DNA of 44,912 nucleotides from a virus. The position numbers and the translations under genes were made by a program. Below are positions 1 to 44,912 of this stretch, piece by piece; within the stretch, counting starts at the first letter, position 1; every line of letters starts with the position of its first letter. Location of the stretch: positions 1-44,912 of IMG/VR virus record IMGVR_UViG_3300035388_000087. The stretch is one strand, 5' to 3'. The notes under the pieces are model-generated. The model was not told where the DNA came from. It did not search any database and saw only the letters and a program-made list of their open reading frames with translations.

Positions 1-1224
1 ATGAGACGAAAAGAAATTATACTTCCAAAGATTTACGAACCATCAGACGGATCCATAAAAGGATGGTTCATCTATTTTTCAATTTTTGACGATTTTACTG
101 GTAAAATGAAACGTACTAGGCGTTATGAGGGTTTTACCAAATGTAAATCTATTGATGAATGCCGCACTAATGCACAGCGTTTGGTGGATGAGTACACTCA
201 AAAACTCAATAATGGCTGGACTCCTTGGAAAGATAAACAGGTAATTTGGAGTGACAATTTAGTTTATTCTGATATCGCGAAACAGCGAAAACCTTTAAGA
301 AGAACAAAAAAAACAATATCTTATTGGTGTTCACTATATCTTGATACAAATAAAAACACTTGGGCAAAGGGTTCTTTCGATCATGCTAGAAGTGAATTAA
401 GGATTTTTACCGAATGGCTAAAAAGAAATAAACTAAATGAGATTGATGTTTCTGAGTTTACAAAAATTAATGCTCATGATTTTTTTGCTTATCTGGAGTC
501 GGATAAAGATCTAGATAGTAAACCTAAAAAACCTTTAAGAGGTGCAACGAAAAATAATTATGCAATTACTGTTCGTGGTGTTTGGAAATTGATGAGGATA
601 AAACACCCGCTTATTCCTGATCCGTGGAGTGAAATTCCTAAATATGCAAAAAAGACTATTCCACAACGACCATTAAAAAGGGGAGTAATTAGTGTTTTGA
701 AAACATATTTTGAAAAAAACGATCCGCAGATATGGTTAGCATGCCAATTTATGTATTACTGTTTTGTTCGCCCGAAAGAAATGAGGTTTATGCAAATAAA
801 ACATTTAGATTTATTTGAAGGAAAAATAACATTATTCGCTGATATTACAAAAGGAGGGAAGTCGAGAACTGTAGAAATTGCAGCCGAGTTTCTTGAATTA
901 CTCTGGGAAAAATATGAGTTAAATAAATTTCCTGAAGATTATTATGTGTTCACGGCTGAGTGTAAGCCTGGGAAGAAACCAATTAGCAAAAATTATTTTT
1001 GGAATCATTTTGACAAAGCCCGGAAAGAATTGAATATTCCAAAGGATTACAAATTTTACGGCTGGAAACACACGGGAGCGGTAAGAGCAATAAAGGCAGG
1101 GGCTTCAATAAAAGACATTCAGCAGCAAATGGGGCACAGCGATATTAAAATAACTGACGAATATTTAAAGAGTATGTCGGGATATGAAAGTGAGTTTTTT
1201 AAAAAGAAAATGCCAGGGATTTAG
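1..1224 (+). CDS. int: Tyrosine recombinase (phage integrase)
   Basis: Site-specific recombinase of the tyrosine (phage integrase) family, expected to integrate and excise the phage by a covalent 3'-phosphotyrosine intermediate. The 407-aa protein has an N-terminal arm-binding region, a SAM-like core-binding domain around residues 100-210 and a C-terminal catalytic domain. Visible catalytic positions are Arg257 (in FVRPKEM), a beta-hairpin Lys in TKGGKSR (284-289), Lys356-His357 in the YGWKHTG box, His379 in MGHSD and the nucleophile Tyr388 in DEYL. Box II reads Y-x-x-K instead of the usual H-x-x-R, a variation I believe is common in Bacteroidota integrases. It is one of two convincing plus-strand genes and faces the late operon. 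Its start codon is base 1 of the window, so its promoter is not visible. Confidence 0.96.
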   Translation: MRRKEIILPKIYEPSDGSIKGWFIYFSIFDDFTGKMKRTRRYEGFTKCKSIDECRTNAQRLVDEYTQKLNNGWTPWKDKQVIWSDNLVYSDIAKQRKPLRRTKKTISYWCSLYLDTNKNTWAKGSFDHARSELRIFTEWLKRNKLNEIDVSEFTKINAHDFFAYLESDKDLDSKPKKPLRGATKNNYAITVRGVWKLMRIKHPLIPDPWSEIPKYAKKTIPQRPLKRGVISVLKTYFEKNDPQIWLACQFMYYCFVRPKEMRFMQIKHLDLFEGKITLFADITKGGKSRTVEIAAEFLELLWEKYELNKFPEDYYVFTAECKPGKKPISKNYFWNHFDKARKELNIPKDYKFYGWKHTGAVRAIKAGASIKDIQQQMGHSDIKITDEYLKSMSGYESEFFKKKMPGI

Positions 1225-1427
1225 GAGTTAGAAAATTCCCACCGGTAACGTATTGTTTCACCATTTGTTTCTTGGTAAATAAAGTGGATTAATTCAATAA
1301 ATTTATTGATATCGCTGGATGAAAATTCACAAGCCTTTTCAGCCTCAAGTAACTCAATTACTAGACTTTTGCTAAAATATTTTTCTTTGTATAGTCGACT
1401 AAGGATTTTATTAATGCACTCCAGCAT
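1221..1427 (-). CDS. Small hypothetical protein convergent with integrase
   Basis: A 68-aa reading frame starting with ATG whose stop codon overlaps the integrase stop from the opposite strand. The composition is protein-like (amphipathic Leu/Lys/Glu-rich helices, one Trp near the C-terminus), but I recognise no family. It begins at the edge of the interleaved inverted repeats at 1429-1544, with no Shine-Dalgarno. It could be read through from the late tail operon or be a chance frame; coding status is uncertain. Confidence 0.4.
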   Translation of the reverse strand: MLECINKILSRLYKEKYFSKSLVIELLEAEKACEFSSSDINKFIELIHFIYQETNGETIRYRWEFSNS

Positions 1428-1428
1428 C

Positions 1429-1544
1429 CAATTGATTTAAAAAAAGGCCAGCCCAACGCTGTCGCACACCTAATAGGATGTACCACCCCGCTAGAGTGAT
1501 TCATTGAACTGGCAAATCAATTGCCTATTAGGAAAGTGCGACAG
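1429..1544. repeat. Two interleaved inverted repeats between integrase and late operon
   Basis: Arm A (CAATTGATTT at 1429-1438, then GCCAG at 1447-1451 after an 8-base insertion) is complementary to A' (CTGGC plus AAATCAATTG, 1509-1523). Arm B (CTGTCGCAC 1459-1467 and CCTAATAGG 1469-1477) is complementary to B' (CCTATTAGG 1524-1532 and GTGCGACAG 1536-1544). The order A-B-A'-B', with A' and B' directly adjacent, is pseudoknot-capable in RNA. As DNA it could be recombinase or excisionase binding sites next to int. On the minus strand a run of eight T follows GGCC, so it may also end the late transcript. Confidence 0.7.
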
Positions 1545-1563
1545 TGCAAATGTAGAGTAATTT

Positions 1564-3639
1564 TTACTTAGTCCAACCCTTAAATTTCCCACCTCCAAAA
1601 CTTTTATTTAAAATTTTGGTATAAACTTCTTCTAGGATAATTAGTGATTTCTGAAACTCAAATTTATTCTCAAAATTCAGGTTTGAGATAAATGCAGGAC
1701 TTACTTCGTTTTGAAATTCTAAGGGCAAGCGGCGTTTGTACCACGATATTATTTCTTCCCAGTAGCGGTTTTTTATTTCTTCCCAGTCCCATGAGATTGG
1801 AAGACAAGCACCACCGGTGGTGTTGTATTTAACAGTACTTGCAAATGGGTAGTTGTTGTTGTCTCCGGCAGGTGTTTCTATTCCTACATAAAACATTATT
1901 CGAAGCGGAAAATCATTTTTTATGCCAAATGCATTGCTGGTGCCAGGGGCGTGGATGGCTGGCATATGTCGGTTTTGGTAGCGTAATGGGATATTTCGCA
2001 TTAAAATTGGCGCAAACTTACTGCTTACCGGATCCTTACCTTCCCCATCTACATAATTTTCCCTGTCGTCGCCAATGGCTTGCCAGTCGTATTTTAGGTT
2101 TTCTTCGTCGAAAATACGTTTGTAGTAGCATTTTAGGCTTGTTACAAGATAAATGCTGCCAACTGGTGAAGGATTTGGAAGATTGGAGTAAAGAAATACA
2201 GCTCCATCGGTTTGTATGTCGCGAAAATTGTCGTTTAGTAAATCGTCAGGTCCTTCGAACTCAAATTTAAAGGTAGTACCTCGGTAGGAATTTGTATCTA
2301 CTTTTAAGGTTTCTTTTATCAATCCTTTCGATAAATCGGCGGTTGTATTGTCTTTTAAAAGATTTTGCAAATATTTAAATTCTACAGTTTTGCTTTTTTC
2401 GTTTATAAACGGAAGCATTTCTGCTAAGGCAAAGAAATTATTTAAAAATTCTTTGGTATCCATGTTTTTTACATGATTACGATAATAAATATTATTCTCG
2501 TATTCGTTAATTTCAGGTGCATCGAGGTTGGTTATTTGTGTCCAGCCTTCAATTATTTTTGCATCGTAGATTTTTCCACCTACATCTTTGTAGTAAATTC
2601 TAGTTTGTAAATCGTGGTTTACATTAATTTGTTCAATTAAATGTTGGTAATTTAGGTTACTAACATAAACTGTTGTGGCATCGGGATGACAGGGATGCTC
2701 GAAGGTGTGTAAAACAACGCCGTTGTAGATTATCTCCACATAATAATATTCAAAATCGGGAGTAAGGTTAAAATGGTCTACCCTGTGTTGTAAATAATAT
2801 TGAAAATTATATCTTCCCTGAAATGTTACTCTGTACTTTCCAGTTGCGACGGTGTAATGGTTGCCCGGATCTTGTATGTCTGTATCCCAACGAATTTCTC
2901 GGTTTGTGTTTAAATCTATAAGTTCATCGAGGACCTTTCCATAAAAGAATGTACTTTTTAAATTGTCTAATGCAAAATTATTGTAAACGAGTGCTTTCTT
3001 AAACATTTCATCCTCGAATGGATCTCCTTTTACTGTGTATCCTGCATATTCGTAAATCTTCGAAATTATGTACAATAAATAAAGTTGTGGGACCAGACAA
3101 TTATTATTTTCTGTTGTTACCAAAAAAACATCTTCGAAATTATTGATTATTCCGCCAAATTGCTCGTTTTTCTCGCCGTAGAAATTGGGATTTGAAATTG
3201 ATGGAAATTGATGATTTATTTCAGGGTAGGATTTATGTATTTGTTCATTCGCATGAGCAATGATATTAGTAGCAATAAAAGTTTCTTTATCAAGAATTTC
3301 GGGCAATTGGATATCATTTATCTTATCAGAAAAAAGACCGGCACCTACAATCATTTCTATTTGTATAGTAGTTGCTTTACTTTTTTTAGCAATCCAGTTA
3401 CCTTCTTTTACTTTGTTGCCATTAAACTTAATTAACCCGGGCTTTTCGCTGTACGAAATATCTAAGCGGTTTATGCGAAACGGGAAACCAAAAGCGGCTG
3501 CATTTGTGGGTGTGTTGGGAATAGAGAAAGCATAAACATAACTTCCTGCAGTGCCGCCAACAATTGGCGAACGTAAAGTAAGATTAAAACTTACATTAGA
3601 AATATCGAGGATTACTCCATTGGCAACGAGTTCGAGCAT
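1564..3639 (-). CDS. Distal tail / baseplate structural protein
   Basis: A 691-aa protein, the last gene of the late operon. I recognise no named domain, but it has the look of large distal tail proteins of Bacteroidota siphophages: a beta-rich N-terminus, many aromatic and Asn residues, no signal peptide and no coiled coil. It lies 6 bp after the upstream membrane protein gene and downstream of the receptor-binding protein, in the tail-tip block. A role in the tail tip or baseplate is inferred from position, size and composition. Several opposite-strand frames inside it are shadows. Confidence 0.7.
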   Translation of the reverse strand: MLELVANGVILDISNVSFNLTLRSPIVGGTAGSYVYAFSIPNTPTNAAAFGFPFRINRLDISYSEKPGLIKFNGNKVKEGNWIAKKSKATTIQIEMIVGAGLFSDKINDIQLPEILDKETFIATNIIAHANEQIHKSYPEINHQFPSISNPNFYGEKNEQFGGIINNFEDVFLVTTENNNCLVPQLYLLYIISKIYEYAGYTVKGDPFEDEMFKKALVYNNFALDNLKSTFFYGKVLDELIDLNTNREIRWDTDIQDPGNHYTVATGKYRVTFQGRYNFQYYLQHRVDHFNLTPDFEYYYVEIIYNGVVLHTFEHPCHPDATTVYVSNLNYQHLIEQINVNHDLQTRIYYKDVGGKIYDAKIIEGWTQITNLDAPEINEYENNIYYRNHVKNMDTKEFLNNFFALAEMLPFINEKSKTVEFKYLQNLLKDNTTADLSKGLIKETLKVDTNSYRGTTFKFEFEGPDDLLNDNFRDIQTDGAVFLYSNLPNPSPVGSIYLVTSLKCYYKRIFDEENLKYDWQAIGDDRENYVDGEGKDPVSSKFAPILMRNIPLRYQNRHMPAIHAPGTSNAFGIKNDFPLRIMFYVGIETPAGDNNNYPFASTVKYNTTGGACLPISWDWEEIKNRYWEEIISWYKRRLPLEFQNEVSPAFISNLNFENKFEFQKSLIILEEVYTKILNKSFGGGKFKGWTK

Positions 3640-3645
3640 GCATTT

Positions 3646-4197
3646 TTAATCTATATTTTTCAAAAACTTCTCTTTAATAAATTGTAAAAGCGATTTGCCA
3701 ATGAACCAGGCAATCATGCCGGGAATGGTAAATGCTGCAATACCAATAAGGATAAAAATGTTTTTCCAAAATTGGAACCAATGTTCACCATCAGTTTTAA
3801 AAACTCTAATTGTTGATGAAAATGCAAATGCTTCTTCATATTTGGCCTTTACTCCGAAATGATACCATTTTTTCACATATGGCATTAATTTACCTTCCTT
3901 ATCTTTCTTCCACTTATTATTAGAACTTGTATTAAGATTTAACCACTGGAGGGTATAATTCTTAAATAAAAAGCGAAAAGGATTCTTCCACTTACTTCTA
4001 ACAGAGTGATCTTCCAACTCATTGCATAAATTGTACAATCCTGCTGCAATAAATGTTATCGAAAGTCTCCACCACCAAACAGATATGTATGCTAAAATTA
4101 ATTCTGTTGGAATTTCTATACCTAGTTCCCGAAGAATAAGGTAGGTCGCTGATATTACAAAAGCGAGCGCAACAAAAACTATCAAATACTTTTTCAT
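3646..4197 (-). CDS. Phage membrane protein, three predicted TM segments
   Basis: About 183 aa starting at the Met of MKKYLIVFVALAF; a start 20 codons upstream would run into the preceding gene. The first 20 residues form a TM segment, a second hydrophobic segment follows (LILAYISVWWWRLSITFIA), then a Trp/Tyr/Lys-rich soluble loop and a C-terminal hydrophobic segment (IFILIGIAAFTIPGMIAWFI). It lies among tail-tip genes, so it may act at the membrane late in infection (lysis helper, superinfection exclusion) or be cargo. No family is assigned with confidence. Confidence 0.65.
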   Translation of the reverse strand: MKKYLIVFVALAFVISATYLILRELGIEIPTELILAYISVWWWRLSITFIAAGLYNLCNELEDHSVRSKWKNPFRFLFKNYTLQWLNLNTSSNNKWKKDKEGKLMPYVKKWYHFGVKAKYEEAFAFSSTIRVFKTDGEHWFQFWKNIFILIGIAAFTIPGMIAWFIGKSLLQFIKEKFLKNID

Positions 4198-4201
4198 AAT
4201 C

Positions 4202-4483
4202 CTATATTTCTGGCTCAATGGCCGGTTCGTAACTATCAACAAGTTCAATTCCTTCAATAATCTCAGGATAATGTTCCTGGACTTCTGCGGTTATTGGCAT
4301 AACGCAATTATCATTTACATCATGCATATGCTCTTCGGGAGCATAACGCTGTGTTGCATTTGTTGCTGAATAACCCTTTGCTGCACCAATGGCAGTATTT
4401 AGGTTGTTGTATTGCTCTTCTGTTAAAAGTGCATATTTTAGCCTGAAACTAGGCTCTTCTGGTAAAATTATTTCTTCTGGCAT
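4202..4483 (-). CDS. Small acidic tail-region protein
   Basis: A 93-aa acidic protein whose C-terminus is rich in Glu, Pro and Ile. It follows the receptor-binding protein by 4 bp and precedes the membrane protein by 4 bp. Genes in this position often encode tail-fibre accessory or assembly proteins, but nothing in the sequence proves that. It contains short Ala/Asn-rich helical stretches (TAIGAAKGYSATNATQ) and a His cluster (EEHMHD). Confidence 0.6.
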   Translation of the reverse strand: MPEEIILPEEPSFRLKYALLTEEQYNNLNTAIGAAKGYSATNATQRYAPEEHMHDVNDNCVMPITAEVQEHYPEIIEGIELVDSYEPAIEPEI

Positions 4484-4487
4484 GGTT

Positions 4488-5777
4488 TTATTGTTTTATT
4501 AAACGAATTGAAGCACCAATTTTATTCGAATTGGGCCAAAATAATACAGTTGTTGTTACAATAACATCGCTATTCATTATTACATAAGGAATGTTACTTG
4601 TTACCCCCCAAAAGAGTGATCTTAATTTAAGCAATGCAAATGAACCATCACCAAAATACCTCCCACCGCAAGGTAATGATGAAAAGCCACTTGTATTATC
4701 AGCCCCAGTATTTGGGGTATTCCAATAATCCGTTCCTGATAATTTCATTTTGCCTCCGGCAATACTCATTCCACCCAATTCTGTAAATAAGGCATTATAA
4801 TCTGATTCACTAGGAATTCTCCAACCCCAAGGCGTTGTAGGATTTGCAAGATTATAAGCATCAATATCCTGCTGAATTTTCTCAACAGCATACCAGTTAT
4901 ATAGTTTGCCATAAATCGCACCATTAGCCGGATCGTTGTTATAATAGCTCCATGCAGGAGTAGTTAATGCTGTCCATTCTGCATTATCTGTAACTTCTGG
5001 AATTACAGTTCCCATTGGTGTACAAACAATATCTAAATTAGATGTTGCCCATTCCTGCTCTCCAATTTGTACACTTTCAACCTCGGGCAACCATGTGCGT
5101 ATCATTGCGGCCTCGGCTGCTACTTGCTCGGCTGTCATTGCACCTGATTGAATGCGGTGGTAGAAGTATTTACCAAAGAAAGAATAATTAGCACTATTAA
5201 AAAACAACTTACTAAAATTAGAGTTAGTTATTGCTGCGATCGTATTTTTTACGATCCCATTAATGTATACAGATAATTGACCTTCACCATTTGCGATTAG
5301 AGTAATTATAGATATTGACCCTATAATAAAACTGCTATTATCTAGTAAATTTTTGTAACTTAAAGAATCTTGTTCTCTCCAATATAAATTAGAATTATTA
5401 CCTGATTTTAACAGCAGACCATCAGTAGAATTAGGTAATAGTATTGTTGTAGTTAAACCTCCATTCCACAGAATTGCCATAGTAATACTCCAAGCATTAC
5501 TGTCTGAAAAAGAGATTTCAGAATGCTCTAAATATTTAATTTCATGACCACCATTATAAGCACAAAGAACCTCGTTTGGAGCAATATTCCCTCTTAAATA
5601 AGGCTGGTTGAGTTCGGTTGTTTGCACTAAATCGTTGCCGTTTGCAATCCAGTCGCCGCCTACTTTTTTAAAACTGGCATCATGGCCCTTTGTTAGAAAT
5701 TTGTAAATGGTGCTTTCGCGTTCTTTTCTTCCTGCTTCGGCAAACCACAGTAGTTTTGTATTTTCTAGTAAATTCAT
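4488..5777 (-). CDS. Receptor-binding protein: LamG-like domain plus FISUMP domain
   Basis: A 429-aa tail protein with two modules. Residues ~60-215 resemble a concanavalin/LamG-type jelly roll (strand pattern around DGLLLKSG and SVYINGIVKN, ending with a helix near EQVAAEAAMIRTWLP). Residues ~235-429 match the Fibrobacter succinogenes major paralogous (FISUMP) domain: IGEQEWATSNLD, then YGKLYNWYAV, WGWRIPSESDY, GFSSLPCGGRY and a terminal ASIRLIK. FISUMP domains have a C-type-lectin/formylglycine-enzyme-like fold and are common on Bacteroidota surface and phage adhesin proteins. Together with its place after the distal tail genes, this suggests host-receptor or glycan binding. No reverse transcriptase or template repeat is visible nearby, so diversity generation is not supported. 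Confidence 0.85.
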   Translation of the reverse strand: MNLLENTKLLWFAEAGRKERESTIYKFLTKGHDASFKKVGGDWIANGNDLVQTTELNQPYLRGNIAPNEVLCAYNGGHEIKYLEHSEISFSDSNAWSITMAILWNGGLTTTILLPNSTDGLLLKSGNNSNLYWREQDSLSYKNLLDNSSFIIGSISIITLIANGEGQLSVYINGIVKNTIAAITNSNFSKLFFNSANYSFFGKYFYHRIQSGAMTAEQVAAEAAMIRTWLPEVESVQIGEQEWATSNLDIVCTPMGTVIPEVTDNAEWTALTTPAWSYYNNDPANGAIYGKLYNWYAVEKIQQDIDAYNLANPTTPWGWRIPSESDYNALFTELGGMSIAGGKMKLSGTDYWNTPNTGADNTSGFSSLPCGGRYFGDGSFALLKLRSLFWGVTSNIPYVIMNSDVIVTTTVLFWPNSNKIGASIRLIKQ

Positions 5778-5778
5778 A

Positions 5779-6051
5779 TTACAAATTAATTAGTGAGTTA
5801 AACACTGTTTGGGTTATCTGGCTGTTGCCAATTACTCCGCCATCGGCTTTAACCAAATTAGAGTAGGTGAGAAACGCAGCATAATTATCGGCAATTTGTT
5901 GGTTGTACAGAAAACCAATTACACGGCCACTAATGCCTTTATTGCCAATTACTCCACCATCGGCAGCAACAGCCGCAAAATATGCATCAGTAATTTGCTG
6001 AGATTCGTTTACAAATCCACCGCAACCTATTATGTTAGCCAGTATGTTCAT
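5779..6051 (-). CDS. Small tail protein with two DGGVIGN repeats
   Basis: A 90-aa protein with an internal duplication: AADGGVIGNKGISG (residues ~28-41) and KADGGVIGNSQITQ (~68-81), each followed by a hydrophobic stretch. The duplication is also visible in the DNA (near-identical blocks around 5829 and 5950). A similar DDGGTINSESISKK motif ends the 560-aa tail protein encoded upstream. Its start overlaps the stop of the 96-aa gene, and the receptor-binding protein follows after 1 bp. Probably a minor tail-tip or fibre-linker component; function unknown. Confidence 0.65.
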   Translation of the reverse strand: MNILANIIGCGGFVNESQQITDAYFAAVAADGGVIGNKGISGRVIGFLYNQQIADNYAAFLTYSNLVKADGGVIGNSQITQTVFNSLINL

Positions 6052-6341
6052 TATTCTGTTTCGTCGCTGTGTACAGAAGTAATTCCAATTAGCCCGTTGG
6101 CATTGTCGGTATTGGTTAATTTAACCTTTCTTACCCTAAACGGATAAGTAACACCCGCCACCAAATAAAATATTTTTGGAGTTGTTGAGCCTTCAAGTTC
6201 CAGGTTATAATTACCTGTTTGGTTGCAATGCACCTTTGCTCCAACTACATTAATATTGTTGTCGTCGTGGGCTGTAATGTCAAATGGATAGTTGGCTTCC
6301 ATGTCAACAATCTGTCCTCCTTTTGTGAAATTCTTTGCCAT
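6051..6341 (-). CDS. Small beta-rich virion protein (spike/tip-like)
   Basis: A 96-aa beta-rich protein (GNYNLELEG, IFYLVAGVTYPFRVRKVKL, GLIGITSVHS). The pattern of a neutral strand, a 'value of the field' strand and then PFRVRKV loosely resembles small spike-base or tip proteins of siphophages; this is a weak similarity. It is the first gene behind the late promoter at 6356-6390, with about 14 nt between the -7 element and ATG, so it heads the receptor-binding transcription unit (6341 to 1564). Confidence 0.6.
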   Translation of the reverse strand: MAKNFTKGGQIVDMEANYPFDITAHDDNNINVVGAKVHCNQTGNYNLELEGSTTPKIFYLVAGVTYPFRVRKVKLTNTDNANGLIGITSVHSDETE

Positions 6342-6355
6342 AATTATTTTTTTTA

Positions 6356-6390
6356 CAAATGTATTTTCAAACTAATGTTTCAAAAAGGAC
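6356..6390 (-). promoter_or_regulatory. Late promoter P6 (GTCCTTT-N20-TACATTTG)
   Basis: On the minus strand GTCCTTT (6390-6384) is followed by exactly 20 bp and then TACATTTG (6363-6356), a perfect Bacteroidota -7 element. The upstream box overlaps the stop codon of the 560-aa tail gene. It should drive the spike, receptor-binding and terminal tail genes. One of six sites with identical spacing. Confidence 0.75.
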
Positions 6391-6392
6391 AA

Positions 6393-8075
6393 TTACTGAA
6401 GTAATAATTGTTTAATTACCTTTTTAGAAATGCTTTCGCTGTTAATAGTGCCGCCATCGTCGGTAACAATTGTGCGATATTGATCGTAAATTTTATCGGT
6501 TAAAATATCCAGAGGATCCGAGTTGAGAATATTTCCAACAATATTAGAATAACGAGAATCATTAAAATCAGGTTCAAACAAAATATCTATTCCGTAAAGA
6601 TTTTCGCGGTCCTTTTGCCTTTGTATTTTACCAGTTTTTAATATAACTGGAAGAAGGAAATCGCCCATGGCTAAATAAACATCATCGCTTAAAAGCAATT
6701 CTTCAAGCCATTGTCGGGTTTGTTTTCCGTTTTGTTTTAGCCAGCCACTATTTAAGGAGTAGGAAGAAATATTTTCGCGTTCGGAAATTCTTCGTCTAAA
6801 GGCATTGTCTGTAAGCACTTCAATTTCTTTACGCTTTACATTGTCGGAAATTTTTAAATCGCCTGTACAATGCAGCATATCGTACATATTAAAGGAATTG
6901 CGAAAAACTATTGTACGAACATTCAGATATTCGGAATGATCGAGAATAAAAGTCTTTATTTCAGAAATGATATTTTCTTTATCATCTTCTACCCAAACAT
7001 CGTATTTAACTAATTCGGAAATATCTTTTCCAATAAAAATTTCGTGAGCTCCACATAGAATTTCAAAAACCGTATAAGTTTCTTCAGAAATACTGTCTAT
7101 TGTAGAAACAACTTCGCCCGTGGCGTAATACTCCTTTACCTTAACATGCATAAGGGTTTTGGAGTGTATAAAAAACAGCCGTTCGGGCATTCCCGGCATT
7201 GTAATTTTTGTAGCCGGCGAATGAGTTAGAAAACGTTTGTCGTTATTCATGTAGGCGAAATAATCAGTGTTTTCGTCGCTTAAAAAATCGCTGTCAATTT
7301 TTTTAAGACCACCCGCCATCACCCATATAGGATGGTCATATGTGGTTTGCAATTGTGTAAATTGTCCGTTGTAGAATTCCGCAAAACGGATATAAAATTT
7401 CTTACAAGCATCTTCTAAAACATTAGTAAGCGAACCGTTGTAAGGAAAGGAGAACGAACTTTTAAGAAACGGCCTTAGATATTCCTGCAGGTCGGAAATA
7501 GCAATATTGTTACCGTTAAGCGGCACAAGATCCTCGCCAATTGGCTGGCCACCAATACGGAGATTATTATAAAAAACCGGAGCGAAATAAATTCTGTAGT
7601 CGGCAGGCATACTGCCATCGTTTCCGGGAATATTATTTGTAACAGTTAAGCCAGTAATATCAGTATTGTCAAGGTCTAGGCTGAAAAGGCTACCTGTTTC
7701 GTAAGCCAGAAAAGCGATTCCCGCCGAGTTATGCGGCCAAATAATGTAATTTTTTGCAAAGATGTAGTTTAGACTAATATCGTCGCACACTTGTTGAAGA
7801 AATTCGGCAAATGTTTGTTCAATATCCCAGGTTCTAAGATTTAAACCCGAATTATCAGGATTCTCTTTAAACGTAAACAAAAACATTTCACCCATTGCCG
7901 ACATCTCAAAAGATTTATCCAAATAAACCGTTTGTGAGTCGGGAAATTCGAGGTAAATACTTGCCTGTGTTTTGCCAAAAAGCGAAGTACAAAGCACCTC
8001 AAAGTTCAGTCCTTCATCCAGCAAAGCCAACGATGGCGGCTGTTTAATAAGTTCTATGTTTTGTGAAGAAGCCAT
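6393..8075 (-). CDS. Tail structural protein (baseplate/distal tail)
   Basis: A 560-aa protein starting MASSQNIELIKQPPS, with a beta-rich N-terminus typical of phage tail proteins that lack signal peptides. The middle contains strands around YRIYFAPVFYNNL and GGLKKIDSDFLSDENT. The C-terminus ends with a helical, fibre-linker-like motif, VTDDGGTINSESISKKV, which recurs in the 90-aa protein downstream. Its start overlaps the spanin stop by one base. Position after lysis genes and before the receptor-binding unit suggests a distal-tail or hub component; no catalytic motif is visible. Confidence 0.7.
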   Translation of the reverse strand: MASSQNIELIKQPPSLALLDEGLNFEVLCTSLFGKTQASIYLEFPDSQTVYLDKSFEMSAMGEMFLFTFKENPDNSGLNLRTWDIEQTFAEFLQQVCDDISLNYIFAKNYIIWPHNSAGIAFLAYETGSLFSLDLDNTDITGLTVTNNIPGNDGSMPADYRIYFAPVFYNNLRIGGQPIGEDLVPLNGNNIAISDLQEYLRPFLKSSFSFPYNGSLTNVLEDACKKFYIRFAEFYNGQFTQLQTTYDHPIWVMAGGLKKIDSDFLSDENTDYFAYMNNDKRFLTHSPATKITMPGMPERLFFIHSKTLMHVKVKEYYATGEVVSTIDSISEETYTVFEILCGAHEIFIGKDISELVKYDVWVEDDKENIISEIKTFILDHSEYLNVRTIVFRNSFNMYDMLHCTGDLKISDNVKRKEIEVLTDNAFRRRISERENISSYSLNSGWLKQNGKQTRQWLEELLLSDDVYLAMGDFLLPVILKTGKIQRQKDRENLYGIDILFEPDFNDSRYSNIVGNILNSDPLDILTDKIYDQYRTIVTDDGGTINSESISKKVIKQLLLQ

Positions 8076-8629
8076 TATATTCCAAATAATTTAAGCCAGA
8101 ATTTTTTTGTGAAACAGACAATAAAACCAATTACAAAGCCAATTAGATAGTTTTTTATTCGCATAAAAAATGGAATGGTTTTTACTGTTTTTTCGGTTGA
8201 TTTATTGAAATATGTTGAATCGGCGGTAATTGCTATTTGTCTTAGATATTCTTTGTAATAGTAATTTTTCCAATAAACTATTATGCTGTCTTCGTTTACT
8301 TTGTTTGTTACTTCTAGTTTTCCATTTTGGAAATTAAAATCTTGATGTATTCTATTCCCTGATTCTAATTCTTCAATTTCACGGATCAATACATTATTAT
8401 TACTGTCGCATTCGAAAAGCAGATTTAAAGAAGTGCTATCGGCAACGAACTTAATTACTTCTTTTTGTAAAACTTCTTTCTCCTCTTTTGAAGAAGAATC
8501 TTGTTTTACTTCTAGTTTAGAAGTTTCGGTAGTGGTTTCGGTAGTTGTTTCTTTTGTTGTGCCGCACGAAAGCAGTGATAATAGTAATAGTACAACAAGA
8601 ATTTCAATTAGATATTTAATTTTTTTCAT
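8075..8629 (-). CDS. Probable unimolecular spanin (lipobox plus C-terminal TM)
   Basis: A 184-aa protein with a lipoprotein signal (MKKIKYLIEILVVLLLLSLL then SC, lipobox LLSC, acylated Cys22). A Thr/Glu/Ser-rich linker (~24-60) and a long periplasmic segment follow, then a C-terminal TM segment (~160-178, LIGFVIGFIVCF) followed by Lys. A lipid anchor in the outer membrane and a TM anchor in the inner membrane in one chain is the signature of a u-spanin (phage T1 gp11 type), which fuses the two membranes at the end of lysis. It overlaps the DUF5675 gene by the ATGA tetranucleotide, which fits a lysis cassette. Confidence 0.75.
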   Translation of the reverse strand: MKKIKYLIEILVVLLLLSLLSCGTTKETTTETTTETSKLEVKQDSSSKEEKEVLQKEVIKFVADSTSLNLLFECDSNNNVLIREIEELESGNRIHQDFNFQNGKLEVTNKVNEDSIIVYWKNYYYKEYLRQIAITADSTYFNKSTEKTVKTIPFFMRIKNYLIGFVIGFIVCFTKKFWLKLFGI

Positions 8630-9051
8630 AGTTCAAATATTTCGAGTTCAAATTCTTCGGGAAGTATTCCCAAAAGTTTTTTCATTGTATCTTTTGAGCT
8701 TGTTACGTCTTTCAGTCCATCGCCATCGATATCGGTGTGAGATTTACCCACAGCAATGCAACCACGTAATTGCCTTACAAAATTGGCTTGATGGATAAGA
8801 ATAAAAGATCTTCCCTTTACACCCAAAACATGAAAGTGCCATCCGTATTTTTTCGAAAATCTTTTTACACAATTGTATTTTCCTGCAGGGATGCAAGAAA
8901 TATTGGAGGCATTATCTTTCCAGGGTAATTCTAAAGTTTTGCACTGGAAAATATCGCGCAAATTTTCGTAAACAGTAAGCATTCCAAGAGTTTGCTTTTT
9001 GTTTATGTCGAGTTTTTTGTTGCCAATTAGGCGGTCGATGCGTAGTTTCAT
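8626..9051 (-). CDS. DUF5675 protein, probable endolysin
   Basis: A 141-aa protein matching DUF5675: an N-terminal strand pair, the TLELPWKDN and SCIPAGKYNC motifs, then RSFILIHQANF, RGCIAVGK and a final helix (KDTMKKLLGIL). Conserved His112-region and Cys/Gly residues sit in the IHQAN and GCIAVG motifs. DUF5675 genes occur regularly in lysis cassettes of Bacteroidota phages, with a cell-wall role assumed but, to my knowledge, not well characterised biochemically. Here it lies between holin-like genes and the spanin, with ATGA overlaps on both sides. Confidence 0.8.
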   Translation of the reverse strand: MKLRIDRLIGNKKLDINKKQTLGMLTVYENLRDIFQCKTLELPWKDNASNISCIPAGKYNCVKRFSKKYGWHFHVLGVKGRSFILIHQANFVRQLRGCIAVGKSHTDIDGDGLKDVTSSKDTMKKLLGILPEEFELEIFEL

Positions 9052-9596
9052 AATCCTATTTTTATAATGTTAAACCAAACAAACAAAGCAATTGCGGCAA
9101 GTATTTCGAGAACTCCGAGCCATTGGGCAAGTTTTCTGCGTTTATTGGAAAATAATCTGCCTTTCCAGAATTGTATCTTTTTACCGAAAAGCATTATTGC
9201 TACTTCCGATTCGTTGATTTTATCTAGTTCGTAAGCCTTTTTTGTACCTCCAGTAATTCCACGTTGAAAATGATAAGATGGCATTTGGTAGGTGCCAGCC
9301 ATAAACAAAAGTGCTATTCCTACTTGTATTGCAATATCCAAAATATCGATTGTGTAGTTCCCAAAACGCTGCAAAGCAAAGGCAAAGAAAAAAGCAGTTG
9401 CCGACATAATATACCATGCAGGGGTTTCTATAAAATGAATGTTTTTAATTGCCCTGCGAATAAGTTTTGGATAAGGTTGTCGAGATCCTTTAAAATAAAA
9501 ACAGCCGTTTTTTTGTCCGCTTAAAACAGTTCTGTATGCAATAAATAATGCCACAAGAAGCATGTAAACCGATATTTCAATAATCTTTGCGATCAT
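9048..9596 (-). CDS. Lysis-region membrane protein
   Basis: A 182-aa protein with about four hydrophobic segments: residues ~8-22 at the N-terminus, AWYIMSATAFFFAFAL, IDILDIAIQVGIALLFMAG and a C-terminal LGVLEILAAIALFVWFNI. It is ATGA-coupled to the holin candidate upstream and the DUF5675 gene downstream. It may help holin function or membrane permeabilisation; no named family is recognised. Length is greater than a simple holin. Confidence 0.65.
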   Translation of the reverse strand: MIAKIIEISVYMLLVALFIAYRTVLSGQKNGCFYFKGSRQPYPKLIRRAIKNIHFIETPAWYIMSATAFFFAFALQRFGNYTIDILDIAIQVGIALLFMAGTYQMPSYHFQRGITGGTKKAYELDKINESEVAIMLFGKKIQFWKGRLFSNKRRKLAQWLGVLEILAAIALFVWFNIIKIGL

Positions 9597-9817
9597 GATT
9601 TCTTACTTTTAAAATCTCGTTTAATTTTACGAATTTGCCAATACAGAAAAATACAGGTGAGTACACCTATTACAACTCCAAGTAAACCATTTACAGTTGC
9701 TAAAGAGAGGTTTAAGGTTTCCTCGGTAAGCATCTGTTTTATATTAAGAATAGAGGCAAAACTTCCAAGGAAAAAACCTGAAATCAGTTGGACATAGTTA
9801 TAAATCATTGGTTTCAT
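9593..9817 (-). CDS. Two-TM holin-like protein
   Basis: A 74-aa protein starting at the Met of MKPMIYNYVQLI; a farther upstream start would extend into the preceding gene. Two TM segments (VQLISGFFLGSFASIL and ATVNGLLGVVIGVLTCIFLY) are followed by a strongly basic tail (RKIKRDFKSKKS), the layout of class II holins. It overlaps the previous small membrane gene by 20 bp and is ATGA-coupled to the next gene. Pore formation is inferred from topology and context. Confidence 0.6.
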   Translation of the reverse strand: MKPMIYNYVQLISGFFLGSFASILNIKQMLTEETLNLSLATVNGLLGVVIGVLTCIFLYWQIRKIKRDFKSKKS

Positions 9818-10010
9818 TGTTTTGATTGTTTTTAGAAAATTTCTTAATAATACCAACACCCATTAGCACAGAGGAAAAAGCAATCATAGCAGAAGCGATT
9901 GTCGGGTCGGGATTATAATTAGGAAGTCCGGATAAATCCAAAACAAGCAAGCCATTGATAAATCCAATGGCACCAAATAAAATTCTGAATTCCGGTGATT
10001 TTAATTTCAT
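9798..10010 (-). CDS. Small membrane protein, holin or antiholin candidate
   Basis: A 70-aa protein with two hydrophobic stretches (ILFGAIGFINGLLVL and SAMIAFSSVLMGVGII), a short central loop with DPDPT-like acidic/proline residues and a polar Asn-rich tail. First gene of the lysis unit behind the late promoter at 10015-10049; only 4 nt separate the -7 element from its ATG, so its mRNA may be leaderless. Together with the 74-aa protein it forms a plausible holin/antiholin pair. Confidence 0.6.
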   Translation of the reverse strand: MKLKSPEFRILFGAIGFINGLLVLDLSGLPNYNPDPTIASAMIAFSSVLMGVGIIKKFSKNNQNNETNDL

Positions 10011-10029
10011 GCTTCAAAGATGAAGCATG
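10008..10029. repeat. Perfect palindrome spanning lysis-unit start and -7 element
   Basis: CATGCTTCA (10008-10016), a 4-base centre, then TGAAGCATG (10021-10029). It covers the ATG of the 70-aa gene and the -7 element of its late promoter. If transcription starts at the ATG, the arms cannot form an RNA hairpin, so a DNA operator is more likely. Confidence 0.6.
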
Positions 10030-10049
10030 TTTTTGGGTTGGAAAAGGAC
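10015..10049 (-). promoter_or_regulatory. Late promoter P10 (GTCCTTT-N20-CATCTTTG)
   Basis: Minus-strand GTCCTTT (10049-10043), exactly 20 bp, then CATCTTTG (10022-10015), 4 nt before the ATG at 10010. It should drive the lysis and distal-tail genes. The -7 element is identical to that at 22363-22370. Confidence 0.75.
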
Positions 10050-10056
10050 AGATTAG

Positions 10057-10545
10057 TTATTGCAAATCCAAATGGTTGAATTCTGCCTTATTAGTAAGAC
10101 CTGGACATTTTACCTTAATTTTAACAAAGTTAAAGTCAGTATACTCATTGTCAAAATACTTAATAACCGTATTTAGATGTCGTAATGCCTTACCATAATG
10201 CTTTGAATATACATAATAAGTAGATTCAGGACTTCCTTTGCCATTATCCCCTTGAGAAAGGTATCGTGCTCTGTTCGAAAAATTTCTTAGTTTTCGATAT
10301 GAATCATATGTAATATGATCGATCATAGTGGGTTTATTAAACGCAGGATCTATTGCATTCTGTGTTTGACCATGTCTTTGATAATGAAGATTACTGATTC
10401 GGGCAAGGTGAGCATTTACAATATGAAGGCATGTATAAAATATAATTGTAATCTTCCAATCCCAAAACTTCTCTTCTTGGACAAGGTGTTCTATTAATTT
10501 TAAATTATCGTTGGCTTGTTTAAGGTGCGAATTTATATCAGGCAT
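10057..10545 (-). CDS. HEPN-like protein, toxin/exclusion candidate
   Basis: A 162-aa, mainly alpha-helical protein resembling HEPN-domain proteins: an N-terminal helix with SHLKQANDNLKLIEHL, then FWDWKITIIFYTCLHIVNAHLA, an R49-x4-H54 arrangement (RISNLH) matching the Rx4-6H motif, and a C-terminal Tyr/Arg-rich helix (YRKLRNFSNRARYL). HEPN proteins are often RNases in toxin-antitoxin, abortive-infection and other defence systems. It overlaps the preceding 161-aa gene by 8 bp, and the pair sits as an island between the tape measure and lysis genes. RNase activity is not shown; the Rx4H placement should be checked by alignment. Confidence 0.6.
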   Translation of the reverse strand: MPDINSHLKQANDNLKLIEHLVQEEKFWDWKITIIFYTCLHIVNAHLARISNLHYQRHGQTQNAIDPAFNKPTMIDHITYDSYRKLRNFSNRARYLSQGDNGKGSPESTYYVYSKHYGKALRHLNTVIKYFDNEYTDFNFVKIKVKCPGLTNKAEFNHLDLQ

Positions 10546-11023
10546 TCTTTTCGCGTGTTAATAATGAATACTGGGTTGGTATTTCAATATTATCACTCTC
10601 CTCTAGTGCCGTAACCGACATATTATAATTAAGTTTTTCGTATTTAGCATTAGTAATTGATTCAGAAAGATATAAGGCTGTTTCTGCATCATCATCATCA
10701 TCTTTAACAACAGCCCAAACTAATACTTCATGGCCCGATAAATCAAAAGCAATATTTACAATGTTTGCCTTACGAGAAACAAATAATTCATAAATAAAAT
10801 CTCCAACTATACTTTTTGCAATATGTTGATGAATAGTATCAGAAGCAAATTTTGCAGACTTAAAAAAATCATCTGACATTAGAGCATTGTACGCTTTTTT
10901 CACTTTTGAATCTGCCATATTAGTATCGAGTTTTAGTTGATCAACTCTTAACTGAGATATATGATTATCAAACCACTCTGCTCTATAATCACACTTAATA
11001 TCGTCTTGGACTGCGCAATTCAT
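10538..11023 (-). CDS. Partner of HEPN-like protein (unknown family)
   Basis: A 161-aa acidic protein: N-terminal helices (HISQLRVDQLKL and SKVKKAYNALMSDDFF), then a predicted alpha/beta part with AFDLSGHEVLVWAVVKDDDD, an unusual run of five Asp near residue 110, and a C-terminal strand near IEIPTQYSLL. It precedes the HEPN-like gene with overlapping ends and has its own upstream promoter/operator region. I do not recognise the family; it lacks the GSxxR motif of MNT nucleotidyltransferase antitoxins. By order and coupling it could be an antitoxin, sensor or regulator of the HEPN-like protein. Confidence 0.6.
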   Translation of the reverse strand: MNCAVQDDIKCDYRAEWFDNHISQLRVDQLKLDTNMADSKVKKAYNALMSDDFFKSAKFASDTIHQHIAKSIVGDFIYELFVSRKANIVNIAFDLSGHEVLVWAVVKDDDDDAETALYLSESITNAKYEKLNYNMSVTALEESDNIEIPTQYSLLTREKNA

Positions 11024-11227
11024 AATTAGGTTCTTTAATGTTATTTTGGTTAGTCTTGTAATAAATATGCAACTAAATTACAACAATTTTGCTGCAAAAG
11101 TATACTTTTTGCAATCAAATGTACATATTTGCACTACAAAATTGCAATTTTTAACAGTTCTTAATAGCATATGATAGCAAGTATACGCATAATGGGCCCA
11201 TGGGGTTACCTGTGAAAACCAAACGGT
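11024..11227 (-). promoter_or_regulatory. Promoter/operator region of the HEPN-like module
   Basis: Between the tape measure stop and the module. It holds a 14-bp perfect palindrome, AAAAGTATACTTTT (11096-11109), extended to TGC...GCA (11093-11113), overlapping a minus-strand -7-like element TACTTTTG (11102-11095). A second -7 element, TACATTTG (11123-11116), has ATTG 21 bp upstream (11148-11145). Also present are another GTATAC near 11181 and a palindrome ATGGGCCCAT (11192-11201). No GTCCTTT late box is present, so this island is probably controlled separately, perhaps by its own product. Confidence 0.55.
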
Positions 11228-14200
11228 TTACCCTACCCTCTTCTGAAAATCATTATAATCTGTTTGTACTTTATCAAGATTTCGTATACTATCTTCATCG
11301 GGAACAATATATCCCTTGAATGGTTGATCTAACTTATTGTTAAGTTTCTCCAGAATTTCAAGCATTAAAGGATCGGTAAAGGTTTTCTCTACTGTGCTGT
11401 TCTCCTTTATTATTTCACGGGCATTGCCGTTTGCAAATGCATTTACTCCAATGGTGCCGTTGATGGCATCAATTAAAGCGGGGGAGTTCATAATCTTACT
11501 CGAATCTTCAGGATTAAAAACTAACTCAGGATCGGCAGTTTCTCCAAAAACACCAAAGCCAGGCACATAAGTTGGCTCATTAAATAATCCGCTTTTGTGT
11601 TTGTTGGTGGTTTTGCGGGCACGGTATTTTTTACCGTCACTGGCTAATATTTGTTGGTAGTTACCTTCGGCAAGAGCGGGAACTGGTTCGGTAGCAATAA
11701 TTCCAATTTGAATGGCTCCCAAAACTCCTGCTAAAATCATAAGTGGAACAACTGGCGCTACTGAAGTAATTGCAACTGCTGTATTAATAATGGCATTCAT
11801 AATACCAATTGCTTTAGTTCTTACTGCCTGATCGTGTTCTATCTTTCTTCTTTTTTTATCAAGTTCATCATCAAGAAAAGCGGTACGGGCAGTGTATTGG
11901 TCGTAAGAAATTTCAGCAGAATTTAATTGTTTGTTGAGCGCTTCTTTCTTCTCGTTAGTTTTTTTCTTAAAATTCTCTAATTGTTGATTCTCTGAATTAG
12001 AAATAATTTTATTTATATCGGAAAAAGTACTTATTGCTAATTGGCCTACTGCTTTAATTTTATCCTCTATCTCCATTGAAGACCAATCGGCACCAAATAG
12101 AAATTTTGATATTGCGCCTTTTTGATCAGGATCGGTAGTTTCTTCGCCTGCAATTTCTGCTTTTAGTGTAGCAATAAGAAGTTGTAAATCGGCAATTTTT
12201 AAACTTAGCGATTCCTTTTCTTCATCGGACAGCATTGCCTGTTCGATGCTCATGCTATCTAAACCACCAGTTGCAAGTTGCTCGTTTAAAAGTGCGGTTA
12301 AACTTTCAAGATGCAATAAAGCCCTTTGTTTCTCATCCTGTTTAAATTGTTCATCGAGTGCTTTTCTTGCTTCCTGATCGCTACCCAAAGCCGTCAATGC
12401 ATTTTGATGAGCAGTTTGGTTAAGATTGGTTTGTGTATCGTAATTTTTAACAATTTCTTCAATATCCTCTTCCCTATATTTCTTTAGGGTATCGGCTTTC
12501 ATTTGCAAATATTCGGCATCGTAGGTGTCGGGAGAATCTAGTTTTGTTGGATCGAAGGCTTTTTTCTTTGCCTTGCCAAATTCTTTATAACTGTAAGATA
12601 ACTTATTGATTCGAGATTCTAAATCAGTTATTGTTTTTTTGCTAGCATTGATTGCTTGCTTATCATTTTCATTAATTAATTTATGAGCTGTTTTTAAATC
12701 GGCAAGATCTTTCTCAAGTTTTATAAGGTTTGAAATTTCTTTTTCAGGTTTCTTGCCACCTTTACCTCCATCACCAGATAATATTTCATCTTGCTCCCAA
12801 ACAAAACCTCTTAAATCATGAATCTGACGGTTATACAGTAGTCTTTTATTATCGGCATATTTCGAATCATTTCCTTCTAAATCTTTTAATCTTTCAGAAT
12901 AAACATTTATCCAATCGTCAATGCTTGCTTTATCTTTTCCTCTTAATTCGTGTTGTTTTTTAGTTAATTCAGTTGCTAAAGCAGCAAGTTTCATTGCATT
13001 AACAGCCGACATATCGTAAAACTCATTTTTATTTTTTCTGAACTTTTCAAGGTTTTTTTCGTCATCAACTGTTATTTCAGTAATCCAATTTATAAATCGG
13101 GACATACTGTCGAAGCCTGATTTTAAAAGCCCATCGCTTTCAGAAACAGAAATTACAAATCTATCCCAGGCAATGCCCATTTTAGAAACAGACCCTGCAA
13201 AGTTGTTGTTTTTAATGTTGTACTCTTCTGTTAACGATGTTCCTTCGATAAGTGCTGTGTTTGCCAAATCCTGAGCATCGGTTATCATATCAATGTTTCC
13301 TGCCAAGGCTGCAAGTACTTGCACTGCTCTGGAGCCATCCAAACCTAAATCTTGAAGTTTGCCGCCCATTATTGTCAAGCCATCGTTATTACCATTCAAG
13401 CCTTTCAATACTTTCAAAAATGCTTCGTTGGCATCGGTATTTAGCAAATTGGTAAACTCTTCTAAATCCATTTTAGCAATTTCGGCATAGGTGCTGGTAT
13501 CAGTAAACATATTAAGTATTACCTTATTCAAGGCTGTTGTACTCATTTCGGTTCGTTGCCCCAACTGATCTAAAGCCGATCCATAACCAATAATATCCTG
13601 AGCCATAATTCCAGCCTGATCGGCAAGTCCACCCATACGCTTAAGGGTTTCAATTAAATATGGAGCCTGAGCATTACTATTTGCCGAAACTTCGTTAATG
13701 GCAGATCCTATTTTCAGCATCGAATCTTTAAATCCAAGACCATATTTCTCACCTACCTTATAAATGCTAGTTAGTTTACCTACTTCGCGTACAGCTTCTT
13801 GGGCATTATCACCCAAATCATCGCCCAATGCAGTCTTTAATTGATTTGCAACTTCAACAAAGTCCAATACATCTTGCTTCGATTTTTTACCCAATCTACC
13901 GGCTTCTTCTGCCAGCAGCATCAATTCTTCGCGCGATGTACGGGTTTTTAAATATTTAAATTCATTTGTTAATTCGCGTACTGCATTACGAGTTAGTCCG
14001 GTTGTTTTCATTACGTTCGACAACTGATCTTCAAACCCAACTAGTTTATTCACCCAACCTTTAAATGCATAAAATACACCTGTTAATGCAAATACACCAG
14101 CAGTTATTTTGGCAAATGTATTTCTGAAATTGCTTGCAAGAGTTTTAAGACTTGCATTTGTTTTTGTAGCAGATCCACGCAATTGTGCCTGTCGGTTTTT

Positions 14201-14527
14201 AATTGCAACTAATTGGGTTTCCAGTTTTTTATAAGCAGCAGTAGTAGGATCTAAATTCTGCATTATCCTATTTAGTTCCTTTTGCCTTTGTGCAAGTTCC
14301 TTTATAGTAAGTTTTTCTATGCCAAGGCTTTCAATTATTTTATCGTGGCGAAGTTTGTTTTGTTTAAGCCGGTCGTTTAGTTTATCCCATTCGGCAGAGC
14401 CTTCGGGCAACTTTTTCATTTCCTTTTTCAGTTGCTTGGCTTCATCTTCCAAATGCCTAAGCGATTTACGAGCCTGGTCGTTATTAATAATAATTTCGAG
14501 TTGAAGTCTGTCAATTTTTAAACTCAT
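11228..14527 (-). CDS. Tail tape measure protein (TP901 type)
   Basis: A 1099-aa tape measure protein that sets tail length and is ejected with DNA. The N-terminus is a long coiled coil (~10-120). Residues ~130-330 hold the conserved TP901-type core (FAKITAGVFALTGVFYAFKG, LGKKSKQDVLDFVEVANQLK). A charged coiled-coil middle (~560-760) and a hydrophobic segment near residue 930-965 (IGIMNAIINTAVAITSVAPV) follow, with a glycine-rich tail region. At about 0.15 nm per residue this implies a tail near 165 nm, a family rule rather than a measurement. It is ATGA-coupled to the 149-aa gene and is the longest gene in the window. Confidence 0.95.
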   Translation of the reverse strand: MSLKIDRLQLEIIINNDQARKSLRHLEDEAKQLKKEMKKLPEGSAEWDKLNDRLKQNKLRHDKIIESLGIEKLTIKELAQRQKELNRIMQNLDPTTAAYKKLETQLVAIKNRQAQLRGSATKTNASLKTLASNFRNTFAKITAGVFALTGVFYAFKGWVNKLVGFEDQLSNVMKTTGLTRNAVRELTNEFKYLKTRTSREELMLLAEEAGRLGKKSKQDVLDFVEVANQLKTALGDDLGDNAQEAVREVGKLTSIYKVGEKYGLGFKDSMLKIGSAINEVSANSNAQAPYLIETLKRMGGLADQAGIMAQDIIGYGSALDQLGQRTEMSTTALNKVILNMFTDTSTYAEIAKMDLEEFTNLLNTDANEAFLKVLKGLNGNNDGLTIMGGKLQDLGLDGSRAVQVLAALAGNIDMITDAQDLANTALIEGTSLTEEYNIKNNNFAGSVSKMGIAWDRFVISVSESDGLLKSGFDSMSRFINWITEITVDDEKNLEKFRKNKNEFYDMSAVNAMKLAALATELTKKQHELRGKDKASIDDWINVYSERLKDLEGNDSKYADNKRLLYNRQIHDLRGFVWEQDEILSGDGGKGGKKPEKEISNLIKLEKDLADLKTAHKLINENDKQAINASKKTITDLESRINKLSYSYKEFGKAKKKAFDPTKLDSPDTYDAEYLQMKADTLKKYREEDIEEIVKNYDTQTNLNQTAHQNALTALGSDQEARKALDEQFKQDEKQRALLHLESLTALLNEQLATGGLDSMSIEQAMLSDEEKESLSLKIADLQLLIATLKAEIAGEETTDPDQKGAISKFLFGADWSSMEIEDKIKAVGQLAISTFSDINKIISNSENQQLENFKKKTNEKKEALNKQLNSAEISYDQYTARTAFLDDELDKKRRKIEHDQAVRTKAIGIMNAIINTAVAITSVAPVVPLMILAGVLGAIQIGIIATEPVPALAEGNYQQILASDGKKYRARKTTNKHKSGLFNEPTYVPGFGVFGETADPELVFNPEDSSKIMNSPALIDAINGTIGVNAFANGNAREIIKENSTVEKTFTDPLMLEILEKLNNKLDQPFKGYIVPDEDSIRNLDKVQTDYNDFQKRVG

Positions 14528-14973
14528 AAGGCCATGCGTATTTGTGTTTGATGGAGGATGTTTTTAAGGCGGTTTTTTTCTTCTTCCGAAAATTCGGACG
14601 AAAGGATGGATAGTAATCTGTTTACAGATCCGTAAACATTGCGCGAATACCAACGAGTATTTTTCTTTTTCTTCTGGCGGCTGGCATTGCCCCATACTGC
14701 TTTGTTAGTGTCGGTTACCCACTGCTTAGTGTTTTTGCTACGTTGGTGCCAGGCAATTTCTATGGCACGGCCATAACTAATAAAGTTAATAAGCAATACA
14801 GGATCTATTCCGTATTTACTCACTTTATAGTCGATGCTATCGAGCAAATCGTCGGAAACTCTAAGGCGTTTCTGTTGAATATCGTCGCGAAGCAAATCGC
14901 AAACAAACTCGCCATGCTGATCGAGTACTTCTTGAATAAAAAGTAGTTCTACATCGTCGTATTTACCTTCCAT
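14524..14973 (-). CDS. Conserved pre-tape-measure tail protein
   Basis: A 149-aa helical, basic protein ending IRMAL, with a Lys-rich patch (ASRQKKKKNTRWYSRNVYG) before a final helix. It heads the late unit behind the promoter at 14978-15012; 4 nt separate the -7 element from ATG. Its ATGA overlap with the tape measure gene suggests coupled translation, the position where siphophages encode tail assembly chaperones. No frameshift partner is evident, so the chaperone role is only positional. Confidence 0.7.
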   Translation of the reverse strand: MEGKYDDVELLFIQEVLDQHGEFVCDLLRDDIQQKRLRVSDDLLDSIDYKVSKYGIDPVLLINFISYGRAIEIAWHQRSKNTKQWVTDTNKAVWGNASRQKKKKNTRWYSRNVYGSVNRLLSILSSEFSEEEKNRLKNILHQTQIRMAL

Positions 14974-14977
14974 AATG

Positions 14978-15012
14978 CAATTTTACTGCAACATGGATGC
15001 ACACGAAAGGAC
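14978..15012 (-). promoter_or_regulatory. Late promoter P15 (GTCCTTT-N20-TAAAATTG)
   Basis: Minus-strand GTCCTTT (15012-15006), exactly 20 bp, then TAAAATTG (14985-14978), 4 nt before ATG 14973. It lies directly downstream of the terminator at 15014-15039 and drives the 149-aa and tape measure genes. Confidence 0.75.
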
Positions 15013-15013
15013 A

Positions 15014-15039
15014 TAAAAAAAGCGGACCTAAGCCCGCTT
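15014..15039 (-). terminator. Intrinsic terminator before late promoter P15
   Basis: On the minus strand, stem AAGCGG/CCGCTT (15039-15034 with 15025-15020), an 8-nt loop and a T run opposite 15020-15014. It ends the 96-aa/60-aa operon. Confidence 0.75.
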
Positions 15040-15049
15040 AAAAAAAAAA

Positions 15050-15232
15050 TTAATGTAATAGATTTGGAGGATCTACTTCATAAAAAAGTTCCCCAACTTC
15101 TACGAAATTCACTCCGTGGTAATCATCTTCATCAACGAGAACCAATTTTTCATTTTTTAATTCCCAAAGGCTTTCAACTTCAATACCTTCTATTTCTACT
15201 TTGTTTCGGTAATACTTTGCAATTGTTTTCAT
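15050..15232 (-). CDS. Small hypothetical protein
   Basis: A 60-aa acidic protein with strands around KVEIEGIEVESLWEL and KLVLVDEDDYHG. Its ATG overlaps the TGA of the 96-aa gene (ATGA), so the two are likely translated together, and a terminator follows 11 bp after its stop. No family is recognised. It could be an anti-host or immunity-type small protein or a pre-tape accessory. Confidence 0.6.
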   Translation of the reverse strand: MKTIAKYYRNKVEIEGIEVESLWELKNEKLVLVDEDDYHGVNFVEVGELFYEVDPPNLLH

Positions 15233-15504
15233 GCGGCTTCCCTTTCATCAATATTTACTTCTACATCGGTAACCATTTCTCTAAACCCATACAAAGTAAA
15301 AAGCACATTGGCTAAGGTGTTAATGTCGTCGGCAGCATACTCCGGATTGCACGACAAATTTTTAATTAATTCGTCCATTTCCCTTTCAGCAAACTTGAAA
15401 CTACCATCAAATTCACCCTCTATTGTATTAAAATAGGGTGCAAGGTCAACTAATTGCTCTGTAATTGGATTGAATACCAAATACGGTTCTTTTAATAAAT
15501 TCAT
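15229..15504 (-). CDS. Small hypothetical protein with Shine-Dalgarno start
   Basis: A 91-aa acidic protein. I chose the ATG at 15504 because GGAGG stands 9 nt upstream of it, unusual for Bacteroidota, where Shine-Dalgarno sequences are rare; a TTG five codons upstream would precede that site. Two helices (FKFAEREMDELIKNL and DDINTLANVLFTLYG) follow a short N-terminal strand region. It lies just downstream of the structured leader at 15524-15586 and is ATGA-coupled to the 60-aa gene. Function unknown. Confidence 0.65.
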   Translation of the reverse strand: MNLLKEPYLVFNPITEQLVDLAPYFNTIEGEFDGSFKFAEREMDELIKNLSCNPEYAADDINTLANVLFTLYGFREMVTDVEVNIDEREAA

Positions 15505-15523
15505 TTTTTTATCCTCCAATGAA

Positions 15524-15586
15524 AAAACCCGCTACGCATCAAAGGTTCGCTAAAACCTCCCCACCGAAATGGAACGCAACGGGTTT
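15524..15586 (-). ncRNA. Structured 5' leader, three-way junction/attenuator-like
   Basis: On the minus-strand RNA an 11-bp closing helix pairs AACCCGUUGCG (15585-15575) with CGUAGCGGGUU (15536-15526), including two G-U pairs. It encloses a stem AGGUU/AACCU (15558-15554 with 15547-15543) and a short CCA/UGG stem (15572-15570 with 15563-15561). Five to six U residues follow, then the GGAGG of the 91-aa gene. The layout fits an attenuator, riboswitch-like leader or protein-binding leader; I match it to no known class. A short 12-codon frame (MRSGFFHWRIKK) ends over the next gene's start. Confidence 0.6.
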
Positions 15587-15643
15587 CCCCTATGTAAGAT
15601 GTGTTAATATTCATTTTTTTAGCGATTTATGATTAACGTTTGC

Positions 15644-15651
15644 AAATATAT
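15644..15651 (-). promoter_or_regulatory. Possible -7 element upstream of the structured leader
   Basis: TATATTTG on the minus strand (15651-15644) matches the Bacteroidota -7 consensus and would start transcription near 15638, ahead of the leader. No clear -33 TTTG at 19-21 bp. The surrounding sequence is nearly repeated at 17301-17320. Confidence 0.35.
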
Positions 15652-15659
15652 ATAAAAAT

Positions 15660-16199
15660 TTATTCAATTTCCATTTTATATTGAGAAGAAGTTGCTTTTA
15701 TTGCTGCCACCCGTTTTTTTTGTGCTGAAGTAAGTTTACCTTCAAGTTCCAAATATCTTGCAAATTCATCAGGGTACTTTTCTAGTAATTGAGTTTCCAT
15801 ATCAGCCTTTTCTTTTTCTAACTTTTGTTTTTCAATAGTAGCGTCACGTATTTTCTTCAATTCACCAAGAATAATTTGATCAAGTGTTGAAAAAATCCAA
15901 ACTTCAAATACTGGATTCAACCATGCAGCAAATTTTAGTGCTAAAATTCGATGCATCCAAGTCCCCGATTGCCCTCTTGTTAAAATAATTTGTTCCTTCT
16001 TTAGTGGTTCTGAATTTCCTCCAAATGGAGTAAATTCAAGAGCCTTAATAAACTCTTTTGCATGATCCGCTTTTAAGAAAAAATCAATTCTTTTTCCAAA
16101 GATTTTTGCCATTTGGGTAGCATTTACCATTACGTTTTCATTTCCTTCAGGTAAGAAGTCTACTTCCTGTTCTTCATAAACAAATTTTACTATTTCCAT
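15660..16199 (-). CDS. KilA-N domain protein
   Basis: A 179-aa protein with a KilA-N DNA-binding domain in residues ~10-112: VNATQMAKIFGK (25-36), FLKADHAKEFIKAL (41-54), RGQSGTWMHRILALKFAAWL (75-94) and FEVWIFSTLDQII. Residues ~115-170 form a coiled coil (Lys/Glu-rich). KilA-N proteins are phage regulators or antirepressors. It diverges from the plus-strand RHH gene, with promoters for both in the 145-bp gap, so the two may regulate each other. The island sits between connector and pre-tape genes, so it looks like late-operon cargo. Confidence 0.85.
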   Translation of the reverse strand: MEIVKFVYEEQEVDFLPEGNENVMVNATQMAKIFGKRIDFFLKADHAKEFIKALEFTPFGGNSEPLKKEQIILTRGQSGTWMHRILALKFAAWLNPVFEVWIFSTLDQIILGELKKIRDATIEKQKLEKEKADMETQLLEKYPDEFARYLELEGKLTSAQKKRVAAIKATSSQYKMEIE

Positions 16200-16222
16200 A
16201 TCTGTTAGTGTTAATGTTTATG

Positions 16223-16254
16223 CAAACATAAAAGTATTTCATAGCAATTCCAAG
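16223..16254 (-). promoter_or_regulatory. Promoter of the KilA-N gene
   Basis: Minus-strand CTTG (16254-16251), 20 bp, then TATGTTTG (16230-16223): a good match to TTTG-N19-21-TAnnTTTG. ATG follows 23 nt after the -7 element. It lacks the GTCC box of the late promoters. Confidence 0.6.
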
Positions 16255-16306
16255 TATTGTTAATAACTTTAATGTGCTTCTACATACTTTTAAGCATGTT
16301 TATATG

Positions 16307-16314
16307 TATATTTG
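16307..16314 (+). promoter_or_regulatory. -7 element upstream of the RHH gene
   Basis: TATATTTG on the plus strand, 30 nt before the RHH start codon at 16345, is a perfect -7 consensus. The -33 position has no clear TTTG, which could mean activation or weak basal activity. Confidence 0.5.
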
Positions 16315-16344
16315 CAATAGTAAAAACGCTAAAACATAGGTATA

Positions 16345-16500
16345 ATGGTAAAAGTAGGTTCGAGCCTTAAGTTGGAAAAAAACTTAATGGAAAAGATAAA
16401 AAAAGAATCGGATAAAGAGAATAGGTCGGTTAATAACTACATTGAGACTGTCTTACTCAAACATTTTGAAGATAAAGAAAACAAAAAAAGCGGGTCATAG
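16345..16500 (+). CDS. Ribbon-helix-helix (Arc/MetJ-type) small regulator
   Basis: A 51-aa plus-strand protein: a short beta strand (VKVGSSLKLEKNL), then helix MEKIKKESDKENRSVNNY and helix IETVLLKHF, the ribbon-helix-helix pattern of Arc/MetJ-type dimeric DNA-binding proteins, with a basic tail. It reads against the late operon and diverges from the KilA-N gene. The final codons form half of the terminator stem at 16481-16515. Likely a repressor acting in the intergenic region or an antitoxin-like regulator; no adjacent toxin on its strand. Confidence 0.8.
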   Translation: MVKVGSSLKLEKNLMEKIKKESDKENRSVNNYIETVLLKHFEDKENKKSGS

Positions 16501-16515
16501 CCCGCTTTTTTTTGT
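16481..16515. terminator. Bidirectional terminator
   Basis: A near-perfect inverted repeat: ACAAAAAAAGCGGG (16481-16494), loop tcatag, then CCCGCTTTTTTTTGT (16501-16515). GC-rich stem tips with A and T runs on both sides let it stop the plus-strand RHH transcript and the minus-strand lipoprotein transcript. Confidence 0.85.
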
Positions 16516-16527
16516 CAATAAAAACTA

Positions 16528-17013
16528 TTATTTTCTTTTAATGGCAAAACCAGAAATACTAACTCCGATAACTGTATGAGGGTTTTTTACCCCAGTGTGT
16601 TCTCTAAAAATAAACTCTCTTTTTAAATTCATAAGGGCATCAGCGCCATCATCAATACAAATATTTACTAAACTATCAAGAGCCATTTGCACATCAACAT
16701 CTTGGTCAATCCATTTGTAAATATCGTAAAATTGTGGACCCCCACTCGTTGAGCCTGCTATATGATTTTCGTTAATTTGTCTTCCAGTTTTCCTGTAACT
16801 TGAGGCTGGAATAAGTTCGTATGTTAGTAAACCAATACTCTCATAATTACCGAGATATTTTTCAGGTGTAACCAAAAAACCCTTATTGGTGTATTTTCTG
16901 AAATCAACTCCAGTTAAATTCTCTTCGCCTGGATAGAATGACATTTCAGCCAATTCAACACATCCAGTAAATAAAAATACAGTCGTAACTGCTAATAAAA
17001 TTAGTTTTTTCAT
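16528..17013 (-). CDS. Phage-encoded lipoprotein
   Basis: About 161 aa, starting at MKKLILLAVTTVFLFTGC, a classical lipoprotein signal with lipobox FTGC (Cys18). The mature part is alpha/beta with GVDFRKYTNKGFLV, a Ser/Thr-rich region (ENHIAGSTSGGPQFY) and a conserved-looking core with DALMNLKREF. The earlier in-frame Met adds an unlikely hydrophobic segment. Located in the cargo island and ended by a bidirectional terminator. Phage lipoproteins often act in superinfection exclusion or lysogenic conversion; that is inference. Family not recognised. Confidence 0.75.
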   Translation of the reverse strand: MKKLILLAVTTVFLFTGCVELAEMSFYPGEENLTGVDFRKYTNKGFLVTPEKYLGNYESIGLLTYELIPASSYRKTGRQINENHIAGSTSGGPQFYDIYKWIDQDVDVQMALDSLVNICIDDGADALMNLKREFIFREHTGVKNPHTVIGVSISGFAIKRK

Positions 17014-17165
17014 GTATAAAAATATTAAGGTTAAAAATAAAATCAATTAAAAACAAAATAGCCATAACTACTCCAATAAATAAAGCAATTTTAATTTGTG
17101 TTTTAAAATTGTAAATTGGCATTCCTGGCATAAGGCTGTAAAGTTAGGTAATTCTTTAAAACAAA

Positions 17166-17191
17166 AAAACCCCACAATTATGTGAGGTTTT
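17166..17191. terminator. Terminator after the 180-aa membrane protein gene
   Basis: Stem AAAACCCCACA (17166-17176) with TGTGAGGTTTT (17181-17191), one mismatch, 4-nt loop. On the minus strand it ends in GGGGTTTTTTTG. The rest of 17014-17317 holds only an 11-codon frame (17222-17257) and no convincing gene. Confidence 0.75.
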
Positions 17192-17301
17192 AGTTAAGAG
17201 TTTTACTTAATAATGTTTTGATTAATCTGGCCATGTTTCTTGATCTCGTTTTCTCATGTCTATTATAGTTTGATTAATGTTTTTACCTTTCTAATATGCG
17301 G

Positions 17302-17332
17302 CAAATATATATAAATTTTATTCATCAACAAT
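17302..17332 (-). promoter_or_regulatory. Possible promoter inside the 3' end of the 180-aa gene
   Basis: Minus-strand TATATTTG (17309-17302) with ATTG 19 bp upstream (17332-17329). The block shares GCAAATATATATAAA (plus strand) with 15643-15657. Confidence 0.35.
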
Positions 17333-17860
17333 TTCTGTACTATTTCCAAACTTAAATTCACCCTTCTTTATACTTGATTTATGAGTATATGGTTCTGTCT
17401 TAATTTTTGAGAAACTACTTAATCCATGTTTTGCTTTAAAAGTAAATTCAATAAAATGCCCATCTTCACAAAACATATTTTTTAAATCTTCTTTTGTAGA
17501 ATAAAGTATAGCATAACCTGCATGATAATCCTTATTCCATGGTAATTTAGGCTTACCTGGAATAGATAGTCTTTCATAATTAGTTAATTTAATTGGTGTG
17601 TTTTTAGTGTTTGTACCTCCAGGTGCCTGATAAGTAGATTTATGTATTAATTCAACTTTAACATCATATAATCTGTATGTTGAAAGGTTAACTATTTTAA
17701 TAATATATCTTGTGCCATCAAATGCAATATTTTTTGATATTTTAACATCTGGTCGAACAAAAAATAATAATGTCAAAAAAATACTAGATGACATTAGACT
17801 TACAAAAAGACTTTGTAAGAGCATCGGTATAAAGATGTAGGACAATAGGATAAAGGTCAT
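17318..17860 (-). CDS. Membrane-anchored protein, cargo candidate
   Basis: A 180-aa protein: two hydrophobic N-terminal segments (ILLSYIFIPMLLQSLFVSLM and SIFLTLLFFV), then a soluble beta-rich domain (KNIAFDGTRYIIKIVNLSTY, RLYDVKVELIHKS) ending GEFKFGNSTEIVDE. The soluble part resembles a cytoplasmic or periplasmic beta-sandwich tethered to the inner membrane. It stands between the connector operon and the lipoprotein gene and is ended by the terminator at 17166. Possibly superinfection exclusion or defence; no family recognised. Confidence 0.65.
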   Translation of the reverse strand: MTFILLSYIFIPMLLQSLFVSLMSSSIFLTLLFFVRPDVKISKNIAFDGTRYIIKIVNLSTYRLYDVKVELIHKSTYQAPGGTNTKNTPIKLTNYERLSIPGKPKLPWNKDYHAGYAILYSTKEDLKNMFCEDGHFIEFTFKAKHGLSSFSKIKTEPYTHKSSIKKGEFKFGNSTEIVDE

Positions 17861-17913
17861 TACTTGGTAATTAATTGGTTTATTCTGCTAATATACAATA
17901 TTTTTATATTATC

Positions 17914-18366
17914 CTAACTACCAAACTTAAAACTCAAACTCCAGCCATCGTGCCCCAAATAATTAAACTCAGGATCCTGGTTAAAACTCTTTACATCTAA
18001 ATCCTTCATTATTTGGTGGCCGGTAGCATCGCAGTCGGTTTTATCGGCTTCCATATTGTCGCGCACCTCTTGCATTGCATCTTGCATAAGCTGCATATTA
18101 TCTTCGTATGCTTCTTCCGATCGGTCGTTGGAAGAAACCTTTTTCAAAATAAAAATAATTCCCAAATTATTATCGCCGGTATTATCTTCATCTTTACTAT
18201 TTGCCGATGCCGATGGCACAGTGCTAACCAATATCGGATAACTTCCGATATTGGATACTACGCTTTTAAGTTGTGCCTCGTTAGCAACCATTACAGCCAA
18301 CTTGAGTGCGGCCACCCGCATCACCATATTTTTCCAGTATTCTTTATATGCCTTAATGCCTACCAT
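17914..18366 (-). CDS. Head-tail connection / tail completion candidate
   Basis: A 150-aa protein with an N-terminal helix (YWKNMVMRVAALKLAVMVA), an alpha/beta centre (NLGIIFILKKVSSND), a long acidic helix (EDNMQLMQDAMQEVRDNME) and a C-terminal strand pair (DGWSLSFKFGS). Its ATG overlaps the previous stop by one base. Length, fold pattern and place after portal, DUF6712 and the 451-aa gene fit a tail terminator or neck protein; this is inference. Confidence 0.6.
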   Translation of the reverse strand: MVGIKAYKEYWKNMVMRVAALKLAVMVANEAQLKSVVSNIGSYPILVSTVPSASANSKDEDNTGDNNLGIIFILKKVSSNDRSEEAYEDNMQLMQDAMQEVRDNMEADKTDCDATGHQIMKDLDVKSFNQDPEFNYLGHDGWSLSFKFGS

Positions 18367-19721
18367 TACTTCGTGTTTTCAAGATTATTCAAATACTCAA
18401 CTCTTTGTTTGAGCAACAAAACAATTACATCGTATAAATTTTGCTTGTATACGCTTTTCAAGGGCCCAAATATTCCGGTACCTGCAATGCTAAGTGCCAC
18501 GCCTGCCAGTCCGGTATCGGCTTTGTATTTTTGTGGCTTTTCCATTTGCTTTTCCTTTAGGGTTGTTTCGTAAAGCAATTTAAAATCAAGTTCGTTACCA
18601 TCAACATTTGCACTGCCGGTGCGCAAAAACTCTTCGCAGGCCATATAAAACAAATGAATGGCAAAACGTTGGGCAATTGGCAGTTTTGCAATTTTGCGGG
18701 CACGTTTGTAGGCTTTGGCTGGTTTATAACTTACTTTCTTTTTCCAAATGCCAAATGGCAGTTTATGCGGACGATAAAGTATGGCAATAACCATATTCAA
18801 GTCGGCTTCGTCTTGAGTTTCTAAATATGACCGGTACCACGAATTTGCATCTTTATATTCGTGCAGACTAATATCGGTAAGTGCAGCTTCAGGACCATAA
18901 AGTTTGCGGCCAAAGCCCAGGCTAAGTTCAGGAACAAAGTTTTTTGTAAATCCGGTATTAAAACTGAGTTTACCTTCTTTTAAAACAAAGAAATAATCGA
19001 GCAATTCGGTAAGGCCATTAAGGTTTTCGCCTACCTTTTCTTTTCCTTCTTCCTTAAGTTTATTGTAATCTTTTGGACTGTATTTTACTCCCAAATATTT
19101 TAAAGCCATGGCGGTTTTCAAATCGTAAACTTCCAAATCACCTTCAAATACCTTATGCAGCATGCCTGCAAAAAACTGGAAATCATCATTGCTCATTTCA
19201 GCAATACTTTCGGGAATTTCTTTTGTGAAATTTATTTCAGGAATTTCTATTTGATACATATTTCTAAGATTTGAATTTATTGAATCGGCAATATAATCGG
19301 GGGAGTTAGTTCTGTTTAAATAGGAATAAGCAGTTTTTATTGGCATATTAACGCCATATTCATCTTTTAGAACTTGTACCAGACATTTTGCCCATTCAGA
19401 ATCTTTATGCCACTCAATATGCTTATTAATAGCATTTTCGAGAGCATCAATTTTGTATTCAACTTGTTTTTTATTGTTGTTACCAACATGATGGCAGAAG
19501 ATTCTCCACTTTTCATCTAATCGGTACATTAAACCGTAGGTTTCACCGGAAATAATAACAAAACCTTTTACCACTTCTGATTCTTTTGCCTCAAATTCAA
19601 TAAACTCAAACAAAAGTTTATTAAACATATTTGTAGCCTGCTGTTTTTCACGTCGCAGTCGGCGTGGTTCTTTTACTTCTTGTTTTTCGATTTTTGGTGT
19701 AATAGTTTTAGTTTCATCCAT
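18366..19721 (-). CDS. Phage structural-region protein, unknown
   Basis: A 451-aa protein, start at MDETKTITPK, 4 bp after DUF6712; a GUG/AUG further upstream would overlap that gene. The N-terminus is charged and helical (RRLRREKQQATNMFNKLLFE), the middle has ENAINKHIEWHKDSEWAK, and the C-terminal half has the helical block SWYRSYLETQDEADLNMVIA, Lys/Arg-rich KAYKRARKIAKLPIAQR and a hydrophobic Gly-rich stretch (LAGVALSIAGTGIFGP). Similar proteins follow DUF6712 in Bacteroidota phages as I recall. No catalytic motif seen. Role in head-tail joining or tail chaperoning is conjecture. Confidence 0.65.
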   Translation of the reverse strand: MDETKTITPKIEKQEVKEPRRLRREKQQATNMFNKLLFEFIEFEAKESEVVKGFVIISGETYGLMYRLDEKWRIFCHHVGNNNKKQVEYKIDALENAINKHIEWHKDSEWAKCLVQVLKDEYGVNMPIKTAYSYLNRTNSPDYIADSINSNLRNMYQIEIPEINFTKEIPESIAEMSNDDFQFFAGMLHKVFEGDLEVYDLKTAMALKYLGVKYSPKDYNKLKEEGKEKVGENLNGLTELLDYFFVLKEGKLSFNTGFTKNFVPELSLGFGRKLYGPEAALTDISLHEYKDANSWYRSYLETQDEADLNMVIAILYRPHKLPFGIWKKKVSYKPAKAYKRARKIAKLPIAQRFAIHLFYMACEEFLRTGSANVDGNELDFKLLYETTLKEKQMEKPQKYKADTGLAGVALSIAGTGIFGPLKSVYKQNLYDVIVLLLKQRVEYLNNLENTK

Positions 19722-19725
19722 AATA

Positions 19726-20712
19726 TTATAGTCTAAAAATTGGTTTGTCGGCATCAAGATGGGCATTAGGCTTTACCGGAACATACTCTTCGTTTATTGC
19801 TTCAGCATCGAGTTTGGAAATTTTCTTTTGCAAATTCTGAAGTTCAAATTCAGCATCGGAATAAAGCATATTGGCAATACTATTTACCAATTGCGTAGGT
19901 GCAGAATTCTTTGCATCTTTTGTGTGTCGATCGCTTGTATAATCTTGGAAAATTCCGTTTGGAAGTAAGCGAACACTCAAGCGTTTTACTGCCAGATTTA
20001 AAGCAAAAAACACCAATGGCACTCTAATTAACTGAAGAAGATCTTCTTCGTCGGTATAATCGCCACTAAGCAAAGCGGCTTTTATGTCATCGTAGCGGGT
20101 TTTTCCAAGTACTGGCAATAGATGTTTTCGCTCAACTTCCTTTATAAAAGGAATAATTTTAATGAAAAACCTACGAGAATTGTCGATTGGGAAAATATCG
20201 TTAAAGGTTTTGGTATTATTAATAAAAAGGCTTCTGGCAATTTTTTGCGAAGAAGAATCTTTCCATTCAGTAATATCTGTAGAATTTTTTTCCAAAAATG
20301 CAATAAGCCTATCCATTGTTTTGTGAGCCTTATTAAGCATCGCATTATCATCGCGGCTAATCATCCATTCCCAGGGAAGTTTTTCGTTTGCATTGTCAAT
20401 TTTAACCTTTCTGCCATCTTCGCCATGCCCAATGTCGGTATGAGCCGCAAATTTTCCACTTGCATAATAGGCAACTGGCAATTGAATATGCTGTACCAAT
20501 TTATCATTCAAAGCATCGCCATCAGGATCGTAATCATTCGATTTATAATAAGCCAGCGCCCTATCGTAAACAGCCTGACCAATCAACTCAATTACATCTT
20601 CCTCCACCAACATTACATCGGTTTTAATATTAGCGAAGGTGTTCGAGGCATACAAAAAGCCCAATAATGCTTTTAGTTCCTGCTGTCCGTTGTCGTTTTT
20701 GTTGAATAACAT
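19726..20712 (-). CDS. DUF6712 family protein (head-tail connector region)
   Basis: A 328-aa protein of two similar alpha-helical halves: the N-terminal half centres on LVEEDVIELIGQAVYDRALAYY and LVQHIQLPVAYYASGKFAAH, the C-terminal half on KEVERKHLLPVLGKTRYDDI and LLQLIRVPLVFFALNLAVKR. This duplicated arrangement (helix, long helix, LPVAYYA-type motif) matches the DUF6712 family, found next to portal genes in Bacteroidota phages. The gene follows the portal by 1 bp. Adaptor or connector function is inferred from context. Confidence 0.75.
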   Translation of the reverse strand: MLFNKNDNGQQELKALLGFLYASNTFANIKTDVMLVEEDVIELIGQAVYDRALAYYKSNDYDPDGDALNDKLVQHIQLPVAYYASGKFAAHTDIGHGEDGRKVKIDNANEKLPWEWMISRDDNAMLNKAHKTMDRLIAFLEKNSTDITEWKDSSSQKIARSLFINNTKTFNDIFPIDNSRRFFIKIIPFIKEVERKHLLPVLGKTRYDDIKAALLSGDYTDEEDLLQLIRVPLVFFALNLAVKRLSVRLLPNGIFQDYTSDRHTKDAKNSAPTQLVNSIANMLYSDAEFELQNLQKKISKLDAEAINEEYVPVKPNAHLDADKPIFRL

Positions 20713-20713
20713 A

Positions 20714-22057
20714 TTATTTGTTTTTTGTTCTGTCTTCAGGATTTGTGCTTTCCTCGGTCATTACATTGTCATGATAAAAGCCTATTCTAGTATCAGTATT
20801 TGGGAAATTAACAGCCAAAGCGTAGTTCATGTCTTTGCAAACTATGCTTTCAGGAATATCTACTCCGGTACTTAGGTATAATTTAAAGGCATACAATTGT
20901 TCGCTGCCTGAAGGGAGATTTCCATCGGCACTCATATTGCTTAATGCAGGATGTAAACCTACACCGGCAGTAATTTCAAAATCGGCACGTTTTGCAATTT
21001 CCAACTGAGCAGAAATAAAGTTTTTTACTTTCTGATCGATTGGAGTAACCTTCCAGCCTACATATTCGCTGCCTTCAGAATCCCAAATAGTTTCGCTTGT
21101 AATCATTTTACCTGCTTTTTCTATTCCTATCAATCCTTCAGCAAAAACTAAAAATGTTTCATCCTTTAAATCCTCCAGCATCGAATCTTTGTATTCAATT
21201 CCCTGCAATTCGCAGTTCTTTTTCAATTGCTCTTCCTTTGCAGTCCAGTATAATGCCGGGGTTTCAATATGATATCGTACCGAAGCTGCATTTGCATTAA
21301 AATTCATAAGCAAAACAGGCAATGAGGATCCTAATTTAATCCAGTTGAAAAGTGGAAAAAGCGATGGACGCGAATAATCATTCTCCAATGCAAAACCATA
21401 AAGGTTTGAATATCGCATGCTAACAGGTTTAGCAAATGGATCTCGATGGTTGAATATTGGATATTGACGTAAATCGGCTTTCCATGGCTGATTAAAATCA
21501 CCGGTATAAATACTATTTATTTTATTATTGCTGTCGGGCCATGCCAATCTCGATCGAGTACTGCTAACATGTTCAAGTTTGGCAATTTTAGAAGGTTGTC
21601 CTACTCGTGAGCCACGATTTAGGAAGTATTTCGTAAAATGGCCATTCATATGCCTGAACTCAATTGTCGATTTCAGAAGATAATCTTCATAATCCCATGT
21701 TTTCAGCCATTCTTTAATGTCCGGATCTGTTACCCATTTTTTTACTCTTTTACCATCTTCAATCGAAATTGAATACAATTCGGGACCTTGACCCCATAAT
21801 AATTGGGCTTGTTTGTTTAGTAGTTCTGGAGTAATATGGTTTTCGTCAAGAATTTGGCGAAGTTCGTTTGGTAAATTGTTTTGTTCGCCATAAGGCACAA
21901 TCTCATGACCTTGAATAACCATTGGAGTACTGCCAGCACCTGTAAAATATGGTTGTACGCCCGAAAATGGAGTTCTATCGGCTGCTGATATTTCGGCAGT
22001 AAACACACCTACATCGGTGTCGATGGCACGCAACGAGCCTTGTCTATATATTCTCAT
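20714..22057 (-). CDS. Portal protein
   Basis: A 447-aa protein of the Bacteroidota phage portal type. Visible hallmarks are the N-terminal wing (EIVPYGEQNNLPNELRQIL), a NKQAQLLWGQGPELY motif near residue 120, the stem/clip region around SLFPLFNWIKLGSSLPVLLM and a C-terminal segment with ITAGVGLHPALSN and AFKLYLSTGVDIPE. The portal forms the dodecameric DNA channel at one capsid vertex. It overlaps the 104-aa gene by 14 bp and precedes DUF6712 by 1 bp. Assigned by neighbourhood and sequence feel; no search was run. Confidence 0.8.
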   Translation of the reverse strand: MRIYRQGSLRAIDTDVGVFTAEISAADRTPFSGVQPYFTGAGSTPMVIQGHEIVPYGEQNNLPNELRQILDENHITPELLNKQAQLLWGQGPELYSISIEDGKRVKKWVTDPDIKEWLKTWDYEDYLLKSTIEFRHMNGHFTKYFLNRGSRVGQPSKIAKLEHVSSTRSRLAWPDSNNKINSIYTGDFNQPWKADLRQYPIFNHRDPFAKPVSMRYSNLYGFALENDYSRPSLFPLFNWIKLGSSLPVLLMNFNANAASVRYHIETPALYWTAKEEQLKKNCELQGIEYKDSMLEDLKDETFLVFAEGLIGIEKAGKMITSETIWDSEGSEYVGWKVTPIDQKVKNFISAQLEIAKRADFEITAGVGLHPALSNMSADGNLPSGSEQLYAFKLYLSTGVDIPESIVCKDMNYALAVNFPNTDTRIGFYHDNVMTEESTNPEDRTKNK

Positions 22058-22358
22058 AAAATACTTGTTTTGGAGTTACTGGGATCCCATTAAAAGAAAC
22101 AATCAGAATTTGCCAACAATTACGTTGGTTTTTATCCTGGTTAACAGCATTTAAATCTTGGTAAAAAAGTTTATGGTCGGCATTGTCGAGTTTGTCGGCA
22201 CGAGCCGCAGGGCGCAGCAATGCTTTATCCACCCGTCTTATGCCCGATTTTATCTTACGATCGCGGTCATAAGTATAGTGCTCAAAACTAAATGGAATAT
22301 TCTGAGCAGTAAGTTTTCGCATTTCTGCAATTGCAGAAAATAAATTGATTTCTTGCAT
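22044..22358 (-). CDS. Conserved pre-portal protein
   Basis: A 104-aa protein starting MQEINLFSAIAEMRKLTAQN and containing IPFSFEHYTYDRDRK and a CWQILIVSFNGIPVTPKQVF end. First gene of the portal transcription unit behind promoter P22, with 4 nt between -7 and ATG. I recall similar small proteins before portals in Bacteroidota phages; function unknown, possibly a head-assembly accessory. Confidence 0.7.
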   Translation of the reverse strand: MQEINLFSAIAEMRKLTAQNIPFSFEHYTYDRDRKIKSGIRRVDKALLRPAARADKLDNADHKLFYQDLNAVNQDKNQRNCWQILIVSFNGIPVTPKQVFYENI

Positions 22359-22378
22359 GAAGCAAAGATGCTTCGTGC
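22355..22378. repeat. Imperfect palindrome over -7 element and start codon
   Basis: GCATGAAGC (22355-22363), 6-base centre, GCTTCGTGC (22370-22378), one mismatch. It covers the ATG at 22358 and the -7 element of P22. Its arms use the same GAAGC/GCTTC units as the palindrome at 10008-10029, in the opposite order. Confidence 0.55.
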
Positions 22379-22397
22379 TGGATTATTTGCAAAGGAC
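22363..22397 (-). promoter_or_regulatory. Late promoter P22 (GTCCTTT-N20-CATCTTTG)
   Basis: Minus-strand GTCCTTT (22397-22391), exactly 20 bp, then CATCTTTG (22370-22363), 4 nt before ATG 22358. It follows the terminator at 22416-22449 and drives the pre-portal, portal and connector genes. Confidence 0.75.
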
Positions 22398-22415
22398 AGT
22401 TTTTTATGTCCGAAC

Positions 22416-22449
22416 AAAAAAAGGTTTAGGACCCTTCAAGTCCTAAACC
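22416..22449 (-). terminator. Intrinsic terminator ending the SymE cassette
   Basis: Perfect 10-bp stem GGTTTAGGAC/GTCCTAAACC (22423-22432 with 22440-22449), 7-nt loop, then seven T on the minus strand (opposite 22422-22416). The stem includes the stop codon of the 47-aa gene. Confidence 0.9.
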
Positions 22450-22569
22450 GTAATTATTAAGAAATTCGTTTAATTCAAATTGGAATTTCTCGGGGTTATC
22501 AGCGGCTAAATACTTTGCATAGCCATCGTAATAGATCCCGTTGGTAAATTCTACAAATGCCTCAATCAT
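22426..22569 (-). CDS. 47-aa partner of the SymE-like protein
   Basis: A small acidic protein, MIEAFVEFTNGIYYDGYAKY then LAADNPEKFQFELNEFLNNY and a short GLGLEGS tail. Its ATG overlaps the SymE-like stop (ATGA) and has a full AAAGGAGG Shine-Dalgarno 6 nt upstream, rare in Bacteroidota. Its stop lies inside the terminator stem. Its small size, acidity and coupling to a SymE-like gene suggest an antitoxin or modulator, but no family is recognised. Confidence 0.65.
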   Translation of the reverse strand: MIEAFVEFTNGIYYDGYAKYLAADNPEKFQFELNEFLNNYGLGLEGS

Positions 22570-22751
22570 GGCTCCCTCCTTTCAATAATTAATTGGTTAT
22601 TAGAAGTAATAATATTTACTTCATCACCTGGATTAAATCCCAATTCACGGAGCCATTTACCTTTTAATATTAAAGACGAATACTCTTTCATGGGCTTTGA
22701 AAAAGTGGAAGGTATAATCTGTGATTTTATTTTTGCTGTTCGAGTGTTCAT
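22566..22751 (-). CDS. SymE/AbrB-like small protein
   Basis: A 61-aa protein whose C-terminal half, LILKGKWLRELGFNPGDEV then NIITSNNQLIIER, matches the SymE toxin / AbrB swapped-hairpin pattern (GKWL..GF..G..V). SymE-type proteins are RNA-acting toxins in Enterobacteria, while AbrB-fold proteins bind DNA, and the sequence does not settle which this is. It is overlapped by ATGA on both sides, and an AAAGGAGG Shine-Dalgarno precedes its ATG. Cargo cassette between terminase and portal. Confidence 0.75.
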   Translation of the reverse strand: MNTRTAKIKSQIIPSTFSKPMKEYSSLILKGKWLRELGFNPGDEVNIITSNNQLIIERREP

Positions 22752-23026
22752 TTTATCCTCCTTTCAATTAAAAAAGTGAATATTGTTTCTAAAATGTCAC
22801 CATGGCGTAAATAGGGAATAACAGATCCTTTTTGTTGTTGCTTAAATTTTCCTGTATTGTGTAAATTAAGCACTAGATAATAGAAGAAGTCCGGAACAAC
22901 AAATCTTTCGTTTACACAAATACCGGCTGAGTTCGGTATTTGTTTGCGTAGTGGCCTCCCGGCATTTTCTCCTTTTAGTTGAATAAAGAAATGTGCCTTT
23001 TCGGCATCAGAAGTGAAATAGAACAT
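22748..23026 (-). CDS. DUF6943-like protein
   Basis: A 92-aa protein from the ATG at 23026 (MFYFTSDAEKAHFF); a TTG at 23092 would add 22 residues. Motifs NAGRPL, a central PNSAG stretch and GSVIPYLRHGDI resemble DUF6943 proteins of Bacteroidota mobile elements (the GKPL and GSVIPF-R motifs). It is the first gene of the cassette, and its last codons contain the Shine-Dalgarno for the SymE-like gene (ERRIK then TGA over ATG). The upstream leader can fold (ATGCC with GGCAT at about 23029-23055). Function of DUF6943 is unknown to me. Confidence 0.65.
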   Translation of the reverse strand: MFYFTSDAEKAHFFIQLKGENAGRPLRKQIPNSAGICVNERFVVPDFFYYLVLNLHNTGKFKQQQKGSVIPYLRHGDILETIFTFLIERRIK

Positions 23027-23243
23027 TTTGATAATGCCCCTGCCCTGGGGACTTGTGTAGGCATCTGGCTCGCCAGTTAATAATGCTGGCAAACACAGAT
23101 AAGGAGAAACTTATGTCAAGGGCGGCAGCTTCATAAGGAGGCCGCTTGTACACCCTTTACATTGTTGAGCCGTTCTGTAACTTTGTATTATTAAGTGGTG
23201 AGTAGTAGTAGTGCGTAAGGTTTGTTTCTTTATAAAAAGAAAA

Positions 23244-23337
23244 GCCCTGTGGCTAAAACATTTGAAGTATCGAAACTTTTAAAAAGTGTTGATTGCCCTG
23301 CGGCAAAAGCATTTACAGTATTGAAACTTTTCTAAAG
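23244..23337. repeat. Two diverged 43-bp direct repeats, 51-bp period
   Basis: Copies at 23244-23286 and 23295-23337 share GCCCTGnGGCnAAAnCATTT and AGTATnGAAACTTTT, differing at several positions. They lie in the 690-bp stretch 23027-23713 upstream of the cassette, where I find no convincing gene. The stretch may hold the cassette's promoter or remnants of an insertion. Confidence 0.6.
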
Positions 23338-23448
23338 GTTTAATCGGCACAAGTTTTTTAGCAAAAACATCAACTTTCAGCAAAAAACATACAAGATTTA
23401 GCACTTTGCCCAAAGTCTAAAAAATCTAAATGGCTGTTTTTTACCATT

Positions 23449-23676
23449 TTAACCTTTTGTCTCATTTTTGGAAAAATGAGTTTCACACAAAGTAGACCGA
23501 CCCGCTCTACCCTGTATATGCCTTTGCAGATTTCTTTTTTGCATTGGATATATGAGAACCCGCGCCCAGTAGTACGAGCAGCGTTTTTTCCAACCAGTGT
23601 GTGTGTTCGTAGAACTTACATACTGTATCAATAAGTTTATAGACAAAGGGTTCATGTTTTGCTTTTCGCAAGGCAT
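23449..23676 (-). CDS. Weak reading frame, 75 aa
   Basis: ATG-started frame rich in Arg, Cys, Trp and Tyr, with no recognisable domain, no RBS and no coupling to neighbours, in a region otherwise without genes. The composition is atypical of this phage's proteins. Could be spurious; listed as the only candidate gene in 23093-23713. Confidence 0.25.
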   Translation of the reverse strand: MPCEKQNMNPLSINLLIQYVSSTNTHTGWKKRCSYYWARVLIYPMQKRNLQRHIQGRAGRSTLCETHFSKNETKG

Positions 23677-23713
23677 GAACTGTTTGGCTATTCCTATTAA
23701 ACTAATGTGGTGT

Positions 23714-25420
23714 TTATCCTCTTATCTTAGGATCGCCAAGCAGAACTGCCCGGCGTGATTTGGCTATGTCCATGTATTTCTTGCGACACATTAAGTATTT
23801 AAATGCATCGGAGTAGTTGGTTGACTCCATTGGTAGCCTCTTTGTTGCTAGTTTCTCACTCTTCTTTATCTTTCGGATGTTACCCTTGCTATCCTTCTCG
23901 GAGGGTGCAAGTTCGAGGCTACTCTTCAGTTCCTTGCATTCAAACTGATCGATCAATAATTGTGGCAAGCCTGCAACATTATTACTCATTAGATCATTCA
24001 TTAAATCAAACTCATCGAGGTGGGTAATGTTTGCCTGGCCTTTGGATAGTAAGTTTACCTTCCACCCAGTTGGTTTCATTTTCCCGGATGAGTCTTCTTG
24101 TTTCTCAATGTAATTCTTGAGTTTGGTTGCAAGGTCTTGTTTCTGTTTGTTGTATGCATTAGCAGATCTATCGTAACGCATATCTAATTCTTTTCTCTTA
24201 TGGTGCTTGAAGAAAGTAAGGAAGTGTTTAGCCAGGGAATCGATCCATTCTGGAGTTAACACATGAATGTTCTTTAGAGTTCTGTACTTTGGCCATTGTT
24301 CCTGACCTATTACCATAGCAATCATATTACCAAAGTCAACACCACATTCAAGTTTCTCGTGTGTGCGTATGTAACGCAATCCACGTGAGTCTTGAGTAAT
24401 GTTATCCCTTAGTCCAAACTGATCGTAATAATCGTAATTGTAGCCATCTGTATAGAAATGAATAGGGTTTAGGTTGCCATAGAAGCGTGCGCCAACTTCC
24501 AAACTGGGTTTCATCGATAAGATGGAGGTATTGTAATCTTCCACTTCACCACCCTCGAATTGTTCAATAAAATAACCTACAGTAAGGTTATCGACATTAA
24601 CCATTGAACTTGCAATATAAAATAGTGTTGAGTTCTTACGGATTTTATAATATCGATTCTCCCATCTTTCAAGTTTTCGGGCAATATTCTTTAATTTGTC
24701 AAATTCTTGGTTCTCTTCAGCTTCAGCATATTCAATTCGAATATCGTTTAAAATAAAAGCACAATCTAATATTTGAAGTATTTGTTTCTTATCCATGTTT
24801 TTTTTCATGTTAAGAATCCAGTCTTCTTCTCTTACATCGTTTACATTTGGATAGTCGGTTGTAAATGTACGACCACGGAAATAAGGAGAATGACCAAAGC
24901 GAACAGCATTACCTCTAATGGCTGGAGTAAGTTTTTTTAGTTTATTTTCTTTGAAATACTTTACTTCATCACCAAATAGATGAACATAGTTATTACCTGC
25001 CGATGATGATGGCCGATCCATACTTACAAGGTTGAAATTTGCACCGGTGATAGTAGAAATAGTATGCTTATATGTTTTTAAGCGAGAATAGGCATCATTA
25101 AAATAATCGGGTGGACGTTGATCGACTACAAAATGGCCTATTTGTTTGCTGGTATGTTCACGCCATCCAAGCCTTTCCCATCCTTCAATAAAAGTGTGAA
25201 CAGTGTTTTTAGTAAGGTTCATATAAGTGTCGCCTACAAATGCCAAAGGTGCTCCTGGCATATCATAGCATACTTCCTGACCTCTTTCGGCTTGAACATC
25301 GGAAGTTTTACCCATTCCACGACCAGCAACCAAATAAAGGAATTTTGGCGCAATAAGGTCGATAACCATTTTGAGCCAATTAGTTTGCCGATATTCTATT
25401 TTATCAGGATTTATCTTCAT
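23714..25420 (-). CDS. terL: Terminase large subunit
   Basis: About 568 aa, start at MKINPDKIEYRQTNW; a TTG nine codons upstream is less likely. N-terminal ATPase: Walker A VAGRGMGKTS (residues ~31-40), a Walker B-like region VHLFGDEVKYF near residue 145. C-terminal RNase H-like nuclease: GVDFGNMIAMVIG with its Asp in the first strand, then more acidic residues toward the end. It packages DNA into proheads through the portal. It overlaps the previous gene by 17 bp. It is followed by 690 bp of gene-poor DNA and cargo instead of the portal. Confidence 0.92.
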   Translation of the reverse strand: MKINPDKIEYRQTNWLKMVIDLIAPKFLYLVAGRGMGKTSDVQAERGQEVCYDMPGAPLAFVGDTYMNLTKNTVHTFIEGWERLGWREHTSKQIGHFVVDQRPPDYFNDAYSRLKTYKHTISTITGANFNLVSMDRPSSSAGNNYVHLFGDEVKYFKENKLKKLTPAIRGNAVRFGHSPYFRGRTFTTDYPNVNDVREEDWILNMKKNMDKKQILQILDCAFILNDIRIEYAEAEENQEFDKLKNIARKLERWENRYYKIRKNSTLFYIASSMVNVDNLTVGYFIEQFEGGEVEDYNTSILSMKPSLEVGARFYGNLNPIHFYTDGYNYDYYDQFGLRDNITQDSRGLRYIRTHEKLECGVDFGNMIAMVIGQEQWPKYRTLKNIHVLTPEWIDSLAKHFLTFFKHHKRKELDMRYDRSANAYNKQKQDLATKLKNYIEKQEDSSGKMKPTGWKVNLLSKGQANITHLDEFDLMNDLMSNNVAGLPQLLIDQFECKELKSSLELAPSEKDSKGNIRKIKKSEKLATKRLPMESTNYSDAFKYLMCRKKYMDIAKSRRAVLLGDPKIRG

Positions 25421-26006
25421 AATCTTCCAAGAAATCAACATCCTCAATCATTGCATCACGTTTTACACGTAATTTATCTGCTTCAGGAATATTTAATGAA
25501 TCGATATGTGCAGCCAGTTCATTACGATTTTCACGTTCACGGCCAACTTTACGAGGATCGAGAGTGTAAACTTTATAAGGCTTTTTGAAAAATGAATCTG
25601 GAATATCTTCCTTTTCAGGCTCGTTCAACTGTCTGGCATTATATTCAGCCAATTTTATGTTTTTGTAAATATCTAGATCCTTGGAGGACTTTGCAGTTTT
25701 CAAGCAAAGTGCTGCCGATCGGCTCAAATCATCAGCAATAAGATTTCGCCATGCTTGTTTTTTAATTTTTATATCGAGATAGAAAAAATTAATGGCATCG
25801 GAATAATACTTTGTTGCCAAATATTCTGAAAGTCCGTAAGGCTCGTTTTGTAGAAACCTAATAATTGACATACGATTTTCGTAACGCATATGCAATCCTC
25901 GGATTAGTTCCAGGATAGAAACATATTCAATCAATTCTGGTGCAAGATCTTCCTTTGAACCAGTGTCGATATGTGCAATTAGTTTATCGTAGTTATCTAT
26001 CACCAT
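25404..26006 (-). CDS. Hypothetical protein between terminase subunits
   Basis: A 200-aa helical, charged protein: SKEDLAPELIEYVSILELIR, then YRENRM-like YENRMSIIRFL, YLDIKIKKQAWRNLIADDLSR, and a C-terminal region rich in Glu/Arg (RKVGRERENRNELAAHIDSL). It overlaps TerS by 14 bp and TerL by 17 bp. Proteins in this slot occur in other Bacteroidota phages; a packaging role is inferred only from position. Confidence 0.65.
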   Translation of the reverse strand: MVIDNYDKLIAHIDTGSKEDLAPELIEYVSILELIRGLHMRYENRMSIIRFLQNEPYGLSEYLATKYYSDAINFFYLDIKIKKQAWRNLIADDLSRSAALCLKTAKSSKDLDIYKNIKLAEYNARQLNEPEKEDIPDSFFKKPYKVYTLDPRKVGRERENRNELAAHIDSLNIPEADKLRVKRDAMIEDVDFLEDYEDKS

Positions 26007-26298
26007 AAATCAAATTATCTCTTTCATTTTCAAAATGACGGGCTGCACGGGTTTTTTCGTACATCTGCATTGCTGTAGCATTTCCACCTTCAGCAGATTT
26101 AACTATTTGCATATCTATTTTTGCTTGAGAAAACAATTTCCCTGTATCGAAATGCCTTCTAAATTCTGAATCTTTATTGTTGTATTCGCGATAAAGTTCA
26201 TTAATCGAAACTTTAAGATACATAGCAATTTGCCGTACAGTGTAATTGATGGCAGCAAGGTTCTCAATTTGACTCACTTCCTCGTTTGTGAAGGTCAT
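25993..26298 (-). CDS. terS: Terminase small subunit candidate
   Basis: About 101 aa from ATG 26298 (MTFTNEEVSQIENLAAIN); a GTG/ATG upstream would overlap the previous gene by over 100 bp. Residues ~10-45 form an HTH (YTVRQIAMYLKVSINELY), followed by helices with FRRHFDTGKLFSQAKI and a typical TerS-like end, SAEGGNATAMQMYEKTRAAR. Terminase small subunits recognise the packaging site and recruit TerL, encoded two genes downstream. It overlaps the PLD-like gene by 35 bp. Confidence 0.75.
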   Translation of the reverse strand: MTFTNEEVSQIENLAAINYTVRQIAMYLKVSINELYREYNNKDSEFRRHFDTGKLFSQAKIDMQIVKSAEGGNATAMQMYEKTRAARHFENERDNLIYGDR

Positions 26299-26872
26299 AC
26301 AGTATGCATTTAAGCCTGAAATCGTACAGGCGTTTGTGGTTAAAAAACAAATATTGTTCAAACTGGGCATTTTCACTCCAATTGCCACTTCCTTCGATAA
26401 CATAATTAAAGCCACCGGCTTTTACCAATGTTACTTTAGAGTGATTCCAATCGTAATGAATTTCAATGTTATTCCTTGACTGTGTAAGCATGCTCAAATG
26501 ATCAACAACTTTTGGCATTCGATGTTTCATCGAGTCGGAAATAAAAACACTTACTTTTTTAATTTTTCCCTGGTCTATTTTCTTAATCAGCGAATCGGTA
26601 ATGCGCATATTAATGGAATAGGTTGATAAAACAAGATCCTCAATAATTTCATGTTGTTGAATCAGGTAAGGAATAAATGTAAAAGCATTGAAACTTTTTA
26701 ATGTCCAAATTGCAAAGAACTCGCCCAAATTGGGCAAACGGCCATTGAGTTGTTTAAGGCTTTCTACCTTAAACTCATGCATTTTAAGATAATTATCCCG
26801 GAGAATGGCCGATTTATCTCCAGGATGATTATCAGTAGTTTTTATTGCGCTTATGTCAAAGAGTCTAGTCAT
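26264..26872 (-). CDS. PLD-superfamily (HKD-like) protein
   Basis: About 202 aa from ATG 26872 (MTRLFDISAIKTTDNHPGDK). The C-terminal half carries an HKD-type motif: His144-Ser-Lys146 in DWNHSKVTLV, then VIEGSGNWSENAQFEQY with Asn164 and Glu172. Earlier strands LVLSTYSINMR and KVSVFISDSM fit the PLD fold. PLD enzymes cleave phosphodiesters (lipases, nucleases, and some endonucleases such as Nuc/BfiI) as dimers when they have a single motif, as here. It sits just before TerS in the packaging operon; a nuclease or DNA-end role is inference. Confidence 0.7.
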   Translation of the reverse strand: MTRLFDISAIKTTDNHPGDKSAILRDNYLKMHEFKVESLKQLNGRLPNLGEFFAIWTLKSFNAFTFIPYLIQQHEIIEDLVLSTYSINMRITDSLIKKIDQGKIKKVSVFISDSMKHRMPKVVDHLSMLTQSRNNIEIHYDWNHSKVTLVKAGGFNYVIEGSGNWSENAQFEQYLFFNHKRLYDFRLKCILYDLHKRGSESN

Positions 26873-27791
26873 CGAGGCCAAGACGATCGTTAACCAATTC
26901 TAGTTCCATTTCAAATTGTTCAATTCGAACTTTACGTTTGGCAGTTTCCTTATGTTCAGGTTCGTCAACAATTTGTTTTTTAGTGCGCGGAATTTTATTG
27001 GTGAGTTGATCTCTCAATTTTACCAATTCAGCATTTTGCATTGCTTCAATTTCTGCCTTACGATCCATCCAAGCAAATATTGCATGTTTACCAAGCAATT
27101 CGTTGTTTTCTTTGTAATGGTTCAACTCATCCCAAATTTCGCGGTTCTCGAGATAATTCTCTACTACACTTTCAGAAAGTGCCAACATATCGCTTTCGTT
27201 TGCCGATTCAACAAGTTTCTGATGACCGACAATGTAAGTTTCATATGCCGTTAGCATATCATTAACAAGAATTTTTAAAACTTCGGGGCAAGTTTTTGAA
27301 GCGAGAAATGGAAATTCTTCACGCAATTTAATCGACCTTTTTACATTATCGGGTACCGAAGAAACAAATTTCTTTGTTTTGGCTTCAACCAATGCTGCAA
27401 TAAAATGTTCTTTTTTTCTACCTGCAGGTTTTAATTCGAGTTGTTTAACCAATGCCCGAACTGTATTCCATTCAAGATCTTCAAGTACAATCAATTCAAT
27501 TTGCTTTGCCAATTCTTCAATTGGAATTGTATTGATATCTACCTTTTTGTCTTCTTCCGGAAGAGCATTTACATTTTCAATTGGTGCCTCAAGCATTTTT
27601 TTGTAAGAACCCTCTTTTATTCCCGCAAGTTTTGCCAGTTCGTAACAGAGAAAATTGTAGTTGTCTCGAGTTTTACCGGCACGGTTTAAAACATTTTTAA
27701 AACTCAAATTTGCGCCATGCGACATATAGAGTTGTTTTCCGCTTTCAAAGTCGCGATCGGTTTTAAACCAATTTAAAATTTTTTCTTTCAT
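26865..27791 (-). CDS. SAP-like domain protein of the packaging operon
   Basis: About 308 aa, start MKEKILNWFKTDRDFESG (27791); an upstream frame start at 27830 lies in the promoter. Residues ~95-135 look SAP-like (LEWNTVRALVKQLELKPAGR then KKEHFIAALVEAK), a DNA-binding fold. The rest is helical, with a coiled C-terminus (KVRIEQFEMELELV). First gene of the terminase unit behind P28; could bind DNA for packaging. It overlaps the PLD-like gene. Confidence 0.65.
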   Translation of the reverse strand: MKEKILNWFKTDRDFESGKQLYMSHGANLSFKNVLNRAGKTRDNYNFLCYELAKLAGIKEGSYKKMLEAPIENVNALPEEDKKVDINTIPIEELAKQIELIVLEDLEWNTVRALVKQLELKPAGRKKEHFIAALVEAKTKKFVSSVPDNVKRSIKLREEFPFLASKTCPEVLKILVNDMLTAYETYIVGHQKLVESANESDMLALSESVVENYLENREIWDELNHYKENNELLGKHAIFAWMDRKAEIEAMQNAELVKLRDQLTNKIPRTKKQIVDEPEHKETAKRKVRIEQFEMELELVNDRLGLDD

Positions 27792-27827
27792 GACATAATA
27801 ATTTGCAATGTGAAATAAAGTGTATTG

Positions 27828-27862
27828 CAAATATGCAATTGCAATTATTTTAGCGAAAGGAC
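27828..27862 (-). promoter_or_regulatory. Late promoter P28 (GTCCTTT-N20-CATATTTG)
   Basis: Minus-strand GTCCTTT (27862-27856), exactly 20 bp, then CATATTTG (27835-27828); the ATG is 36 nt further on. It follows immediately after the terminator at 27865-27902 and drives the terminase unit. Confidence 0.75.
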
Positions 27863-27864
27863 GT

Positions 27865-27902
27865 AAAAAAAACCCTGCTCAGTGTTGTCGTCGAGCAGGG
27901 TT
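27865..27902 (-). terminator. Strong terminator after the capsid/tail-tube unit
   Basis: Minus strand: AACCCTGCTC/GAGCAGGGTT (10-bp stem, 27902-27893 with 27880-27871), 12-nt loop, eight T (opposite 27872-27865). Directly followed by P28. Confidence 0.9.
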
Positions 27903-27945
27903 CAAACTAAAATTAATACTAAACCAAAAAACTAAAAAATATGGG

Positions 27946-28761
27946 CTAAGATCTTGATTGTTCAAAGAACTTCCAACTTGCAGCACCATCTTTAAATGCT
28001 TTAAAGGTGATTTTTGCACCGGCAATTCCCGACCAGGAAACTCCTGAGGAAAGAACAAAGTCGTTTGCATCGGTAATTGAAGCAGGATTACTTCCACCAG
28101 AACCAAGTAAGGTGAAAATCATTCCATCGACAGCATTGGTAGCAGTTGTAATTACAGTTGCAGCAGCGTTATCAGTTAACTGATATTCGCCTTCGCCATT
28201 GCTTAAATCAATGCTTGTGGCATCGGCGGCAACAGTAGCAGCAACAGTGCTAAGTGTAATAGTTCCTAAATAAAGAGCAACATCAGGACCTTTACTGGTA
28301 CTACCCAGTGTAAATATTGATTTATTGATGTCTTTATCGTCGGTTGCTTCGAATTTCAAGCGAAGTGGAGAACATGAAGATCCGTATTGATCGGTAGATC
28401 CATCGGAACATTTATCAACAAAAGCCAAACAGTTTCTACCAATCCAATTGGCACGAAACTCGCGAATTTCTTTTTCTGATCCAGGATGAGCAAAAACAAG
28501 TTCTTGCATTATTCCTTCTTCATCGGCTTCGCCATCGGAAGAAACTTTTCCGGCAATTGATGAAGGAGTAACATAGATTCCAATTGCATAAGCACTGGGC
28601 TTGAAGGAATGATTTCCAACAATTACAATGCCTTTAGCATCACGTGGCGATTCAGAAATTAAATCGGCAAGATCAACAAGTGTAATCTTATCCTTTTTAT
28701 TTCCACCGGCACCAGGTGATCTTTTCGCTGATTTATTAACATCTACTTTTACGTATGTCAT
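27946..28761 (-). CDS. Probable major tail tube protein with C-terminal add-on domain
   Basis: A 271-aa protein. The N-terminal two thirds (KGIVIVGNHSFKPSAYAIGI, GIYVTPSSIAGKVSSDGEAD, HPGSEKEIREFRANWIGRN, RLKFEATDDKDINKSIFTLG) are like abundant tail tube or major tail proteins of Bacteroidota siphophages. The C-terminal ~85 residues (LTDNAAATVITTATNAVDGM, PASITDANDF, ASWKFFEQSRS) resemble the two terminal domains of the capsid protein encoded upstream. It closes the capsid transcription unit before a strong terminator. The tail-tube role is inference. Confidence 0.65.
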   Translation of the reverse strand: MTYVKVDVNKSAKRSPGAGGNKKDKITLVDLADLISESPRDAKGIVIVGNHSFKPSAYAIGIYVTPSSIAGKVSSDGEADEEGIMQELVFAHPGSEKEIREFRANWIGRNCLAFVDKCSDGSTDQYGSSCSPLRLKFEATDDKDINKSIFTLGSTSKGPDVALYLGTITLSTVAATVAADATSIDLSNGEGEYQLTDNAAATVITTATNAVDGMIFTLLGSGGSNPASITDANDFVLSSGVSWSGIAGAKITFKAFKDGAASWKFFEQSRS

Positions 28762-28791
28762 AATATCTATTTTTTTATGATTAAAGAGAGA

Positions 28792-28814
28792 TCCTCCCAG
28801 AATATCCGGGAGGA
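28792..28814. other. Hairpin between capsid and tail-tube genes
   Basis: TCCTCCC (28792-28798) and GGGAGGA (28808-28814), 9-nt loop, 8 bp downstream of the capsid stop on the minus strand. No T run follows, so it is more likely an RNA-stability or partial-termination element than a full terminator. Confidence 0.5.
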
Positions 28815-28822
28815 AAACTAAT

Positions 28823-30964
28823 CTAGCCTGTGTAACGTTCTAATTCAACGAATTTCAAACCGTTATACTTAACCTTTAACCAATGTCCTTTTGTTAAAGT
28901 CATAGTAGCAGTAATTCTGCTAAACTTACCAGTGGCAGCAATGGTAGTTTTATTTGTGTCGCTTCCACCTTCAATTACATAAATATCGCCATCAACGGCA
29001 TTTGTAATATCGGTTAATGCAGTTGCGACGGTATTTTCGGAAGTAACAAAGTGTTTACCTTTATCGGCATCGGCAATTGTTGCATCAGGAACAAGAAAAA
29101 CAGTATTTGAAAGAGAAGTATCCCAACGTTCTATTTCTACGAAATCATCAGCAGCACGCTTATAAAGCAAGATGAGAACATTTTCGGAAAGTGTTAATGC
29201 AGCTTCAAGGTCGAATTTTCCAGTATTGGCAATTGTGGATGGATTTGCTCCTTTATTTCCTTTTATGTAAATGTAGTCGCCTATACTTGAATCGAGAATA
29301 TCGGTAATTGCAGTTGCTCCGGTATTTTCGAAAGTTCTAAGTGAAGTATGATACTTAACACTTGGAGTGGACACTTTATCAGCAAGAGGAACATATAGAT
29401 CTGGTAGAATCTCAATATCGTTGGAGAAGAATATTTGTTTGTCATCTGATAAATCAGTTCCAACAGGATATTCATAACCAAATGCCCAAACGTGAATACC
29501 AATTTTGTAATCGGCAAAAATGGCAATATCCCTTTTATCCATTTCAAGATTAAGAAGTTTCTTCTCGGAAGGAATATTTTCAAGTTTGGAAATATTATCA
29601 TTAGTAGTAATGAACATGAATTTTGCATCATTCATAAAGGCTAATGGCTCAAGACGAATATTTTCGTGTCGGGCAACATAAAGATTATCACCTTTGTAAT
29701 CGGTTTGAGTTCCTTTAAGAACTTCACGACGCTTCAAATATGCTTCAACCCAATAACTGGCCATGTAAAATACCATATTTGGCATATCTCTCCAATATTC
29801 AGGGATTCTTTTTACAAAATCTTCAACATAATCAACAATGTTTGCCTCAGTAGGAGTTCCCAAATCGTAAGGCATATAAACTCTACGTTTTTGAGCATCT
29901 TTAACGAGTTTCATTAAACCACGTTGCTTATGAATTGCTAATCCGGCTTCGGTTGCATCGTCAGCAGTTGGAATAAAAATACCTCTAACATGTCCAATTT
30001 GATCTTCTTCAGCGGCTTTCTTTAGAATTTCGCCAGCAAGATAATGTACAAACGACATTTTATAAGGCTGCGATCCTGATTTTTTAATCATTTCAAGATG
30101 GTTTAACCATGAGGTTTCCATGCTTTGAAGTTCAGATCCAGCAATCATTTCATCAATTTGAATTGGAAATACCTTTGCTATTTCAGGCTGGAATTCGAAG
30201 CCACCTTTTGGTAACCATTTTTTCTTACGTGCCTGAGTAACTTCGCCAGTAAATGCTTTTGCATATGCAATTTCATCTTGAATGTTAGAAACAGTTCCCC
30301 AAAAACTTGGTAAACGGTCTTTAGCACGCAAAAATGAAATAAGAGCAGTTTGATCTTCACGATAATAAGCACCTAAGTCCGCATTAATTCGTTGAATATC
30401 TACTGTAGTGTAATCAGTAGCAGCCTTAATTTTACCGGCTAGACGTTGGTTCCAAGGTCTGTCGGCAAATGCATCAAAACTTTTGTTTGATGCAAAAAGG
30501 TGAGTTTTAGAATGCATAATTACAGTTTTACCTGCTGCTGCACCTGGTCCAACAACCTCCAAATCAGTTTCAGGCTTAGCACCTAACTTGATAATGGTTT
30601 CTGTGGCTGTTCTTTGGGAAGCTTCAAGGTTCTTGATTTTGCTGGTAAGTGTAATTACCTGCGCTTGAAGTTTTTTCTCAGCATCGGTTTGTGTATCTCC
30701 TCCGGGAGGATCATCAGTTGATGCTGCTGGGGCTTCCTTATTCAGGGCGGCTTCTATCTGAATAATTTCCGCTTCCTGGAGGGTTGCGTGACCATCTTCA
30801 TCAAAAGTTATTCCCTGAAGTGTAAGTTCAGCCCCAAATTTTTCCTTGTGCGATGCCTGTATTTTACCGACATCTTCCTTTGATAATGATACTAAGCCAT
30901 CAACCGAATTTAATTCGGCGAAACCAAGTACGACTAACAATGTTGCAATTAATTTTGGATCCAT
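28823..30964 (-). CDS. Major capsid protein with scaffold-like N-terminus and two C-terminal domains
   Basis: About 713 aa, start MDPKLIATLLVVLGFAELNS (30964), 31 bp after the protease; an earlier start would overlap it. N-terminus ~1-140 is helical, with a Thr/Asp/Pro linker and coiled coil (EKKLQAQVITLTSKIKNLEA), like a fused scaffold removed by the protease. The ~150-535 core includes WNQRLAGKIKAATDYTTVDI and KRRVYMPYDLGTP. Two similar ~75-residue domains follow (538-618, NTGATAITDILDSSIGDYIY; 635-713, NTVATALTDITNAVDGDIYV), each ending VE(I/L)ER(W/Y), probably surface decoration. Capsid identity rests on position after the S49 protease, size and fold clues. Confidence 0.8.
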   Translation of the reverse strand: MDPKLIATLLVVLGFAELNSVDGLVSLSKEDVGKIQASHKEKFGAELTLQGITFDEDGHATLQEAEIIQIEAALNKEAPAASTDDPPGGDTQTDAEKKLQAQVITLTSKIKNLEASQRTATETIIKLGAKPETDLEVVGPGAAAGKTVIMHSKTHLFASNKSFDAFADRPWNQRLAGKIKAATDYTTVDIQRINADLGAYYREDQTALISFLRAKDRLPSFWGTVSNIQDEIAYAKAFTGEVTQARKKKWLPKGGFEFQPEIAKVFPIQIDEMIAGSELQSMETSWLNHLEMIKKSGSQPYKMSFVHYLAGEILKKAAEEDQIGHVRGIFIPTADDATEAGLAIHKQRGLMKLVKDAQKRRVYMPYDLGTPTEANIVDYVEDFVKRIPEYWRDMPNMVFYMASYWVEAYLKRREVLKGTQTDYKGDNLYVARHENIRLEPLAFMNDAKFMFITTNDNISKLENIPSEKKLLNLEMDKRDIAIFADYKIGIHVWAFGYEYPVGTDLSDDKQIFFSNDIEILPDLYVPLADKVSTPSVKYHTSLRTFENTGATAITDILDSSIGDYIYIKGNKGANPSTIANTGKFDLEAALTLSENVLILLYKRAADDFVEIERWDTSLSNTVFLVPDATIADADKGKHFVTSENTVATALTDITNAVDGDIYVIEGGSDTNKTTIAATGKFSRITATMTLTKGHWLKVKYNGLKFVELERYTG

Positions 30965-30995
30965 TTTAATATGGGGTGTTAGTGAATAAAAAAAA

Positions 30996-31907
30996 TTATT
31001 GTTTTGCGGCCAACTCATTGGCTCGTTTTATTGCGTATTCTAAATTTCCAATTTCATCGGCTAAGCCATATTTTATTGCATCGTTGGCATAGAACATTTT
31101 GCCGTTGAGAATTCCTTCTACAGTAATATTTACTTTGCCTGATCGATATTGTCTTACATCTTCCTGAAATTTTCGGGCTAATGGCGAAAGAACTTCTTCT
31201 TTCATTAATTTGTAATCGCCTTTTAAGGCATTTTCAAATGGAAGGTTTTTGAAATCTGATTCTTCAGCATAAATGGTATGTTGTTTAAATCCCATTTTTT
31301 CCCAATAAGGTGCAATGTCCCAAAAGTTGACCATTACTCCAATACTTCCAAATTCTGCTGAAATATTGTTTGAGGCAATTATTAAATCGGAAGGTGCAAT
31401 TGAATAATATGCGGCTGATGCGGCTGTATCGGCAAGAGCAATTACCGGCATTTTTGTTTTTGCGTAGGTAATTGTGTCAATCATTGGTGAAATTGAATCG
31501 ACAGATCCACCACCTGAATCAGTATCAAGAATTACAGCCAAAATATTTTCGTGGTCGGCAGCTTCGCGAAGAAGAGAAGAAATAGTATCGGTTCCCCAAC
31601 TCCACCAAGTGTCTTCCTTAAACATTACTCCTTTAAGTGGAAGAATAAGGATTGTTCCTTCTTCAAAATTGTCGAACATCGATTCGGGTTTGGTGTCGCT
31701 TTCTTCGCGGTCCTCATCGTACATCATTAATTTCAAACCGGAAGGTGAAATACCAAATGCCCTTATAGGTTCTTTTTTCGATTCATCGAAATAGGCAAAA
31801 GTTCCTTCCATTAGGCCCTTTAAAAACATACCATATGCAACCATTTGTTGTGGTTTAAAAAACCAAGTGGTACTTAAAACTGACGAAAGAAAATTGCTGA
31901 CATCCAT
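30996..31907 (-). CDS. Prohead protease, S49 (SppA/ClpP-like) family
   Basis: A 303-aa S49-type serine protease. Ser164 in the LADTAASAAYYSIAPSD motif is the likely nucleophile; GSIGV (188-191 region) and a Lys at about 220 (EESDFKNLPF) fit the SppA Ser-Lys dyad. The SGGGSVDSI motif (131-139) and the strand MPVIALA match the fold. In phages such enzymes cleave the scaffold and capsid N-terminus during prohead maturation. It is transcribed from P32 just upstream of the capsid gene. Confidence 0.9.
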   Translation of the reverse strand: MDVSNFLSSVLSTTWFFKPQQMVAYGMFLKGLMEGTFAYFDESKKEPIRAFGISPSGLKLMMYDEDREESDTKPESMFDNFEEGTILILPLKGVMFKEDTWWSWGTDTISSLLREAADHENILAVILDTDSGGGSVDSISPMIDTITYAKTKMPVIALADTAASAAYYSIAPSDLIIASNNISAEFGSIGVMVNFWDIAPYWEKMGFKQHTIYAEESDFKNLPFENALKGDYKLMKEEVLSPLARKFQEDVRQYRSGKVNITVEGILNGKMFYANDAIKYGLADEIGNLEYAIKRANELAAKQ

Positions 31908-31926
31908 AATTGACTTATTATAGATG

Positions 31927-31961
31927 CAATTTTAAAGCAAGATTGAATTTTGAGAAAGGAC
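31927..31961 (-). promoter_or_regulatory. Late promoter P32 (GTCCTTT-N20-TAAAATTG)
   Basis: Minus-strand GTCCTTT (31961-31955), exactly 20 bp, then TAAAATTG (31934-31927), 19 nt before ATG 31907. It drives the protease, capsid and tail-tube genes. A weak hairpin (AGTCGT/ACGACT) precedes it. Confidence 0.75.
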
Positions 31962-31983
31962 TTAATAAGTCGTAAAACAACGA

Positions 31984-32436
31984 CTATTCAATAAAAAAGG
32001 CTTTTGTAATCGAACTGCATTTAATGGCGAAACTGTTTTTTGTTGCTTTACTATCCGATTTGAAATTGTTACTAAAGTTTGCAGAATTTTTATCAGATCC
32101 AATAATTTTTGCAGTTCCATCGCTGTATGTAATTTTTGCAACACACATCAATTCTTCAATTTTTTCCATTTCCGAATCGGAAACAGGATCATCACCTGGC
32201 GATGAAAAAGAAAGTGTTTGATTGTAAATCTTTCCGGATGAAGTTCTTTTTGATGTTTGCGAAAAATCGGGAGTGCCTGGAGTAAAATATAAATCTTTCC
32301 ATGCTTCGCCATTGGAAAATGAAATTGTGCGATGTTGTGGTGTGGATCCAATTTCGAAACTTGAAATATTTTGAGGAAACTGATATTGCAATTTTGTAAT
32401 AATTGGTACCGTATTTTGGTTTTTGGCTGAAAGCAT
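31984..32436 (-). CDS. Phage structural-region protein, beta-rich
   Basis: A 150-aa protein, beta-rich (TKLQYQFPQNISSFEIGS, HRTISFSNGEAWKDLYFTPG, KRTSSGKIYNQTLSFSSPGD) with a helix EMEKIEELM and strands LMCVAKITYSDGTAKIIGS. The opening GTPQHRTISFSNG and later IGSDKNSANFS pattern recall small structural proteins of Bacteroidota phages. It comes between the putative regulator and the protease; a promoter for it was not found, so it may be read with the 165-aa gene. Function unknown. Confidence 0.6.
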   Translation of the reverse strand: MLSAKNQNTVPIITKLQYQFPQNISSFEIGSTPQHRTISFSNGEAWKDLYFTPGTPDFSQTSKRTSSGKIYNQTLSFSSPGDDPVSDSEMEKIEELMCVAKITYSDGTAKIIGSDKNSANFSNNFKSDSKATKNSFAIKCSSITKAFFIE

Positions 32437-32510
32437 GGTAGGACAAATTGAATGTTTAACTGATTAGATTTATTTTTCTGTTTCAAATATCTGATAAACA
32501 GATTAGTACA

Positions 32511-33008
32511 CTACATTTCTTCGAGCAATCGAGATGAATACCTGTATAGTGACTCACTCTTGAGGTCATCTTCGGTAATATTGTGTAAACATTTGAATTC
32601 ATTTACTATTTCAATGCGTTGTTTTCCGGCTTTTAAGTTTCGATACAAGTACCTTGAAAATTCAAAGTTAAAATCGATTCTTACTTCTTTGCGAAACTTC
32701 TGTTTTGCTCGTACCGAAAGGTAGTTGTAAGAAAGTATGTTTTTGCGGTCGTTGAAAGGAAGAATAATGCTAACTCCTTTGCCAGTAGTTTCCTGTTTCG
32801 ACATATGGAAAAAATCTAAAACATTTTCGCGGTCCTTAACAGGAATTTCTTTTAGCGAATTGTAATTTGTAACCAAACGGATTAGTAAAATGTTGTAGTC
32901 GTGGCGATTGGGGAAACGGAGTGGGATAACCTTATTTTTCGATTTGCTAATCAAAAATTTCTGGAGATACGATTTAATTTCAATATTTACAGTTACTAAT
33001 GTACTCAT
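32511..33008 (-). CDS. First gene past the control region; candidate late regulator
   Basis: A 165-aa basic protein (many Arg/Lys, NRHDYNILLIRLVTNYNSLK, HMSKQETTGKGVSIILPFND, VRAKQKFRKEVRIDFNFEFS, AGKQRIEIVNEFKCLHN). I recognise no family; no classical HTH is obvious. It stands alone between the GTAC-repeat control region and the late genes, with a perfect -7 element (33025-33032) 17 nt upstream, and no GTCCTTT box. That position suits a middle gene that switches on late promoters, but evidence for DNA binding is only its charge and place. Confidence 0.55.
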   Translation of the reverse strand: MSTLVTVNIEIKSYLQKFLISKSKNKVIPLRFPNRHDYNILLIRLVTNYNSLKEIPVKDRENVLDFFHMSKQETTGKGVSIILPFNDRKNILSYNYLSVRAKQKFRKEVRIDFNFEFSRYLYRNLKAGKQRIEIVNEFKCLHNITEDDLKSESLYRYSSRLLEEM

Positions 33009-33024
33009 CCGTTTTTGCGTTATG

Positions 33025-33032
33025 CAAATATA
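33025..33032 (-). promoter_or_regulatory. -7 element before the 165-aa gene
   Basis: Minus-strand TATATTTG (33032-33025), a perfect consensus, 17 nt upstream of ATG 33008; the -33 region falls inside the GTAC repeats (first copy 33041). Confidence 0.55.
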
Positions 33033-33040
33033 AATAAAAA

Positions 33041-33318
33041 GTACAGTAACTACTATACAATAGGACGGCTTCTACTATACGAAAAAAAGTGTACAGGAGT
33101 ACAAAAGCAAAAATATGCTTGTATTTATCTGTATTAGTGCATTTTGCGCCGTACTTTTTAAGTGAACAAATTTGCCTGAAAAGTACACTTTTCCGTTTAT
33201 TTTGAAAAAATTTGAATTTTCGTACTAAAAGTGTACAATTGTTCATTTGCGTACTAAAGTAGTAGTACGGTTTTAAGTACTGTTTTTCAGTCGGTTATCC
33301 TATGCCGTACACTTGTAC
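33041..33318. repeat. Cluster of twelve GTAC-centred repeats
   Basis: GTAC starts at 33041, 33091, 33099, 33151, 33183, 33222, 33233, 33251, 33265, 33277, 33307 and 33315; about one would be expected in this AT-rich stretch. Larger shared units are AAGTGTAC or its complement, e.g. CGTACTAAAAGTGTAC (33221-33236) and GCCGTACACTTGTACACTTT (33304-33323). Neighbouring copies are often 8-14 bp apart. Operators or replication iterons are the likely roles. No gene is convincing in 33009-33660. Confidence 0.8.
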
Positions 33319-33555
33319 ACTTTTCTCAGTTAACTTTTGATAAGTCTACTTTTAAACAAAAAATTTAAATATAATAAAGATATATATGTATATAACTGAT
33401 AAAGAAGTTTTTATGGGCGAATTTTCGCATGTTCAATTGTTCTAATTATCTCAAAGAAAAAGGGGGCGCGGGGAAAACGCAAAAACAGGGTATTTGATAA
33501 AGGAGTGTGCTTTGCACACGGTAGTTTTATGCTATCGCGAAGTGTAATAAATACC

Positions 33556-33588
33556 AAAGCCATATTCCTGAAAAAGGAAAATGGCTTT
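33556..33588. terminator. Hairpin, terminator of the early operon
   Basis: AAAGCCATATTCCT pairs with AGGAAAATGGCTTT across one mismatch, 5-nt loop (33556-33588), flanked by A and T runs. It would stop early minus-strand transcription from 33661. Another small hairpin (GTGTGC/GCACAC) is at 33505-33519. Confidence 0.6.
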
Positions 33589-33660
33589 TATTTGCTGCCG
33601 TATGAGTACGATATTACAGGCAATTGCCTTTGGGTTTTGTTTTGAGCGATTCTAAGGTAA

Positions 33661-34080
33661 CTACAAATTATAATTACGTTCGCCGGTATATTCTGAAACT
33701 GGTTTTACAGTTTGATACATTACCTGTGCATCCCTTATTGGTTTCATTGCAGTAATTAGTTCATCTATTGTTAAAACTGTTGTAAACTCAAATTCTACAT
33801 CCGGCAATGAATCTTTTCTAACCATATTAAAGGCACTTATTTGGAAATACTCTGATTGAACCAGGTGAGCAACATCGGTAAAGCATTCGGCTCTTAATTT
33901 ATATTGAAATGGTTTGACAGATTTATTTGAAATTAATAAGTTAATCGATTTTACTTCAGTAATAATTTTTTCATAAAATTTCTGTAAAAAATCAAATATT
34001 TCGGTGTTGACTTCTTTTGTTTTAATATCATTACTGACATACTTTCTTATTTGTAGAACTTCTCTTAAAGTTAATTCCAT
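33661..34080 (-). CDS. Early hypothetical protein, 139 aa
   Basis: A soluble helical/beta protein (LREVLQIRKYVSNDIKTKEV, FYEKIITEVKSINLLISNKS, AFNMVRKDSLPDVEFEFTTV) with no recognised family; last gene of the early operon before a terminator hairpin. Its start and leader copy those of the 73-aa gene upstream over 39 bp, ending in ACTAAATC before ATG. Confidence 0.6.
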   Translation of the reverse strand: MELTLREVLQIRKYVSNDIKTKEVNTEIFDFLQKFYEKIITEVKSINLLISNKSVKPFQYKLRAECFTDVAHLVQSEYFQISAFNMVRKDSLPDVEFEFTTVLTIDELITAMKPIRDAQVMYQTVKPVSEYTGERNYNL

Positions 34081-34395
34081 GATTTAGTTTTTAAAGGGTA
34101 AAATTAATTGAGACTATTTATATTTAAATATTATTATTTAGGCACTAAATAAGTTTATGTAATTTGCTTTTGCATTTAGTGCAAATTGTTTCTTCTTCTG
34201 TACCTGTGTATCCAGTACAACTAACATTTGAACATTCATTATGAAATTCCTTTCTATTCAAGTATTGTAATCTGTCTTGGTCTTTTTGCATCATTGGTAT
34301 TGTTCTACTTTGAAGTAATTCTCTAAGGTAATTAACCTCTTGTTGTTCTTTATTACTTAATTCCATGATTTAGTTTTTAAAGGGTAAAATTAATT
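34071..34395. repeat. 39-bp direct repeat, copies 34071-34109 and 34357-34395
   Basis: Perfect 39-bp copies covering the ATG, first codons and leader of two early genes, each continued by a further shared CTATTTATATTT. Contains the AAAAACTAAA leader element. Confidence 0.85.
34145..34366 (-). CDS. Early small protein with C-terminal Zn ribbon-like CxxC
   Basis: A 73-aa protein: N-terminal helix (NKEQQEVNYLRELLQSRTIP), then a Cys-rich tail (CSNVSCTGYTGTEEETICTK ending CKSKLHKLI) with CxxxxC and CxxC spacing, likely a small zinc-binding fold. Leader identical to the 139-aa gene downstream. Function unknown; early operon. Confidence 0.6.
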   Translation of the reverse strand: MELSNKEQQEVNYLRELLQSRTIPMMQKDQDRLQYLNRKEFHNECSNVSCTGYTGTEEETICTKCKSKLHKLI

Positions 34396-34399
34396 TAAT

Positions 34400-34567
34400 C
34401 TATTTATATTTCAATCGTAGCATATTTTCTTTTCTGGACTCTACAGTATTTTTGCAATCTTCTGTAGTTATAATAAATGTGTCGCTATTTGTAGTAACTC
34501 TAAACGAAGCAATTCCATTATTACGATGTTTCTTTATGAACTTGATTAATTTTATCCAGTTAAACAT
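34400..34567 (-). CDS. Small basic protein, 55 aa
   Basis: ATG-started frame with very basic, hydrophobic start (MFNWIKLIKFIKKHRNNGIA) followed by SFRVTTNSDTFIITTEDC and a basic end (MLRLKYK). Codon use and lack of frame competition suggest it is real; no family recognised. It lies between two small early genes. Confidence 0.5.
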   Translation of the reverse strand: MFNWIKLIKFIKKHRNNGIASFRVTTNSDTFIITTEDCKNTVESRKENMLRLKYK

Positions 34568-34719
34568 AATACTCTCTTTTTACTATTGATATTTAATAAT
34601 TACAAGCCGTGTTTAGTCGTTTATTTCAGTTTAAACGATTAATTTGTTTTTATTATTGAATAACAATGATATATGTTTAGGTGCGCTTAGCGCGTAGTTG
34701 TAAACAATAAAAAATACTA

Positions 34720-34950
34720 CTATTTACGTTTCTTTAATTTTCGTGCCTTCGCTCTTTTTTCTCGTCGTGTATCAGGCGCAAATAATGGCATTTTTGGAAT
34801 CATTTGGGTAATTATTTTACTAGCGTCTTGTATGTGTATATCTTCAATGGTATTCACAATTTCTACTGCATAGCCTTTTTCCTGAATTTCAGCGAGTGCT
34901 TTTCCTGCTAGTCCTGTATCTCCATGTCCTACTATCATTACTTTTTTCAT
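34720..34950 (-). CDS. Early small protein, 76 aa, basic tail
   Basis: N-terminus MKKVMIVGHGDTGLAGKALA is a beta-alpha unit with a Gly-rich turn, like the start of a Rossmann or flavodoxin-type fold, but the protein is too short for a full domain. The end is very basic (RREKRAKARKLKKRK), consistent with nucleic-acid binding. The upstream leader lacks the ACTAAA element. Function unknown. Confidence 0.55.
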   Translation of the reverse strand: MKKVMIVGHGDTGLAGKALAEIQEKGYAVEIVNTIEDIHIQDASKIITQMIPKMPLFAPDTRREKRAKARKLKKRK

Positions 34951-35019
34951 ATCCGTATTTTATTAAATTTTACAACAAAACCTATACGCTAGGCTGCGCC
35001 CAAGCGCATAGCCAAACGG

Positions 35020-35625
35020 TTAGCACACATAACTACGATAGTAATTTGTTAACCAAATATAATTATAAAGTTTTGGGGCTATATTTTCACTTTTACTTTT
35101 TAGCATTTTATATAATTCTACAATATAGTATAATTCTGGGCTTTCTGCTTTCTTATTGTAATTTTCGGGTCTGCCTGGCAACCATTCAGGCCAATCATGC
35201 GAATTAACTAAACAACTTGCAACTGCTAATTTAACGGGGTCGTTTTCTTTTCCTATCCATTCAATAAGGTCAGGAGTCCAAAACTTTAAAGAATCAAATT
35301 TTCTACTCATTTGCGACATTTCGTAATCATTGCCGTTACGTGTGCTAACCCGTGGTATAAGCCATGTCTTAATAATTTCTAAAATTTTACTTAATTTCTT
35401 CAAACTTTTCGCCACAATCGGGCATTCCTTGTATATTCCCGACTTCATCATTCTGTGTATAGTCGTGCTACAAACCGAATTGCTAACAACAGGCATTGAG
35501 CAGTTTTTAACTGACCATTCTGCCATCAGTTCTGCAACTTTATAGAATTTTATTCCGCTATTATTACCAAATCCTTTTTCAATAAGGAATTTTTTTGCTT
35601 TTATAATATCATCAACTGTATGCAT
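35020..35625 (-). CDS. Early hypothetical protein, 201 aa
   Basis: Starts MHTVDDIIKAKKFLIEKGFG, then a Cys/Val stretch (VKNCSMPVVSNSVCSTTIHR), a basic middle (IVAKSLKKLSKILEIIKTWL), then WIGKENDPVKLAVASCLVNS and a Tyr-rich end. No catalytic motif or family is recognised. Leader contains AACTAAAAACTAAA before ATG. Confidence 0.6.
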   Translation of the reverse strand: MHTVDDIIKAKKFLIEKGFGNNSGIKFYKVAELMAEWSVKNCSMPVVSNSVCSTTIHRMMKSGIYKECPIVAKSLKKLSKILEIIKTWLIPRVSTRNGNDYEMSQMSRKFDSLKFWTPDLIEWIGKENDPVKLAVASCLVNSHDWPEWLPGRPENYNKKAESPELYYIVELYKMLKSKSENIAPKLYNYIWLTNYYRSYVC

Positions 35626-35651
35626 ATAGTTTAGTTTTTAGTTATTATTAT

Positions 35652-35948
35652 TTATTTGTGGTAGGTTGTTTTTGGAATAAAACAAAATATATCAAACTCG
35701 TTTAAAAACCAATCGTAACCTAGTGAAATCATTGCGCTTCCGTAATTATCTTCAATATTAATCATTGGAGAAACTTTATTATGACCACAACAACAGCCAG
35801 TAGTATGAATGCCACAAGCCCATAAGTCTTTTATTTCATCAACTAAACAAGCGTCGATATCAACTGTTCTTTTGGTCATCCATTCTGGAGTTTCTAAAGT
35901 TACTTGATTATCATAACTGCCTATTTCTATATTTTTACAATTACACAT
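35652..35948 (-). CDS. Early Cys-rich protein (CNCKNIEIGSYDNQ family)
   Basis: About 98 aa from ATG 35948 (MCNCKNIEIGSYDNQVTLET); a TTG five codons upstream is an alternative. Cys/His motif near residues 45-60 (ACGIHTTGCCCGHNK) looks metal-binding, then IEDNYGSAMISLGYDW. I recall similar small phage proteins, function unknown. Overlaps the gene upstream by 8 bp. Confidence 0.65.
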   Translation of the reverse strand: MCNCKNIEIGSYDNQVTLETPEWMTKRTVDIDACLVDEIKDLWACGIHTTGCCCGHNKVSPMINIEDNYGSAMISLGYDWFLNEFDIFCFIPKTTYHK

Positions 35949-36309
35949 TTTTAATTTCTTCAAAAATTCCCTTAAGCAAATTAATGCAAGTAGATTTCAC
36001 CTCCGAAGTTGCCTGGGAAGTGTTTATGGCTTTCTCGAGTTGTGGGAGAGTGAGAGAGGGATGGTTTTCTACTTTACAACCTAATGCAACCAATTGTTTG
36101 CTGTATTCTACAACATCTAATTTGGCATCAGACAGTGAGAATTCAATTTCCATAATCTCTTCATCTTTCTCAATTTCTTTTTCCTCTAAACAATGGCATT
36201 CTTCGCAGATTAGAAAATCAGGAAACCATTTTACTGAGTCGTGTCCATCGATTAAATCGAATAGTTTGTTACATCTATAGCAAGTTGTTGGCATTTTTAT
36301 TTCGCACAT
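35941..36309 (-). CDS. Early zinc-binding protein, 122 aa
   Basis: An N-terminal zinc ribbon-like pair, CYRC (10-13 region) and CEEC (~38-41), in IKMPTTCYRCNKLF and PDFLICEECHCLEE. An acidic linker and a C-terminal helix (LKGIFEEIKNV) follow. Leader AACTAAAACT before ATG. Possibly a small transcription or host-takeover factor; not recognised. Confidence 0.6.
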   Translation of the reverse strand: MCEIKMPTTCYRCNKLFDLIDGHDSVKWFPDFLICEECHCLEEKEIEKDEEIMEIEFSLSDAKLDVVEYSKQLVALGCKVENHPSLTLPQLEKAINTSQATSEVKSTCINLLKGIFEEIKNV

Positions 36310-36340
36310 AGTTTTAGTTTTTTGGTTTATTAAAAATTAT

Positions 36341-36499
36341 TTAACTATTTAAAATATCTTTTAGTTTCTTAATAAATAATCGTTTAGCAGAAATTTTACC
36401 TCTAAGCCAATTATCATCCGCAACGGTACCTATTAATTTATATGATCTTTGGATATCGGCTTCTAATTCGTTAATTAAGTTCTTTATCTTTTCTTCCAA
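36341..36499 (-). CDS. Small protein with TTG start, 52 aa
   Basis: Frame starts TTG at 36499, 20 nt after the previous stop and just downstream of AAAAAACTTAAAA, the early leader element. Helical, charged product (EEKIKNLINELEADIQRSY, then WLRGKISAKRLFIKK), similar in character to its neighbours. No ATG in frame, so the start is uncertain; family not recognised. Confidence 0.45.
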   Translation of the reverse strand: MEEKIKNLINELEADIQRSYKLIGTVADDNWLRGKISAKRLFIKKLKDILNS

Positions 36500-36519
36500 A
36501 ATTTTAAGTTTTTTAAAAA

Positions 36520-36903
36520 TTAAAGATCAAACTCTGCTAACTCAAAGCCTTTTTCCTTTAATGCTGTAATGAACTTAAATGCTTGATAAACATCCAAAGA
36601 ATAAGTGCAATTGATTACATCGTCTTCAAATATCAAATAGGCATCTTTGTTGTTATTATTGCCAAATTCTTTTTTAAATTTTTCAATATCTGTTATTGTA
36701 TGACATTGGGTTCCATGACAACATCTTGGAATAGAAATGAGTGTTTCGTAAGCACCATTATGGTATTGAAAATACCAAATGTCATATTGGTCGCTTGTTT
36801 TTTTTTCGTAAAAACTTTGCTTTACAATTACTTTCTGTCCGAATGTAGAAGTAAGTATTTCTTCTATTTCGTTGTTTAAATTTTTAAATTTATTTTTTGC
36901 CAT
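36520..36903 (-). CDS. Early hypothetical protein, 127 aa
   Basis: Soluble, with an N-terminal helix (FKNLNNEIEEILTSTFGQKV) and strands around QYDIWYFQYHNGAYETLISI, a Cys/His pair (PRCCHGTQCHTI) and a C-terminal helix. Follows a hairpin (36932-36959) that could trim or end the transcript from the 82-aa gene. Leader has TAAACTAAAAAAACTAAAAA before ATG. Function unknown. Confidence 0.6.
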   Translation of the reverse strand: MAKNKFKNLNNEIEEILTSTFGQKVIVKQSFYEKKTSDQYDIWYFQYHNGAYETLISIPRCCHGTQCHTITDIEKFKKEFGNNNNKDAYLIFEDDVINCTYSLDVYQAFKFITALKEKGFELAEFDL

Positions 36904-36931
36904 CTTTTTTAGTTTTTTTAGTTTAAAAATA

Positions 36932-36959
36932 TCTCAGGTGCAGAAATCCACACCTGAGA
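36932..36959. other. Hairpin between early genes
   Basis: TCTCAGGTG (36932-36940) and CACCTGAGA (36951-36959), 9-bp perfect stem, 10-nt loop; followed on the minus strand by TATTTTTAAAC, a weak terminator-like tail. Confidence 0.6.
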
Positions 36960-36975
36960 AAACACTCTTAATAAT

Positions 36976-37221
36976 TTAATGCCTGGGGCAATCTCTTTGT
37001 GGACCACCTGTTGGATCGGTTTCTATTTCAACACCTTCTCCAACTACTTCCAATTGATCGATGTCGATGTATTCGCCATCGGGCATCTTGCCTGTTTTTT
37101 CCATTTTTGGCTTAACACAATACTGAACACATTTATTAATGTATTCTACTCTAGCAGTTGCAATTCCTTCAAAGCCTGTAACCTTGTCACGTACTTTGTT
37201 GCCTAGTTTAATTTTACTCAT
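36976..37221 (-). CDS. Early small protein (KLGNKVRDKVTGFEG family)
   Basis: 81 aa from ATG 37221 (MSKIKLGNKVRDKVTGFEGI); an upstream in-frame start would add 36 residues overlapping the previous gene. SH3-like beta signature: strands KVRDKVTGFEGIATARVEYI and VQYCVKPKMEKTGKMPDGEY, then EYIDIDQLEVV. I recall this as a recurrent small protein of diverse phages, function unknown. Leader AAAAACTAAAAAAAAATC before ATG. Confidence 0.75.
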   Translation of the reverse strand: MSKIKLGNKVRDKVTGFEGIATARVEYINKCVQYCVKPKMEKTGKMPDGEYIDIDQLEVVGEGVEIETDPTGGPQRDCPRH

Positions 37222-37241
37222 GAATGATTTTTTTTTAGTTT

Positions 37242-37544
37242 TTAAACAAATATGTAAACTCTTCCACGTTTCAGAAAGAGAAGAAAATCGTTGTGTTTGG
37301 TAAATCCCTGGCGGCTGCGTTGTGCCCAATATTTGCCGGGGTTTTTCTGGCTGTGTATTAAATAATGTTTGTCGTTAACAAGATTGCCACTGTGGTCTGT
37401 AAAGTCTTCTATTGTTGCAACACGGGTATTTGGTGGCAGTTCCAAATAAAACTTAATTGTTTTAAAATCCGGATCTTCAAATATTTCTGGCATTGGCTTC
37501 TGGCCTGTAGCCTTGTTTTTAATTTCTGCAAATAAGTTGCTCAT
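37242..37544 (-). CDS. Early hypothetical protein, 100 aa
   Basis: Beta-rich: FKTIKFYLELPPNTRVATIE and HSGNLVNDKHYLIHSQKNPG, and an Arg/Lys-rich C-terminus (FLLFLKRGRVYIFV). It is next to the primase-helicase gene (1 bp apart) and may be a replication accessory; nothing more specific is supported. Confidence 0.55.
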   Translation of the reverse strand: MSNLFAEIKNKATGQKPMPEIFEDPDFKTIKFYLELPPNTRVATIEDFTDHSGNLVNDKHYLIHSQKNPGKYWAQRSRQGFTKHNDFLLFLKRGRVYIFV

Positions 37545-37545
37545 A

Positions 37546-40500
37546 TTAGTCTTCTTTAGGTGAAATTGTTATGTATTCTACCCCTCCGCTTTTGTCGTGC
37601 TCAATGGCATTTCCTTTTTTATCGTACTTTTTCGGATTACCTTCTTCATCGTACAATTCAGGATTTAAAACATAGTCGCGGTATGAGGCATATGCTTTTA
37701 GTTTCTTTTTGAAATTATGGGCTGTATGATATTTTTTTGCTGTGGGAACAGCAATTATATAATCGTCATCAATATCTTTTCTAATAAGTCTGGCACCAAG
37801 ATTATTTGGCTTTGCGTAATATGTATCGGCCCATTCCAAAAAGACGTCTCCCATTTCCTGACGTAAATTTCTTAACTGAAGGCGACGCAATGGGGCTTCA
37901 ACCAATCCGTGTTTAAAAAACAATTCGAGGCATAAAGCCGCCATATTGTAGGCTAAGTTATATTGATGTTCGTCCCAATCGTCGAAAAAGTTTATTCCGA
38001 AATCGTTAATTGGCTTGTGTTTTTCGTTGTAAAAATCACTGAATGCAATCATAAATATACGATCGCGAAACGAACCTCCTTTGTCGTTAATTCCGTGGTT
38101 GGTTGCAAGAAATATTTTTGGTTTTTCATCTTCCGGAAGATTGAATTTCGCCTGGCCCAAACCACGAACAGTAAATTGACCGGTTAGGTGTGGATAAAAG
38201 AATTCAATGTCAATATTTGTACGAACGTCATCAATAAAAACATTCTTTGTTTTTTCGGTAACGCCTTCCATAAGGAAAGGATCTTCGGTTAAATTCTTCT
38301 GTTTACCTGCAATGTAAATCTGTGGAATTATTTTTCCAATAAAAACACCTCCCAACGACTTACCCGAACGGCCATTACTTTGCCCCACTTCGCTCAGTTT
38401 TCCATCCATGGCAATTACCATTTTCGCAACAGATTTGTTGTGGTAATCGTGGAGTAAGTAGCCAAGCGCAGTTAGTTTGCTTACAAGGTGCATATTGGTT
38501 TCAAACTTTTCGTCTAGGTCGCGTTTGTCCTGGAGTTTTTTTCTTGTTTTAGGATCCAGCATTTTTCTCCATGCAAACTCTGACGTATTGTTTAGGAATT
38601 GTAAAAAATGACAGGAATTTCCACTTTGTGTAAATTCAATATTAAATTGGCCTACATAATGGCGGTTAGCATCTTGCTGATCGGCAGGTAATTTTTTCAG
38701 CATTTCTTCGGTAAACATTTCGGCTTTTAATAATGGACCTGTGCGCTTGGCATTGAAGTCTATTATTTTATCGTCCCAAATTGAATTGTTGAGTTGGCTT
38801 AGTGGCTTTTCTTCGATTCCTTTGTTTGTTACTTTCCAAAATTTATCCTGGAAATAAAGATGCTGGCAATGTTTGTCAGGCTGCTCAAAAACAGGATTTA
38901 TCCGATACATATAATTCAAGCGATCGACACCCAAATAAGAATTCCCACCACTAAGAATCATTTGATTGATACTTTTTGGTGCAACTTCTTCGGTAAAGTC
39001 GATAATGAAATCGCGTATTTCGGATGGTAGAATATTTCTTACTACTTTTCCTTTGCTTAATGCAAACAAATCTTTGCCATTTGCCATGCGTATGCGTCCA
39101 TATCCACGATTACGCAAAAATTTACGGATGTTTACATAGTCGAATTTTAGTTTCTCCATTGGCTTGCCATTGGCACCTTCCCACTTTATTTCTTCCCAGT
39201 ACTGTTCATCAATTGTAAGATCTTGCGCAGGAGCAAATTCTTCTTTTTCACCATCCCAACGCCATTCGAGTTTACCAATTTTAAAAACTTCGCCATTTGG
39301 AAAATTATCTAAAAGAGTTTCTTTGTGTTTTTTAAGGAAAGACTTAGAGTTTTCGAAACCCCACAATTGCATTATTTGAACATCGGAAAGCGCAGTTACT
39401 TTGTGAAGTTGAATAAATTCGCCTTCGCCATTGGTTTCTTTAATATTGTTTACTGCTCTGTTAAAATCCTTTAAAAGATCGTTCTCACGGCCAGATAATG
39501 AGTTCACAATTAAATCATCAATTCCCTTATCTTTTTTGAAGTTTTCTTTTACATAACCAAAGTATAATTCCAAATAAATACCGTGGTTGTTGAATGCTTT
39601 GAAATAATCGCGGTAATTACGAACAGCCAGATAAAAAGATGCTGTACGCATATCAACACGGTCGCCAGGCTTAAGGTTCTCGCCCAGGTGATCCCAATCG
39701 CTGTCTAAAAGAAATACAACTTCCTTAACATTGCAACGCTGTACAATTAGCATTAAATCGTGTGGCAAATGACCTTGAGAACCAATGTTATGGATGCCCA
39801 TAATTCCAACCGACATAATACCATGAACACAAGCCTTATCAGCCTTCTTTTCACCTTCCTGTATGTAGAGACGGTTTATTACTCTACCGTCGGCGTAGGC
39901 ACGGCGGATTGGCTCAGGAACAAACAAATGTGAACCACTTCCTGCAGGCGATTGGTATTTAATTGGTCTGCCATTTCTGTCGGTATGATTTTCGGGAATT
40001 TGCCAGCGCACACGGAAAAGGTGTTCAAATTTTTCGGTTTTTGGTTTTTTGAAAAGAATTGGTTTTCCTTCAAGATCGTAATACCAGATAATCATATCAT
40101 CACCTGGAGCAATTTTGCCGTATTGATTACGGGTGGCAGCTTCGTAAACTTCTACTTTCTTGTCGGTTTTATCGTCAACAAAAACAGTGGCAGTAATATC
40201 TTTTTTAGTTAATCCGGAACTGGCCAACTGACGATCGCAAAATGTTTGTATTTTTTTCGATTTACGTTTTTGTGGACCTTTTTTTTCTTCTTCCTCAACA
40301 ATAAGTATTTTGTATTTATCGGCAAGTTCCTTAAGGGCTTCCGGGTAGTTAAGGTTCTTTTGTTCCATTAGCAAATTAACTGCTGATTTACCACCATAAT
40401 CACACGAAAAACATTTGTAAATACCTTTCGATGGAGTAATAATTAAGCCTTTGCCTTTGCCTTCTTTATTACATGCGGGACAAGTGGTGTAGAAACTTTT

Positions 40501-40590
40501 ACCCGACTTTTTTAATTCGAATAAATCGGCTGCTACATCTTCAACTTTGGCGGCTGCCAATATCTCTTTTACTGTGTTCTCTGGAATCAT
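37546..40590 (-). CDS. DNA primase-helicase
   Basis: A 1014-aa replication protein. N-terminus: CHC2-type zinc finger with Cys37, Cys40, Cys60 and Cys63 (CPAC and CFSC). TOPRIM primase: Glu245 in LYIQEGEKKAD and the DxD pair Asp296/Asp298 in VVFLLDSDWD. C-terminus: an SF3-type helicase: Walker A GQSNGRSGKS (736-745), Walker B NVFIDDV (787-788 acidic pair), sensor ATNHG near 831, arginine near 842 (SFRDRIFMI). It would prime and unwind phage DNA. It is the largest early gene and sits in an operon with small accessory proteins. Confidence 0.93.
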   Translation of the reverse strand: MIPENTVKEILAAAKVEDVAADLFELKKSGKSFYTTCPACNKEGKGKGLIITPSKGIYKCFSCDYGGKSAVNLLMEQKNLNYPEALKELADKYKILIVEEEEKKGPQKRKSKKIQTFCDRQLASSGLTKKDITATVFVDDKTDKKVEVYEAATRNQYGKIAPGDDMIIWYYDLEGKPILFKKPKTEKFEHLFRVRWQIPENHTDRNGRPIKYQSPAGSGSHLFVPEPIRRAYADGRVINRLYIQEGEKKADKACVHGIMSVGIMGIHNIGSQGHLPHDLMLIVQRCNVKEVVFLLDSDWDHLGENLKPGDRVDMRTASFYLAVRNYRDYFKAFNNHGIYLELYFGYVKENFKKDKGIDDLIVNSLSGRENDLLKDFNRAVNNIKETNGEGEFIQLHKVTALSDVQIMQLWGFENSKSFLKKHKETLLDNFPNGEVFKIGKLEWRWDGEKEEFAPAQDLTIDEQYWEEIKWEGANGKPMEKLKFDYVNIRKFLRNRGYGRIRMANGKDLFALSKGKVVRNILPSEIRDFIIDFTEEVAPKSINQMILSGGNSYLGVDRLNYMYRINPVFEQPDKHCQHLYFQDKFWKVTNKGIEEKPLSQLNNSIWDDKIIDFNAKRTGPLLKAEMFTEEMLKKLPADQQDANRHYVGQFNIEFTQSGNSCHFLQFLNNTSEFAWRKMLDPKTRKKLQDKRDLDEKFETNMHLVSKLTALGYLLHDYHNKSVAKMVIAMDGKLSEVGQSNGRSGKSLGGVFIGKIIPQIYIAGKQKNLTEDPFLMEGVTEKTKNVFIDDVRTNIDIEFFYPHLTGQFTVRGLGQAKFNLPEDEKPKIFLATNHGINDKGGSFRDRIFMIAFSDFYNEKHKPINDFGINFFDDWDEHQYNLAYNMAALCLELFFKHGLVEAPLRRLQLRNLRQEMGDVFLEWADTYYAKPNNLGARLIRKDIDDDYIIAVPTAKKYHTAHNFKKKLKAYASYRDYVLNPELYDEEGNPKKYDKKGNAIEHDKSGGVEYITISPKED

Positions 40591-40591
40591 A

Positions 40592-40918
40592 TTATTGTTT
40601 AATTTTTATAAGCATTATAAAACTCAGGCGTTGGGTTTCCCAGTTTAGATTTCGGTTTTTGTACATTGTTTTAATTATTGCAATTGCCTTTTCGCGGGGG
40701 TAACCGGTATCTACCCTTGCAATATGTTCGTTAATTTTATCAATTGTAAAATGTTTAATTGCCACTATCATAACAGCCGAAACAAGTTCATTTTTTAAAT
40801 AAGCTTCTCCTTGAGCACCGGCAAAATATTTACTATCGTCGCGAAGCCTTAATGTTGTAAAAGCATCACAATTAAGTTTGTTGTTCCAGTTGTATGAGAA
40901 GTTTATTTTTAGTGGCAT
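40592..40918 (-). CDS. Conserved early protein, ASCH-like
   Basis: A 108-aa protein: MPLKINFSYNWNNKLNC, then DAFTTLRLRDDSKYF, KNELVSAVMIVAIKHFTIDK and a helix DTGYPREKAIAIIKTMYKNR. The FTTLRLR stretch with following beta strands suggests an ASCH/PUA-like fold (RNA or modified-base binding); this is a weak inference. Stop lies one base from the primase-helicase start. Confidence 0.5.
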   Translation of the reverse strand: MPLKINFSYNWNNKLNCDAFTTLRLRDDSKYFAGAQGEAYLKNELVSAVMIVAIKHFTIDKINEHIARVDTGYPREKAIAIIKTMYKNRNLNWETQRLSFIMLIKIKQ

Positions 40919-40921
40919 GGT

Positions 40922-41146
40922 TTATTCCGGATAATCTTCGTTTTCAAAAATAATTGCGGAGAAAGGAATACACCCATCTTTAATTTCTTGGGGAGTGTAG
41001 CATACTATTTCAAAATCTTTGTAGATACCTTCACTAGACCCATCGCCAATATCATCATCTAAATTTTTACGATGATCGAATAATACTACTTCAGCGCCTT
41101 CTGGTACTGTTTCTTGAATTTTTTTAATTAGATCTTCTTTTATCAT
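40922..41146 (-). CDS. Small acidic protein, 74 aa
   Basis: Acidic (EVVLFDHRKNLDDDIGDGSS, IYKDFEIVCYTPQEIKDGC), starts MIKEDLIKKIQETVPEGAEV. ATGA-coupled with the 66-aa gene upstream. DNA-mimic or anti-restriction roles are sometimes seen for such acidic phage proteins; unsupported here. Function unknown. Confidence 0.55.
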   Translation of the reverse strand: MIKEDLIKKIQETVPEGAEVVLFDHRKNLDDDIGDGSSEGIYKDFEIVCYTPQEIKDGCIPFSAIIFENEDYPE

Positions 41147-41343
41147 AGTCTCATTTTTAATTGTCTATTTTCAGTAGTTTTAAAATCGTGGTGAGTAATT
41201 AACTCACAAGCCTGTTGGCATTTTATTAGTTTAGGAATTTCGTCGAAGTAGATAGTAATACGGCGTTTTCTTCCATTTATCTTAATGCCCTTTTTGTGGG
41301 CCTTGTAAGTGAGATTGTAGCGTCGCTTGGTGATGGGATCCAT
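41143..41343 (-). CDS. Small basic protein, 66 aa
   Basis: Lys/Arg-rich N-terminus (MDPITKRRYNLTYKAHKKGI, then KINGRKRRITIYFDEIPKLI) followed by a helix with CQQACELITHHDF. Likely nucleic-acid-binding by charge. Overlaps the 82-aa gene by one base and the 74-aa gene by 4 bp. No family recognised. Confidence 0.55.
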   Translation of the reverse strand: MDPITKRRYNLTYKAHKKGIKINGRKRRITIYFDEIPKLIKCQQACELITHHDFKTTENRQLKMRL

Positions 41344-41591
41344 TATTCTTTCAACTTAAGAATACCACTACTAGTCATTCCGGATATTTCACCTTCAGCA
41401 CCAACTAATTTCAAAGCATCTACTTCAACTTTTGCCGAATTAATAATTGATTGTGCAGTTTGATTAATTGCTTTCGCTGTTGGAATATCAATTGAATCTT
41501 TTGGATCGCATTCAGGATCGGAACTATCTTTTAATCGTTCGATTACATCGAATAAATGCCCGCGTAAGGCGTGTAAACTAGTGTCAGCCAT
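41343..41591 (-). CDS. Small conserved phage protein, 82 aa
   Basis: Contains PTAKAINQTAQSIINSAKVE (helix) followed by VDALKLVGAEGE, a pattern I recall from widespread small phage proteins of unknown function. Starts MADTSLHALRGHLFD. Leader AAACTAAAAAATCAAATCA before ATG. Overlaps the HNH gene by 8 bp. Confidence 0.6.
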   Translation of the reverse strand: MADTSLHALRGHLFDVIERLKDSSDPECDPKDSIDIPTAKAINQTAQSIINSAKVEVDALKLVGAEGEISGMTSSGILKLKE

Positions 41592-42213
41592 TGATTTGAT
41601 TTTTTAGTTTATTATTTAATTTTATTACTTCTTGTAAATCTTTAGGGTATTGGTGTAGTGTATTCCTACTTAGCAATTCAGAATCGCTTAGTAATTCTAA
41701 ATTTGATAATTCACAATTCATTGTATTGCCATCTTTGAAAACAACATTAAAACCCTTGGGAATTGGTCCATTTGTTTTTTCCCAATTTAGCCTATGTAAA
41801 AATTCCCATTTACTTTCTTCAACACGAATGCATTTATAAGGAATTCCACTTCGTTTATGGTTTCGTATTGTAATAGCACCATCAAATTTTGTATTGTGGG
41901 GCTTATGTCCTTTTTTGAAAAATGTTTTGGAGACTTTCTCGTAAAGTTCTGGAGACATCTTTTTCCCTTTGTTATGAGGAACAATGCCTTTTTTAAATCG
42001 ATGTTCTTTTCCGGTTGTACTTCCTTTTATGAAAATTCCAGATTCAGGACTGGCTAAGAATTCAGCAGACTTTTTTAGTTTAAGCGAATGAACTTTATTG
42101 TAAACTTGATAAATTGTTCTACCTAAAATATTGGCAATTTTATCGGTTCTATTATTTGAATAATTAAGTTTCAAATATTCAATTTCATTATCTGTCCAGA
42201 ATTGCTTTTTCAT
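41584..42213 (-). CDS. HNH endonuclease with Myb-like N-terminus
   Basis: A 209-aa homing-type nuclease: N-terminal SANT/Myb-like helices (FWTDNEIEYLKLNYSNNR), a charged linker with FKKGIVPHNKGKK repeats, and an HNH_3 domain: His140 in EFLHRLNWEK, GPIPKGFNVVFKDGN, Asn167 and Asn171 (NTMNCELSNLELL). The second H of classic HNH is replaced by Phe in VVFKDGN. Such enzymes can be mobile (free-standing homing) or serve in packaging. It overlaps the next gene by 8 bp and replaces no visible gene. Confidence 0.85.
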   Translation of the reverse strand: MKKQFWTDNEIEYLKLNYSNNRTDKIANILGRTIYQVYNKVHSLKLKKSAEFLASPESGIFIKGSTTGKEHRFKKGIVPHNKGKKMSPELYEKVSKTFFKKGHKPHNTKFDGAITIRNHKRSGIPYKCIRVEESKWEFLHRLNWEKTNGPIPKGFNVVFKDGNTMNCELSNLELLSDSELLSRNTLHQYPKDLQEVIKLNNKLKNQING

Positions 42214-42217
42214 TGGT

Positions 42218-42364
42218 TTAGTTATTAGTTTCCATTAAATACCTACCGAAATACATAACAACAGTTGAATGATTCATGTCGAGAACCCTTGCAATTTCGA
42301 TGCATGAGTATTCCTGCAGTTCGAAATATTCTTTTACAATTATGTATTGTTCCTGGTTAAACAT
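42218..42364 (-). CDS. Small HTH protein, DnaA-domain-IV-like
   Basis: A 48-aa ATG-started frame: MFNQEQYIIVKEYFELQEYS, CIEIARVLDMNHSTVVMYFG, ending RYLMETNN. The IARVLDMNHSTVVMY motif is an HTH that resembles the DnaA domain IV signature (D/N-H-S/T-T-V). It lies 8 bp after the P-loop ATPase and directly before the HNH gene. It might bind the phage origin or act as a small regulator; DnaA likeness is by eye only. Confidence 0.55.
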   Translation of the reverse strand: MFNQEQYIIVKEYFELQEYSCIEIARVLDMNHSTVVMYFGRYLMETNN

Positions 42365-42372
42365 TAAGGCTA

Positions 42373-42789
42373 TTATTTAGATAATGGGAATTCTACAATA
42401 TCAAATCTTCCATTAAACGATGCTCCAGAATCTTTCCACTTTGGATCTAATTTTTCAGTTGTAAAAATTATTTGTGGAATTAGAATTTCTCGTATTTTCT
42501 TTTTAGGCTCTTTAACCGTTAATCTGAACTTTAAATCTCCACCATAAGGAGTATTATCTTCTACAGGAAAGAAACATGAGAAATCAAAATTAATTGGACA
42601 ATCATCAAATATTATTAGTTCAGTTTTGTCAGTTATTCCTTCAAATAAAAATGGTCTTCCATTAACACGACCTTTAATATTTTTTGCTGTGACCCAAAAG
42701 GTTTTTTCTTTCCCAATATGTTCTGAAATCATGTTAGCAACCCTTGTTTTTCCTGTTCGTGGTGCTCCTGTAAATATTTTCGCTTTCAT
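42373..42789 (-). CDS. P-loop ATPase, SF3/AAA-like
   Basis: A 138-aa minimal ATPase: Walker A FTGAPRTGKT (residues 6-15), Walker B ELIIFDDC (Asp62-Asp63), a sensor region PQIIFTTEKLDP (~105-116) and Arg128 in SFNGRFDIVEF, where an arginine finger would be. This SF3/parvoviral-Rep-helicase-like order fits a replication accessory or a DnaC-type loader. Next to the small HTH gene and the HNH gene in the early operon; leader AAACATAAAAAAA. Confidence 0.7.
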   Translation of the reverse strand: MKAKIFTGAPRTGKTRVANMISEHIGKEKTFWVTAKNIKGRVNGRPFLFEGITDKTELIIFDDCPINFDFSCFFPVEDNTPYGGDLKFRLTVKEPKKKIREILIPQIIFTTEKLDPKWKDSGASFNGRFDIVEFPLSK

Positions 42790-42834
42790 TTTTTTTATGT
42801 TTTAAATTATTTTATAATTAAATTTTATGAAAAA

Positions 42835-43155
42835 TTATCCGTGTGTTATTTGGTCCATTGTTTCAAATAATTCTTCCGATACTTCTTTTTTTAGAAGATC
42901 AGAAATTCCAACCAGGAAGGTTGGTGAGTTTGTAAGTTTCCACAACTTTACAAATGCAATTGTATTTGTTACCATTATTGAATCTGGTTGAGCTACATCG
43001 GCAGGTGTAATATTCTTTTTCAATTCGCCCGAAATAAGTCCAACAAACTCAGGAGTAGTTACGTTTTTATAAAGTGCAACCAATTCCTCAGTAGTTAATG
43101 TTTCGATAAACTGGCGGATCTTGCCATTGTCGGCTATTAAATTAGACTTGTTCAT
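42835..43155 (-). CDS. Early helical protein, 106 aa
   Basis: Mainly helices (KIRQFIETLTTEELVALYKN, ISGELKKNITPADVAQPDSI, LLKKEVSEELFETMDQITH) with Trp in KLWKLTNS. ATGA-coupled to the 126-aa gene upstream. No family is recognised. Confidence 0.5.
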   Translation of the reverse strand: MNKSNLIADNGKIRQFIETLTTEELVALYKNVTTPEFVGLISGELKKNITPADVAQPDSIMVTNTIAFVKLWKLTNSPTFLVGISDLLKKEVSEELFETMDQITHG

Positions 43156-43532
43156 ATTGCCTGGGTTAAATGTTTTGAAATATGATTTTTGCGTGCTGTT
43201 TCTGGATCAGTACCTACAGTAACAAAAATTACTGTTTTGGCATCAATTCTTACGGCTTGCATTTGGCTTAAATCGGGAGAAGAAGCAATTGCAATTGCTT
43301 GTTTTTTCAAATATCTACGTTCTTTACGTTCCAAAATAGCGGCTTTACTTATCGATTTGCTGGTTTTTTGGTTTCTCATTTCTTTGGCTAATTTTTTAAG
43401 TTGTTTTTTACGAAGTTTTTGCTGGAGTTTTTCTTCTTGCTTTTCGGCTGCTAATTTGCGTTTAAGCATAAGGTCGACACATCGTTGTACCTTTTCATTG
43501 TTTTTGTAAAGTGTTGGCTTAATTTCAGTCAT
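43152..43532 (-). CDS. Early basic coiled-coil protein, 126 aa
   Basis: Very Lys-rich coiled coil (KRKLAAEKQEEKLQQKLRKK, then LKKLAKEMRNQKTSKSIS) followed by a small strand region (VRIDAKTVIFVTVGTDPETA). Possibly nucleic-acid-binding or structural; not recognised. Leader AAAAAAACTAAAAC before ATG. Confidence 0.5.
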   Translation of the reverse strand: MTEIKPTLYKNNEKVQRCVDLMLKRKLAAEKQEEKLQQKLRKKQLKKLAKEMRNQKTSKSISKAAILERKERRYLKKQAIAIASSPDLSQMQAVRIDAKTVIFVTVGTDPETARKNHISKHLTQAI

Positions 43533-43549
43533 TGTTTTAGTTTTTTTAT

Positions 43550-43738
43550 TTATAAATTCCGATTTACTGAGGTAAGAAGTTCCTCAGTTGCTTTTATGTT
43601 TAGGTTGTTTTCTTCAAGTTTATTCTCCGGATCTTCCGGAAGATCGAATAAACTATCGTGTTCCTGGTTTAGTTTTTCTAAACCATTTTCGATAAATATT
43701 TTTAGCAACTCGAGTTTTCGTTTTTTTTTAATAATCAT
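43550..43738 (-). CDS. Small helical protein, 62 aa
   Basis: Basic start (MIIKKKRKLELLKIFIENG) followed by an acidic part (DLPEDPENKLEENNLNI). ATGA-coupled to the TM protein upstream. Function unknown; early operon. Confidence 0.45.
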   Translation of the reverse strand: MIIKKKRKLELLKIFIENGLEKLNQEHDSLFDLPEDPENKLEENNLNIKATEELLTSVNRNL

Positions 43739-44034
43739 AAGGCTTCAGTTTCGGAGAATGGACGTTCAGTAATTTCGGCAGTTAGGAAATCTTTAATTGT
43801 TGCCATTCCATTATTTATGCTTTCAATTCTACCTTTACATAGAATTTCATGGTCCCAATAGCGGCAAGGAGTGCCACTTTTAGCGGTTTTTTGGTAGGTG
43901 TAGTCTCTTTGTTTCCAAAGGAGGATCCAGAAGAACATTATTAAGCCGGAAATTGAACAAATGATTACTGCTGCAGTAATAAGAAAATGAATGATATTCA
44001 TTATAATTTGTGGTAAGTAATTTAAAGTTTCCAT
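43735..44034 (-). CDS. Small early membrane protein, one TM
   Basis: A 99-aa protein with one long hydrophobic segment at ~12-42 (IIHFLITAAVIICSISGLIM, then FFWILLW) and a cytoplasmic/periplasmic C-terminus with CRYWDHEILCKGRIE. Early phage membrane proteins may cause exclusion; inference only. Leader AATAAACTAAAAAAA before ATG. Confidence 0.55.
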   Translation of the reverse strand: METLNYLPQIIMNIIHFLITAAVIICSISGLIMFFWILLWKQRDYTYQKTAKSGTPCRYWDHEILCKGRIESINNGMATIKDFLTAEITERPFSETEAL

Positions 44035-44053
44035 TTTTTTTAGTTTATTAAAT

Positions 44054-44096
44054 AAACAAGGAAAGAGATAGTAAAAAACCTTGTTTTCAGCCTATT
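44054..44096. terminator. Possible terminator/attenuator after the LuxR-type gene
   Basis: AAACAAGG (44054-44061) with CCTTGTTT (44089-44096), 27-nt loop containing a T-rich stretch on the minus strand. Loose, so weak. Confidence 0.35.
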
Positions 44097-44160
44097 TTAA
44101 ATCGCTGTGAGAACTGCTATTTCTTTTTTAAACTTCATATAGTTGGGGAACTATTTTCTA

Positions 44161-44703
44161 TTAAATAATCCGTTTTTCAACGGCAAAACGGCAAATACCT
44201 ACTTTGCTCGATGCACCTATTTTTTTCTGAATATTAACCCGGTGTTGGTTGGCAGTATTAACACTAATATTTAATTGGTCAGCAATTTGTTTGTCGGCAA
44301 GGTCGGATGCAATAAGTTTTATTACATCAATTTCGCGCGGAGTGAGATAACCGTTGGTGGCTTGTACATGCTTACAAAGTTTACCTTCTACTATACATTT
44401 GCCTCTTTCTCCACAATCGTAATATTCGTGGTTATGACAGTTTGAAGTTATGTCGGCCTTATCGTCGTAACCTCCAAAACGACATAATCCAAATTTGTGA
44501 ACTCTTTTTTCTTCATCAAATATTTGAAGTTGATCGAGCGAAACTTGAGCAAGTAAATCCTCATCTAATAATGATTGAAGTTGATATTTTGTTTTTGCCT
44601 CGAACTCATTGAAATGTACTAATTCAACTTTTACACGATAAAGTTCGCCATCGATACCAATAAATTCTTTATTGATATTGTTTAGATTCTCAGGGAGTTT
44701 CAT
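44161..44703 (-). CDS. LuxR/GerE-type HTH regulator with Cys-rich motif
   Basis: A 180-aa regulator. C-terminal GerE domain (residues ~118-178): LTPREIDVIKLIASDLADKQ, then IADQLNISVNTANQHRVNIQ, a LuxR-type DNA-binding HTH. A Cys/His-rich centre (Cys74, Cys89, His90, His92, Cys97, Cys103, Cys110; CGERGKCIVEGKLC) is probably metal-binding and is a known layout in Bacteroidota regulators. It lies at the far right of the early region, next to the small HTH gene, with ATGA coupling. Likely controls early or lysis-lysogeny transcription. Confidence 0.8.
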   Translation of the reverse strand: MKLPENLNNINKEFIGIDGELYRVKVELVHFNEFEAKTKYQLQSLLDEDLLAQVSLDQLQIFDEEKRVHKFGLCRFGGYDDKADITSNCHNHEYYDCGERGKCIVEGKLCKHVQATNGYLTPREIDVIKLIASDLADKQIADQLNISVNTANQHRVNIQKKIGASSKVGICRFAVEKRII

Positions 44704-44912
44704 AATGCTTTAATGGTTTTTTCGGTTTCTTCAAGTTCTGTTTGGTAGTCGGCAGCAACTTCAATTGCACAATCAATAATGGTTTGATTATTTCTGGTAC
44801 CAGCCAAAACCATGTTTACATGTGTAAGCGAAAAACCTGTTTTTTCGGAGATCGTTGCACTTCCTTTTTTAGGAAGTTTTTTTCTTAATTTTTTTAGTGC
44901 CGTTTGCGTCAT
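44700..44912 (-). CDS. Small HTH regulator
   Basis: A 70-aa protein: MTQTALKKLRKKLPKKGSAT followed by an HTH (ISEKTGFSLTHVNMVLAGTR) and a helix NNQTIIDCAIEVAADYQTEL. It resembles small Bacteroidota phage repressor-like HTH proteins. It starts at the window's last base, so its promoter is outside. ATGA-coupled to the LuxR-type gene; may be the phage repressor, Cro-like protein or a regulator partner. Confidence 0.65.
   Translation of the reverse strand: MTQTALKKLRKKLPKKGSATISEKTGFSLTHVNMVLAGTRNNQTIIDCAIEVAADYQTELEETEKTIKAL

Follow-up and report, generated by a model that had tools for sequence, protein, structure and literature searches.

The replication origins of PICIs lie downstream of the rep gene or of a fused pri-rep gene, and in these origins two sets of short iterons flank an AT-rich region at which the DNA melts (PMC6092414). 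A self-loading helicase recognizes the iterons of PICIs/SaPIs through its C-terminal domain (PMC7581432), and the P4 alpha protein binds the repeats of its origin with a winged-helix domain (PMC4234260). In the literature searched, whose coverage was partial, we found no description of an origin for the group of Bacteroidota phages considered here. We have analyzed a virus record of 44,912 nt, IMGVR_UViG_3300035388_000087 (the whole of which is referred to as the window), carrying a cluster of GTAC repeats at which replication of this Bacteroidota phage very probably initiates. We regard it as highly likely that this array is a replication origin of the PICI/SaPI type, the repeats being iterons that the phage's own self-loading primase-helicase would bind.

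Results

Gene order of the window

All large genes of the window except that of the integrase are on the minus strand, and they are arranged in the order LuxR-type regulator, HNH protein, primase-helicase, repeat array, and late genes. The early half includes the primase and the LuxR-type regulator, and the late half encodes an S49 protease, the capsid, a probable terminase and portal, the tape measure, and other tail proteins; the location of the array between the two halves, as given in a first-pass annotation of this DNA, is thus seen in the gene order. The 731-aa protein of the capsid region shares 31 to 38% identity with its counterparts in Flavobacterium phage laban6-1, Cellulophaga phage Ingeline, and Flavobacterium phage 6H (family Duneviridae). 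Since an integrase is present, the phage is probably temperate. The integrase frame starts at base 1 of the record (1-1224), and another open frame is cut at the last base (44700-44912); a divergent HTH regulator, the neighbor of the integrase in laban6-1, was not seen in the window, and the record may be without its immunity region. A clear origin signal was not found in the GC skew.

A dense GTAC array adjoins the least stable DNA of the record

Twelve copies of GTAC occur within 278 bp (33041-33318), where 0.64 is expected, and nowhere else in the window do 300 bp contain more than 3. In 150 simulated 45-kb sequences that kept the dinucleotide make-up of the record as a whole, the most GTAC-rich 278 bp contained 2 to 7 copies, mostly 3 or 4. 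The count thus bears out the first-pass annotation, which had reported twelve copies against about one expected. Its further statement that neighboring copies are 8 to 14 bp apart holds only in part, because the spacings run 50, 8, 52, 32, 39, 11, 18, 14, 12, 30, and 8 bp. Likewise, the longer unit that it described, CGTACTAAAAGTGTAC, was found as written only once (33221-33236), and the unit that does recur is AAAAGTGTAC or its reverse complement, GTACACTTTT.

The features of the locus are summarized in Table 1. Read along the genes, that is, from right to left, they come in the order CCCCGCGCCCCC, GAACAATTGAAC, the AT-rich stretch, and the array, which runs from AAAAGTGTACAAGTGTACG to GTAC-8-GTACACTTTT and is followed by the lone GTAC at 33041, TATATTTG, and the 165-aa gene. 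The AAAAGTGTACAAGTGTACG terminal pair is the same in relative L004 and near-identical in L003 and L006, it is aligned in A10, and the end-to-end distance between the terminal pairs is 224 bp in the window and in L003, 225 bp in L006, and 248 bp in L004.

Table 1. Features of the repeat locus and of the genes discussed in the text (positions in the window)
Feature	Position	Strand	Description
165-aa protein	32511..33008	-	First gene past the array
-7 promoter element of late operon (Bacteroidota)	33025..33032	-	TATATTTG, read directly
Main array of putative iterons	33041..33318	.	12 GTAC cores, many as AAAAGTGTAC or GTACACTTTT; kept in L003, L004, L006
GTAC starts	33041, 33091, 33099, 33151, 33183, 33222, 33233, 33251, 33265, 33277, 33307, 33315		
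Opposite terminal pair, GTAC-8-GTAC	33085..33106	-	GTACTCCTGTACACTTTTTT, inverse of the AAAAGTGTACAAGTGTACG pair
Terminal pair adjoining AT-rich stretch	33306..33324	-	AAAAGTGTACAAGTGTACG, two cores 8 bp apart
AT-rich stretch, candidate unwinding element	33335..33414	.	80 bp, 86% A+T
TAGACTTATCAAAA within AT-rich stretch	33335..33348	-	Alignment A10; identical in L013 and L014
Degenerate 8-spaced pair GAACAATTGAAC	33431..33442	-	Far side of AT-rich stretch; GAAC for GTAC
C-rich element CCCCGCGCCCCC	33462..33473	-	Helicase side of AT-rich stretch
Fused primase-helicase, 1014 aa	37546..40590	-	CHC2 zinc-finger primase, predicted D5-type SF3 helicase, variable C-terminal domain

In a nearest-neighbor stability profile, the AT-rich stretch was the least stable 80-mer of the whole record (rank 0). 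Among the relatives sharing the helicase type of the window, a least-stable stretch, ranked 0 or nearly so, was found at the same position in L003, L006, L004, L041, L013, L019, L025, L076, L082, L083, and L084, and the conserved sequence of this stretch is TATATATATTATTTATT...AAAATAGACTT. On its far side, relatives have GTACAAAAGTAC or GTACAACAGTAC at the position of GAACAATTGAAC; the GTAC pairs there are intact in L003 and L006, and that of the window is degenerate. The far-side pair lies 124 bp from the first array core in the window, 125 bp in L003, and about 122 bp in L006. Two iteron sets around an AT-rich region are clear in L003, L006, and L016, and with its GAAC pair at a matching distance the window may likewise possess a second set, as far as sequence comparison can tell. 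Of 27 phages, 17 have CCCC in the 220 bp preceding the array, versus 4.8 expected. The C-rich element has the form CCCC(GCG/GCA)CCCCC followed by T and occupies the same place in relatives.

At the other end, the perfect -7 element noted beside the array in the first-pass annotation was found again, on the minus strand, and the corresponding elements are TATGTTTG in L003, TATCTTTG in L004, and TATTTTTG in L006. The pattern TTGATWWTCA, which was picked after the sequences had been viewed, occurs in or beside most arrays whatever their repeated word: allowing a single mismatch, 21 of the 24 arrays have at least one copy versus 0.1 to 0.4 expected in each. It was noted in the arrays of L041, L013, L017, L019, L025, L084, L085, L038, and L044 and is not in the window. 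This pattern might be the site of a host protein.

Related phages carry arrays of different words

Relatives were collected in several ways. Searching with the 165-aa gene yielded L002/L003, L004, and L006, all with GTAC, and L013/L014, which have the same array plan with GCACGA/TCGTGC in place of GTAC; hence, far from being absent from close relatives, the array is carried by L002/L003, L004, and L006 alike. A structural-protein search brought in prophages of Bacteroidota genomes along with more phages, arrays with differing words emerged from an unbiased k-mer cluster scan, and a search by the helicase half added L076, L082, L083, L084, L085, L088, L090, and L091. A DNA-only scan with AAAGTGTACAAGTGTACG returned L004 and one chance match in L092, an unrelated phage that has no array and in which the match falls within a small gene.

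In total, about 27 related phages have one array each, downstream of the primase-helicase gene, and the repeated word varies, the words including GTAC, GCACGA, GTTACAA, GATTACA, AATACAA, GTTGAGA, AACTACA, GTTCCAAC, and AGTCCA. Beyond the window, GTAC arrays occur in L003, L004, L006, L041, L076, and L083 (GTAC in L076 and GTACTA in L083), GCACGA arrays in L017, L019, and L025, and GCACTA in L082 and L084. The other words are GTTACAA (BT-TP2, L036, and L037), GTTACA (L088 and L090), AATTACA (L091), GATTACA (Leef_1), AATACAA (L031), AACTACA (L034), CGTACAA (MT835542), TCCAACA (a Porphyromonas phage), GTTGAGA (laban6-1 and 6H), AGTCCA (L085), and GTTCCAAC (L015, L016, and, in fewer copies, Ingeline). 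A GTAC array was not found in laban6-1, Ingeline, or 6H, for which the k-mer scan showed other words, and an array was not recognized in L086, L087, L089, and L026, some of these relatives being truncated.

The array of the window lies 4.2 kb downstream of the helicase gene and in the same orientation. In L015, L016, L034, laban6-1, 6H, and L083, it is found directly or shortly downstream of the primase-helicase gene and away from the late operon. Dense repeats were also seen upstream of helicase genes, namely, CTTACC/CCTCACC in L070 (the contig of L015) and CGCCGA/CCTCAG around 780-1000 in L085, upstream of the searched helicase half; these may be coding repeats.

The primase-helicase resembles SaPI5 Rep in predicted fold

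The N-terminal zinc-finger primase of the 1014-aa protein was recognized by Pfam (CHC2, 2e-16). The remainder, residues 450 to 1014, was modeled with AlphaFold2 (16 sequences; pLDDT, 83.5), and Foldseek matched the model to SaPI5 Rep (7om0; E, 3.5e-8; TM, 0.46/0.56) and also to poxvirus D5-type SF3 helicases. The match to the SaPI5 Rep/D5 fold is global and loose (TM of 0.46 to 0.56, with identity near 12%), and searching the PDB sequences with a profile of the helicase found nothing. Among the helicases of relatives, Pfam DUF5906 was detected in 3 of 16 and an RFX DNA-binding model, weakly, in one; matches in a plasmid collection were distant and partial only. The last 110 residues are more variable between phages than the helicase core, which fits a putative specificity domain. 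In the L019 prophage, the primase-helicase (G005:C210:4141-7196) is in three pieces in different frames, resulting either from MAG frameshifts or from decay of the prophage.

The array word tracks the helicase and not the 165-aa protein

Similarity of the array motif was compared with that of the primase-helicase and of the 165-aa protein in the 19 phages having all three features, of which L088 and L091 are weak in family assignment. The motif correlated with helicase similarity (Mantel r = 0.72, p = 0.0002, the p-value being indicative only because array boundaries were hand-set from the k-mer scan and the phages share ancestry), and r was 0.615 with 26 phages. The partial correlation was 0.54 for the C-terminal (helicase) half versus 0.15 for the N-terminal (primase) half. 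By comparison, the 165-aa protein gave r = 0.02 (p = 0.40), or -0.13 with the helicase held fixed, and the controls were uncorrelated with the motif (S49 protease, r = 0.02; 271-aa structural protein, r = -0.05).

The paired dissociations are stronger evidence than the Mantel p-value. The 165-aa proteins of L015/L016 and L017/L025 are 58 to 62% identical, and there the helicase halves are unrelated and the motifs differ; conversely, L013 has the motif and the helicase (55%) in common with L017/L025 at only 28 to 30% identity of the 165-aa protein. The 165-aa proteins of MT835542 and the Porphyromonas phage are 47% identical, and their motifs differ. Grouping of the primase-helicases matches that of the motifs: phages with GTAC/GCAC words have a full-length primase-helicase in common (38 to 80% identity), those with TTACA words have a second type, whose relatedness to the first is confined to the helicase part, and the remaining phages have a third, which is akin to the first in the zinc finger alone. 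Judged by covariation, the iteron sequence appears to be specific to the cognate helicase. It is likely that helicase and iterons evolve together and can be exchanged as one specificity module, which uses at least nine iteron words and has often been swapped relative to the structural genes.

The 165-aa protein had been proposed in the first-pass annotation as a candidate binder of the repeats, a proposal that we rejected, as the motif does not track this protein, judging by the dissociations and the Mantel r of 0.02. Neither Pfam nor PHROG matches were found for it, a scan of genome contigs with its family and tblastn of phage records found no relatives, and its AlphaFold2 model (pLDDT, 84) had no PDB match. 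The single good BFVD match of the model was a 157-aa protein of phage Leef_1, whose gene comes after the array. In many of these phages the family, which has no known domain, sits between the array and the head protease, and for BT-TP2 gp8 the annotation reads transcriptional regulator, with no evidence given.

Discussion

The first-pass annotation had left two possibilities for the array, a regulator operator or an iteron origin, and these data strongly support the latter and disfavor the former. The origin reading is supported because the least stable DNA of the record adjoins the array, the helicase gene lies upstream, and the motif tracks the helicase. If the array were an operator, a late-gene regulator such as the 165-aa protein or the LuxR-type regulator would bind GTAC and switch the late promoter, consistent with the position of the array shortly before a TAnnTTTG late-operon promoter element in the window, L003, L004, L006, and the GCACGA group. 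However, the array follows the helicase gene away from the late operon in the six phages named above, the motif does not track the 165-aa protein, and a dozen sites adjoining the least stable DNA of a genome are unlike a promoter switch, and hence, we consider an operator quite improbable. Even less credible is a cosB- or pac-like packaging site bound by the small terminase subunit: the array does head the late operon and is followed by a small protein, but it is separated by 7.5 kb from the probable large terminase (577 aa; near the portal), and in other phages the array adjoins the helicase gene, whose type the motif follows. Because the array goes with the replication module, we rejected this explanation.

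A second, regulatory role is possible, because in the window 4.2 kb separate the array from the helicase gene and the late promoter comes immediately after the array. The origin array might also silence or time that promoter, for instance, via the bound initiator, which would couple late transcription to replication; such a role is an addition to the origin reading and does not exclude it. In the window, the array site nearest to the -7 element is about 10 bp away from it (33041 versus 33025-33032), and the spacing is kept in L006 (52-8-50-40 versus 52-8-50-39), yet the arrays of many relatives are away from the late promoter, and we put the idea forward only tentatively, as rather doubtful.

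Taking the array as an origin of the PICI/SaPI type, we infer the following course of events. The GTAC repeats would serve as iterons, to which the 1014-aa primase-helicase would bind, most likely via its C-terminal domain. It would assemble over the array and the smaller iteron pair across the AT-rich stretch and melt the stretch between the two sets. The protein would then self-load as a hexameric helicase and prime DNA synthesis.

If this is true, origins in these phages, from gut, oral, and marine sources, can be located simply by the array, and the phages offer natural helicase-iteron pairs for studying how the DNA specificity of an initiator changes. It also bears on the source of PICI replication modules, because whole phages also have an origin plan that was considered exclusive to PICIs.

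Among known systems, iteron plasmids of the Rep_3/RepA_N type are similar in that a repeat array and an AT-rich region form the origin, but their initiators are not helicases, and a Rep protein of this type was not found among the window genes scanned. SCCmec Cch2 is closer, being a D5-type helicase whose C-terminal domain binds 5-nt iterons downstream of its gene (PMC7581432); compared by description, it differs in belonging to another mobile element and in having three iterons versus a dozen in the window. The P4 alpha/ori/crr system is alike, again by description, in combining a bacterial-type primase, a helicase, and a DNA-binding domain for origin repeats (PMC4234260). Residues 450 to 1014 are like SaPI5 Rep (7om0, 7ola) and poxvirus/ASFV D5-type helicases in predicted fold, at about 12% identity. 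As in PICIs/SaPIs, the array is downstream of the primase-helicase gene in the window and six relatives, and the initiator is predicted to be of the SF3/D5 type. In contrast, the primase of the window is of the DnaG type (CHC2), whereas those of SaPIbov1 and SaPI5 are archaeo-eukaryotic (PMC7581432), and the main array here is large, with 10 to 14 cores in about 225 bp, and is several kilobases from the helicase gene in many members. Finally, the window is a complete tailed Bacteroidota phage that encodes capsid, terminase, and tail proteins of its own and to which the PICI trait of dependence on a helper phage for structural proteins does not apply.
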